This document shows positions 1 through 64,000 of a stretch of DNA of 64,000 bases, one piece after another. Source of the stretch: Acephala macrosclerotiorum (taxonomy: Eukaryota > Ascomycota > Leotiomycetes > Helotiales > Mollisiaceae); assembly GCA_014904845.1 (NCBI GenBank), contig MU119271.1, forward strand, positions 124,001 through 188,000, read 5' to 3'. A program made the translations under genes and the position numbers. Each line of letters opens with the position of its first letter. The first letter of the stretch is position 1. The notes beneath the pieces were generated by a model that was given only the letters and a program-made list of their open reading frames with translations, did no database searches and was not told the DNA's origin.

Positions 1-1292
1 TCTACCACCGGTGATATCACACACACGCTGTGTCAAACCGTGAATTTAGTTTGCAGTGATCCTCGCGACCGTCTGTATGCCATTCGCAGTCTGTTGTACC
101 CTGAGCACAGCGAAATAATCGTTCCCGACTATTCTTCTAGCGTAAAAGAAGTGTATACGAATTTCGCGAAAGAATGGCTAGCTGAGCTGGACGCCAATTT
201 TTTAATTCACTGCGAATTGTCCCAAACCCCACGGGACATTGATCTTCCGTCATGGGTCCCCGACGTAATCAATCCCTTTCTTTGTTTCGCCTCTTCTATT
301 TTGCTGTGTTAGAGCTTTCGCGCTTCGCACCAATTGCCCTTTAGCCGAAATACCATACTAATTCGTTGCAGTGGTCGCGTCGCTCCAGTGTCGTAGCCCC
401 AGACTTCTATGGCCAATGTTCGGGCGTGTCCGGTGCTTTCCTGAATTTTAAGGATGACGGCATCAGCCTTGGCATTCAAGGTGTTTCGGTGGGAAGTCTG
501 AGCTACGTCTCTCTGCCCCCCACCCTGGACCTCGACACAGCCAATGAGATTCGAGAAATTTGCCGATCATGGATGCAGCTGCTAAAAATGGCTGAAGGTG
601 TCGGGGGACATTCAAGTCTTGATGATCATTTCGCGGACATGATTGTGAGCGGACATGTGTCCGAGAAGCTGCCGCCTAGAGAGAGGATTTGGGACAGTTT
701 GGATGAAATCAAGGCATTCTTGATAGACTTGAATGAGCCAGAGCCGGAAGGCACAGTCTTGAACCGAATTCGGCGAGCGATCGAAGGTCGTTTGTTCTTC
801 CAAACAGCTGAGGGTCATTTTGGTATGGGTCCTCAAGCTGCGAGGCCTGGGGATTGTTTAGCTGTCATTTTAGGCTGTGATTTTCCTCTTATTTTGCGAC
901 CAGACGAGCTTTCGGAAGTGAAACGCTTCCGAGTCATTAGGCCTTGCTATGTTCCTGGAATCATGGATGCTGAAGCTCTACTTGGCCCACCGCCTTCTGG
1001 TTGGAGCGCAAGAGAAGAGTATGTACAAGGTGCAGAGATGGTGACGATATTCAAGAATGGAGATACGCGCACGCAGAAAGATCCTCGATTACCTCCCCTT
1101 CCGCCGGCGTGGAGGTACATGTATGGGGATGATGAACCACCACAAGAAGTTGAACCTGAGAAACTTGAGGACATGACGCGCCAATGGTTCAAGAACGTGG
1201 AGACTGGAAACGAAACGTACCGTGATCCAAGGTTGACGCCGGAATTATTGAGGGAGAGGGGCGTTGCTATCAAAGAGCTTATTCTCGTATGA
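1..1292 (+). CDS. HET-domain (heterokaryon incompatibility) protein, C-terminal part
   Basis: The gene enters from the left edge, so its start and the HET domain core are missing. Exons are <1..264 and 372..1292, with a 107 bp GT-AG intron. Splicing restores the motif LPSWVPDWSRR, which is typical just after the HET domain, and exon 1 carries the usual DPRDRLYA...PDYS block. The C-terminal part has the common HET tail: an FFQT...GMGP segment, a GD..AVI..G..FP.ILRP segment and a YVPGIMDAEALL segment. In this family the protein acts in the cytoplasm in allorecognition and programmed cell death. The last 45 residues are echoed in decayed form just downstream. The family call is firm; the partner or specificity is unknown. 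Confidence 0.85.
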
Positions 1293-1660
1293 GCATGTTC
1301 CAGCCTTTCCGGGGTATTGATTTGTCTGAGGACATGACGAAATACAGATCGAGGCTCGAGAAGGTGGACACGGGAGAGAGGACCAAGCGCGATCTGAGGG
1401 ATCCAAGAGTGGCTTCAGAACTTTGAGGTGAAGACGCGTTGCTGTTAAAGAGATTGTTCTTGTTTGAGAGGATGTGCCAACGTTGTAGGGCATTGGGATG
1501 TTTGTGGCATAACGGCCAGTGGCTCGAGACCGCGGGGACAGCAGAGAAGACCAATTCTCATACAAAGTTAATTTCAGATCTCCGGCGGAAATGGAGGTGC
1601 GATTACAGAACTTGCTCTCCTACAAGCGAAAGTTCCAGCTTTTTCGGAGAATTAAGGTGG
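1158..1660 (+). repeat. Degenerate tandem repeat of the HET gene tail (about three units of 160-175 bp)
   Basis: The 12-mer GAGGACATGACG occurs at 1167-1178 inside the gene and again at 1328-1339. The second unit still encodes an eroded version of the tail (a DMT...KVDTGE...RDPR segment, then VAVKEIVLV at about 1440-1470), but with a stop inside. A GTTCCAGCCTTTCCGGGGTATT block after the real stop recurs near 1632 as a diverged copy, suggesting a third unit. Differences include many transitions. Confidence 0.6.
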
Positions 1661-2338
1661 CTACCAGGTTTTCTTTGACTCAAGTCTACCAATTATGAAG
1701 CCATTCCTCAAAAGAGTACTCCCTCTCTCTTGTGCCTCGCTCACACTTTCGACGTGCCAGCCTGGTGTAAAGCTTCTGCTTCTGTCTCTCCTTCACTTAG
1801 TCGAAATACCCAACCTGGCCCGGCCTATCTCGCGAAAGTTCAGGCCGAGTTGGGTGATTTGGGATACTGCTAGCTGCGAGTTTTCCAAATCCCAGGATTC
1901 ACGATAGCATTGAGAGAGGGTAAGTGGGCTTCCTTGTAGTTCGAGGCGTCAAGTCGCAACGGTCTGCATCTATATGGCAAGTCCTTGCACAGTTGCAGGA
2001 GCATTGCACGAGCACCGATCAATCAAGACAAGCCAAAGGGCTTAGCTTTCATCCAGGCGAAGATCTATTCATCTTTTAACTACTGACTTTATGAACAAAA
2101 CCCCAAAGTACCGACTCATAAATTCATCCAACCCACATTTGAACACCCAATACGATGCCAACATACAAGTAGATCCAAACGGCAGACCCCCAAATACCAA
2201 AAACAAGGCGACGACGCGCTCAAAACATTTACAAATGGGTATCATCAACGATGAAATTACACCACCCAGACGAGGACCTATCGCTCCAGCCTTCCACCGA
2301 CACCAGTACTCCTTGCCCAAAGAAAGACAGTTCACAAT
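1661..2338. other. Intergenic, no gene seen
   Basis: No supported coding region. The right part probably holds the 3' UTR of the minus-strand gene ending at 2339. Confidence 0.5.
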
Positions 2339-3712
2339 CTAGGAGATGCACTTTTGTTGCGCCGCCTCTTTGTATAACTCGTCCATGTACCGCTCGTCCT
2401 CTTCAATTTCCTCTGCGGTGGGTAGAGCGGCGGCGTCAAACAGATCTTCATCGTCACCGGAATAGGTCAACACATCAGACAAAGACCCATTCCGCCTCGT
2501 CTGTTTCGAGGAATCCTTCTGCCTCTCGAACTCTCGAATTGCGACAATGAATTGTTGTTTTCCTAGACATGTCACATCAGTACTTGTCTAAGTAACGACG
2601 TGTACAAACTTACGAGTATACTGGCTTGCATCGGTCTTCTCAATATCAGCCACAATCTTCGCAGCTATTTTCTTGTGCTCGACCGAGACCCATTCATACT
2701 CCAACGCCATCCAAGGATGTCTCTCGACAAACGTCCACGGCGCACCCTTGCAATCTCCCACGTCCTTCGAGCGGACTTTCATATCCAAGCCCAAAGCCTT
2801 GCCCGAAGAATCGTACATGATCTTCCCATCTTTGTCGATCCGTGGCATGACGTTGTCGCGATAATAGCGACTACTCAAACCACCCTGGGTGACCGTGCGG
2901 TCTTGGTTAAACTTGATGGGGAACTCGGCCTCGATCGCAGGCCACTTCACGTTCGCATCGATCTTCTGGTACCTCATCCAGTGGACTTGCTCTTGTGGGT
3001 AGGCCTCATTGCTAAATGTTGGCTTGAGCTTTTTTGGTGGTGGAGGCCCTACCATTTGGTGTGCCTTGTGCGGATAGGGGGGCGAGGAGGCGGTTGTCGG
3101 TGAGGTCGGTGCACTGGCTCGGCTATGGAGGTAATCGCGTTCGGAGCGGCTTGATCGATGACTTCGCGGGTGTGGTGAACTCTGCCTTAACTGCATATGG
3201 GATGCAATGGGTGGATACGAAGGCCTTCTTTGAGAGTGTTGAGCTTGGAGTTGTCTTGGATCATGGTAATTCGTAAGGGCACAATTTAACGCTGGCTGAG
3301 AATGGTTCAACTGGATAGTCAACTGGGTCATGGACTGCATCGGTAGATACTCTGTGTGGGCGAGCGGCGGCGATGGGTAGTCCTGGTAAAGAACGTTCAT
3401 TCGAGGAAGAGGACCACACGGTGGTTGATGGGAGCTCATTGTGCTGTACTGGTGTGTTGGGCTGTTCGCTGGGGTTAGATAATTATGGGCATAACTCCCA
3501 CCAGGCTCGACTGGTATTGCTCTTGAGTGGAAGGGCAACTCGTAGCATGCTGTCATCGGGCATCCTCCTATCTTGACATCGTCTGCCTCCTCCGTCTTGG
3601 GATTCAACATGGCGTTGATGTCCATAGGATTTGAGCGCGACATCTCCGTAGCTGATCTAAAATCGAGGTTGATTCTCGTTGATGGACCTGTTTCACACCA
3701 CTCGGCTCGCAT
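2339..3712 (-). CDS. Putative Myb/SANT-like fungal regulator, unrecognised
   Basis: Two exons on the minus strand, 3712..2614 and 2562..2339, separated by a 51 bp intron (phase 1), give 440 residues. The first 215 residues are low complexity (Pro, Ser, His, Gln rich) with a Pro run before a basic KKLK patch. The conserved part, about residues 235-385, contains W-x2-I-x3-F and GGLSSRYYRDN followed by DKDGKI and WTFVERHPWMALEYEWV. It resembles Trp-spaced DNA-binding modules seen in fungal Myb-like hypothetical proteins. The C-terminus is acidic (GDDEDLFDAAALPTAEEIEEDE). The ATG at 3712 is the first in frame; a later Met at the MSRSNPMD segment is an alternative start. The regulator role is inference. 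Confidence 0.65.
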
Positions 3713-6700
3713 TTCGATATCGACTTAGAAGCGATCACATAGAGTTGAGTTTGTTTGAAATATTTTGAGAGATACCTTGACGATGATCCGAGATTGGGAG
3801 AAGTCCGATTTTTAGAAACAGTTAACGGGACTGTACCGAAGAAAAGGGCGATGTATCAAAGAATCTAATGACAACACAGCTCGAAAGAAGTAGAGTGTGA
3901 TGAAACAACTCGGTGAAGCATCTGTGGACAGTGCAATGTTGCTTATTGAAGAGGGAGCTAAGTGGATGTGTGGGGGGCAAGCACAGGACTTCTGTGAAAT
4001 GTGGGCTTTGGCGAACAGTTATAAAAGTCAACTGATATGGTCCAGAACATGGGGACCCCAGTCAGGCTATCTGATATAAGGCATTCTAGGCAATGGATAA
4101 AACTACAAGCGAGAAAGGCCCAGAGCCAGTAAGTGAACCATCCCACTGGAATGGACACACACAGACACACGTGGCGGAAGCGATCGAGAACATGTTACAT
4201 TACTGGCCGATCACAAACCATTTTAGCATTAAATCGTCGACGCGGTTCCAGCCATATTGCTGAAGGAAGTGCATTTCGACGTATATCAATATTACGATCT
4301 AATAGTTGCCCACCTTGCATGTCCAAAGGGGGTGTTGACTGCAGATATCACTTTGCAACTTTTGAGAAAGCAGCTAATGGGCATTTTGTAGGCAGAAATT
4401 CCCGCTTTAAGCTTGTAATGCGAGTGGAGGCCCCCAATGTTGGAAAGCGGGACAAGGCGGAAGATCCTTGGCTGAAGAACCTGGCATGACGAATTCGATC
4501 TCCCACAACAATAATTAGACTTTTATATGATCAGAATGATCAAGATGACTGTTCTTGGTCGCTGTGCATGATATTGAGATCACCACTGAGCGGTTTGATA
4601 GCCGCTCGATCTCACGTACGTGCCATTGAAGTCCCCACAGAGCAAGAGAATATCACCTTTCTAGAGACGGAGAGGAAACCTCGCTAAGTCCTCGCAATGT
4701 CACCCTCCCATCTGTATCCCTTCTTTCCTGGTAAGTGGGACGCTGCAGGCTGCTCCATGGGGTCGGTCCTTGGAAGGGATCCGTCTTCCCCCTATTCGTT
4801 CCCGAGTACCTGGTACTGAGATATAAAGCCATACAGATTGCTTTTGGGCCCTGGCCGCACCAGTTTAGTAATCACGTCCATCAATCACATTCTCTAAATC
4901 GTGCCGTCTACACCCTTGTTTGAGTGGACGGAGAAAACATGCAGCAATAGTTGCAGAATGTCGTCAATCTTACTCGTAGATTATTGCGTGCGTGCGGCAG
5001 CATATCTGTACAAGCGCCTGACAGGACATCGCTCTTTGGGCGCTTACGAGCTTCGTACGCGTGATTATTGGGGTTGGGATGCTTATGGAAGTCGGCCGAG
5101 AAGATCTGCAGTATTTGTTGTCACTTATACTTATCCCGTCCACCATATCTATGCCAATGATGAGTGGTCCTCGTTTTGGCTAAGCGTTGTCAGCAATTGT
5201 TATGCTCTGATGGATGGTAAAGAAAATCTAGGTCAATTCTAGACGCCGCCATCGTCGAGACAGAGCGTTTCGCGCTTTTGCGCGTCAAATGGTCTAGCAC
5301 CCGGTGTCACACACGATCCGTGCGGAAGCAAGGGGCGCAAGAGACATGTGTCTCGTTCTGGATCTGAGTCGGTTGGAAATGAGTTAGATTCGAGATTGCC
5401 GAATTCTTTTCCTTAGATGCCCCCAATGCGTACCAAAGAGGTACCGTAGGCGAGAGAGCATAATTTCGGTGAAGGTTAATTGGTCTTCCTCAAACGTGAA
5501 AGAGGCACTGTAATCCATGACCATGCATGAATACCATGAACGAATTATCGTTCGGGAAGATGATGAGATGGCGGCGGCACCGGATCGCGTTCCGTATTCC
5601 GGGCATCGGGAAAGGTGGACATTTATCAAAGCAGGTGGAAGGCTGGAGAAACAGCGCGGGGTATGCAAGAGTCTAGACCACAAGCCCGCGTCGTGCGCCG
5701 CGTCTTGATTATTTTGCTTTTGGATGAAGCGAGAAAGATAGCCGTGTCACTTAGGTACTGCGGCATTCCTTACCCATATCAACCCTGTCTCCATTGAAGA
5801 GGAAACACTAAAACTTATTTCTTTCACTCTCAGCGGACTCTACATTCTGATAAAGGTGTTAATTGTCCGGCAGTGCACTTGTGCCTCCCCGGAGACATAG
5901 AATCAGGACGTAGACCCTTAGACCCTAGGTGCATCATTGAGATCATTTCACTAAGGTTGTGCTACACAACGATTGCTGGGTCAGGCCACCAGCACACTAT
6001 AGAGGAACGTCACAGATCGTCAGCGTTTCTATCTTTCAACTTACAAAGAAGCAAGCTAGGAGGCTCAAACGCTCAACATGGAAAGCTTTTGTCTCTCGTT
6101 CTATCATATGTCATACGTTATAAAGCCTAGGTTGTACAAAGACATCTACATTCTTAAGGTGGGGTGCGCAGCAGTATGATCTTCAGCAAAGTATCCTATC
6201 CTGGAGGACTTCAACGTGTCGGTGTGGGAAGTGTAAGCATTACTCCAGACCGCAAGATCTAACTGAACGAGTATTGGCTAACTTCTCAAATAATACATCG
6301 TATCTCGGTCGTATGATCTCTTCTGGATGCATCTTCTCCCGCCAAAGCCTTGTCCAGATCATCCTGCAGAACAGACCAGAATGCATCGCGTGGTTGTCGA
6401 AAGCCTCATGGTCACTTCTCTACCATATGTTGATACTGCATCTGCACCTCATGCAATATTCATTTTAATGAGGTGTACTCTTCGCTCGTATCATGAAGTC
6501 TCCCAGACCTTTTGGCCACTACTCTGAATGGTCAACTTACGACCGGCGAGTGGCTCGAAATTCTGAGGGTGGTGCATGTGGAGAGGTATGGAAGGGAATG
6601 TGGCTTCCGATCTTGACAGGAAACGATCGCATGCAGATACATGTCAAAGTCTAGCCTTGTTTCTAGAAATTTCCAATAAAATCTTCAGACATCAGTGCTC

Positions 6701-7522
6701 CACACCAGACATTTATGGTGGGCTTTACACAACATGATAGGGGTCATGAGCTGTCGAATCGATTTTCATTGCTCAATCGCACTTGCGTATGGCTTTTCTC
6801 CACAATTCATTGTCAATGTTTTACTCAATTCAACATCTCAAGGTCGTTCGAGGAATGCTTGCAAAATGTCGTTGCTCGATCAAGTTGTTCGATGAGACCG
6901 GCCCGGACCTTTCTGGTCTGATATTCGAACAATCTTCAGTCCAGACTGAAGAAGATATGTGCCCAATAATTTGTTGATTCATTTCAGAGGATTAAAGTAT
7001 GCGAACAAGTATCTCTGTATGGTCTGGGTTCGCTGTTTTTCAGATAGTCATGTGCTGTTACGTTTCTCCACACAACGAAAGCCTTCCCGTCGCCACCATT
7101 ACCATAGGTGACAGTCTGATGCAAATCGTCTCCGGAGTAAAGCCTCCAGGCTTCCGACTCCACCATCGTAAATCTGCAAGTCATCTGTCTCTCAATGCTA
7201 TAAGAATGAGTGGCAAAACAGTCCTTGACAACGACTATCTGCAGCATTCGGGGCATGAGAAGAACAATGGCATTGAAGATACGTTGAAGATCTCCTAGCA
7301 GATTCAGATCTATTGCATTGATACTAGAATAAAGACCCACTGCATCGCGTGCAGTCTCACCTCGTTGTCCGCACTGCAGCTCGAGATTGCTTGATTTCAA
7401 ACACGTGGCAGATCGCCCAACATACGACCAGAATATGCAAATCACTCAAGAGTAAGATTAAATTCAAACAGCTCTTACCCCTCCTAAATACTGCAGTTAT
7501 AAACTTGCGCTACGAAAGCGCG
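3713..7522. other. 3.8 kb stretch with no supported gene
   Basis: Open frames here are short (up to about 150 codons), overlap on both strands and show no recognisable domain, signal peptide or convincing splice pattern. I read the stretch as intergenic or degenerate DNA. Confidence 0.45.
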
Positions 7523-7667
7523 CTACGAAGGAGCGGTTATAAAGTAATGAGCCATGCACGTGCTTTGGTCCAAGCGTTTCCTTACTAAACTCTCGGTTTT
7601 GGGTGAGGAAAGCTCGGACCATGGCACGTGATAGCTCATTACTTATAATAGTGGGATGTCCCTCGTA
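7523..7667. repeat. Palindromic MITE-like repeat, copy 1
   Basis: The arm at 7541-7585 (AAGTAATGAGCCATG, then TTGGTCCAAGCG) is inverted at 7608-7645 (GCTCGGACCATGG, then AGCTCATTACTTAT). The loop contains TTTTGGGTGAGGAAAGCTCGG, shared almost exactly with the copy at 37878-37995. Short non-coding palindromes present in several copies are typical of non-autonomous inverted-repeat elements. Confidence 0.7.
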
Positions 7668-8110
7668 CCTCGCGCCATGCCCTGCCTTTGACGACTTGAA
7701 CTTTGAAATAATTTAAAACTTTTAACTATAGAACTTTTATTCGCACTGGCTCTGCCGGCGCGAGTGGGGGCGTTCCCCCCCCACACCCCCCGAGCTCTAC
7801 GGGGAGCAAGAGCTGTTCTATGGGGAGCTTTAAATACTAAAAGCGACACATTTTAGCGTTTCTTGGCAAAACCTTAGCGCAAAACGGGATTTAAAAATTT
7901 CAAAATATCACGTGTTATTACGTAGACTCTACGTGGATTTTTTTTTTCCCCTAGCAAGAAACCTTTAACTATCGTCAAAGGCACCGCTTCTTCGTATTCC
8001 TAAAAAAAATAGGGGTCCATCACGTGAAGCCCCCCAACCCCCAAGCATCACTTGACAACTATTCAATATACGATTAAGATATGATAATTTGACTTGCAAT
8101 CTGACGAAGA
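7668..8110. repeat. Probable transposon debris or unusual spacer
   Basis: The stretch mixes G/C runs able to fold back on themselves (a run of G, then CGTT, then a run of C, near 7767-7785), several CACGTG and TACGTG palindromes, and A or T homopolymers. It directly follows the palindromic repeat and carries no coding frame. Relic of a mobile element is inference from composition only. The remaining spacer to 8647 shows nothing else I can name. Confidence 0.35.
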
Positions 8111-8647
8111 TTGACTCCGAGACCACTTTTGAGGGTTGCTGACCATAATTTGTAATTTCAACGCATGATAAAATGGTTGTCGGCTTCTGAAATGGCAGGG
8201 TTGGTCAGACTTGCAAGCGACAAGTAAGTTGAAGATTATTGTGTCCTCAAGGAGTTATTTTGTGTAAAGAGAAAGCCAAGCTTAGTAACTAATCTAAAAG
8301 GTACACTTCATCTTACAAACTGTCCAATTCTAATAGGTTGAACGTGCAAGGGAGATCTTCGGCAAATATCTCAAGTACCGTCCGGCAACAGGGCCGAAGA
8401 ACCCCGCGTTTTCTGGCACAGCGGTACGAGCCAACCACTCAATGCCCCCCAAAGCCCATGTAAGCTGACAAAAACAGGGCGCGAGTCAGCGCCCGAAATG
8501 CGGAACAGTGAGGCTGATTTTGCAGAAAGATCGATGAGCGTCGTGAAGATGACTGCAAAGAGGTTCTTCTATTTTGATGCATTCCGATTCTACACAACAT
8601 CGCGACCAGATATAGAAGCCGAGGGATGAGCCACGATTTCGTGGAAG

Positions 8648-10572
8648 ATGGCAGACGATGGGACAAAGAAGGAAGGAATTGGGGGGAAGAGTCCGGCGGT
8701 GAGCTTGCAATTTATTAACATGAATGCTGCGACGGCTGCAGAGAGGCAGAGGAATCAAAAAGTTGTGCGATCGACAGCGATGAAGAGTTTCAGGCGGCGG
8801 CAAAAGACACAGCGACAGGAAGAGGGGGGAGAGAGCAGAGAGAAAGAGAAAAAAGGTTCCAGCCTACCAAAATCGCGACCATCGAAATCTGCGAACGGCG
8901 GAGCGTCAATCGCTCAGAGCGTTTCTGCCGCGGCTACCCACAAGACACTGCCTCTTATTCCATATTCCGAAGCTTCGTGGTTGGTGGAGTCGCCTTCGAG
9001 TTCGAGTAGCGATAGTAGCGCTGGAGAAGAGGGGTCCATTGTGGGGGTGGAGATACAGACAATCCGAAGTGAACATATGAGAGTGAGCGACTTGCGGACA
9101 TCCACCACAACCAGTCCTAGAACTCTTCTTGGAGCAGGCCGCGTAGACCCTTTTCAAACATATCCTGTGTACGTTCAACATACGTCTCATGCACCGGAAC
9201 TGATAGACCACTGTGAGTCCCCTTCAATTGGACTTCTTATGAGAAGTGTATTCTGACTAGTGGTCATCTAGCCATGACCGTGCTGTGGCGAGGACTTCGA
9301 CCCCCGGAAGACAATGGAGCAGTATCAAAACTCGGTACAGCCTGGCGTGGAAAGATGGCTGAACATCCTATCGTTATGAATGCCCTGCTGTTCGGTGCGC
9401 AAGCACACAAAGACGTACTTCGAGGCTCACGACTAAGCGTTGACAGTTCGATTCGATTGTTTTATAAGTTACAAACTATGCGATTGCTGAATGAAGAGTT
9501 GAAGAATCCGGAGAAGACTCCCTTGGATGATATCATACTGGCGGTTTTGGCGTTATCTACGAACGAAGTTGAGACTACCTATGCCGTAAAAAAGGAGCGC
9601 TCGCCCTTCAATTCGCCGCTGGCCGGTACGCAATGGCTTGACGTGTACGGGGGCATGCCGCATCTGCCTGCGCATACTACGGCGATGCGATCTTTGGTTG
9701 CTCGTCGAGGTGGCTTGGAAAGTATTGAACTTGAAGGTTTGGCTGAAGTCTTGTCGGTGTAAGTGTTCAATTGATATGCTAGGTAGCCTTGATCGTAGCT
9801 AACAGGCGGAAGCTCTGATATCCTAGGAGCAACGCAAAGTCTCAAAAAGCCGCACTGGCCATTGCTCAAGAGGACCTCGAGTACAGAGGACATCCACATT
9901 CCAGAGATCCTGAGACTGTCTCTCAGGAGACTCGGCCAAGGCTTCGAAGAATTGATGCCAATCGGAGCGAACGAGAAGGTTTTGGACGTAATCAAGGCTC
10001 TCGTTGACCTGACCATAATCATCGATTGCCATTGTCGAGGAGTAAAACATATCTCCAATATGGTGCAATTCATTGATAAACGAAATGCTGTACAGCATCA
10101 GCTTATTTCGTTACCATTAGGGGAGGAATTGACACCCCAAGAAGTAGGTAGCATAAACATTTATGAGTCCGTTCGCCTCGCAACCTTGATATACAGCGCC
10201 GCTGTCACCTTTCCACTCCCTCCATTGACCGGTATCTTCCATCGTCTTGCGTGTACGCTGAGGGATGTTCTCGAAAAGTCAAAATCCGATCCGTGTTGGC
10301 AATCTTCGCCCAAAGCGCTTCTCTGGATACTGGTCCTTGGTGGGATCGCGGCTTCCGGAACGGAAAGGCCATGGTATGTGCAGGTTCTGTCGACTGTATC
10401 GATGGGTTTAGAGCTATCGACCTGGTATCAGGTTTCGGCGGAGCTGGAAAACTACCTCTGGCTCGAAAGTGCTTGTGATAGTGCTGGCCGAAGTATCTGG
10501 ATGGAAGTGGAGCATGAGAATACAAGAGGTGCTGAAAACGATCGATTGATGAAATACCAGAATCTTGAGTAA
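8648..10572 (+). CDS. Fungal transcription-factor-like protein without zinc cluster
   Basis: Three exons: 8648..9212, 9272..9758 and 9813..10572 (603 residues). Introns are 59 and 54 bp. The second ends at a GAAG acceptor that restores the segment VSDILGATQSLKKPHWPLLK. The N-terminus has the block FINMNAATAAERQRNQKVVR and then a basic SFRRRQKTQRQ, the way many fungal proteins of the Fungal_trans_2-like group begin. It is followed by a Ser-rich linker, and helical segments fill the rest. No Zn2Cys6 motif is present, so DNA binding, if any, is indirect or through the basic patch. Probably nuclear. Family assignment is by overall look, not by a diagnostic motif. Confidence 0.7.
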
Positions 10573-11190
10573 ACTTGATATAGCAAATAATGAAAACAAT
10601 GAAGAAAGAAGTACCAACGAGTCAATCGTCATTCATAAGTAACCTAACACGCAAAAGTAGTGTGCTGCAGGATGCAAGTGGGGCAGCACCCACGTGCTCG
10701 ACCCTCACGACTCAGGTAGAAGGAATCAATATCTTTATGAGAAATTTGACAACAGCGACTTCCCAAGCGGGCATAATTTAGCGACTGCAAAATGAAGTGG
10801 AATCTGTGCTAAGGCCGTACAAAATCTCCCTGGGACCTTTCAGCGGTATCCTAATCCGGATCGCGCGGGGCAACCTTACTTGGATCGCGAGTAATGACTT
10901 TATGGAGCAGCTTCTGCATCTTCCGTGAACCAAACAATTTTTTCTCCACAAATGGATCTTAGATACGAGATTTGAGAACTTCCGAAAGCGGAAATTGTCG
11001 AAAAAGGATGTTGCTGACAGGTGTGGAGGCCGCGGGTTTCGGAAAGGCACTTGCTGTCCAGTGTAGGAGAACAACCTTATTGGTAAGATTACTTTCGAAA
11101 GATGGACCAGTGGTCAAAGTTCCGATAACCATCGAAGTAATCGACTTTCTATAGGTGTCTAAAGGAAAAAGATTTGTAGATTATTGAATC

Positions 11191-11433
11191 GTGAGGGACA
11201 GTCCAAGTCCATTAAAAGAATCATCCTCAACCTATTTCACCCAAACCCAAACCCACCCCAAAAACGACTTCGCATTCGCCACACTCCAAACAACATCCCT
11301 GTTAGCCCTATGCAACCTCCCCTTCCTCCTCTCTGGATCCTTCTCCCTGGTCTCCACCGGATTCCCAATATCCATCGTCCTCCTCACACCCCACGTCCTA
11401 TTGATAATCAGTACGAGATACGAAGCATGATTT
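11191..11433 (+). pseudogene. Orphan membrane-protein C-terminal fragment
   Basis: An open frame ends in about 55 residues that look coding and strongly hydrophobic (two helices: TTSLLALCNLPFLLSGSF and FPISIVLLTPHVLLIIS, then TRYEA and stop). No ATG exon with matching frame is visible upstream in 10573-11190, which otherwise holds nothing I can support. It may be the remnant of a truncated membrane-protein gene, or it may be chance. Confidence 0.3.
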
Positions 11434-11489
11434 AGGAGTCGAGCAGTAGAGAGGCCGAGTTCTCGCGAAGATCGCGAAGATCTCGCCTC

Positions 11490-13422
11490 TCAAATCTCTG
11501 CAGATAAAGGGCAAGATTTTACGTACCAAGGCCCCCACTCCGGCTCATCCTTCACATGATAAAGGATCACCACCGCCAAAAAAATCGGAACCGCCATATA
11601 CGCCGCCAAGAAATCTGCATGACTGAATGGATTCAGAAATGAACGCCATCCGTTGAAAATTACCAACAGGATGCACCCAGCAAGTGCGTAGGTGGCGCGA
11701 AGCCATTGTCCGTGCGATTTGTACGGATAGTCGGATGCGTTGCGGTTAAGGAATATTCCGTCGGGGGTGGAGACTAGGACGCCTTCGTCAGGGTCGCCAT
11801 TCAGGGTGAGGCGTTTGAAGGAGAGGAATGCGGACGAGGTGCAGATGTAGACTATTAGCATGGAGCAGGTTGAGAAGATCGCTAGGCGGCCGAGGAGCTT
11901 CAAAACTGTCAGTCAATGCGAAAGGGCGTCGAGTAGAGCAACGATATACCTTCGCAGGCTCGGGCTTCACTGCAAGGAAGCCAAGAAATGCAAACATCCA
12001 ACTCAACAGAACAGCATTCACAGGTACCCCCTTTCCATTCGTCTTCTCCAACCGCATCTTAATGTTACTTCCCCACCCAGTCGCAGGCCACACATTCCGA
12101 ATACTCGCCAACGCATGCAGCAACCTACTCGAGATATACAACCCATTAATCCCCGTCGAGAACGCAGAAAAGATATAAAAAGCATTAAAGAAATGCGGCC
12201 ATCCCACCACTCCATTTCTCACACAAGCAATAATAACGGGAGAATTCTGCCCTCGACGAATCGAGCTGATTGTTTGATCTTGGAGATTTGGATCGTTGTA
12301 TGGGACATTGAGACCGACCGTGAAGACGACAAGGGTGTAGAGGATGATAACTCGTAAGGCGATTTTGCGGGTCGCGAGTTTGATGCTTTCATCTCGATCG
12401 ACATGCTTATTTTCTGCGGCTGTGACGGAGACGGTGAAGAAGCCCTGGAGGGAGAAGAAGATTGTGCTCATGGCTGACCACATTCCAACGAGCCGTCCAG
12501 TGCCGCCTGTGAAGGTGTATGTTCGGTTACCTTGGGGATCCGTGACAGTCTGGTTCGAGAAGAATCCATACGGTGACTGGTAGTATGTGAAGGATCCTGC
12601 ATCCGTATTCCCGTGCGAATTCCTTGCGTTGAGAATGATTTGCATGAGAATGATGCCTGTAATAACAACCAGCTTGATACAACCGAAGACATATTCGATC
12701 TCGCCATATGCTCGGACCGGAAGGAGATTGATCAACAGAATAGCGAACAGGCCCATGCCGACCCAGACAGCGGGATCAGTGTTGAGACCAAAGTTCCATT
12801 GAAGTGTGTCGAGAGGATAGTTGACGGATTGGAGGTAGGCAGGGTCAAACTGAAAATTGAATGTTGATGCCAATGCTGATATTTCGGTCGCAGTTAAGTT
12901 GATGTATGCGAACCTTCCTTTCATCAGCTCCATTTCCGGCTTCATCCTTAGAAAAACGTTAGGAGATTCTCTCACCAAGCCATCCACCCAACAGCGAACC
13001 CAACCCCTTCATCAAGATACCGACTACAGAAATCAATAATTGGTCCCTTGACAGGAAACACGGCGGTCATTTCTCCAAGTGAAGCATTCGCAGACCACAG
13101 CAAGCTCCCCATGATCAAGTATGCCAGGACCGCTCCACCAGGTCCAATCAAGTAGATGACTTTGCCAGACTGGAGAAAAAGCCCAATGCCGATGGTAGAG
13201 GAGAACGCTATCATGTTGACATGTCGCTCGGTCAACGATCTTCTGGATGGGCGTCAGTATTCTCCTGGGCATTCAGAAGTGGACAGATAGGATGTACCTG
13301 AGTTCAGTCGAACCTTGACTTCTACTCCTCCTCTTCTCAGAAGTGGAATTGCTTCCTTGTAGCGTCTCATCCTCATCCGCCTTCCCCGACATGCCATTTT
13401 GGAAAGAAGCCCTGTTGGCCAT
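11490..13422 (-). CDS. Amino-acid permease (APC superfamily)
   Basis: Four exons on the minus strand: 13422..13298, 13242..12976, 12913..11950 and 11897..11490 (587 residues). Introns are 55, 62 and 52 bp. A hydrophilic N-terminus leads to LTERHVNMIAFSSTIGIGLF, the family signature at the first membrane helix, then GPGGAVLAYLIMG, SLGEMTAVFPVKGP and GVGFAVGWMAWFAY. About twelve hydrophobic helices follow, as usual for plasma-membrane permeases that import amino acids by proton symport. Substrate cannot be read from sequence. The C-terminal end is uncertain: the printed end is YVKSCPLSAEI, but a 40 bp intron starting at the GTACGT near 11528 would give a RDLRDLRENSASLLLDS end. Confidence 0.88.
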
Positions 13423-14210
13423 CGGGCCTACGAGTAGGTCTTTGGAACCTAGTGCGATGATCAAGGAGAGAAAGACTCGAACGAAGCAGTCTCGAACTCA
13501 GAAGTTGCTTTGGTAGTACTGGGAGGCTAAATAGGTCGCATGTGAGCTTGCATCGAGGCACACGGAACTCGACCCCATATGACCAGCAGCTGTTAATTTC
13601 CAGCCATTGACCGGATGCCAACCATAGCATCCCAAAGTCCCCAGCCTCCCCAAAGGACAAAGAAGTGATTCGGAAACTTACCAATAACTCGAGCGTCATC
13701 TTTTGTTACTCACCAGCACACCGAACTTTTGCGCTCAGCAATGCTCAGCTCGCCGACATGTCTCACCTGCATTGCGCCACAACAGCCCTATCATCCACAA
13801 CATCACCAATCGATTTTCGAGATAACATATTCGTTTCCATGATGGCAAAACTCCGCCCCCACAACAACGGTATATTCCTAGATAATTATAGCATGTGTCT
13901 CGGTATATGCATGTGATAGATATCGAAGAAAATTTGGGGTGAAGGATGGAGCCAATGAGAACCGAGAGTATTGTGGTATCGGGAGGGCTGAGTCAGAATG
14001 TCTTGCCAAGTCTCAGCCTGTCAGCCGGGGAAAACAATTTCAGTGGCCTCGCGGCTGTTGTGTAACAAGTCGGTGAGTCCTGAAGTCCTACTGGATCTGT
14101 CCCGAGTCTCTTGAGGCGGGATGCTGCCTTAAGCTCTCGAGAATACCTCGAGTCATGTGAGAAGACATGTGCAGAAGGACGATGAATGAGATAATCTATA
14201 CGAGACCTGT
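13423..14210. other. Spacer between permease and large unknown gene
   Basis: Contains the permease 5' flank and the 3' flank of the next minus-strand gene. No coding frame or clear element seen. Confidence 0.5.
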
Positions 14211-17200
14211 TTACTCTGATTCCAACAGATGATCCAGATCGATATCCAACTCGAGAGGTTTACTTTTGCCTCCACCTTTACCCATGGTAATAAGGATACC
14301 TTTCCCTTTGTAGATCCAAAAGACATGAACTTCATCACTGCTAGGCATAGCTATCTCAACCTCGCGCTTGACAGATTTCTCTCTCTTGATGCTTCCAACT
14401 CGGGTTGGAGCACGTTCTTTTCCAAAAGGCGTCTCGATCCAGAACATCTCATTGCGATCATTGAGAAGGACCAGGTTTTGGCCCGTGGCACACAGGGCAG
14501 TGGAATGGATCCTGGATCCAACCTGCTGATTCTTGTCGCGCAAGACTCGGTTGGAGGATCGGCCACCTAGAAGAGTGAGGTATGTTGGATAGCCTTTTTC
14601 TGTGAATGATGTGAGGAAAGCGGAGTTGTCAGAGACAACAATGGATGAAAGGCCGTCGTCACCAACTAGACCCTAGATGCATGTTAGCACATATAGTTTC
14701 AAAGAAAAAGATGAGAACAAGATTGTGAGGAGTGTGGAATCAAACTTACAAATGGTGCGCTGCTCTCAACAAAGCCTCCGTCTGATGGGTTCTGGCATTC
14801 GCAGAAGTATGTTACCACCTTCTCTGGCTCGAACCGAGTCGCTGCAGCGAAGGAGAGACAATCCGTCGAGAACGTAACAAGATGGTCTTTGGGTCCACTG
14901 CGCCCACTTTGAGCAGGTAGTTTGTGATGAAAGAATGCTGCACTGATCGTGTCGAGCACTCGAACATAGTTTCCAAATTTCAGGGCTAGGTAATGATCGT
15001 TGCTTGATAGAGCCATTGCGAAAGGAACCTGTTCTATCTCCATCTCGTGTATCGGAGCTTGAGTGTAGCCTTGGAATATTCGAAGAAGAATTAACTGCTA
15101 AGAATTAGCGGCGTGAAGAAGCTTTGATAGGCTTCACAACTTACAGGGCCATTCCTGATCACCACTCCGCACTTCCGTGTGCCACCAGCTGCTAGAAGAA
15201 TATCACCAGGAGCAATTTTGCGATGTGCGATGGCAAGCATATTTTGGAGATCATAATAACATGCCCCTCTGTCATTCCACAGCAGTAAAGCCCTGCCAGA
15301 TGTGAAGAACGTCGCACAAGGAATATTCGAGGCTCCTTTGGGTCCGCGACGCGACTTGAAGGGCCACTTCCGTGAGGGAGACTGAAATATACTAGAGCTT
15401 GCATCCGATGGGATTGACTGAGGCGAAGTGGGACTAGAGAACTTTGGTCTGTGGGGTACAACCACTTCTGGGAGATCAGTGGTTTCCTCGGAGGTCGGAA
15501 ATGGGGGTGGGCTGAAGGTCCTGGACGACGGTTGAGACAAAACGTCTGAGTAATGGGAAACAGCACTAGAAGAACCAACATAAGTGGTAGCAGGAGATGA
15601 GGGCTTATCGGGACTTATCAACTCGCTCCCACGCATGTCGACATTGCTCATAGAGGATCGATGAATTCGCGTTGCGGGTTCGTAGCTGGTGGGGGAAAGA
15701 GTGCTTTCTCTTATTGTGTGGAGTGTGTTGACAATATTTGGAAGTTCATGCCGGAGAGGCTCCTGGGGCCCGTTACGACGTGGTACATTTGGGGATTCGT
15801 GCTGGCGAGATAGCGTAGCTCTGTCGGATTGGGGTGACGAGGATGCCCTCCAGGGCTCTTTACTTGTCGAGTCGGCTTTATTTCGCAACATCTTGCGTCG
15901 TTCTTTCAACTTGTCTTGAATATAAACCGAGATTCTGGAAAGTGGTTCTATCTTCCGGGCAGAAGCAGTCTCGGAATGGTACGAGCATTGGCCACATCCA
16001 GTCCTCGAATGAACATCTTTCAGGAATCTGACTCCCTTCTGCAGTGATTAGTAATGTTGCACAGAGTATGCATGGCGGGAAGCCGAACATACATGTGATG
16101 CATTTGCAGGCTGAGGTCTCATTGAAAAGTTCTCCTCCATACCGGGAAGTATAATCTTGCCTGGGACTGGATGCAGTTCGGGACAGTTTACAATATAAAT
16201 GTCATCAAGTGTGGTACTAGTCCTGCGGTCATGCCCCAAGCTCCTGGGAACTCTAGGACACCACTCATTTGTGTAGTCGACGATTTTCTGAGAGATAGCC
16301 AGGAGTTCTTTGCTGACGTCGGGCAGAACGACGTGCCGAGTTTCCAGGGTCATTTGGAATTCTTTGAGCATAGGTTCAATACCAAGATGTGATATTTTCA
16401 CCGAATGTCTGGATATGCTCTTTGAAGCTTCCATGGAAATGTATTGAACCCACTGATAAAATGAGCATTAGCAAAGTTTGAAAGGAAGGGTCGCGGGCAC
16501 AATTACCAATTCCTGTAGATATTTTGAGTGAGCACCAAGACAGAAACATTCCTGTCCAAAACATTTAGGTCGGATAGCCATGCATAGCATGGTCTGAGTT
16601 TGTTCGTACGCCCATTCTAGCTCCCCTGGTGGTGGGAATGGAGTCGAGTCTTTGAACAAATGATCCAGCATCTTCAATCGAGGCGACAAAGTTAGCAGCG
16701 CAGTGTCTCTAGCGAGGCCACTATGATTAAGGCCTTTGTAATATTTATTGTCCATGCACATTTGGACCGTCGCTGCAATCGTGGCCCAAGAGACATCATA
16801 CAGCACCAGGGCACAATAAAACCAATCTGCCGAGCTTCTCGATGTTTTGATGGCTGTCCTAGCGGCAAGTAGAAATGCATCGATATCGTCGTCTAAAGGG
16901 TACTAGGCTAATCAGTCTTTGTAGATTTCGTATTTCAGGACGAACTTACTAGTCCATAGTCAAAATCTTGTAATCGAATGATTCCACATGCAGGGCTTGA
17001 CAAGCTGTGATTGTGCTCATTGTTTGACAGCTCTGCTAACATTCTTTTACAAAAGAGATTGATCGAAAAGTGGTCGACGCCACGGAGAGTCTCGTTACTC
17101 CAAGCCTGTTTGAATTTATCGACAACGGCTTCATATTCAGCAACAGAGAGTCGCCTATTCTGAATATGAAGGGCGCGAATCCCCGAGACAAGAGCCTGGC

Positions 17201-17549
17201 CGATGAAGCTGCAGTATGCATCGTGGTCAGCTAGGCCGTCATGAGCACAGAATGCCGAGATCTTGACTCCCAGAATATGTTTAATAGTCGAGAAGAGAAT
17301 ATCAGGGCTCAGGAGTGAGATTCTCGATTCGAAACTTAGGTGTGGCGATTGCAGGTATGTTCGTTGTAAATCGAAGATTGTTCGCAACGCTACGACATGG
17401 CTGAAAGCGGTCGCACGAAACAGGGCCCGATCCGATGTATGTTCAGAAACATCCAGGAAGTACCGACCGATCAGTTCTTGGAGGATATTGTCAATGTCTG
17501 CCCGACAGTGAAGTGTTGACCAAATTGCAGCCAGATCTTGATGCGACAT
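14211..17549 (-). CDS. Large unrecognised protein, possible C-terminal beta-propeller
   Basis: Six exons on the minus strand: 17549..16950, 16902..16507, 16452..16093, 16038..15145, 15094..14750 and 14672..14211 (1,018 residues). Introns are 47-77 bp and all phase 0. The N-terminal 450 residues look globular and helical with no motif I know. Residues around 500-620 are Ser/Pro-rich and disordered. The last 400 residues alternate short beta-like stretches (CATFFTSGRALLLWND, DILLAAGGTRKCGVVIRN, PFAMALSSNDHYLALKFG, LCATGQNLVLLNDRN) in the way of WD-like propellers. The reading frame stays open upstream to a stop near 17703, and the segment HVVPWDVSTPLRLL looks coding, so an unseen first exon may extend the N-terminus. 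Function unknown. Confidence 0.7.
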
Positions 17550-18770
17550 CACGGACGGCCATCTATGATGCCGGGATGTGAGGTGCCGGATCGAAAGAAG
17601 TCGATAAGATACAACTGGGTTTCCAAGCAAGCGTAAAGGAGTGCTCACGTCCCAAGGCACCACATGCTTCGCATGTTGTTCTGTTAAACTGCCCGGCGTC
17701 CTTCATTCGAAATGGTGGTTACGCGAGCTGAGCTCCACGAGCGCCAGCCCCACTACTTTGGCGTTTGAGACATACAGCCTCCACGCCTCTCAAAATACTC
17801 AACATGACTGGTAATTCAACAAAGCTAGTTACCCTAGAGCGAGCACGAGAGGCACTAGCAACTGCAGCCTTACGGTTGCTGATCGTTAGTTCGTTTTAAC
17901 AATGCGAATCAAAGGGAAAACAAGAAGTATCTCTAAAGCTGGCTGAAATAGCAAACCGACGAATGAGCACGCCTAAAAAAAAAAGAAAGGGCGGCGACCA
18001 GAACTCGGACCTTGCTGAGTTCACCGTCGTATAACCTTACTGTATCGTATCCGCGACTTGTGCTCCCAATGCCATCGATCCCCCAATAATCCCACCTTCC
18101 ACGAAAATCTGACATGGTAGCCAACGCGCCGAAGTACAGTGACACAGGACAAGCCTCGTGATGGCTTCATGTCTGAAGTTAGGAAGAGAGGGCAAAGGAC
18201 GCCGTTGGCTCTCTGCACAAATGCCTTCCGTCTTCATACCTAGGAACTATCCTTGATATTGTACGATATCCCACCCTTCCCCATTGCAGTTCGCTTGAAC
18301 GGTTCAAGTATAGGCCGAGGCTAAGGTACGTCGTCTCTCCATAAATCAACAGTGGTGCATCACGGCCGGCAAACCGTCCGGTGAAGTCTGGAAACACCGG
18401 GAATCCCGATGCATTGCCGTGTCTCCAGAAAAGTACGAAGCCAAGTCATGAATGCCTCGGTCGCGATATCGATTATTCTGGATGTGTTGGCTGCGAGGCA
18501 GATGAGGTTGATGTGAGATGTTGTGTTGAGGTGTTCGCGACAGACGCGTTGGAGATTTCATTCTCGCGGCTCCTTTCTCAAACATCACCAAATTCCACCA
18601 GACTGATTAGGTTACACACATCGGCAAACTAAGATACGGTTCCCCGATCTCCAACTTTTGCAGGATCTCCTCCTATTTGTCAAGAGCCTCAACAGCTTGT
18701 TGTCGTCCGTCAAGATGGCTCAAAGGTGGGGAGGAGGGGAAGATATAACATCCTCCCCAAACATCACAAT
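17550..18770. other. Intergenic region between divergent genes
   Basis: Lies between the 5' ends of a minus-strand gene and a plus-strand gene. Short frames here have no recognisable content. The first 150 bp may contain coding sequence of the upstream gene (see that entry). Confidence 0.45.
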
Positions 18771-19697
18771 ATGTCCCCTCAGCCACGAAGCACAATGGGC
18801 TCAACACCCTCCAGGCCTAAAGCGACAGCTCTTCCGAAGCTCACATCCATCACCCTCTCCCCGGAAGAGCTCGAAAGCAAGACCCTAACCTCCCACCATC
18901 TGCAAGAAGCTCTCGAAGCCCTACACCGCGACGGCGTCGTTGTCCTCAACAATGCCATCTCGACGGCACATACGCTTAAGTTAAACGATCGAATGGTCCC
19001 AGAGGCGAAGACTCTGTACGCTCGAACGGAGACACATCATAACTTTGGAAAGGGGACGGGGAATATACAACAAGATGCTATCGTGGACAAGGACTACGTC
19101 TTCGACGATATCATTGCGAATCCCTTTGCAACGGCCATCACGGAATGCATGCTTGGACCAAATCCTCGTCTGCGGTTCCAGAGTGCCAATACGGCGTTCA
19201 AGGCGGAGAAAAGACAGCCTGTGCATGTGGACGTACACTTCGACTTCCCCAAGATGCCGTTTGGATTCTGCATCAATGTCAATCTGATTGATGTCGATCC
19301 GGAGCACGGTTCAACAGAGATGTGGTTGGGGAGCCATTTGGACACGAGTTGGCGAGCAGAAGTCGAGAAGAGTGGGAGTGTTATACCTACGGCAATATTG
19401 GAGAAGAGAAGGAAGATCAATCCGCCTGTCCAGCCAGTGCTCCCGAAAGGAAGCTTGATTGTTAGAGACCTGAGACTATGGCATGCTGGGATGCCTAACA
19501 AGACGGATGATGTGAGGGTCATGCTTGTTACCATACATTTTCCGACTTGGTATCGCACGGAGCAGAAAGTTTTGCTGCCGGAGAGTCTGAAGGGGAAGAT
19601 TGAGTGGGGGAATTTGGTGCCTTGCGTCGACTGGGTTGCGGATGGATATGATTATCTTCAAGGACAGCACGACCATAACTTTGATCTGCTGCCCTAG
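18771..19697 (+). CDS. Phytanoyl-CoA dioxygenase (PhyH) family oxygenase
   Basis: A single exon of 308 residues. The fold is that of Fe(II)/2-oxoglutarate oxygenases. The metal triad appears as H152-V-D154 in QPVHVDVHFDFP and H238 in LRLWHAGMPN, with R249 (DDVRVML) placed to bind 2-oxoglutarate. The early segment HRDGVVVLNNAI is also typical of the family, which hydroxylates lipids or secondary metabolites. I chose the ATG at 18771; the one at 18795 (MGSTPSRP) is equally possible. No neighbouring biosynthetic gene tells the substrate. Confidence 0.85.
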   Translation: MSPQPRSTMGSTPSRPKATALPKLTSITLSPEELESKTLTSHHLQEALEALHRDGVVVLNNAISTAHTLKLNDRMVPEAKTLYARTETHHNFGKGTGNIQQDAIVDKDYVFDDIIANPFATAITECMLGPNPRLRFQSANTAFKAEKRQPVHVDVHFDFPKMPFGFCINVNLIDVDPEHGSTEMWLGSHLDTSWRAEVEKSGSVIPTAILEKRRKINPPVQPVLPKGSLIVRDLRLWHAGMPNKTDDVRVMLVTIHFPTWYRTEQKVLLPESLKGKIEWGNLVPCVDWVADGYDYLQGQHDHNFDLLP

Positions 19698-20535
19698 TTT
19701 GCAATCCAGCATATTGCAGATCTAATGTCGGCGCTATCAATGTCCCAGTTGTGCCTGGACTGTCTAGGCCTCTCCTCCCTCTGAGAGGACTACCGTTGCT
19801 CTAGATCCCATCCCAGCTTGAGAAAGTCTAGGTAAATTCTATGTTATCATTCTCTGCGAAGACCTACGTCAAAATCGGGCCTGGTGATGCTATTCGGCCA
19901 TTGTTCCTTCGGCCGGATTCCTTCGCGTCTAGATGCAAAGCTCTAGGAGCTGCTCATCTTAGAAGTACATCGTTCTACTCGAACATTCAATTCCTCTTGC
20001 CCAATAGCTACTTGTCAGCTTCCTTAGCAGATCTGCTACGGTCTACCAGTTTTTGCGTCATTTGGAAGTCCGGTTTATTGATCCTGTACCATGTTATAAT
20101 ACCAATCATAACTCAAAACATCATGAGAATAACGCTCAGCCGCATATACGAGCTGCAAACAATGAAATTTCCAAAAGCCAATGATAGTCATATTGTCACA
20201 CAATCCAATCGCAAATTTTCTGCAGGAGGGTTGACAGCCACAAGTATGGCGTGACCATCACCACAACTACCCACAACCTCGGGACATTCAGCTCTCCCAC
20301 CATCTCATGACTTGCATAGCCGCTGCATGAAGGCTATCGGTTCCGTAACTTTAATCCAAAAATAAGCTTAAGTCTCCAGACCCTTATGGCAAATATCCCG
20401 ATCTCGAGATCTCTACTAATATAAATATCGAAATCATGTCTCGGATAAACAATCGTTTCTCATCATCAAAACATACAAGTATTCAATAACCAAAACTACA
20501 TGCTATCATTCGAGCTCTTAAAAGGCTTATCCATC
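19698..20535. other. Spacer with 5' flank of the secreted-protein gene
   Basis: No coding region I can support; a 138-codon frame at 19841-20254 has no features. Confidence 0.45.
20417..20428 (+). promoter_or_regulatory. TATA-like box
   Basis: TAATATAAATAT lies about 110 bp before the ATG at 20536, and a CA-rich leader follows, as is common upstream of fungal secreted-protein genes. Confidence 0.4.
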
Positions 20536-21147
20536 ATGCTTCCAACCACAATCCTCACACTCGGTGCCATACTTGGCATCACATCCGCCCTCCCAACCAT
20601 CGACAAACGAGTCTGCGGCTCCTATGCCATCCCCCAGCACTTAGTCCAGCTTCACGAAAACGACCCTAATACACCATACGCCGACACAGGCCGGCAATCT
20701 CAAGACATGCTCCTTTACCAAGACGTGAACGGCGCAACCGGCCAAGTCGCCGACCGTATCACCGAACTCGTCGCTTTCGTAGGCCCCGTCGGCGCCTACG
20801 GCTGCTCACTCGGAATCACCTTCCCTTCGGACTACATATTCCCAACTTACAGAGGCGCTACGCCAGTAATCAATATCTACACGGTCCCAGAACCGATCCC
20901 TTCAGCTCCTACTTGGAATAATATCATGCCAACGAAGGGGAGTCTTTGGGGAACTGTTACGGTTGCGGCTGGAATGAGTACGACTATTAATTCGGAGGCG
21001 TGTCCGAGTGCTGCTCAGGGAGGGTTGGCGTTTGTGTTTGAGTACGCGGATTGGGTTACGAGCCCGGCGAGTATTGAGTGGACGAATTATGTTAATGACA
21101 TGAATGGGGCGGGGCTGAGGGGTGTGTATTTGAACTATAATTGTTAG
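20536..21147 (+). CDS. Small secreted protein, possible But2-C-like domain
   Basis: 203 residues in one exon. The ATG at 20536 starts a clean signal peptide (MLPTTILTLGAILGITSALP) followed by IDKR at residues 22-25, a Kex2 site, so the mature protein probably starts with VCGSYAIPQH. An earlier ATG at 20500 would add 12 residues before the signal. The middle has YGCSLGITFPSDY and the end FEYADWVTSPASIEWTNYV, an arrangement resembling the But2 C-terminal beta-sandwich found in many fungal secreted proteins; this match is tentative. Cysteines are few (about four in the mature part). Probably extracellular or wall associated. Confidence 0.7.
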   Translation: MLPTTILTLGAILGITSALPTIDKRVCGSYAIPQHLVQLHENDPNTPYADTGRQSQDMLLYQDVNGATGQVADRITELVAFVGPVGAYGCSLGITFPSDYIFPTYRGATPVINIYTVPEPIPSAPTWNNIMPTKGSLWGTVTVAAGMSTTINSEACPSAAQGGLAFVFEYADWVTSPASIEWTNYVNDMNGAGLRGVYLNYNC

Positions 21148-21574
21148 GTTGGAGGTCGATGCTGGAGGTGTTGGACATGTTACAAGAGGTGGAGGATTTG
21201 GGAAAGAGGGTGGTTTGAGGAGGATGGGGATAAAAGAGGGTGGCGATTTGGTTTTCAGGGTAGGAGTTTGGAGTTTGGAAAGCATTAGGTGGCATAGCGT
21301 TCTAGCATGAAATTGGAATTGAATTTTTCTTTCACAAGACTTGCTGCCCTGATTTCATACGCATCTCAAAGCCTTTAGCTCTTTCTCGATTCACACACCT
21401 CCGCAGTAAGTCGTACAATTTGCCATTGTCCTATATCAAATATTCTGGGCTCAGGACTTGGAATTCACTGTTCCAAGCGTCGCCATATATATTTGGTCTT
21501 TGAAATACTCGAGAAAGGTGCGTTTCGTATAACGTGGATCGCACTTAAGACTGAAGTACCTATCGATGATACCT
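21148..21574. other. Spacer between convergent genes
   Basis: 3' flanks of two genes facing each other; nothing else recognised. Confidence 0.5.
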
Positions 21575-21741
21575 TCATAATGCTTTTGCTGGCCTGCCAA
21601 TGGCCTCTGGCGGTGGTGCATCCGAGGATGTGTTGCTGGCGATGCTTGAATGCCTCTCTGAGCTTTTAGAAGATGAACTACTGGGGGCATGCAATTGGTA
21701 GCTTTCAAAGGCATTACTGGGGCCGCTGGAGATGAGAATGA

Positions 21742-22083
21742 TTAGTGACTTTTGTCGCTTAAAGCCTTCTCAGACCCAGTTGAAGACGATTTCCTCAACG
21801 AGTGCCGACTTTTGTCTTCAGCAGTCTTCTCGGATTCAGCTAAAGAGGATTTCCTGGATGAGTTCCGACTCTTGACACTTACAGGCCCTCCTGAACCATT
21901 TGAGGATGAGTGATCTGAAGGATCGGGATCGGTGATTCTTAAAGGTCTCTTTGCTGGGCCAGATGAAGATCTGCTACTTGAGGAGACATGCCTTGAGAAG
22001 CTTGCTGACCTCTCTGAGTGAGATGAAAAGTGACTTGAAGAGTAAGACGAACCGGGTCTACTAGGCGGTAGGGGTATCTCCAT
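21742..22083 (-). CDS. Ser-rich low-complexity repeat protein, probably frameshifted
   Basis: The ATG at 22083 begins MEIPLPPSRPGSSYSSSHFS and continues almost entirely in Ser, Arg, Lys, Glu and Asp. The end consists of imperfect repeats of the type SxxSRKSSLAESEKTAEDKS and SLRKSSSTGSEKALSDKS. The frame stops at 21742 after 113 residues, but the next frame continues in the same style for another 50 residues (SSSSSKSSERHSSIASNTSS, then DAPPPEAIGRPAKAL) to a stop at 21575. The only GT-AG pair between them is about 24 bp apart, too short for an intron, so a frameshift or sequencing error is likely. Function unknown; likely disordered. Confidence 0.5.
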   Translation of the reverse strand: MEIPLPPSRPGSSYSSSHFSSHSERSASFSRHVSSSSRSSSGPAKRPLRITDPDPSDHSSSNGSGGPVSVKSRNSSRKSSLAESEKTAEDKSRHSLRKSSSTGSEKALSDKSH

Positions 22084-23302
22084 AAGCGTTGGTGTGAAAC
22101 TTCTATTAAATGTGGAGCAGAATTTGTAAATGAATTGGCATAAGTCTTTCAAAAGAAAGAAAGCAGGACGAGAATTACTTCGATCTGATGGTTAGCGACA
22201 AGACAGTGGCTGCAGTTTGGACTTGTTGTTTGCTAGCTTAGTACTTCATGAATGATGTGTTCTTCGAATTGATTGTTGGTTTTCTTCCGGTGACGATTTG
22301 GTTGAATAAAAATAGTGTAGAGAATGGACAGCGGCGCGAAGAAGAGAAACAAAGGATGCCACATTCGGCTATCATGAAATTCCCAAAGGCCATCTTCCGG
22401 GCAGCTTTCGATGACCAAAGCATGATATCTAACAAAGGCACTTGGTAGACAGCGGTAGTAATCGAACAATTGACAAGAATGCAGGGACGGTTACTTTAAG
22501 CGCGGAAAAAGGGGCAATAGCGGGGTAAACGAGGGGCAAAATCGTCACATGTTACGTATGCAGAACATTGTTGATTACTTCACTGGGACTGTAAATGTAT
22601 TCGTGCATTCGTGTGAATAATTTCTATCTAGAACTATGATCCACTCACCGTTGCCAGAGGGACCAAAAGCCAGATGCGCCAAATCAAATTCGCAGACCTC
22701 TTAAACAAATTAAAGGGTCTAGAATTTGCACATCCCCCCATCAATGAGTCATTTCTGGGAATTGCTCGCACAGCAACAATTTTATTAGAACTCGGAAGAA
22801 ACCGATTCCGAAGGCCCTTGTTTCCTCATGAGCACTCCCCAACAAACCATTATTTATTTATTTGCGTTGCGCAAGACTCAGATGCTTCCACGTGTTCGCA
22901 TGTCGTAGAGTAGGGTACGAAGTACAGGGCCTTTTAATTGTGACGCGAGATCAGATATGTGAAAATTCTGTCGAAATTCCGAGTCGTCTGCCTAATCACC
23001 TATCTAGAATATCTCTTTTAGGTCTGCATTAGGTAATCTGGGTGGCGATGTCTGACAATTACAAGCTCTTGTACTTCGTAGTCTTGGCAACAACGCGCTT
23101 TCTTTGATTGGAAGTGAGACTTGGGGAATATCTAGTGAGGATTGAGAGCTAACTATTTGTTTCTTCTCATTATGTAACATTCGAAATACAGGAAGATCTC
23201 CGCAATTCCTTTCTGAACATATCACACACACTTATTGATACTTGTCATTTGCTGAGTCTGCAGCTCGCTGACCAGGACAATCGCCAGCTGAAGCTATTTA
23301 TC
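22084..23302. other. Intergenic, nothing recognised
   Basis: Short frames only. A short run of ATTTATTTATTTG lies near 22852. No gene, repeat family or RNA seen. Confidence 0.45.
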
Positions 23303-23682
23303 TCATGCCCTCCTCTCCTTGGAGATGGTCGTCGCTCGATCAAACATTAGCTTGTATATCGTACAGACAGCTTCAACTCTCTGTGCTGTATCAAAAATGT
23401 CGACCGGCCCGTAACGGTGAACCACTGGCGAGTCTCTAATAGAGCGTGGCAATCTTGTCTGGAGTCGGTGAAGGTACTTATCTGATACTCGGCAGGTTGA
23501 GATAGAAAGCTCCATATTATGAGCGGTGAGGAGAAACACCTGGAAGGCCGATTAGTACGATGAGAAATGTGAGGGGATTCTGACCTGACTTCATAATAAT
23601 TCGAAACAACCTCAGACTTCATTGCGTTAGCTCTCCCAAGCAAGTGGGTGACCTCTTGCGCGAATTTCTCCTCTTTCGTCAT
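23303..23682 (-). CDS. Small unrecognised protein (109 residues)
   Basis: Two exons on the minus strand, 23682..23590 and 23539..23303, joined over a 50 bp intron with a CTAAT branch point and a CCAG acceptor. The donor is the less usual GTCAGG. The joined product reads coherently: MTKEEKFAQEVTHLLGRANA, then VSNYYEVFLLTAHNMELSIS and PVVHRYGPVDIFD. Mostly helical with no signal peptide. It follows the next gene on the same strand by about 60 bp. No family recognised. Confidence 0.5.
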
Positions 23683-23742
23683 TTTCAGTTTCAATCGTTT
23701 GTTTTATACGATGCCATGAGTTGGTTATTGTGCTCAAGGAAG

Positions 23743-24687
23743 CTATGATAGACGTGCCTCGAAATCAAGGATGGGGAACTTCTTGCCAGCCTGTTCAAGT
23801 CGCAAGATTAAATCTGGGGTGGTTTTCGCAAAGTCACCGCAAATGGGGACCGTTAGAGTGTCTGCGTCATACCCAGCCGTAAATTTGTAACCGTTGGAGT
23901 CCTTATGTTCTCTGCAGATTCTCACCAAGAGACTGCGAATGACAGAACTGACATCAATCTCAGGACGGTCACCATCGGATCTCTCACTTTCAGATGCCGA
24001 ATTATCAGCTTCAGAAGCTTGGAATGTCGAATCTGATTGGCTAGAAGTAAGTTCCCAGTCATGAGGTACCGAAGTGGTCACTTGTTTCAGTGTCATCGGC
24101 GTGGTCTGTCTTCCTGGAAGACTTGGGCTCGGAGTGGAGGCTGAGGATTGTCGTTACCTCTTGGGCGCATGTGCGGGAGATATATCCGGATCATTTTCAT
24201 AGTTCCCTGGACTTCGAGATATTACGGCAGGAAAAGGAGCCTTCGGGGGTGTGCTTCGACTCGAGATTGGAGCAGACCTTTTTGTATTTCCAACCGACCA
24301 GGGACTTGAGGACGGTGCGACTGAGGACGATGGTAGCTTGGTGTTTGAACGGGTGGCCAGTTTCCGCGGAGTATCTCGTCGTGCTTTGATTTGCGGTAGC
24401 ATATCCGCAAGGTCATCGTAGAATTGCTTGTACCCTATAGGCAAATTGTCATCTCCCCATTCAGTCTCTTCAATTCCGAAACCAATTCTTAGCCTATCGA
24501 TCACGTTTGAGCTCTCGGGACTGATATCGTGTCCGCAACGTAGATCAGCGAAGTCGTGGACTTGGGGCTCAAGAGGGAAGGCTAGATTCTCCAGCTGCGC
24601 TACACCCCATTTCGAGCCACTGGGAAATTCAGGGCTTTCCGGGGTGGGCGTGAGAGGTGAATCTTGAGATGTTTGAGCCAGAGCCAT
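23743..24687 (-). CDS. Unrecognised protein with Ser/Pro-rich middle
   Basis: Exons 24687..24158 and 24109..23743 on the minus strand (298 residues). The 48 bp intron starts GTAACG. Its acceptor is GGAAG, which keeps the frame that reads APKRQTTPMTLKQVTTSVPH. Residues 1-100 are acidic (IGFGIEETEWGDDNLPIGYK, then FYDDLADMLPQIKARRD), 100-165 are Ser/Pro/Arg-rich and disordered, and the C-terminal 75 form a small folded unit (VSSVIRSLLVRICREHKDSN, then TVPICGDFAKTTPDLILRLE). No catalytic motif seen. The gene diverges from the one at 25004. Confidence 0.6.
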
Positions 24688-25003
24688 GTTGGAGGATGTG
24701 CAGAGATCGCGCCACAGGTCAACTGGAGGATATCCCAAGGAACCGTGGTTGTGGACACATCATACTTTTCAAACAGGCAGCAGCCGCGAGATGGTTGGAA
24801 GTATTCTATTCTTAATACTGAGGCTGCAAGATTTTTAGCTGGTTGCTGCATCAACAAGGATATCGCGTTCCAAATATTCCCGCCTCTCAATACGGCTACG
24901 TTTTCAACATCCCCCCACCATCCTCATTATCGAATCAACATCTCGCCGTCCTCCCACAATCTCACCACCGTCGAAAAAAAAAATCACCGACCTTGGCACA
25001 ATT
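24688..25003. promoter_or_regulatory. Shared 316 bp divergent promoter
   Basis: Separates the start codons of two head-to-head genes. It includes CA- and TC-rich tracts and an A9 run near 24975. No TATA box or factor site stands out. Confidence 0.4.
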
Positions 25004-25655
25004 ATGTGGCCATCGCGCGCAGAGCTCACGAAACTTATGGGGATGGACGACTCACAATGGGAGTCTGCTTCTTACCTCGAGGACTTGCTCGAAATGCTTC
25101 ATCAACAACGCGAAGAGAACGTCAACTCAAAACGTGGCGCCTATGTATTTGCAGCACGATCGATGTATCGCTGGACATTCCGTGTGACAAACGGCCCATC
25201 ATATGATTCGAAGCGGAAGTGCCTATGGTATCTTGGGCAGAAGGTTGGCTACCAAGTCCTTTCCTCAGTCAATCGCTAACAAATTGCCGCAGGGACCAGA
25301 AGAACCTGAAGACAATAAACTCGACGTCCGACGCACATACCACATAACACAGAAGGGGCGATATCTCTCCGTTTACGTGGATCCAAAAGGGTTGCCTTCA
25401 AAAAGGATTATGAGATTCGATATGCTTCATCCTGGTCACCGTCAGGCCTTTCTCAATGTGCGACATTTAGCTGTAGAACGATGTCCCCCAGTGCAACATG
25501 CCGCGCCGGCGGAACACAGAGACTTGCTTCGTGTGCAGACTTCGCCCCGCCACCTGCCCAGGTATCGAAGTACCCAACAATCAATAGTTGTAGGGGCTGC
25601 AGGGAAGCCATGGTCTAGGCGACATAGCGCAATGAGGCGAGGAGAACATGGATAA
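25004..25655 (+). CDS. Unrecognised protein (200 residues)
   Basis: Exons 25004..25243 and 25293..25655. The 49 bp intron has a GCTAAC branch point and a CCGCAG acceptor; its donor GTTGGC is weak. The first half reads as a folded domain (YLEDLLEMLHQQREENVNSK, then YVFAARSMYRWTFRVTNGPS). The second contains RTYHITQKGRYLSVYVDPKG and MRFDMLHPGHRQAFLNVRHL, and ends in an Arg-rich tail that may not be coding. No family recognised. Confidence 0.5.
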
Positions 25656-27188
25656 CCGAGACGAAAGACGGAGGATCATACAATCAACAACTGGATGGCG
25701 TGCAAAAGCCTAAATGGGTGACAACATCAGGGAGATATAGAAGATTATGGGGGAACACGAATTCTGAGATCATTAGGAACAGTCCATCAATGAGTCCCCA
25801 AGGGAGCAAACGGGCTACCAAAGTGGCTACGTGGGCGGAAAGTGTGGATTGTTCGCGAATTATCTCGATGTAACTTGCCTCATCTACTCCAGAACTCTTC
25901 AAGTGCCACACACCTTGGCATATATATCTAATTATCAACCAACATCTTTCCCCTATCTATGAATTGAATCTGTAACCTTCCGTCCTTCTTTCTTGACTTT
26001 GGGGTCAGAATAATTCACATGCAGCTTTGATCAACTCTGCGAGTGACCGGGCAGGATCGGATGACTTGCAAGATAAACAGGTCATGGTTCGCGTGTCATG
26101 TGGTCCGCTACTTGAAATTTTGGAAAATCAGACGGTGCAGAGTATTATGATGTACGGCGACCGAAGGTGCTATGGAGTCCTGAGATCAGAAATGTAGTGC
26201 TGGTAGATTCGAGCGTTTAGAGATTTTGAAGTAATTAATAGTTCTTCAAGGAACATTACTTAATCAGAGGTAGAGATACTTTTACCTCGACTTTGAAGTA
26301 TTTTATTATTTTAATTTTGAATAAATAATTTATATTTATTTATAAATTAAAATTAAAAATTTCTTATTTATACGTTAAAACTCTCTAATAATTATTTTTT
26401 ATTATTTAGAAATTATATTGATTATAATATAATTTACTATCGTTAATTAGCGATCTTAGTTCTGCCACCGATATTCGCTATCCTTAGTTACTAGATATGA
26501 AATAATTACCCCCGTGCTTGACAACAAATAGCAATGAGAGAAGGTCGGTCGGGCTGAAGATGGGAGGAAACGGAGGCGATAAGACGTCGCAGCAGTTGCC
26601 ATCTTGTGAGGCCGACACCCATACAAAGAAGGAACCTAAAAAAGCAAAATTACGTCTTGTATGCAATTGTTTGCCGAGTCTTTCCACAGAGTAGAGATAA
26701 ATGCAAAATGTCTTCTATAGTTTGCAAAAATAATGTGCAATTTAGTGGGGCAGGAGCCCAATATGGTCGGTGCACCCTTTTGCCTAGACTTCAAACTTGA
26801 GATTTTTCTTTTCAAATCCCGCACGAACACTCTTCTTTCTCGATCGCGGGATCCTTTGATGTTGCACTATCTTATCTATCTCCTTGTTCTCTTAACCGCT
26901 CTTTGCTGCAAGAACCTGGTACACATGCTTTCCACCTTCCTGGCGAGCCAACTGCAGCAAGTAGATCGTGAGCATGGAAGAGAATCAATTCTGTTGCTTG
27001 GAGCAAATGCGCACTATGTAAGTAAATTTCTGGGAATACGAGGTGGAGAAAAAACCAGTTGACATAAAATTGCATGCAGCATTTGGCCAGAGTAACATGA
27101 TGTGCTTTGTATCGAAAAGTCTCAGAGCATCTAGGGCCAGGAACTAGCGCTCTCGGGATAACCTTAAGATCCCCAGATTCTGCCACTA
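25656..27188. other. Gene-free stretch with an A+T-rich patch
   Basis: No supported gene. From about 26230 to 26460 the sequence is nearly all A and T with TTTATTTATAAATTAAAATT-like runs, sharply different from its flanks, resembling a short eroded repeat. Confidence 0.5.
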
Positions 27189-28167
27189 CAGGCAAACCTC
27201 TATATAGCGATATGCTCGGGGGACCAGATTATTAACGATTTAGTCAGGGATCGTTGTGTAGAGGAAAATCACGTGGAAATGGATGAAAATATATATTTTT
27301 TTAATTGCTCTAGAGCTCTGTTCTGCTAGTTCTAGAGCTGCTTACTTGCTTAGAAATGAAGCCCATTTGATTCAATTGCCTCTGTTTTGCCATTTGAGTC
27401 CTTCGAGACTGTAAAGTACTCTTGATACTATCAATCTTGCGCATTACTTCAGTTAGACCATCCTTTTGCTGCTTCTTATACAACGAGAGTTGCTTTAGAG
27501 CAAGTAGAGCCTCTTTGTAAGAAACAGTTGGCACTTTTTTTTCTTTCTCATCTTCAGAGCTATTCATTTCACCAATAGGCTCATGTCTAGTCACAATATT
27601 GACAAGAATAATCTCTGGATTTTCTGTAATGATCTCATCTTCTGGAGTTAAGAATTGAGAGATAGAAAGAGGATCAGCAATCTGTAGAGTAGATTGAATG
27701 CTTTGCATCAAGTGAAGTCTGACAACTCTGTCTTTTTCTATGATGATAGGCACATCATCTAGATCAGTATACTCATCAAGTTCACCAGCTGCTGAAGCTA
27801 TAAGAGTAGACTTTCGCCAGCAATTGAGAATAGTTTGCTGCTTGACATGATTGTTTTAGGCGTAAGTTGTTCAATTGATAGCATGAAGCAATGAGATCGA
27901 TAGCTTGAGCTACTGATGTCTTATTTTTCTTTTTATTTTGCTCGCTTGCAATGTCGGACATTTCGTGTTGCTGGAAAAGGTATCGAACTTGCACTTTTGC
28001 TAACGATTTGTATAGGGAAAAACAAGTTCGGTACCTCGAAAATTAACGATATTCGTTATGTGGAGGGAAATCGTTAGACTAGGGCAAAAAACCCTTCGTT
28101 CCGGCCACCGTATCGTTAAATGCCAGGATATCGTTATTTTAAGGATCGCTATATAGAGGTTTGCCTG
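27189..28167 (-). mobile_element. Internally deleted pogo/Fot1-like DNA transposon
   Basis: 979 bp bounded by matching inverted ends (CAGGCAAACCTCTATATAG at 27189 and its complement ending at 28167), each flanked by TA, the target duplication of the Tc1-mariner/pogo group. Inside are only the beginning and end of a transposase gene on the minus strand; the DDE catalytic core is missing. Ends intact plus core deleted marks a non-autonomous derivative that a full relative could still move. Confidence 0.85.
27310..27961 (-). pseudogene. Transposase remnant (N-terminus joined to C-terminus)
   Basis: The ATG at 27961 starts a Lys-rich N-terminus (MSDIASEQNKKKNKTSVAQA, then IDLIASCYQLNN). Shortly after, near 27855, the frame changes and a C-terminal part begins with NHVKQQTILNCWRKSTLI, the Cys-Trp-Arg-Lys block that closes the DDE domain in pogo-type transposases. 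It continues through LDDVPIIIEKD and a Gln/Lys-rich coiled tail to the stop at 27310. The deletion removed most of the DNA-binding and all catalytic residues, so the protein cannot be active. Confidence 0.75.
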
Positions 28168-28905
28168 TAGCCGTGTCTGCGCGATCAGCCAGCATTGGCA
28201 GGGGCAGTACACCAAAAAGGGACGGTCACATGACCCTGGTAACCCATTCTCCACCAGGTATATGTGGTGAAGCATCCTCAAGGCAGCAGCTTTATTCCCA
28301 TCCCTGTGGCTCGAGGCCTAATTAATCTTATCTTAGTTCAGATCTGTCTAGCAACGTGTTTTACTAGGACTCAAACAGTATGAGAAGTACCCTAGGTACT
28401 CGTATCCTGCATGCAAACGCGGGCATGACCTCTTTCAAGCTCGGTGCCGTGCAACCGCTGCTAGAAAGACAGGTTTGAAGGATATGTCTCGTATCTTTGA
28501 GGGCTAATATGCCTATCAAGGGGATCTGCGAATCCTTCATTGGGGTTGATATTCCTTGGCGGCGCAAGTGCAAACTACGCACCGTTGTGATTGAAAATAT
28601 ATTGCTTCAGGGTCCAGACTCGCTACGCGAGACGGTAGCCTTGAAAAGCACAGACTTTTGATCCTAGGCTCGTTACAGTAGTGCATCTGGATCTTCCCAA
28701 TTTTGACGGGCTGCACGATAACCCCTCTATCAATAAAAACACTAACCTCTTTAATTGTCGCCTACTTTGTTTACATACAAATCCAAAGTACCATCTCAGT
28801 CTTTCCCTACACTTCTTCAAGATCCCATCGCAATCCAATACTTCAGTTCATCGAAGACACGCGTCGTCCAGCGTCAACAAAAACAACCCAGCCATCAACG
28901 CGACA
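28168..28905. other. Spacer and 5' flank of the 2EXR gene
   Basis: No gene seen. The frame of the next gene is open upstream to 28681 but looks like leader rather than protein. Confidence 0.45.
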
Positions 28906-29667
28906 ATGACCTCCCTCACCCAATTCGACCTCTTCCCCGAGCTCCCCATAGAAATCCGCCTCAAGATCTGGGGCGTGATCCTCACCACTCCTCGAACACT
29001 CACCATATCCTGCAAGAAAGGCCACTCTGACATCAAACGCCGCATCACTCCGTCCTTCATCTACCACGATCCTCCCCACCCTCTCCTACACATCAATAAC
29101 GAATCGCGCTACGAGGCGCTGAACAACTATGGCTACACCCCTCGATTCATACGCGACCCCTCTCCTCGTGCTACATATGTGAATTTCGATTACGATACAA
29201 TCAAATGCGCGGCATCGGTCTTGGAATACCTAGGCAAGGAAGAAATTATGGGTGTGAAGAGGATGGTGTTGGAAGTGGGGGATGCAGCGTATTTTGGGCA
29301 TTTTCATATGGATACTATCATGCGCATGGAGAAATTGGAAGAATTGACACTAGAGGCGAAAGAAGGGCAAACTTATGGATGGAATACAGGGAGGAATACG
29401 AGGATCTCGTTCACGTTGGGGACTATGGAGAGGGTGGTGCATGGTTTGAACAATGATTTCGAGGGGGCTAGGCATCAAGATTTGGGGTGGAGGTGTCCGA
29501 GGGTGAAAATTGTGAGGGCGGATAATGGGGAGGAGTTGAGGGTTTTCGAGGCGCGGGGCCCGTTGTTAGAAGGGTGGAAACAGGGGTGAGTATATTCTGT
29601 GCCTGATGTTGGAAATCAATTAAGGCTAACGTGTTTTAGGGACGAGTATCCTGAGCAGTTTCTGTGA
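28906..29667 (+). CDS. 2EXR-domain (F-box-like) protein
   Basis: Exons 28906..29585 and 29640..29667, 235 residues. A 54 bp intron near the end adds DEYPEQFL. The N-terminus FDLFPELPIEIRLKIWGVIL is the F-box-like 2EXR start (pattern FP.LP.E.R..IW), followed by the matching HPLLHINNESRYEALNNYG segment where the family has N.ESR.E....Y. Such proteins are numerous in Pezizomycotina; a role as adaptor in ubiquitin ligase complexes is assumed but not shown. The 27189-28167 transposon lies 740 bp upstream. Confidence 0.82.
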
Positions 29668-30965
29668 ACCATGCGAATGTTCGTTTCAGTATTGAATTCA
29701 TGTTGCTATATTGTTCCACTAGATGGACGTGGAGGGCCGAATCAAGGATCGCTTGTGTAGAATGAGGGAGTCACCGAGCATTTTTCAGGTGCAAGTGCAT
29801 GTGCTTGATGTCAAAAGGGTTTGAATTGAATATTCTGCCCTAGAGTTATAAGTGAGGTACTCTTGGTGTTTTCTCAAATAGAATGCTCTTTCTTTTGCAT
29901 ACCTCCCATCCGTGGGCATTGCCATCTTGATTTCATGGTGCAAATATCCAGCATGTCCAAGTGTATGAGCACGTATTGCAACTTCTTAGCATTATCTAGA
30001 ATCAGTTTACCGTCTTTCTGCGCTTGATGTCCGTCACGAAATTATGTGCCTACGTTTTTTTCATGTCTCAAACGTAAGAAGTCGTCTGAAAGAGAGGATA
30101 CCCGGAACACACCTCCTTTCGTTCTCAGTTCTCAGATTTGATCTAAATCTGACTTCGCTTGATGGCTTGTCATGCTCAAATTCCGCAGAAGCCCCGCTGA
30201 CCTCTCTGGCCGTCTCGAGTGATCCATTGTGTATGGGAAAGCAGGGCCGCTGATCATGTCGACTCCTTTGCAGTGAGGCCTCAAAGTTCTGAAATTAGTC
30301 GAAACTCATCGTAAAATGATAGTGTCGAAGATGAAGTCGAATTCAAGGTAGGAGGAAAGACTTCAGTGAAGTATGTGAATATAAAAAGAAGGGGTTGTCA
30401 GAATAATCCAAATTTGGCTGAGCAGGTTTGGAGAGGAGTTTATAGAGAACCTGATTTCCATTTGGACTGACTGTGTCATATTTTGATTCGAACTGAATGT
30501 CGGAACACTTAGTTCCCATCTTCCCCCACCCCAGGGACAATTGTCCACAATCCAGTATTAAACTATGAATTAATCTAGACAACCTCGTAGGAAGCCATCC
30601 TTTCATCCTTCACTTTCTCCTTCGAAGACCACTGGCTCGGTACCTAGAAGCTTTATCATTCAGTGAGCCACGTGACTTGCCATCTCTCCTTCCTTTCTCG
30701 AGGTTTTCTTTCCTTTGCTGTAGCTACACGTACTTCTCGCTAAATTCCGACAAAATCACAAAGTTTGAACTAGTCTCCGGTGGCTTTCTTCCTTATGGCC
30801 GCCAATATGCGAAAGTGTCTCCTCATTCAGGGGCGGCTCGCTTCGACCGAGTAGCGAAAAATTGGGGCTCATATTATCCCGAGTCTCCCTCTCAAGTGTT
30901 ATTACTCATAGGATAAGGCGAAGATTCGCTCATAAATGCTATCTTCTTCATGGATGCCACCATCT
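29668..30965. other. Intergenic, nothing recognised
   Basis: 1.3 kb with only short overlapping frames; no repeat or RNA gene identified. Confidence 0.5.
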
Positions 30966-31466
30966 TCAAGTCTCAGAGTATGGAGGAGAACTGCTAGCTC
31001 TCCGAGAATACGGAGGTGGAGGGTCGACTTGAATCCGTATATCGCTAGGTTCCTGTCTTATTCTTCTCAATCTTTCATCAAGACGCTGGCGAGTTTCCTC
31101 ATGTTGTTCCAACTGCTGTGAGATCGAATTTACTCGTTCTTGCAGCCGTGTAACCACACGTATAGTACAGGGGCACAGATCGTCCGTTATTTGCTGTCTG
31201 CGATATCGATCTCCGAAAGGACACACCAGCACATTCGAGACTTCTTGCGCTTCGGTTCGTCGAACCTTAGGCGATTGTTGGACCTGAGATATTGTCTCCG
31301 CCTGGGACATTGATCCGGCTTGGGAGATTGGGCGAGGCATCTGGTTTTGAGGAGTCGGCGCGGTATCCTCGAGACGCGAAGGTGAGGGAGCTGCAGGTGG
31401 TGAATGTAGCGTGGTGTCACAACCTTTGGTGGCATGGCACTGGCAATTCGGCGCAGAGGGGCACAT
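30966..31466 (-). CDS. Small coiled-coil protein, unrecognised
   Basis: 166 residues from the ATG at 31466. It begins MCPSAPNCQCHATKGC (four Cys in 16 residues), has a Pro/Ser/Gln linker, then a CPFGDRYRR...CPCTIRVV segment and a predicted coiled coil (RLQERVNSISQQLEQHEETR, then QRLDERLRRI), and ends Pro/Ser-rich. The Cys spacing might bind metal, which is only a guess. No intron needed. Confidence 0.5.
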   Translation of the reverse strand: MCPSAPNCQCHATKGCDTTLHSPPAAPSPSRLEDTAPTPQNQMPRPISQAGSMSQAETISQVQQSPKVRRTEAQEVSNVLVCPFGDRYRRQQITDDLCPCTIRVVTRLQERVNSISQQLEQHEETRQRLDERLRRIRQEPSDIRIQVDPPPPYSRRASSSPPYSET

Positions 31467-31932
31467 TATGTTTGGGATCGAACGATATCGAGAAATTATT
31501 CGAGAAGACTTGAGAAAGTATTTGACGGAATTTCTTGTGTTCTGGGATGTTCATCTATTTTGTGCTTTGCGTAGCTTGTATTTACATTTGAGCTGACCGA
31601 CCACGATCGACACCATGGCTCCCTCTCCTTTCAAAGAAGGAAATCCCTTTTTATCATCTTAAACTTACTCTCATTACAATTTAAGCCTCCCACTCCAAGC
31701 TCCAATACTCATTTTATCCACTGGCTTAGATTTCCGGTCGTAGAAGCTCGTCTGGGTGCTCTGAATACGAGGGTGGAAGTTCTAGATAGGGGAAGATCGC
31801 TTAGCTATACGGAGGAGGAGGATCCCAGACTTCAAAATCTCGAGCCTCCCGTCATTGATCCCCCAGATCTGACTCCTCTTCAACTACAAATGTAAACAGA
31901 GGTTCAAATTCCGTCTCCATGGTTTGTAACAT
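31467..31932. other. Spacer with a possible small coding remnant on the plus strand
   Basis: Between about 31684 and 31895 the plus strand is open for 70 codons with protein-like content (FPVVEARLGALNTRVEVLDR, then SLSYTEEEDPRLQNLEPPV) but no start codon or fitting donor exon; it could be an exon of a broken gene. Confidence 0.3.
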
Positions 31933-32370
31933 CTATTCAAGCCGTCCGTGTGAGAGCTGAGCGAATTGTTTATGAAGTTGTGCTAGACTTGGGGCTTCTA
32001 TTGTCGTGGCGATGTCGTCATCGTCCTCACTCTCGCTTTCCAATACATTTCCGTGGCTGGAAATCTCAATTATAGAAACAGTAAAAGTTGGGAAGTCCGA
32101 AAGCTGTTGGTGTTGCGAAGAAGCTTGTGTCGTTGAGCTTTGTGAGTCCGGCCTAGTGGGCCTCGGAGCCTGCTCAGCGTTTGAAGAGGAGTATATCGCG
32201 ATGGACTCGTTGAATGAGAGGCCAGAGCTGATAAAGTCATCATAAATAGGGGCTCCAAAATTGTGAAGCCTATAGGCTCGTTGTCCGAGTCGTACTCTAT
32301 AAACAGGGAATCCATTGCGGATAGAGAGTGCGGTTTTAGAAAAGATGAGCCCTGGAATCACGTGGAGCAT
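31933..32370 (-). CDS. Small unrecognised protein (145 residues)
   Basis: The ATG at 32370 opens a single-exon frame. The first 55 residues are ordered (SIRNGFPVYRVRLGQRAYRL, then HNFGAPIYDDF), the middle is Ser/Gln-rich, and an acidic run ESESEDDDD precedes a short helical end. It starts 195 bp from the left end of the A+T-rich element. No family recognised; it may be lineage specific. Confidence 0.4.
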   Translation of the reverse strand: MLHVIPGLIFSKTALSIRNGFPVYRVRLGQRAYRLHNFGAPIYDDFISSGLSFNESIAIYSSSNAEQAPRPTRPDSQSSTTQASSQHQQLSDFPTFTVSIIEISSHGNVLESESEDDDDIATTIEAPSLAQLHKQFAQLSHGRLE

Positions 32371-32564
32371 TCTAGACTAAGAATAGCGTCCTTTTGAGAG
32401 CATGATGAATCTGATAAGCTTGCTGTACAAATGGAAGTTTTGTGGCTTTTATGCCCGGCAAACGAGTGATCGAGCGTTTGCGCGTGCAGGGAGGGGTAGC
32501 TCGCTAGAAACGAGCGGTGCATCGGCCCCTAACATCCCCTGAAAATTGTGCGACCGAGAGCCTA

Positions 32565-32672
32565 TCCCCTCGTCCGGTGAGACATTGCCAGCGCTAAGCA
32601 GGGGGGGTTATGCACGGGCAGCACAGTATAAAATTATGTACCTCTGCATATAAATTTATTAGTAATCTATAT
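32565..32672 (+). repeat. Left terminal inverted repeat
   Basis: GC-rich outer 60 bp including a G7 run, then a TATAAATTTATTAGTAATCT inner part. Pairs with 34485-34592. Confidence 0.85.
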
Positions 32673-34484
32673 TCCTGAGCTCAAACGCGTTTGCCAATTA
32701 CCTACTCACACGCACTAAGTACGCGCTAAAACCATGGAAATATTATCATTTTTATTTACACCAAAAAACAAAGAAAAAAAGCGTCCTTTTAAGGATATAC
32801 TTTTTGCTCTCGAACTAATTACAAGTATTTCTTATAATCTTTTTTAATTTGAAATTAAACAAGAAGTTAAAGTTTTTTTATTTTTTAATTTTTCTTTAAA
32901 AGTACATTTATTCGATTATTTTAATTTGTTTTTCACTCGATAGTTTATTTAAATTATTACTACGAATACGAATCGATATGTGAGTATATAAAGACTTTGC
33001 GTACTGCAAAAAAAAGCGCAAAAATAAAAGAATATATTAATAGAGAAATTATATATGTTTATTAGTGCGATTATATATATAAAAATCTACGACGAATTTC
33101 GTACGAATATATATTGGAATACGAACTTTAATAAAAGTTTATTATATACAATTTCGAATTATATATTACTTTATCGATTCGAGTAAATCAAAAAGTTTTA
33201 TTATATTTTTTGTTTTAAGAATAATGAAAGAGTAAAATATTATTTATTAACGAATAAGATTTAATAGTACAAAGTTGAGTTTTTAATTTTTTTAATTCAA
33301 GTTTTTTTTCAACGATATTACTTTTTTTTTTTCGAAGTAAATATCGATAAACTTATAATTCAATATTTTGATAGATATACGCGTGTTCTTATTTTTTCTT
33401 TTTTTATTCTATTATTCTATTAATTACTTTAGATTTTTATATACGTATAAAATGTCAAATAAATCGATTAAAAAAAAATATAAAATCTACGAAATCGCGA
33501 ATCACGAATACGTTTATAATTGAATTTGAAGTTTTTAAAAAAAAAAATTGTAAAATATAATTTTATATTTATTATTTATTAATACTAATTCTCTCGTTCG
33601 ATATTTTATTCTCTTTTTTTTATATCGATTTTTTATTATTTATATAAATAATTACTTTATATCGATTGTTTTGTTTTTAGAACTACGAATTTGTAATTTC
33701 AATACAATAAAAATAATTTGATTATATAAAAAGTTTTTTAAGAATTTGTTAGAGTTTAAAAAACAATTCGCAAAAAAATTTAAATAAAATATTTTGTTGA
33801 TAATAGTAGTAAAGAATATATTATGTTTAGTTTAATAAAATAATAATATTATATTTACTTTAAATAATATTTATACTATAAATAAAGTGAAAAATTTTAA
33901 AACAAAAATTAAAAAGCGTTTTATAAAAATATCAATATATGAGTATATCGTACGACAAATATTTAAAGATTAAAATACTAAAAAATTGATAATTCTCTAT
34001 TTTATTAATAATTATAATTATTATATAAAAAGTATCGATTTTACGAATCAATATAAAAAAGCATATAAAACTTACAAATTTATTTTTTGCAATTAATAAC
34101 TATTATTTTATTAGTTTATCGATATTGTATATATAAATACTTACAAATTACATTATTTACATATATAGCGTTTTTTAACGCATTTACAGTTTAAAATTGA
34201 GTTTTATTGTAAATTTTTAAACTTTTTTTAGAGAATCAAATTACACAGTTTACAAGCAAAATTAGAGAGCAAAAAAGTGTTTAATTTTGATTTTTAATAT
34301 TTCTATAATTGGAATATACGCTCGAAACGAATTACTTGCGTATAGTACTCGTATTATTTAAAGTGCGAAAAAGTATTAAAAAAAAAAGTAAAAAGTGTAG
34401 TAAAGCGCTCTATTGATAAGTGTGTATTTTGTAATGTCCCGCTCTGTAAGGAGAAGCAGTGTTGGGCGAGCTAGCACTCAAATG

Positions 34485-34592
34485 ATATAGATTACTAATA
34501 AATTTGTATGCAGAGATATATAATTTTATGCTGTGCTGCCCGTGCATAACCCCCCCTGCTTAGCGCTGGCAATGTCTCACCGGACGAGGGGA
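34485..34592 (-). repeat. Right terminal inverted repeat
   Basis: Reverse complement of the left repeat with a few transition differences (for example CAGCATA for CAGTATA). Confidence 0.85.
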
Positions 34593-34832
34593 TAAAGCGA
34601 AAGCCCTGAAATACAGTGATTAGACCCTCATGGAAGGACTAAACAAAAATGCGACTTGGCCCCCCTCATGATCTTAAATACCAACATTTTCAATAAATAA
34701 AATCGTCAACCATTTCTTGCTTCGCTTTCCGACATTCTCAATTTCATTCAATGAAAAGGTATAGCAATTTCAAGGACTACTCCAAAGAAATCCCGAACAC
34801 CCTCGCTCAAAGAAAGCCTTACCAACACCACC

Positions 34833-36916
34833 TCAAGCAGGTGCAGTTGTCTCAACACCCTTATACTCCGCACTACTTCCCACCTTCGTCCAGGGCCTAA
34901 ACGCATTATCCTTCCCCAACAACGCAGGCTTAAGTTCAGGAAAGTGCCTCAGAAGAATACTGATCATTGTCTCATTTTGCACATGTGCCATCCCCTCCTT
35001 CGAGTACACGTCCTCGCTCCACCCATCGCCAGCCAAGAATCTGTCACTCTGAATCCTGCGACTAGCCATCAAGATGAAGACTCGGAAAGCGGTATCGCTG
35101 AAACCGAATCCCTTGGGCAATGGCTCGCAGAACATCCCGACTTGGAGATCGACTTTCTCGATATCGTTCTCATAGACCTCGGATAGAGTGGTGGCGAGAG
35201 CCTTGTCTTTACCACCAACGAGTTCGAGGAAGGTTTTGGGGGCTTTCATGTGGAAGAGACGACGGAATTCGCAGTACCTGGGAACTCCACGTTCTCTGTC
35301 ACGAAGGATGTCGACGGATGCGATGTCTCGGAGGACGCCATCGGGAGTAACGAGGTTTCGGAGGAAGGAAGGAGTGTTGTTGTGTGTGATCGCGCCAGGA
35401 AAGTTAATGCCAAAGGAATAAAAGGTGTCTCCCATAGTGGTCTTCGAGTCGAATGCTTCTTGAGCCTTAGAGAATGCGAGGTCGATAATTGGAGTGGTCT
35501 TTACGTGTGCACCGGAGGCAGTGTCGAAGAATGCGATATTGTCTGGAGATGTTAGAGAGATCGATAGACCTGAAAGTCAGAAAAGGTTGGGGCTTACCTG
35601 GGATCAGAGGATGAAGACGGTATACAGAAACAAATTCTTCAGTCAGAGTGTATGGGACGCCAGCTTGGTTTACTCCCGAGCCCGGAATACCACCGATCAC
35701 GTCGTTCTTCGAAATGCGTCCGAGAAGCTTGTGTAACTTCTCCCCAATAATACCCCACCAATTTGCATGAAGAGCTGAGTTAATAGTTGGGTGGTCTAGA
35801 ATCGCTGGTGTCCATTCTGTGGTGTGAATTTTGGCCATGAGAGCACAGTTGACAAGTCTTGCTGTATCAAACAATTGGTCACTACACTCAAGTCAAAAAC
35901 TTATTCGATGTAAGATCAGAAAGGACACAAACCTGCTCCATTCGGGGTTGTTCTCGTGCAAAAGATCACAAATATGGTTGTGCTCCAACGCAAACAAGGT
36001 GTGCAGAAGCTCCAATCCCAACCACCAATTTAAGTTGAAGCCAGTCTTAGGAAGGTTGTTCTCATCTCTTGGCAGGAAGTTCTCCATCCCTTCTTTGGTC
36101 ATCTTGAGTTTGCCGTTAACAGCACCGTCTCGGAGAGCTGAGGTTGCGATTTCGCTTTCACCGTAAACTTGGGAACCATCCCACCTTGAAAAGCCCGAGT
36201 CAGCATTTCTCTGAGTAAGACTTCTCTAAGCAAAGTCGACTTACCAAGCAGTGTTGGTGTTCCTGTATCCTGGAGATTTCTTGTCTGTCTCATCAAGTGT
36301 GATGTCGGGCTTAGTGCGCATGATTTTCATGTGTCCTGATGGCCATTTGTCGCCTTCTGGCAGAGGGATTTCGACGTCATTTTCGCCGGGAGCGTACTGC
36401 AGTTGTTAGTATGTATTTGCCACAAAACGAATACGCCCAATATACCTCTTCATGGAAGACCCAATCATGGACCTGAAATTGGATCCAAGCTGCAGCCAAA
36501 AGATTGACAATAGTGGCAGGTTTGAATTCGGACCTTGCAAGCAACTTCTCACTAACGAGTCTTGGGCTGGGAGTCAACAGTTCTTCATCGGTCGGCTTCG
36601 TCGTATGGTCACGAGAGACATTTCTTCCAAATCGCATGCCAACGCAGCCCATCATAGGCTGCTCCAGGTCGTTGAACAAACCATCAGAGTTTCGGGCGCT
36701 AAGATATCGACTATCTTTCATGGGGCAAGTGGCTTTAGTTCCTTGGTAACCAGCATCAGGGTAGACATCGTAGAGATTCTTTGCCTCAAGTTCCACTCGA
36801 TAAGCCAGGAGGTTCGCGACGCCAAGGAATGTGGGTAGTTTGTGCCACGGGATGAGTGCGTTCACGCCTCGAAAAGTCGCGATCAAGATCTTGTCGAGGA
36901 AGGATTCTTTCGCCAT
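34833..36916 (-). CDS. Fatty-acid alpha-dioxygenase (heme peroxidase superfamily)
   Basis: Five exons on the minus strand: 36916..36446, 36396..36245, 36184..35933, 35881..35598 and 35542..34833 (622 residues, the size of plant alpha-dioxygenases). It adds O2 to the alpha carbon of fatty acids, giving 2-hydroperoxy acids that lose CO2 to aldehydes. Family blocks are present in order: WIQFQVHDW (distal His150), a WWDGSQVYG segment, EHNHICDLLHENNPEW, ARLVNCALMAKIHTTEWTP, GVPYTLTEEFVSVYRLHPLI with the catalytic Tyr379 and heme-ligand His382 in YRLH, and SVDILRDRERGVPRYCEFRR. All key residues are intact. Its 3' end is 240 bp from the A+T-rich element. The product might be an oxylipin signal or feed the neighbouring monooxygenase; the latter is inference. 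Confidence 0.93.
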
Positions 36917-37110
36917 GGCTGAATCTCTAGCAGGTGCTTGCTGGACAAGAAAGAGGTTACAGAACGCAGAAGGATTTCTCCTTCATATCTCTGTGAAGAA
37001 GCTCGTGGTGGAGGTGTCCCTCCACCATCATAAGGAGTGCTGACACTAAGGCTGAAGAAGTTCAAGCTGAACAACCAACAGCAACATCACGAAAATGCCA
37101 CGATGCAAGG

Positions 37111-37120
37111 GTTTTATATT
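37111..37120 (-). promoter_or_regulatory. TATA-like box of the alpha-dioxygenase gene
   Basis: Reads AATATAAAAC on the minus strand, about 195 bp before the ATG at 36916. Confidence 0.4.
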
Positions 37121-37877
37121 GAACGCCCGAGAAAACGGCGCTGCCGTCGCAAGGGTCACATTCTGCAAGGCTGACACACTTCTGAAGAATTCATCTTATT
37201 GGCAGATAATGAGAATTGGGGAGAGTGATCTTCCGCGGCGCTGGTCGGAACAACCCTCAGAATGTGCTGTATTCCGCCATTGGCCGCCCAGGACGGCGAG
37301 CTGAAAGAATGAAACATATGTATGTGATTTGAGATCCATGTAGATAGTCAGCTGATTGTTACCCAACCTTTACGAGGCGCGTATCCGCGTAGATTCGAAT
37401 GATTGCTGGTCGCAGGATGAGGATGGCCCCTAAGACGACGTGAATCGTGAATAGGGATGGGGGTCGAGAAGCGCAAGATAACTCCCCTCGGAACAGCCAT
37501 CTTTGGAAACATGCAAGACGGTTGACACACCGCGAAGTTGTAAGCAGGCCATAGGCGTTGGAGTCGCGATAGAGTTGTGCTGAAAGGTTGGAGAAGATGA
37601 AAGGGATGCCTAGATTTCCAAACCTTGAGTAAGTGTCAGCTGACATAATCGCCATTCATCACGGCTCGGCCAATCCCACCCCTCGGATGCCCCATTTGGC
37701 TGGCCCTAGATTATGCAATTAGATATCCTGCACATCTATATTATGGTCCATCCTATGAAATTGAGCTCTCAGCAGTATACAAGAATTGGGCGTGTAATTA
37801 TTCTTCGTCTGGCGTTTTCAAGCGGTGCAGAAGCTTCGTGTCGTGACTCGGATGCAAGAAAAGTGCTGTGCTCCTAA

Positions 37878-37995
37878 TACGAAGGCGCGGTTTAAGGCAA
37901 CGAGCCTGGTCCAAGCGTGTTTTTACAGCGAAACCATCGATTTTGGGCGAGGAAAGCTCGGACCATGGCTCATTACTTTAAAATCTGCCTTCGTA
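37878..37995. repeat. Palindromic MITE-like repeat, copy 2
   Basis: 118 bp whose ends pair over nearly their full length: TACGAAGGCGCGGTTTAAGG at the left matches the complement of TTTAAAATCTGCCTTCGTA at the right. The inner arms contain TGGTCCAAGC and GCTCGGACCATGG, as in the copy at 7523-7667. Non-coding. Confidence 0.75.
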
Positions 37996-38173
37996 GTGAC
38001 GTCTGAGAGCAAGAACGTCGAGTTCTCTGCATCCAGCTCGGATAGTATGAACTGCATCATGAGTTGTGCTTCATAGGTAAGCTCCCATGAAATCCTCTCT
38101 ATCTGCAACTCTTCTCGTCTCACCCCTCATGACAACCCCTTCATCGCCAAGCGTTTGGCTAATATCTGCGCCC

Positions 38174-40859
38174 CTATTCCACCTCTTCCACCTTCCTCGC
38201 CAGAATCTCTTCTCTCCACCACCACATCAATGCAAAGCTTGCACCTGGTCCAACAGCGGCTGTGCTCAATGCCATGGTAGCAAGAATGGTGAGCCAACCC
38301 GTCTTTAGTCTTGCTTCGCTCTTCAGATCTTTGAAGCACAGCAGCGACCATACCGCAGAACTCGCAAAGCAAAACACATCATCAAACTTCAACAAGGTGC
38401 CAGTTGCCTCTGCCAGACTATGCATTTCCCTACCAGAGTTTGTGAGATCTTTGAGAAACGGGTCGAGGAAAGGAATGGGCGTCACAGCGTAAGTATACCA
38501 AAACATTCCTGCTGAAACAATGGCAGAGAAACTATACGCCAGGCGGAGATAGGATAGGTCGGCAGTGACATTCGCATATTTGTCAACTTTTGTTGTGTCT
38601 TTAACACATCGAGCGAACAGGCCATGTACCCCAACGAGCAGAATTGGGAAGAATTGCCAGAGGAAGTTCCACGCTTGAAGTGTTGAAAGTGGTGAGGTAG
38701 GCCAGTACATTGCCCATGTTGGGATCAAGTAGCCGAAGATGAGGGCTGGAACAAGCGTCTTTGCATATGAAGTTTGGACGAGGCGGTTGTCGGCTGCGTG
38801 GAACTTGGATGGTGGGGTGAAGATGTAGTGGAGGAAGTAGAATACTGGCGCTACAAATCCAATGCCGGCGTGTTGCATATAGATCATGAAGAAGATGGGG
38901 CTTGGGCAGATGTCAGTAAGTCTTCATATTTAAGGTCTCAAGTGGCGTGGAGATGCTTACACTGTAGTCAGGGTGAAGAGGTTTGCTCGTCGGCAGCTCT
39001 CGATCAGCCAGATCGAGTTGACTGCAGTAAGATCCGTGAGGAAAGTCATCATTTGCAGCCGCTGCGGTGAGTTCAAGTTGACACCTTGTGCAGACTTTTC
39101 GAGGAGTTTCGAAGCTATGCAGGTTAGAGATGTCATTTGTAGAAGAAAGATGAGTTTACTCACTGTAACCTAGTCCCGCCATGCTGGGCGTGAAAGCTAC
39201 GACATATAGCTTGACAAAATCATCGAGACCTTTGACACCAGTGAAGACCTCTCTCACTGGGACTCGTCCAGCAAGATCATTTATCGAACCTTTCGTCAAT
39301 GCCTCCCCGATGAACGGTTCCATCTTTGCCGCGCAGTCACCCATCAACGTAGCCGCAGCCCAACAAATCATTAACAATGGCAAAGCCAAAACAATCCTTT
39401 TCAGCATACTCTCACCTTTTCCACAGCCGTGCTCTGGATTGAATGGCATATTCACCCCAACACTCTGCCTCGGTTTTGGCAGGAAATTCAATTTGACAGC
39501 TCCCACCATCGTGGAACTCCATAAATCCACCAGGAAGTCCGCGGCATTCGGCAGGAAGTACAGCGCCATGAATTTATCCTTCAGTGTGGCAAAAGCCTCA
39601 ATTCGAGTGAAACCATTTGCTTCATCGGCAATATGCTTCATGCGATACTTTCTGATATCGTGGAATCCTTTGAGGGCAGTTCTCACGGAAGCATAATCTG
39701 CCTTTTCGTACTTATCGGTGTAAACGATATCGTAAAGACTATTGGCCAGTGCCGCTGCGCTCTCAATTCCTGCGTTGCCTCCGGCGCCGGCGTTCGGTGT
39801 CACCTTGTGGATCGAATCTCCAATACAGGCGAACCGTCCCCACGTCCAAATCTCATTGTGCGCTTCTTCAATGGGGACGAGGCATGAAGATTTTCTGTTT
39901 CCCCAGACATCTCCGAACTTAGTCGTACCATTTGTGCCACCAATAACATAGCTGTTGTAGTCATCTGCAAATGCGTCTGCATCTGACTTCGAAAATGTGG
40001 GAATATTGGGAACGAAGTATCGCTCAGCAAGCTTCTTAAAGACAAAGAAGTAGGTTGTATTGATTCCACCAATAATCATGAACGAGAAGTCTTTATCGTA
40101 GGATCGGTGGAGGTCTCCTTCCTTGATGCCATCCACGGCAGTCGAGATGCCAAAGAGGCAGGAATACTCCGCAGAGATACCTATTCCAACACATATATTA
40201 GCGAGAAAACTTCATTATAGACTCGAATACCCACTCGTTCGATCAAGTTTCATCAACTCAGCTATCTCAGCATCGGCGTACCTCCTCATCTCCTCTCTCA
40301 CAAAACTATGCACGCCATCGGCTCCAACAACTACATCGCCCTCATAGGCCTGGCCATTCTCGCACTTAACGGTAACTCCTTTCTCCGAGTGGATAATTGC
40401 ATTACATCGTTGGTTCGTCAAGATCTTCGACTTGTCACTGATCGTCGCATACATCTTTTTCAAGACAGTCTCGCGCTCCATGAAAAGAGGTCGATATCCA
40501 TGTCTGAACACATCAGCCAAATAAGTCTCGAAATATGGTGAGGTGGCGTACCTAGCATTGAGCAGTTGTGCTGCATAAGTTGTGAAGATTTTCTTTCCCT
40601 TGACCCATACCATATCCCCGTCAGGTTTCACTGCGAACGGTTCGAGCTTCTCGTTGATGCCTAATTGATCTAGAACTCTACAGCCATTTGGAAGAATGCC
40701 GATACTTGCTCCCACCTGAGGATCGATAACTGCTCGACGTTCGAGAAGGACATAATCGATATTCGCGCGCTCGAGCGAGTTGGCCAAGGTAAGCCCCGCG
40801 ATGCCACCACCTACGATGATCACCTTAAAAGGCTTCCCCTTCTCTATTGATGATTTCAT
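38174..40859 (-). CDS. FAD-dependent monooxygenase fused to a polytopic membrane domain
   Basis: Four exons on the minus strand: 40859..40235, 40180..39164, 39114..38961 and 38900..38174 (840 residues). Introns are 54, 49 and 60 bp. The N-terminal half is a PaxM-type class A flavin monooxygenase: FKVIIVGGGIAGLTLANSLE (dinucleotide fold, Gly17-Gly22), VVVGADGVHS (179-182) and FACIGDSIHKVTPNAGAGGN (329 on), all intact. From about residue 468 come some eight or nine hydrophobic helices (such as MLKRIVLALPLLMICWAA, FMIYMQHAGIGFVAPVFYFL, LVPALIFGYLIPTWAMYW) ending in WWWREEILARKVEEVE. Ordinary enzymes of this family end after the first part or with one helix. The membrane half might be a terpene-cyclase-like or anchoring domain; I see no diagnostic residues. 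Confidence 0.88.
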
Positions 40860-42549
40860 GTTGAAGTAAAATCTAGACACTGCGAGAATGAAACAAATTG
40901 AGTTGAGATTAAGTAGGACGAGCAGCAAGGCGGTATACGGACACAATCAGCATGAAGCTGCAAGACTATCTCCTAGGATGAGAATGCATATATACTTTTC
41001 ATCATTGCGAAATAAGAGAATGCCAGCTCACTCAATGCAAGCACTCACTTCATACTGCTGACATGATACAAGGATAACTTATTATCAATCATCAGTCTTG
41101 GCTACTCCCCATAGTTTCCATGTCATAATACTTAGCCTATATCAGAAAACAGCAGCGATCAGACCTTGCAGTACGTCTTATATTATCGCCTATCAGGATC
41201 TGCACCAATCATTTTCTCTCATTCAGTTAGCCATTAGGCCACCATCGCGAAACGCCGATTTGAATTTGGAAACGGATGGTTCTTGATGCTTGGAAACTTG
41301 ACTATGACAGAATGCCGATCTCAGCGCCACGTTGATAGCCTAGCCTAGCAACGCTTGCGCATGCAATAACTCGGGTTCGCTTTCTGGCCCTAGGGATACG
41401 CGGGTCGCTTAAGCCCCTGAATTGCTCTCGTCCAACCCCTCAACACTTGCTGACATTTCAGCAAATGTATCTAAGAACGCCTCAACTTAACCTTTCATGG
41501 GTATTGTCACTACCGATCTTGTAAACTTTCCTTATCCTGAATTCGGTTAGGTCATTCATTGTGGATGCTTGCAGCCACAAACATCTAGCCTAGCTAATTG
41601 TAAGATTGTGATCCGAGGCTCCCACGCTTCAATACACCCGCCTATTTATCCAATTAATAGCCTGGCTTCAACAAGCATTTTCGTATGGCTTAAGTATACG
41701 AGCTCGTGTCTTCCACTTCAAGGACAAGTCATAACTCAAGTACGCATGTCAGAATCCCGCTCCTTCTCCCATCACTTCAGCCAATACCAATAAATCATCA
41801 AGCGCAGTCTAGCAAGTTTCATCTATGCGAGCTTTTGGCTTTTTAGTCTCATCTTCAAGTCCTGTATCGTGATTTTCGATCTCCTTGTTGTCCTACAATT
41901 TTCGACGAAGAAGTACAGCGAACAATCTCACCCCACACTTTGTACTCCATACTCCAACCTACTACAAATACCATCTGCAGCTTCAATTATCCATCGACTA
42001 GCTGGGGCTCATACTAGTAAGCATAATCGGACGTCCGAAAGTGATTGATGAGAAACCTCAAGCTCTGCAGGCTAACTACTAGTGCTGAAGTCAGCCCCAT
42101 CATTATCAAAGTCAGAATCCGAAATGCCGAACGAAACTCCAAGCATGTTGTAAAGCTGACTTCTTCAAATGATCAAAGAAAGGAACGATCAGTCAAGAAA
42201 ATATCGCGAATAATACTCAGATTGGTTATTAAGCTTGAGCGTTAAGAGAAGATCTACTGTTCTCGTCAAGCTACCAGCTCAGTATTTACTATATATACAT
42301 GTTCCACTTTAGGACTCACTTTAAAAAGCAGCTCTAATGATGCCAGAGGACAGATACCCCTCGCTCCTCTGAAATTCAAGTTGATGAGCCTCAAATTGCC
42401 CCCCTCACGTGCAAAATACAAGTATCTCTCCACTCTGAGACCTGCAGAACGTTTTTTTTGGATATGACAGAGTTCCAGACACCAGTTCTACTTTTCAAGT
42501 CTAATTTGTTTGGACTTCAAATTCACCATTATTTGAAAAAAGGTCATTC
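40860..42549. other. Intergenic, nothing recognised beyond the promoter
   Basis: 1.7 kb with only short featureless frames; a TATATATAC stretch near 42290 has no gene after it that I can support. Confidence 0.45.
40986..40995 (-). promoter_or_regulatory. TATA-like box of the monooxygenase gene
   Basis: Reads GTATATATGC on the minus strand, about 127 bp upstream of the start codon at 40859. Confidence 0.4.
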
Positions 42550-43693
42550 CTACTCGGGTTCCACTTCCATCATATCCAACCACTCAAGTGCAAACCCAGT
42601 CACGATCTTCGCCCAATCTCTGATAGTTTTCAAGTCGAGATTCCTGCTGCTGTCCTCTGAAGGAGATATATGAAGAGACGGGACACCACGATCCATAAAA
42701 GGGACGTAGTCGTCCACAGCCTCCGCCTGCCTGGTCGTCTGGTTCGTCCATGGAAGGAATGGCGAAGGCGGGCGCGTCTCGAGAAGACCGATCTTACGCA
42801 TACGGCTTTCGAGGCTTGCCAGGTTTTGAAATGCCCAATGTGTAATAGGGATATATGAAGGTATCGTGGGGTTTGCTGATCCCAAAGTGTCCAGCAACAC
42901 AAATATACTAACTTGACTTAAAGCATTAAGGTATTTTGACCCAATTGGATTGGACTTAATCTCCCAAGCCTCGCTCAGAGCTCTGGGTCAAATATCAGCA
43001 AAATCACGTGCCATTGAGGTTGACGTATTCCTACCTTGAGCCATACAAAGCTGGGGTGCCCTCATCAAATGCCTCTTTCCCATCTAGAAAAAGTATCTGT
43101 ACACCCATATCCATCTCGATTGTGCCCTCTTCTCCAAGCTCTGCCATCTCGTCATGCATCTGCGTCACATATCGATCTATGCTTCTTGCAACATGCATCA
43201 ATATCGCACATGGAACAGCTTCCGTCGCCCCAAAAAATCCATCTGGCACATTCTTACTGTCATAATGTGCGGCTAACGTTAGCCAATTGGCTTGACCTTG
43301 CTCGGTCCAAGGCGGCTCCCTCTGAAAAACAAGATTCGCAATTGGAATTTCAGTCCCTGAAGGCGTTGTTGATGTCGAGTTGTACCACTCAAGCGTCCAC
43401 TTTGGCAACTCAATGCTGAAGAAATTCACGAAATGGTGTTGAACAGTCGAGTGCCCAACAGTTCCAGGAACTCTGGGTGTCAGGATCGGAGATAGAAAAG
43501 CCCCGTTATCAGGATCAAAGCCCGAGCCTCCAGAAGGTATCTTTCGCAAGAAGTTGTCAGAGAGTGGCTTGTACGCATGTGTAATGAGGAAAAAGCTGCA
43601 AAGGATGAGGAGCCTGGACGAGAGGCGGTGAGGTGAGGAGAACGAACAACTCTCCATGGCTCGGTCGAGGGCATTAAGATGATGATGTTCCAT
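42550..43693 (-). CDS. Glutaminyl-peptide cyclotransferase-like (M28) protein with altered active site
   Basis: Exons 43693..43035 and 42982..42550 on the minus strand (363 residues). A hydrophobic segment (RLLILCSFFLITHAYKPLSD) acts as signal peptide; the Met at residue 13 may be the real start. The fold markers of secreted glutaminyl cyclases are there: HYDSK (143-147), GAT.AVPCAI (155-164), DGKEAF (204-209), ALYGSR, VLLDTLGSANPTIPSYIP and VPFMDRGVPSLHISP. The usual GATDSAVP zinc Asp is Glu here with one residue lost. The first Glu of DGEEAF is Lys. The PFP.VWH segment carrying the zinc His is deleted. An active enzyme would make N-terminal pyroglutamate; this copy looks catalytically impaired. 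Confidence 0.82.
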
Positions 43694-43971
43694 TGAAATT
43701 TCCAACGTTCAAGACATTTCGCATCAAGTTGAAGGTCCCCATGTTTCAAAGGTACGCACGGGCTATCAAACCTTCCCCCTTAGACTTTAGCGAGTTTCGC
43801 TTATCACGTGGAAGAACGAAAGTCAATAGGAGGAGAAAATTTTGAACGAGCATGCAGTATATGGAAATAAGACAGAGTGGTAAGCAGTCAAATTGATCAA
43901 TTAATACATGTTCAAGAAACAGGTTTGATATTTAAGAAGATTTCAGGTCAATATCTGGCACGCCTCAGTTC

Positions 43972-44381
43972 CTAATTTCCTCCTGCTTTCCCAGCCGCAG
44001 CACCACCGAATAGAGCCGCCAAGCCGCCAGCAGCAGCTCCTCCAGCTCCTCCTGTGGCGGCTCCTGCTCCGCCCGCCCCCTTGTGATGCCTTTTATCATT
44101 GCTTGTAGCCGCATTCGCACCCCCGGTTTTACCAGCACCGCCGAAAAGGGCGGCTAGACCTGCTGCAGCTCCTCCAGCTCCTCCAGTCGCAGCCCCGGCA
44201 CCGCCTGCTCCTTTGTGATGGCGTACGGCCAAAGAAACGTCGGAGTCAACCTGTAATTGATTAGTTTCTGAACGGTGCGAGAGATTGATCATTGAATCAA
44301 ACGTACAGGGGCAGCCTGAGCAAGTGGTACAGAGACCATCAAGGCTACGGTGAGCAACTGCGTAAACCTTGTGAACTGCAT
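43972..44381 (-). CDS. Kex2-processed Gly/Ala-rich repeat precursor (possible RiPP precursor)
   Basis: Exons 44381..44307 and 44250..43972 on the minus strand, 117 residues; the 56 bp intron sits exactly after the signal peptide. Residues 1-25 (MQFTRFTQLLTVALMVSVPL, then AQAAP) are a signal peptide. A short pro-part VDSDVSLAVR follows. Two near-identical units start at His36 and His80 with HHKGAGGAGAATGGAGGAAA, then LAALFGGA. They are separated by Lys78-Arg79, a Kex2 site; the first follows a lone Arg35. Secretion, Kex2 cleavage and repeated cores are the design of fungal pheromone, KEP and dikaritin precursors. The cores have no Tyr or Cys, only one Phe each. Two UstYa-like oxidase genes lie 1.4 and 2.9 kb away. 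A structural Gly-rich secreted peptide is the main alternative. Confidence 0.8.
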
Positions 44382-45741
44382 TGTGTTGATAATTATCTCT
44401 AGTAGGCTGAATAAACAAGCTCGTAAAGAGTGGGGTGTAAATAAAGATTATGCGAGCTGCCGGCAGCAAAAGACAAACGTCGAGTGAGAGACTTTTCGGA
44501 AAGTAGAGATAGTGTGGTGGAGAGATATGAGTAGAAATGAGCTGATATTTGGAAGGCTTGGGATACTAATAGGGCTCTGTCTCGATTGCCACTGTGGAGA
44601 ACCTTCTTTGTCGAAACTAAAGCCGGGATGGAAAACTCGGAACGGTAGTCTCAGCGAAAGCTGATGCATGCGATCTTCGCTATTGGATTTGTTAGTTCAA
44701 ACAAGGAATCACATACCCTGCGAATATGATTGATGGGAAGAGCTCTTGACGGCTCTCGGAGCTCGGAGATATGAGTTAGCTCCTTTGGTGGCACATTTCA
44801 CGTTCAGATTCCTAGTCGTTTTGACTGATTTCCAACATCCTATGTTTCTATCGGCTAGGTCATAGTCATGGAGGCGATTCACGGATGGCTATTCTTTCCT
44901 TCGTTGCCAAAAATTCAAGATGTCGATGTCGCAAGCTAGGATGCCAAGCGAGGCTCAAGATCTGATGCTTAGGATGTTCATGCAAGGCACAAGGTTTTCG
45001 CAGTCTTTGCTCCATGCGAGTAAGCTAAAGTTTTGAAACGGTGGCTGTCAAGTAACTTTCTCCGAGCACTTCCACAGAATATTTGGGAATGCGCGTGCAA
45101 CTCTCAGACTACTAGGTGCCCCGCAATTAATTTGTATAGCGTACCTGATCTGAGGCGGGAGCATGGTCCAAGCCTCCTCTGCTTTGACCTGTCACGTTCC
45201 AAGTGGAAAATCATGCTTCCTGTAACCTGGAATGCGATTTGTCGGCTAACCTTACCGCAGGAAGACCATACGTCGATCTTGAAGATCAATTTAGAGTTAC
45301 GCCGCTAAAAATATTTTTCCGTCAGCAGCTGTGACGGGTTAGAATCTGATTATCCACAGTCCTCTTCGTACTCGTATAAACAGTCAAACAAAACCGAAAA
45401 TCTAAAGAGGCTGGCTGCTACATTACAAGTTACTTGTCTGTTTCGTCTTGCTCTTTTTAACGTCCATGCATACTCCGTCCGTTGCTACTACTCCCGGTGC
45501 TTGGGCGATACCGACTTTCAGACAAAGCGAAGTGATCTGCAGCATGTTCACTCCCTTCCAGCCCCAGCCTGCTCCCAGTGGCGTTCGAAAGTCTTGTTCC
45601 CATTGATAGCACTCACTTCTGTGCTCCTCGATTCGCCGTGTAGTCATAGTTTGAGCAAGGCAACATCAATCACTTGCAGTAATCAGAATTCTCGCTTCAC
45701 TTCCATTCTATAATCTTCAATCACCACCTTTGTCTTGTTCA
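44382..45741. other. Divergent spacer between precursor and UstYa-like gene
   Basis: Holds both promoters; no further gene, TATA box or factor site that I can name. Confidence 0.45.
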
Positions 45742-46607
45742 ATGCCGTTCGGTGCCAAAAATGGGCGCCCTGAACCTCTTTACGACAAAGTCTCCTCCGA
45801 CGAGGTTTCCTCAGCTCACGAGGACGACGAGAAAGACTTCGACCCATTTGAACTAAAACAGCAACATCTACGATTACTACAAACGCAACGTTATAAACGC
45901 CTTCTGGTCGCCAATGTCGTCCTATTTTGCGTTTCCGCACTTCTCCTAGCTACGACCTACTTCCGAAGCATACCAAGCACAGAAAAATTCATCGAGAAGT
46001 TCTCATCATATTCACCAGCACGAGAAGCCGTGAAATATGTGTCTGGTACATTCAACGCCACCCAAGGAGAAGCTTCAGGCTACGTTGGGACAAGCAACGA
46101 AACAGAAGAAATGTGGAATTGGGTCACAGTGGACATCGGCGACCAAATGATCACACCAGAAGAGTTGAAGCTCGTCGAAAAACCAGAAGACTCGATCAAG
46201 ACCAAAGACCCCAAGACAGGAAAGGAAGGATATCGAATCGGGCTGGAGGTCTTCCATCAGCTCCACTGTTTGAATCTCATTAGAAAGAGCACCTTCCGTG
46301 AAAAATACGAGGGCAAGGGTGACTTCAAAGATAAAAGTGGAACCGAGATACGGGCACATCTAGGTTCGGACTTCCTCACTCACTCGCTCATGGGCTATTG
46401 CTTATTTTGAGAATAGATCACTGTCTAGAGATGCTACGCATGAATATTATGTGTCAAGTCGACATCGGCGTGATAACTTTCCACGAACTCCCCGACAAGC
46501 CTGGGGATCCGTGGCCGGATTTCAGCACGAAGCATGTTTGTCGAGACTTTGATGCCGTGAGGAAATGGGCTATTGATAACACTGTTGCGAATGATGACAT
46601 ATTTTGA
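45742..46607 (+). CDS. UstYa-like oxidase (DUF3328), copy 1
   Basis: Exons 45742..46363 and 46417..46607, 270 residues. Cytoplasmic N-terminus (MPFGAKNGRPEPLYDKVSSD), one membrane helix at about 54-74 (RLLVANVVLFCVSALLLATT), then the lumenal catalytic part. Both signature motifs are intact: HQLHC at 172-176 and HLDHC at 206-210. The second is assembled across the 53 bp intron, followed by LRMNIMCQVD and HVCRDFDAVRKW. UstYa proteins are copper-type oxidases of the secretory pathway that cyclise or oxidise peptides in ustiloxin, asperipin and cyclochlorotine pathways. Transcribed away from the repeat precursor. The family is certain; its substrate is not. Confidence 0.92.
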
Positions 46608-47247
46608 TTGATTAGTGAGGAGTGGTAGCTAGAATTCAAAATTGGTCATGCTATTAAGCTCAAACACTGTAAATACTCTTGAATGCATACCGAAAAATCT
46701 CCTCCTTGCGCCCACGTTCAATCATATCAGCTCTGATGTTCAACAGCTTGATACGAGAGTATTGATCCCAGCTACACCGAGAGTATAAACAGATGCGGGG
46801 TACGCAATCACCGAACTTGCGGCAAAATTTACTCCACATCGGTATTAACATGTACAATTTCCACGATCGATACAAAACGGAAAGAGTGCATATATGCATA
46901 TTGTGAAGGTATTTATTATAATAGTCTTCATCTAGCGATGCAAAATGCAAACAAGTTTTAGGACCGGATAACTAAATGTATTTGCCCGCTTGAATTGGGG
47001 TTGGCTTTGCAACCTCTTAAAGCTCCGCCATATCAACCTTTTCTCCCTAGAATTCTTGCATAAGTAGGAACCAAATACCTAGCTCCTCCACACCAGGTAC
47101 AACTCCATCTTTCGCACTAAACGGAGTTGCTTCTTATGCTGGTCACTCGTATTTGGTACCTCTATGTGCCGGGCCTCCTGGTTCCGTTGGTCAAGATTAG
47201 CGAGGATTTGGCCGAATGAAGTTCAGCTGCACACCCATCGACTAATC
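46608..47247. other. Spacer between convergent UstYa-like genes
   Basis: Contains 3' flanks of two genes facing each other; nothing else seen. Confidence 0.5.
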
Positions 47248-48199
47248 TTAGTAGATTTGTTGGTCATCGTAGGCTCTGACGTCTTCCAGATAGTTGATGA
47301 CTTGGCTGTAGTCTCTGCAGACTTTACAATTAGTTAACAAATTGTTTGACATCTAATACCGAACTTCATGAACTTACCATGCTTAGAATCCCAGCCGTCA
47401 GATCCGCCGTTGTGATCTGGGAATGTGGTTTCCAATCCTTCGAGAGCCATGTCGGCCGAACACATGATAGCTTGACGCATATAGTCGAAGCAATGGATCA
47501 TGTGCCAGTGATGGTCTTCAGGCAAAGTCGTGTTGGAAGTCAAGCCTGAGTATGTTTCAACAATGGCGAACAGGCAGTGCAGCTGATGCGTCATTGAAGT
47601 TGTGAAGACTGTCTTGTTTGGCCATATGATAGGGTGAGGTAGATCGTGGTATCTGTGAGTGTCGTTCACCCATTGGAAGCCAATTCCATCTATTGTAAAT
47701 CAGCAGTATATTCCAACGAGCAGCCGTATCAAGAATCCTTACGAGGCATCAGTTCGTTCCATGCAATCAAAACTTCTTCACGGAAAAACTCTGATGTGTT
47801 GTAGGGTGCAAAGGTTTGGTTGATGTGAAATGTTTGGACTTGGGTGGAGACTGTGCAGTTATTAGATAACTCCTTGCTCTGTATTTTTTCAAGTTTCTTA
47901 CAGTGTGGCCCAACGCCCGTAAAATCTCCTCCCACCTCATGTTCGCTAGTTTTCGGGATGCTCTTCTGTGACTGATCTCGAAGCAACAGACCGACAATGA
48001 CAAGTAATAATAGGGTGTCGAGAAACCATCGTGCCTCTTTCAGCATAGATAAGTACGTTTTCCTCTTAGATTTCGTTCCGTATCTTTGCCGGAAATCCTC
48101 TCCTTTCTCGTCTCCCATCAAGGACTCTTCCACCTCCGTGGTTGATGAATCGTCGCGGTCATCGAGGTGGACATTCTCATACTTGAGCTGGCTCGCCAT
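47248..48199 (-). CDS. UstYa-like oxidase (DUF3328), copy 2
   Basis: Four exons on the minus strand: 48199..47902, 47850..47743, 47689..47378 and 47321..47248 (263 residues). One membrane helix lies at about 59-74 (FLDTLLLLVIVGLLL). The lumenal part has APYNTSEFFREEVLIAWNEL, then MPHGIGFQWV, HQLHC at 170-174, HMIHC at 198-202 and the family ending HVCRDYSQVINYLEDV, so all catalytic motifs are complete. The first intron is 51 bp, in frame and free of stops, so a retained form would add 17 residues. I favour splicing because donor GTAAGA, CTAAT and ACAG are all good and the result fits the family. The pair of different UstYa genes matches the UstYa/UstYb pairing of ustiloxin-type clusters. Confidence 0.92.
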
Positions 48200-50694
48200 G
48201 CTGATAAATTAAAAAGATCTAAATGATGCAACAGATTTTTGACAACAAAAGTTGAAAATAGGACACCCAAAAGGAACTGAGGATCAGACTGCTGTAGACA
48301 TGGCTGTGAAGACGGGTAGTGAAGGAGGACTTGCATGATGCCCCGCTACAAGCGCTCATCGGCCGAACCGACACAAGAGACAGGTGATGTTTGAGGCCAT
48401 GGGGCGAAGACATTGGCACCTCTTCCCGAATCGCCACAGAAGATGTTTGGGGCTTACTCACTGCCAAACCAAATTCGTGCCAAACGGTCAGACCGTTTCA
48501 CCTCCGAAGTTAGTCCATTGTTCGCTAAGACGGATGCTATGTTCCTTCGTTTCGAGCGTCTCCTATGAACAAGATTTGAATTGGATTCTGAGAGATGGGA
48601 TGTACGGGAATGTACTGACGACAGGACTCAGGACTAAGAAAAAGTGCTGTGTAGCTGAAGATTTTTTTTGGGAGGGGTGGGGCGGGGTCGCGGAGTCACG
48701 TGCTAACGCGCCTATACTCGTTCCACTTTTCTTGAGATCTTCCATCTCCAGATAAACGCATCACGAATCATCGCGGACTGGGTTTACCACGCTCAGACCA
48801 TGGTATATCCTTCGGCGAGAGCTGGTATTCGATAGCACGTCCACTAGGCGCTTCGCGGACCTCAGCATCCGACCGATTCCTACGCGCAGCCTTCACCAAC
48901 ACTTCGAACCCCGACACCTTATTAACATTTGGATGTCTCCTGCCGTCATTAATGCAAACTAGCAGCTCTCAATATGACCAGCACATCGACTTTGCAGCGT
49001 TATGAAAGGCCAACCTTCGAGGTTCATTGAGAGCTCAACCTCCCTCGATGTGCTCTCTCCTCCGCCCCGCGATTCTACTCAACGCCCTCACCTTCGAGAA
49101 TGCAGCTCCCGAGCCCTACATACACCTGCTCTCTCCGCCTCCTCTCTCCTATGTCTTGTCTCCTCGATACTCCAAGAACCTTCGCGCTCACCTAACTCCT
49201 CGACACCGGCGTAATGGAGTCCTGTAGTTACGGTTGATGAGAATCTCTGTCAGTTGCCCCTACCGGCGACATTATATCATAGAGTATTGGCAGACGCAAA
49301 GCATTGGGACACACAGAACGTTGGTAGATGCGGAGCATTATTAGACATAGAGCAAGGGCATAACCAGACACGCATACGATTCCTGTGGTTACTTCAATAC
49401 TGCGAGGTCTGGATGCCGACGTGCCCAAAGGCTCTAGCCGGACTCTTACTCGGCTAGAGAAACTTCCAAGTTAGTCCACGACTGAATTCAATACAACCAG
49501 ATAGGAACAGAGTCGCGGCAAATAGAAGATGGGATGCACATAGGACAACTGTCAAAAAGAGATTACCTTGTAGTGACACAGATGCCGTCAATGTCCTACA
49601 CCTTCTGGAACTTTGAAAAGGAAACTGGGCTTGTTCGACCAAAGGCCGATACATAATTCAGAGAGCTATGTTGCTGATTGTGTTTAACTCCTCAGCTCCC
49701 CTAGTCATGATGCATAACATGTTCATTCAACGTCAAGGATAGATATCCATGGGTAGCCTTCATACTAAAGAGGAGGACTTAGTCATAGATGAATGGACAT
49801 GAAGGTTTTGAAGCTCCCAGAGGTTCCACTGCACTGGAGAGCTAGAGCCCCTCAGTTGGAGAGGGATAGCTGGATCGCTGAAGGGACTGCGGCAGACCTG
49901 GAGTCAAGGGTATCGATGGCGGAAGTCGAGAAAGACTATCGCGCAAGGAATCCTGTGGACTCGAATTCGCCACTGGACCAAGTCTTCGCTAGAATGTCAG
50001 TCACCTCTCGTCGCTGGTCTCCTCGTCGCCTATCAGTCTCTGCTCATCGGTCTCCAAGGCTTCAGGCGCTTGCTCAGTCGCGTTCCAGATCGACAAGTCT
50101 ATTGGAGCTAGCAATGTCTTTTTCTTCCTGGCACTTTGGGTGTTGCTTTTTCTGAACACAGCGAGCCTTGTCTAGTTCGCAATTTTCTAACAGCGAATCT
50201 TGAACTTGAGCAAGTGTTTGCTAACGAGATTCTCGTCGATGTTCTTTAATTACGTGGTAACAGTCTTTATTCAGCGAAATCGATGACTGTAATTCTTTTG
50301 ACGCTGCGTGCAAGTACCCCGCTATTGCAGCTTTGAACCTTGCATTGTTCAGAAATAATCACTGTGGAGCACTAAGACTTTTCAGTGCCCCAGCCACTCC
50401 TGTTTATGCTGCTTCCGCTTACTTGCTTTATCTTCAGATCATAGCAAGCCTCTTCCTCCTTGGCTTTGAATGATGGATGCTCCTTACCTAAGCACCATAC
50501 GCTATTTAACTTCGTAGGTTAGGTAGTTTCTCATATCTTGGGACCGATCTCGGCTGTAAGCAAGCTGCCCCCCTCCTTACCACAACTCACAGCCATCGGT
50601 ATCGTAACTTAGGGTTCTGCACAAATCAATTCATCCTATTCGAAAGAATTCTATGTGATTTTTACACTTTGGGATGTACCAATCTTGATCAACA
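48200..50694. other. 2.5 kb mostly empty spacer
   Basis: Short frames only, apart from the weak candidate listed at 49793. A T8G5-type run lies near 48663. Frames at 49002-49227 are Pro/Leu/Ser-rich without further support. Confidence 0.4.
49793..50155 (+). CDS. Weak candidate gene, unrecognised (120 residues)
   Basis: From the ATG at 49793 the protein has coding-like composition (HWRARAPQLERDSWIAEGTA, then ADLESRVSMAEVEKDYRARN) and an Arg/Ser-rich end. No domain, signal or splice evidence. Could be part of a longer gene with exons I did not find. Confidence 0.3.
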   Translation: MDMKVLKLPEVPLHWRARAPQLERDSWIAEGTAADLESRVSMAEVEKDYRARNPVDSNSPLDQVFARMSVTSRRWSPRRLSVSAHRSPRLQALAQSRSRSTSLLELAMSFSSWHFGCCFF

Positions 50695-51258
50695 ATGACA
50701 ATCAACAATAATCTCAACATGAAACTCAAATATCTCTTCCTCCTCGGAGTCTTGCTTTCCCTAGCAACACTCTCTACTAGCACACCGCTTTCCCCAGAGC
50801 CCTTCTCCTCGCCAGGTTTCAATATCTCCACCATTTTACCCCGCGACATGCCACCCAATCGAGCCTCCTGCGGCGACCTCTCAGGCTGGTGGACAGTAGC
50901 GATGTGTCCCCGCCACGCCATGAAAGTCGAAGGTCCATTCATCGCCCACGACTCCGGCGCTGCCCTAAAAGCTCTTTTACACAAGAAGTGTAAAACATGG
51001 TTCACTAAAGGGATCACGGGGTGGGATTTCAAATATGAGGATGAGGAGCATATGAAGGCGAGCATTAGGTTTGGGCTTTGTGGGGCGGACTGGTGTGTTA
51101 CGAACGCGGTATGGGAGGCGACGGGGCCGACTGGGAGGGTGAGGATGAATGGGTGTCAGTCGTGGAGATATTGGCATAAGGGGAGGTTTTTTGGTTGGCA
51201 TTGTCGATATGAGGCTTGCTTCCTCTCTGTGAGATTCATAGTGAGGGAGGGAAGCTGA
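50695..51258 (+). CDS. Small Cys-rich secreted protein (effector-like)
   Basis: 187 residues, single exon. The second Met (50719) starts MKLKYLFLLGVLLSLATLST, a typical signal peptide; the ATG at 50695 adds eight residues. The mature part has eight Cys spaced over its length (ASCGDL, AMCPRH, KKCKTW, LCGADWC, NGCQSW, WHCRYEAC) and many Trp and Gly, and so is probably a compact disulfide-bonded extracellular protein. It resembles hypothetical secreted proteins of plant- or insect-associated ascomycetes, but I recognise no named family. The stop at 51258 comes directly after the last conserved-looking segment. A role in host or microbial interaction is inference. Confidence 0.65.
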   Translation: MTINNNLNMKLKYLFLLGVLLSLATLSTSTPLSPEPFSSPGFNISTILPRDMPPNRASCGDLSGWWTVAMCPRHAMKVEGPFIAHDSGAALKALLHKKCKTWFTKGITGWDFKYEDEEHMKASIRFGLCGADWCVTNAVWEATGPTGRVRMNGCQSWRYWHKGRFFGWHCRYEACFLSVRFIVREGS

Positions 51259-51880
51259 GAGTATGAAGCGGGAGGTTCAGGCGGACAGCTTTCACTCTAT
51301 TGAATTCGTTCTACAAGGATAGGAGAGGCACCTTCATCGCGAAAACTCTCTGTATATCGTTAGAATTTGCGTACTTTGGATTCATTTTCGAAATTAGAAC
51401 AAGAACTGCTTGAGCTTCCCTCCGAAAAGATCTCTAGATCTAGGTGGCCTCGAGCATCTAGACTGACTATTCTTGGCTAGAGTTTGCCTCATCTGTGTCG
51501 AGCTATGGAATTCGAGGCCATTCACGTGAAATGAAGCTCTATCACTCCTCCTTCCACGCTCTGCGGATCAAGGAGTCAACTTCCGAGGCTGAAAATGACC
51601 TTACAACAAATGCAGGTAATGCAGATGCAGTAAAAGGTGAAGATCAATGATTGGACGGAAAGATAAACATCGCAAATTATGACACCAATTAACCCTATAT
51701 AAGTGCGGAGGAAAATCGAGGTCCTTCAAGCGTGAAATTCTCAAGGACGTTACCATCGGGATAGATGCCCTCAATTAGTAGGACTCTCCAAAGTAGAAGT
51801 GTCATGCACCGTGAAATCAAGGCGACGAATAATCTAGTACCAAGGGGTTCAAGTTTTCAACATTCATTTGATCTATCGTG
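51259..51880. other. Spacer with an isolated TATA-like motif
   Basis: CTATATAAGTG near 51694 is a good TATA box, but no convincing gene follows it on the plus strand. Confidence 0.4.
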
Positions 51881-54800
51881 TCATAATATCGAGGCATCGT
51901 CCCCGCTAGGGCCTACAGGTGTTGCCTCGCCATCTCTGCCGAGAAGGCCCTCTTCCTCACCTTGACCACCTTCTCTCGTGAGACCGGTCATGGTATCATC
52001 CGCACCCATTGTCCTTCTTGTTTCTTCTGCTCCATTGAGAACATACCACACATCTTTCTTTGTCAGAAGTCCTTGCAGAACCCCTCTATCGCTAAATAAT
52101 ACATATCGTAGTCCGAGTTTTTGGAAATAGTTCGCGGTCAAGAGGAGATTGGACCGGGACGGGAGGGTGAGAGGAGTTTGATCCATCCAGGGTCTGAGGT
52201 CGAGCGTTGTTCTCGGATCTGCGAGTGGTTGATGGGAGAAAAAGGCTTCTGTATCTGGTGGGAGAGAGCGTGGTGCTTCCGTTGAAGTACGCAGATTGTA
52301 CTCGAGTTCTGCTCGAGAGATATATCCTAAAAGGATAGCTTCTCGTGGATCTGAGATTACTGGGAAGCCTCGGAATGGCTGCGTCGCAAGAATGTTTGTC
52401 AGTGACTCGATGGTATGGCCGGTCGCTGTTAGTACAATCAGATCATCGATACGAGTCATGATCTGGCTGACTGGGATGTCAGGAATAAGAGTCTCCTCGC
52501 TGTTGTCCAAGAATGGATATTCGTTGAAGTGGATCCAACTTTCGTAGATACCACGCTTTCCAAACGCATCCCCGACCCATTTGCTGATCATCACAGCAAT
52601 CATAATCGGCAGAACGTAGGTGAGCGCGCCTGTAAGTTCGAACATGATGACGACGATAGAGACGGTCATACGCGTAACTCCTCCAAGCGCTGCGGCGGCA
52701 CCGATGATTGCGTAGGTGCCAGGAGTGACGCATGGTATATCTGGCTCGCAAGAGTTGAAGGCAAAGAATTTCGGATGATTGTGAACCCATATTTCCATGA
52801 TGATTCCGATAGCTCTGCCGAAAAGAGCCCCAATCGCCATCGACGGTAGTATTATTCCCGCAGGTATCTGCAGCCCGAAAGTTATGGAAGCCAAGAAGAA
52901 TCCTAAAATACCCGCGAAGATGAGTAAGAATATTGTGCCAACGGTTGCTGATCCTGTCTTGCAGAGACCAAACACGTCGTCCGTGACTTTCGAGCATTCC
53001 GCAAAAAGATACTCGACGAGTTCTGAAGATTGAGCTCGCATGTAAAAGTTGGGATAGTTGATCAGCGCCGTGAGAAGCGCAACTATTAAGACTTGTATGA
53101 CTGGTCCTGGCAGCCAAGTAGCAGCCTTTTTCCATCGCGCGACTTTCATATTGAGCTTAATGAACAGCCCACCATAGATACCCTAAATCATGATTAATAA
53201 TTATTAAAGAGGTATTCAAGAGGAATTTCATACTCCAAATATGCCTAGCACAGCAAATGGAATCAATTCGAACCCATGCCAGCCTGTGCTGTAAGTGACT
53301 TGGTATAAAACGAGCTTGCCACTTCGGAAAGGATCGAAAGCTTGCAACATCACAGCGGCTGTCATGGCACAAACAAAGCTTTGCCACATAGTCTTGTCTG
53401 GGAAATAATACGAGAGTTGCTAGAGACAGTCAGCTTCTGATGAAAGTAGCATAAGTTACATGGCTTACCTCCAGACTGAACAACACACCACCAATGGGAG
53501 ATCCAAATGCAACTGAGATGCCCGAAGCCGCAGCTGCTGACAAGACCTCACGCTTTCGAGCTGCTCAACATTAGACCTATCATGGATGCGAAACTAGCGG
53601 GTTCTACTCATACCTTCATTATCATTGATGTTGCTGAACAATTTCATCAACAAATTTGCACAGCAGCAAGCAACATGAACCAGGGGGCCTTCCTTTCCAA
53701 GCCACATTCCAGAGGCCACTGCAAGACACTGACAACATTAGCCGTAGGCGCAAAAACTTCGAGGAGCGACGTACAAGTCCAAGTGATTTTATCACCAACG
53801 TCCATGTCCCCATAAACCTCCGTATTACAAAGCCTCCTAACACCGTCTTGATCTCGGGTATTCCACTATGCTTTGCATATAATGCATATTCTTTGACGAG
53901 CACACTCGCTGTAATCGCAAATAGAACCTTCAATGGTAATCAGCGAGGTTTCTTCATCGTTCGCCAATATACTTACTGAGAAGAGAATGAAGAAAAAGTA
54001 TTCTATAAACCAGACACCGCCTGAAGATGTGACATGGAGTGCCTGACTCCAAGGTATCCAGTCCCGACATTGTGAGAATCCATCGAATCCATAACAGCAA
54101 AAGTATTTGTTCAAATAAAAGTGCCCGCCGTCTTCTCCAGCTACACAATAGCCCGTCTTAATGTCTCCCAACCAGTCACTGGCTACATCAATTGCTGCCG
54201 CAGCAATTCCAGCTGCCAGTCCAGTCAGAACCAACACTACCCACACCTGACTCGCATCCCAGAATTGCTGGGCATATCCAAGAAGCCCTGATGCACTGGA
54301 GGAGAGTATTCGCAGACGTTGCCGTTCCTTCGTGTATTCGAAAATCCAATCGATCGCAGTCAAATCATCATATCCAACTCTTCGACCTGGCCCCTCCACG
54401 TACCAATCCAACGGGCCATCCTTTGTGCCATTACCAATAGATCCATCCCCACTCCCACCAATGTTGTTCAGGGCATGCGACCGACTTGAATTCAAAGTTG
54501 GGGTCCCAGATCTGGGAGATGGGGTAGTCTGCCGCGAATTGTTCCCAGAAAAGACGGACAAGAACCTCGATCCGGCGGGTTGCTTCTGCTTGCGTTTGAA
54601 CGATACTATTTCAGCATCATCGGACTCGAGAGGATCTTCGGAGAGCAATGTCTGGTCTTTCGAATGGTTCGCGACAGGGTCGTCGTTATCGCTATCGTCT
54701 TCGATCGCGGCTGGCTTCGGTGGACTTCGACTTGACGAGGACGAACTTCCTTCTTCTGTAGGCAGGTATTGGCCTGCGTATGAGCTCGCCATACTCATAC

Positions 54801-54909
54801 ATCTGCTGGTAAATTTCGCATCGTTGTTGACATGTGTAACTTGTGATTCGAGGCTGGAGCCTGAGGCTGGGTGACGAGTGCTTTTGGTGATGTCAAGGCG
54901 GTGAGGCAT
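51881..54909 (-). CDS. CLC-family chloride channel/transporter with CBS domains
   Basis: Six exons on the minus strand: 54909..53977, 53927..53775, 53728..53614, 53563..53469, 53419..53234 and 53182..51881 (927 residues). Introns are 46-51 bp. A Ser/Pro-rich cytosolic N-terminus of about 160 residues precedes the channel. Pore motifs appear in order: [33 protein letters not shown] with the gating Glu, [18 protein letters not shown], and [20 protein letters not shown]. Two CBS-like modules follow (from [20 protein letters not shown], and [20 protein letters not shown]). The closest functional group is the endosomal/Golgi Gef1-like CLC exchangers that balance charge during acidification and copper loading. 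Location is inferred from that group. It shares a 95 bp promoter with the neurochondrin gene. Confidence 0.93.
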
Positions 54910-55004
54910 GATTCTGCCGAATCTTCAAAGGTGCTTTAAATTTTCCAACCAGTCAACATTCAACATCAAAACGAAGATTTCTCTCCGCAAATACGATATC
55001 GAAA
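54910..55004. promoter_or_regulatory. Very short bidirectional promoter (95 bp)
   Basis: Lies between the start codons of the CLC gene and the neurochondrin gene. AT-moderate with TTTAAATTTT near 54937; the two 5' UTRs must be short or overlap. Confidence 0.6.
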
Positions 55005-57035
55005 ATGGCCGAGGAAAGTGTTTCTGGCCCAGCGGTGACGCTGCAGAAGATGCAAGACCTTCTCAGGGCAAAAGATGACACATCTAGGTTTGTTGGTCTG
55101 GCACTGCTCAAGTCTGTTCTGGATAATGGACACCTTACCCAGGAGTCCGAAGCATTACGAGACATGTGGGAATCTCTCTCTCCAAAGTTCTTGGATCGAT
55201 TACTACGCGCAAGGCAGAATGAGAAGATCAGTCAAACGGACTCGAAAGACATGGTTGATCTCGCGGTAGCTGTACTTCATACACTTACGATCCTGTTGCC
55301 AGATGATTGTCGAAGAGATAAAAGACTAACAGGAAGGACAGCCCCTTTGGTGAAGGCTTTAGTTCTAAGGTTTGTCTCCTACCCAACTTTCTGATACTTT
55401 TACTAACCACATCCAAGTCCTCCTGAAACCACACAGCTTATTCTTCAAACGCTTTTGACTATCGTCAGCCTACCTGAAGGCGCCTTGGAACTACTTCGTA
55501 TTGAAGATTTATCACCGTTGACAGAGATCGCCAGCCATCATGCCCTTGTATTGGAGATTCTTTCATTCACGTGGACGAACGCAGCTCTGACGCCGTCAGA
55601 AGTTCCGGTGGTGCAAAGAAGGATAAGTGACATTTTACCTACATTGATAGTCAACTTCAGAGGGAGTGATGGAGTCACATTTCTCACTTTTGTGGCAAAC
55701 TTGTTTCCCAAGCTTGAGCCAGGGGTATGTAGAACACTACTTGCGCAAAGTAGCTATGCTGACGGAATGTAGGTTCTTCCTAGCAGTCCAAAGTGGCTTG
55801 GTTCTCTTGTCGAGATGTTGCGGAAATTAGTCTCAAAAAGGCCAACTGCAGCTGGCAGAGCGGCTTACACACAGCTAGCAGCAGCTCTTCTCCAAACATA
55901 TCCGGCAACAAGTCCCACGATACTGTTCAAAGATGAAAGACAAGATGGTTCTGACAGCAAACCGTTCTCCTACCTCTTCATCAATCTCCTACTCATTGAT
56001 CTTCGATCATCATTTCCTTCTTTACTCGCACAGCTCAACAGCTCTCAATACCCCGCCACAGCTCAGAGATTGGCAGCAGCCTTTGATGTTATCTCGAGCT
56101 TTGTGGCATTCCTGATTCGCAGTCTTGATGAGGAAGTAAACACATCCGGTTTTAGTATGGCTCCTGATCTGTTACTCAAGCTTCGCAAAGACATCTCAGA
56201 AACAATATCACTCACGATCGAGTATCTTCGCGATAGATGGGATGCGTCGATCGCCGGAGCTTCGGGTTTGCATCCTGATGCTAGAAGTGGGACGGCTGCC
56301 ACCTCCGAGGGAACACGACTGACTTTGACTTGGGAGTCGATCAAAGACCAAGTGCACACAGATCCACTGGTCCTAGCTGGCATACGGGCGATGGCTATAT
56401 GGATTCGAGAGGACGAGAACGATAATTTGCGCAATGAAGCCACGGGAATGATGGACATGCTTGTAGAGCTTTACAAATTAGGACCTCAAGGCTCTTTGGA
56501 CTTCCGCTATCCCATCTTGCTCGCTCTTGAGGGAATCATGCTTACCAATGACGGGACGGAGGCCTTCCTAAATCAAAATGGGTGGAGCGTGGTTTGCGAA
56601 GACGTCCAAGCCATTATGAGAAGTACAGCAGAGCAGAAAGATCTTCAAGAAACTTCTATGATAGGTGAAGCAAACCGCGGTTTGCAGATTGTTCGAGTGT
56701 TACTTGCTGTGGTGGATCATCAATCAACGTCGTTCCCACAAGAGGCTTGGATGAACGTAGTCACAACCACAGCCTCGATGAATGTCCCACAGACCATTCC
56801 TGCCTCCGTCATTCTCGAATTCCGGATTGCGATGCTTCAGCTGTCGACAGCGCTGTTGTCGAAGGCGGCAGGCGGCATGATGAAGCGATACATTACCAGC
56901 TACTCAGCACTATCCGGTCTAGTCAACCAGCTGAGCCGATTGACAAAGGGTCTGCCTGATGAAACAGAAGCTGCGGATCTCATGAGCTTGTTGGAGGACG
57001 TCTCACTTGAACTGGGCAATCTACGACAAGGCTGA
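55005..57035 (+). CDS. Neurochondrin-family protein
   Basis: Exons 55005..55369, 55418..55724 and 55773..57035 (644 residues); both introns are 48 bp. The protein is all helical with the neurochondrin pattern: RFVGLALLKSVLD near residue 28, LAVAVLHTLTILLPD, then SPPETTQLILQTLLTIVSLP, HALVLEILSFTW and MLRKLVSKRPTAAGRAAYTQ. The C-terminal half has the matching VLAGIRAMAIWIREDENDNL and FRYPILLALEGIMLTNDG blocks. Length fits the fungal members. Animal neurochondrin acts in signalling in neurons; the fungal role is unknown, perhaps as a scaffold of the armadillo type. A 157-codon frame running across its stop is not considered real. Confidence 0.88.
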
Positions 57036-60000
57036 GGTGCGAGGAATGCCGTCACATATGGCATATTGTTGTCTCCTGATCTCTCAAGCACGCCTGCCGA
57101 TCAAGACCCAGGCAGCAAACTTTACTCTCCATGGAAAGCGAGATGGCCTTAAAGTGCATCCCCTGCCTCAACAGATTGGCCCAGCTATCCACTGCCTCGG
57201 GATCCGGAATACTTGTGTAATAGAACCTGCGCACCTCGAGGCTCATGCAAGAACACTGTCAGCTTACCTTACATCTCAACAATTCTTGGCTCCAGCCCTT
57301 ATCATCCAGTCCCATCACGACTTCCACTACTTCACTTCCTCACCATATCTGCGTCCCGTGGCTGAGTCCTCGATCTCATCTTTTGTTGCACGTCGAGACG
57401 TTAATCTAAAAGTCCCCGTTGAGGAAAGGTCTTTCTCTCAGATGACATTACCTTGTATACGCAATTCTTTCACCACTTAAATGATCGCCTAACACCTTAT
57501 CGTTTTGTGGTTTAGATGGTATCACAACGCGTGGCCATCGTGTAAGATGATAGCGGCTCGTAAGGCTGTGTGGCCTAATCTCATTGCATCTTGATAGCGG
57601 GACGATCAGTGTTACTATTCATAGGACAAGTACAACGTTACAATATAGGGCTACGCAATACCCTATCATGACCATTTGCTCAATTGTCTCTGTTTCGTTC
57701 CGTTCGATTGTTTGATTGTGATATTGCGTCCACTTCCGTCATTTGCTTTGAGGGGTAATATCGAGAGTGTTATCAATGTGGATGGCAGCTTCTCATTCGG
57801 TACCAGAATCTCACGTTATCTCTCAATTTAGACAGACGACTGTTGAGTGGAAATAAAGTGCATTCCTCTTTCCGGTACCGGTTCCTAAGCAATGCTACAT
57901 TTGTCCATATTGGATAGATGATATCATCGTGTTCGGGAGTCTAGCCGCAAAGTGCTTCCCCTCTCTCGCTAGTTAGGTCAAGCCTCATGTCATGAATGCA
58001 ATCTTGCACGCCTTCGCATGCCTCTAGGAACCTCCATATCGATATCCACATTCAAATGTCGGTAAACTCTTATCGAGAACTAAGTCTAACTCGCATCCAG
58101 ATTCTCTGTTTCCTTTGCTCTGGCCACATTGCGGCTCGGGTACCTTGTCAGTTCTCGGTAGCCTGGTCCGCAAAAGGAAGATCATATCCCAATGCAACCC
58201 GCTCAGATCCCGCCTTACCAACCCCTCGCAGCAGCCAAAAGAAATCCTGCTCCAAGGCTCATGTACTGCGATTCCCCATTTCCCGGTCGTGCAGAGAAAT
58301 CAAGGTCAATGATGGAGTAGGGCTGATGAGAGCTCCCGTCCTCCTCTGAAAAATTCCGCCAGCTTCAAAGGTTCAAGAGCGAAATCAAAGGTATCGAACG
58401 GCAACGACTTTCTTTAGCGGGAACAAGTTTCTATAGGAGGAGGGAAATGTTGGGCAACATCTTGAGCCTCGAAGGATTGGGTTGAAGTTCGAAGTCTAGA
58501 CGTCATCGCCTCTAAGTGCTGGGGGAGGGAATGTGCTCGCTACACCTTGGAAAGCATAATCCTTCATGCCACAAGCCTATATCCACATTTCTCACTTCGT
58601 GGTAAAAGGCTCGTGCCATAGATTTAAGCATGGACAAAGATCCTCATATACTGTTCCTTTATCGGATTATCCTCCGAAGGAGCTGACGATCATCTCTTGG
58701 ACCCTTAGATTTGGCACCGGTGCGACGCTCGGATCACACCTTATTTGCTAAACCGGGACATTTGGGTTCAACACAACCGTACCCACTTGTAGTTTACTAG
58801 TTGGCAAACTGTTCGAGGTGGGGATGAAGATCCGCAGTCACAATCCCCACTTGAGGTCGGGACGAGAAGGAACGAGAATCTTGTAACGCTTGAAGAGGAC
58901 CAACAAAAATCAATGGTTACGTTAACTCGAAAGCATCAATCAAAAATGCTGTGCCAGAGAGCCTCGGGACTTGATATCCATGAGGCCCATTCCTCTGCTC
59001 CTGCAAAGAAGCAAACGCTCATGTTTAATGCCATCAGGCACACTGAGACGGGCGTGGGCGATAGGAGGAAACCAATGCCAATACCAACGATAAGCAATGG
59101 TCAATGCCTTGGAAATGGGAAAAAGTAAATGCCATGCTGCAGAAGTCTAGACAGTCTCGTCTCGGTACTTGATCACAGCACTTCGAGTTAGATTCCGGAT
59201 CCTTCCGGACCTCATCCGAGAATACTAAGTGTTGAGAGAGCAGACAGTAAGTGCGCAAAGCCGGGGGCCCAATGGAAAGGAATAATTCTCATTCGGAGAA
59301 ATGGGATCGGACCTAGACTTAAAGGCGGGAAATGAAAGGCCATTCCAGAAAAATGGTATACTCCGAAGCGATAGACGACTCGAGCTGCCGAAGATCGGAT
59401 TAGAGATGGATAGGTATCTGCTCCGAAACCAACGAAAACAAGCGGTGGTCTATGCTCAATTTGAAAGAATGACGGAGAGCCTCAATCCTCTGCTCGGAAC
59501 TTCGCAGGATCGGAAAACACATTAATTGCGATAGGTAGTTCGGCAAAGAGCTAAAAGTTCAACACTGAACCCCGCCATGATCGCGACTCCCCACCTCGCA
59601 ATTTTCGATACCCCTCCGAACATCCTCCAAAGGCTCCATGCCCACATCAACGCGCTACCAAACGACCCTACGAAGCTAAATACCCACTCAAGCACAGATT
59701 ATCGCACTCACGACAATCATCTTCCCCATAAATCATCGGCGGGGTGTCGTGGTGGGATGTTTGGTGTGTGCTCAGGGCCTCCGCACAGACGACACCATCA
59801 TGAACCATTCAGCAGTCCACTGCGAACTGTTCATAGCGTACTTACACACTTCTCAAGGCTAGGGAGTAGCCGTTGGTTTTCGGTATGCTTGCTTTGTGAG
59901 CACGTTCTTTGTCTTACATATTATGTATAGTAATAAGGTTAAACATTTGTAGGTGAAGAAGTTTGTGGAGGTGGCGCGGGAAGGAATTGATAGTGCAACC

Positions 60001-63000
60001 TGACTCTGTAAACTACAGAACCGGGAAGCTACGGAGAGAGAATCGGACCGCGTGATGAAGTGTGCCTTTGTGCAGAAGGCTTGATATATGAAGCTGCATA
60101 CAGGAAGATAGAGGCATGTACGCAGATAACAGCTGACCGAGGAAGGAAAGCAGGACGGGAAAGAGTTTAGACCTGATGTTTGAGAAAGGTGGTCACGATC
60201 ACCTGGAGGCAACCATGTCGTTTCCGCCTGCCTCGAGCTCAATTAAAACAACGACAAGAAGATTAACTTTGATGCAAGCACAGAGCCATGTCGACGAGAA
60301 CGAAGGACCGTGGAAACACACGCCAGCGAAAAAAGGTCTTGCTCCAAGCTCCAAGCTCGAAATCCATCCCATAACACCGCACCCTCGATCTTCCGCTTGG
60401 CGGACCGCCTTTATGCGTTCCCGTACCGTGGCTATTAAAAGCAGCTGAAGACATCGCGAAAGTCTGGTAACGACAGATATGCGAATTGCAGATCAACCAA
60501 CATTGCGCTGCATTGTGGAGAACCTTGCAGTCGATCATGGGGGATTGTCTTTCATTTATTTTGAGTTTTGACCTCTTTGGTAACTTGACTGGAAATGGAT
60601 GAGATCAGAAGACGAAGAATGGAGAGGAGAGGGTAAGGCAGAAGTTGAATTTCAAATTGGGAATGAGGAAGGAGCGGGCAGAATGTGGATAGGCTGTTGA
60701 AAGACATCCAGCGCATGAATGCATCAGCCACTGTATGAGTTGTGGCACCACTTTTCCTTCTCTTCTTTTTGCCTCTTCTTTCCTCATTCTTCAAAAGCAT
60801 GGGAATAAACTATTCCGGGGGATCCGAAGAGGGAAGAGATCAGACTATGATGTTGTTCTGCACAGTCAAACATCAGATGTAATGTTGAAAGATGGAAGAA
60901 GAGGTGTGAATGGTGGCATCCGCATGCACGCTCGGATCGCAGCGCAGTCAAGTGATATCCCAACGTCCGTGCAGACAACCAATAACAAGATCCATATTGC
61001 CATCAGCAGCATCATCTTAAGATCTCTTTAACGCACAGACATTGAATACGTCGAGGTACATATGATGGTGGCTTTCTTTAATGGTTCTGCAGCTGTGGGT
61101 TTCATCTTGTGTGCCATGAGGTTGGTGATGGTGTTGAAGCTGCTGCATCCTTGGAGGGAAATATGTGCTGGATTATTAGTACATGTAGGTGGCTTGAAGT
61201 AGGTGAGGTACACCTTGCGGCTTTGCTGCTTCCTCCCCTAACTAAACCTTACTCCCCTCTCCCCGGTCCCGCCCGGACCATCAATTTTCCTTCCCCGATA
61301 CTGAGCGCATCAAAATTCCTCCTCCGGCGTCAAACCATAAAATTATTCCGTAAACCTTCGCGAAGGAACCATCCTTCCATTTAGAATTCGACCTAATAAT
61401 TCCAAACAGGGCCTTCTCCGTTGACGGTGACATGGTGCTGTTCGCTGGGATGGAAGGATGAGACGGTGGGGTTGCTGGACGACATGAAACGGTCCTGAAG
61501 CTAAAAGCCCTGCGGGAGTGGGGATCTACAGGCTTGTCCTTGTCTGCCACGCAGGACGGATTGGAATCCTGTGGCAGGATTGATATTCTGTGTTTGATAT
61601 CGAATCGAGGCGGGTCGCTTATCTGGGTGGACACGTTGGTGATGGGATGATGGGCTGGGCCGGGTGCATGGGATCGGGTCCAGAAGGGTCGAAGGATGGG
61701 AGGAATGATGACGGGGTTGGAGGGGAGGGAGGGGAGGGAGGGGAGGATTGCGGTCAGATAGCTAAGACGGAGATAGAACTGAGAGTAGCAAGTTTAGCGG
61801 ATGAGAAGATGAATCTAAGGATGGTGAGGTACTTTGTATGTACATCAAGTCAAATGTGACGACAAGATGCTAGCTGGTGACAAGTGGACTAAGTTCCCAT
61901 CCTCGAAAAGATCTTACAATTGCAGCAAGGTGCAGGACGAGACGACAAATCCGTACCATACTTCATTCCCTCTTACTGGCAGGATTTTGGTGTTTCGAGA
62001 AACGGTACAGATGAAAGAAGGTAAGAAGATGCGACTAGCTTCGTCGTCAGCTTCGATGGGAGATTTGAGCTGACAGTTGGAGGACGTTCAATGATGAGCT
62101 ATAGCGGTGCATATATCAACTTTTCTTCCATACCCCTTTGCGTCATGGCCTGTTTCGATATCTGCTTACTTTGTCCATGACTTCGTATCGCGTACTCGGT
62201 GATCTTTGGGAAGAATAGGCTTGGAAGGGCAATATATCGTGTCAAAGCTTTTCCGCAGCAGTGATCAACGTGGGCATTGGAAAGTCTTTATCCGTGGGAG
62301 ATGGTGGAGTGCATCTCGGTGCCGAAAGAACTCAGGATGAAAAGATGATCTTGCACTTTATTCGGAAATTTCGGGGCCATTATGAGGCTTCTCTCGGCTC
62401 CGCTTCATCGCGATTTTTCAGATCCAATTGATTCTCAGATGAGATAAGACGGGTATGCACTTATGCGGGGCGAATCCACACGGCATGGGATCTTCTCTTA
62501 CTTCTGCAATCAATCGCGAGATGATGATCGCAGCTTGGACTTTGGAAGGATTTGCAAGTTGTACTCGGGGAGGGCAAGCCGCACGCCATTGGGAAGTAGT
62601 CAAGCATTCTCAAGATCGACTGAATCTAGTAAGGTACTTGGGTATTCAAGAAAACAGCCTGAAAGCAGTGCACCGAGTTTAGGGCATCAAAAATCTCCTG
62701 TACATATGCAAAAGACGGACCGTCTCGAAAATAGGTACTAGCACGGCGTCGGGATGAACCTTTCAACGGCTTACTATCACCTTACCTCCCTCTTCGTATT
62801 GGAGAAATGAAGTTTTCTTGTCAGCCTCACATCCATTTCCCCTCGTTTATGCCGCAAGCTGCGGTCCTTGACTCGAAGCCGCGAGGACGAACCATCGGTT
62901 CGTCCATGACTCTTGGGAAAGCCACTGCGATGAACTAGCGCATGGTACTGGCGTGGCTCTCAGCAAAGTGAGGAACTAGAACAAGCGTAGAACGCTTTGA

Positions 63001-64000
63001 GGAGGTGTCAAAGCGTAATGTGGCGAACTAGTGGGATGGTTCGCCGAGGAGTCCGTCCGATTGGGTTTTCAGGGTTCGATGTCTTGGATGAATCGATGAT
63101 GAAGGCTGTTAAGGGCATCTTTGGATCGTGGAGAAATGGAAAGTTAAAATTTGATAAGATGAGGTGATAATGGTAGGGAACTGGGTTTGAAAAGAGGAGA
63201 AGGATCTGGAAGAATGGAAGTGAAAATTCGAGAGTGTCTGATTTAGCCTGAATGAAGAAGCCTCCGTAAAGAACGAGGCTGTACCGATGGTACGGGTCTG
63301 TATGCATATGTCTCATGTTTTTAACTTTGGGATACCGACTTCTCGCTCATCCCGAATCGCGATGCATTGCATCGTCCGTCCACCTTGGAACAACAAATCA
63401 CGACTTGGAGGACGGGAACACTCTTTCTCCATAAGCTTTCCTTGATCTGAGAAAACTTTCTCAAAGAGTTCGAGAGTCGCGATAATGTTCAATACTCGAC
63501 ACGAACACATTTCCCACGCAATTACCGTCAAACGCCTGCGCCGAAGTAATCTTACCATCAGTCATGCATCTCAAATTGAAGATCAGCGACGATCATGCTG
63601 CCGGGAGATCTGGAAATCCCCCCGAAACCTAACCAACGACCAACAATCGCCTTCTCACCAACGCAAAGTTAAAGGTATGAGGGCTTAAAGCAGCAAGAAT
63701 TCGCAAGCCGCTGTCGAACACAGCTGAAAAATATGATTTGATGAAAGAAATTAGACTTCGAAGCCATGTGTAAAGAACGTGCTAGAAAACGTGGCACTTG
63801 CGCCATAGAACGTGCTAAAGAACTTTGGTCTCCGAAGCTAGTTTTGATGATTGAACGCCGGGACGGCGAGATGAGGAGGTCGAAAGGAAAGGGCGATATG
63901 ATAGACCGTGGATGAGAGGTCGAGGAAATTGTTTTGGAAAGGAGGCAAGAAGGTAGGTGGTCTGTGAAGCTTGATTTTTGAGTGACGGTGTTGCCGTCGC
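57036..64000. other. Seven kb without a supported gene
   Basis: All frames are short (longest about 157 codons, overlapping the previous gene), with no domain, signal peptide or convincing splice pattern on either strand. Composition is ordinary, unlike the A+T-rich element at 32.6-34.6 kb. It might hold the long promoter or untranslated leader of a gene beyond the right edge, non-coding RNA genes, or decayed sequence. Confidence 0.45.
61713..61746 (+). other. G-quadruplex-type G-run
   Basis: GGGGTTGGAGGGGAGGGAGG followed by more GGGA units: six or more runs of at least three G with one-base loops, well within the usual four-run pattern for an intramolecular G-quadruplex. Confidence 0.6.

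Follow-up and report, generated by a model that had tools for sequence, protein, structure and literature searches.

Dikaritin-type RiPP clusters, such as those of ustiloxin, phomopsin and asperipin-2a, combine a secreted repeat precursor, released by Kex2-type cleavage, with adjacent UstYa (PF11807) genes whose products carry two HxxHC motifs, and the UstYa type was first described from Tyr-centred products. We analysed a stretch of 64,000 nucleotides (hereafter the window, C70:124001-188000 in a genome of 69,661,192 bases and 778 contigs) that resembles these clusters in gene content: a signal-bearing repeat precursor beside UstYa genes was found in the window and again at a second locus, C234 (signals judged by eye). 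Unlike those of dikaritins, the units of the window lack Tyr, start with His-His and, at 38-44 aa, far exceed the known short cores in length; moreover, most C234 units are preceded by a single Arg, and none of the 30 window sequences scanned matched a P450, methyltransferase or MFS family. Dikaritin cores are cross-linked through Tyr. Because no Tyr is present in the 117 residues of the window precursor or in the 13 units of C234, the window cassette was not filed as a strict dikaritin.

Three other systems bear comparison. Victorin-type clusters make a UstYa-dependent RiPP from a core lacking Tyr (reportedly GLKLAF), as the window cassette probably does, but the victorin core is unrelated in sequence and has no His-His. 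Kex2-processed repeat proteins (KEPs) share the signal sequence, tandem units and basic cleavage sites; the window precursor differs from them by its two units, one Lys-Arg and single Arg before unit 1, and the C234 precursor by its 13 units with single Arg sites. Finally, in yeast alpha-factor, matured by Kex2 and Ste13, cleavage at Arg is followed by X-Ala or X-Pro dipeptides ahead of the mature peptide. The sequences found here are not those of a pheromone, and the trimming proposed below is deduced from sequence. Overall, the window likely holds a cassette for a UstYa-type RiPP whose His-His precursor is unusual.

A repeat precursor with constrained units

The split genes and the PF11807 family make the source look like a filamentous fungus. 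The features of the cassette are as follows (window coordinates).

44381-43972, minus strand: precursor gene, 117 aa, with one 56-base GT-AG phase-0 intron
44307..44381, minus strand: precursor exon 1, hydrophobic (signal) sequence MQFTRFTQLLTVALMVSVPLAQAAP (gene model with ATG at 44381 and GTACGT donor; signal peptide by eye)
43972..44250, minus strand: precursor exon 2, VDSDVSLAVR, unit 1 (HHKGAGG...), Lys-Arg, unit 2 (HHKGAGG...), stop (gene model and unit codon alignment)
44382..45741, no strand: divergent intergenic region between precursor and UstYa1, 1360 bp by the gene models
45742..46363, plus strand: UstYa1 exon 1, N-terminal hydrophobic helix (by eye) and HQLHC (PF11807, E=1.8e-53 on the spliced protein)
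46417..46607, plus strand: UstYa1 exon 2, HLDHC completed across the junction (gene model; genome search matches 46407-46604, E=4.7e-40)
47902..48199, minus strand: UstYa2 exon 1, N-terminal hydrophobic helix (by eye; gene model)
47743..47850, minus strand: UstYa2 exon 2 (gene model)
47378..47689, minus strand: UstYa2 exon 3, HQLHC and HMIHC (PF11807, E=2.5e-14 for that exon frame alone; gene model)
47248..47321, minus strand: UstYa2 exon 4, C-terminus VCRDYSQVINYLEDVRAYDDQQIY (gene model; matched in the UstYa2 genome search)

The gene model agrees with the sequence-only reading, which had described a 117-aa protein with a signal peptide and two units separated by Lys-Arg. The N-terminus is the hydrophobic MQFTRFTQLLTVALMVSVPLAQA, a predicted signal peptide judged by eye; both units open with HHKGAGGAGAATGGAGGAAA, are Gly/Ala-rich, and the first is preceded by a single Arg (AVR). 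Phe61 and Phe106 are present as described before, and Tyr, Trp and Cys are absent from all 117 residues. The calculated monoisotopic masses of the unmodified units are 3447.663 for unit 1 without its KR and 2986.487 for unit 2, or 3445.647 and 2984.471 after loss of 2 H.

Over 29 aligned codons of units 1 and 2, a stretch picked after looking because it can be aligned (unit 2 has one extra Gly, and beyond the stretch the tails diverge), 12 codons are identical and 17 differ synonymously, with no residue change. Since these are mostly Gly/Ala codons, in which first- or second-position changes would alter the residue, the pattern indicates selection on the unit sequence and not recent copying. 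We conclude that the unit sequence is under strong constraint.

By whole-genome search the precursor is single copy in sequence. A profile search gave it no Pfam family at E<=1, nor was a Pfam family found for the other precursors searched, the C234 precursor having only a weak NCBIfam match (14.4 bits, for a cut-off of 140). A dibasic-repeat detector was run on 289 kb of the genome (2759 frames), a sample chosen for UstYa genes. The window precursor had the top score among the 2759 frames, while none of the 2759 residue-shuffled frames reached the threshold. The detector gave six matches: five came from the 165.7 kb that lie no more than 5 kb from a UstYa gene and one from the other 124.0 kb, a comparison biased by the choice of the sample for UstYa genes. 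Of the six, two were set aside: C234:75659-76045 is a wrong frame of the true C234 precursor, and C234:63019-63480 overlaps an MBOAT gene and has no real units.

Two UstYa genes beside the precursor

UstYa1 encodes 270 aa (45742-46607, plus strand) and UstYa2 263 aa in four exons (48199-47248, minus strand). Their PF11807 scores, 182.1 bits for spliced UstYa1 and 54.1 bits for the exon 3 frame of UstYa2, exceed the curated cut-off of 25 bits, and each has two HxxHC motifs, so that both belong to the family; the second motif of UstYa1 depends on the splice model. This HLDHC spans the splice junction and is present in one of three in-frame models, the 261- and 266-aa models being without it. The 270-aa model was adopted since HTDHC lies inside a single exon of the sister gene. 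With that dependence, the earlier description of two UstYa/DUF3328 proteins with both motifs intact holds, and the precursor and both UstYa genes stand confirmed by gene models and PF11807 matches. No solved structure similar in sequence to the UstYa proteins was found at E<=1.

Two neighbours were considered as further members, a gene resembling M28 peptidases and glutaminyl cyclases (42553-43693) and an FAD monooxygenase (38174-40946). Both were excluded because neither family was matched among the 10 sequences scanned in the C234 flank.

A diverged sister cassette in the same gene order

In genome searches, the top match of UstYa1 was C234:72840-73244, with 53% identity across residues 132-266 and E=4.8e-45 (next gene 2.4e-19), and that of UstYa2 was C234:70256-70624, with 39% identity and E=3.0e-15 (next 1.3e-10 on C41). 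Both window oxidases thus have their best genome-wide paralog at a single locus. Maximum-likelihood trees of the UstYa genes whose DNA had been retrieved gave the same pairing. With 29 rows, leaving out two short UstYa rows (C293_46294 and C41_215201), C70_a grouped with C234_a at 100/99 and C70_b with C234_b at 100/96 (UFBoot/SH-aLRT); with 24 rows, after five more long-branch rows were dropped, the values were 99/99 and 100/98. The C234 proteins retain HALHC/HAAHC and HQLHC/HTDHC.

C234 was retrieved because of its UstYa pair, at a point when its precursor had yet to be found. This precursor, 373 aa long, predicted to be secreted and made of 13 units, adjoins the UstYa pair and is divergent from UstYa-a. 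All 13 units have the same core, HHTEAQIAA, which is encoded with at least two different codons at every one of its nine positions and contains no Phe, Tyr, Trp or Cys; its calculated mass is 976.473, or 974.457 after loss of 2 H. The units are preceded by a single Arg, without flanking Lys-Arg, the context before His-His being R twice, REP eight times, RDP twice and REA once.

The order precursor, UstYa-a, UstYa-b is the same in both cassettes, with precursor and UstYa-a divergent in each and a gap of 1360 bp in the window versus 1289 bp at the same place on C234 (UstYa-a start 73724, precursor ATG 75014). The orientation of UstYa-b is opposite between the two. Besides the trio, none of the Pfam families matched by the 10 C234-flank sequences scanned was matched by the 30 scanned in the window. 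This second, diverged three-gene set suggests that the genes work together, so the functional unit proposed by the sequence-only reading gains support beyond proximity.

The two divergent promoters shared 31 9-mers (resampled mean 16.3, reached by 1 of 100), 11 10-mers (mean 4.8, reached by 4 of 100) and one 12-mer (mean 0.22, reached by 14 of 100). Such words are only slightly above resampled sequence, and no regulatory motif common to the C70 and C234 promoters was established.

The two precursors do not find each other by sequence: with the window precursor as genome query, that of C234 was not found at E<=0.001, and with the draft C234 precursor as query, that of the window was not found at E<=1. 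In both, however, a phase-0 intron separates the signal region from unit 1, Arg sites are repeated, and the conserved part starts with His-His. The likeness of His-His after Arg was recognised post hoc.

His-His sites common to three precursors

The HHTEAQ pattern occurs 16 times in the genome (reversed control, 0), at two loci: 13 times on C234 and 3 times on C1. The start of the C1 gene resembles that of C234 (MYTSIS.. versus MYTSVS..), and its splice model has four His-His sites. Repeated sites of the form R-(EP, DP, EA or nothing)-HH are found at all three loci, which we propose as a His-His precursor class; C1 was retrieved because of HHTEAQ and C234 because of its UstYa genes. Among the 19 sites (2 in the window, 13 on C234, 4 on C1), Arg and HH are separated by nothing in 5, by EP in 9, by DP in 2 and by EA in 3. 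Two or more sites R-(XP/XA)-HH or R-HH were found in 4 of the 2759 frames, all exons of the three His-His precursors, and in none of the shuffled frames.

The UstYa pair stands beside the precursor in the window and on C234 and is absent at C1: no UstYa gene was found in the surrounding 10 kb, nor on C1 in the genome-wide UstYa listing. The sequence-only reading had named homologous precursors that commonly lack UstYa genes nearby as a finding that would refute it, and this is partly what we see, one of the two HHTEAQ loci being of that kind. The C1 gene is evidence against a strict link of precursor and UstYa genes, and to that extent also against the three genes as one functional unit. The C1 precursor may be a stray copy, or may rely on the C234 enzymes acting in trans.

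Other UstYa loci of the genome

UstYa exons were matched 59 times at 29 places (manual grouping), 12 of which hold more than one match group. DNA was retrieved for 17 of the 29, in 6 cases with flanks of 1.5 kb. Precursors were sought at the 11 places with more than 1.3 kb of relevant flank, and an adjacent repeat precursor was found at seven: C70, C234 and the following five.

C243: three DEYGAKWA units
C293: LPSLEYNDNNAVE
C296: units with AYAED
C18: Gly/Tyr-rich YGSY peptide, L032:6411
C41: 15 copies of DIESIR

The detector missed the C41 and C18 precursors, which were located otherwise, partly by reading frames. It found no precursor at C331, C226, C28 and C5:251-254k, where short or spliced units can escape it. 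The precursor start is divergent from a UstYa gene at C70, C234, C243, C293 and C18, not divergent at C41 and unplaced at C296. Since divergent starts recur at other loci, the layout of the window is typical of UstYa-precursor pairs in this genome.

Tyr is present in the repeated part of four of the seven precursors and absent from those of C70, C234 and C41, so that a Tyr-free repeat is not unique to the window. The DIESIR repeat, which lies beside UstYa genes, contains neither an aromatic residue nor His, and hence UstYa partners in this genome need carry neither. This calls for a correction of the earlier claim that any modification here would be new for want of Tyr. DUF3328 proteins of the cyclochlorotine pathway, too, are said to act on residues other than Tyr.

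Discussion

The gene content, the constraint on the units and the diverged sister cassette in the same gene order are matters of observation. The reading that we favour, with some reserve, is a three-gene RiPP-type cassette with Kex2/Ste13-type maturation, in which the likeliest site of UstYa oxidation would be the N-terminal His-His or its vicinity. The precursor would enter the secretory pathway, where a Kex2-type protease would cleave it on the C-terminal side of Arg. Ste13-type dipeptidyl aminopeptidases remove X-Pro and X-Ala dipeptides. Because the dipeptides before HH are of these two kinds, such an enzyme could trim EP, DP or EA, and all mature units would then begin with His-His. The unit would then be oxidised by both UstYa proteins, which are predicted to be membrane-anchored. 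Several observations weigh against this reading: the two precursors show no overall similarity in sequence searches, UstYa-b is inverted between the cassettes, the window units are long, the C234 units follow a single Arg without Lys-Arg, the C1 precursor stands apart from UstYa genes, promoter words in common are only slightly above resampled sequence, and the 30 window sequences scanned matched no P450, methyltransferase or MFS family.

As to the residue concerned, the Phe that had been put forward as a target cannot be the common one, there being no Phe in the C234 units. Because the sister core also lacks Tyr, Trp and Cys, any reaction that the two cassettes share must take place on His or on a residue that is not aromatic, and since His-His is common to both precursors it is the preferred candidate, although less likely than not. 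A bolder form of this proposal, which we hold only tentatively, is that the UstYa pair acts on the N-terminal His-His itself and defines a histidine-centred RiPP class, cross-linked or oxidised and perhaps copper-binding, of which C70 and C234 would be diverged members with different cores.

Alternatively, the product could be a UstYa-dependent RiPP modified at Ala, Leu/Ile, Thr, Lys or the window-only Phe, His-His being a feature of maturation or recognition. Each unit offers many Ala, Leu/Ile and Thr positions, the DIESIR repeat beside UstYa genes has neither an aromatic residue nor His, and aliphatic residues are the reported targets of DUF3328 proteins in cyclochlorotine and victorin biosynthesis; but modification elsewhere, taken alone, gives no reason for the His-His that two precursors, unlike in other respects yet paired with sister oxidases, have in common, and we regard it as rather unlikely. 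Improbable, in our view, is an unmodified secreted Kex2-type repeat peptide (for example a metal-binding peptide with His-His at its N-terminus, or one rich in Gly and Ala with a surface or antimicrobial role), the UstYa proteins acting elsewhere: the long, Gly/Ala-rich window units, the C1 precursor without UstYa and the sheer number of UstYa genes (59 exon matches at 29 manually grouped places) would suit it, but C234 again combines a His-His precursor with counterparts of both oxidases. Mere proximity, with UstYa genes clustering as they do at 12 of the 29 places (manual grouping), the C234 pair duplicated along with its surroundings and the repeat precursors being bystanders, is hardly credible given that the repeat-unit sequences are kept constant at both loci and the divergent layout of precursor and UstYa-a is kept with no flanking Pfam family in common among the sequences scanned.

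If the oxidase pair does act on the His-His units, UstYa chemistry would extend beyond Tyr-centred products, and genome mining for Tyr in Kex2 repeats would miss a class of precursors. The sister cassettes provide a built-in comparison: chemical features common to their two products should then map to His-His.

Genes and base composition around the cassette

The neighbourhood of the secreted repeat precursor in the window holds the following genes:

42553-43693, minus strand, M28 peptidase-family gene, immediate neighbour of the precursor
38174-40946, minus strand, FAD monooxygenase (PF01494)
34836-36982, minus strand, exons of an animal-haem-peroxidase-family protein (PF03098)

By eye, the M28 gene resembles a glutaminyl-cyclase. 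A hydrophobic C-terminal frame comes after the FAD monooxygenase gene, which appears to be an oxidative gene in its own right, and the PF03098 protein is perhaps a fatty-acid oxygenase. Measured in 2-kb steps, a low-GC island is found at 32001-34000 (28.7%, vs 39-51% elsewhere in the window).

Precursors and UstYa genes elsewhere in the genome

Kex2-type repeat precursors with Tyr adjoin UstYa oxidase genes on several contigs of the assembly (G000):

C243, 46608-46835, DEYGAKWAKR units
C293, 43969-44458, LPSLEYNDNNAVEKR units
C296, 20590-20976, AYAED units

On contig C18, a secreted peptide rich in Gly and Tyr, in which YGSYK occurs together with KR sites, is encoded from position 207411 onward (6411 of piece L032), and its gene stands beside a lone UstYa gene in divergent orientation.

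Five UstYa genes are grouped within 7 kb on contig C331 (46164-53162), where the repeat detector found no dibasic repeat precursor. An orphan HHTEAQ repeat precursor, with the protein start MYTSISQLM, was detected on contig C1 (452.2-452.9 kb); no UstYa gene was found in the 10 kb examined around it, and none of the UstYa matches listed for the genome falls on this contig.

Finally, contig C41 carries 15 copies of DIESIR in one minus-strand frame (210937-211416). Its repeats contain no aromatic residue, the spacers are KR or RR plus EPEPV-type sequence, and the frame is flanked on both sides by UstYa genes.
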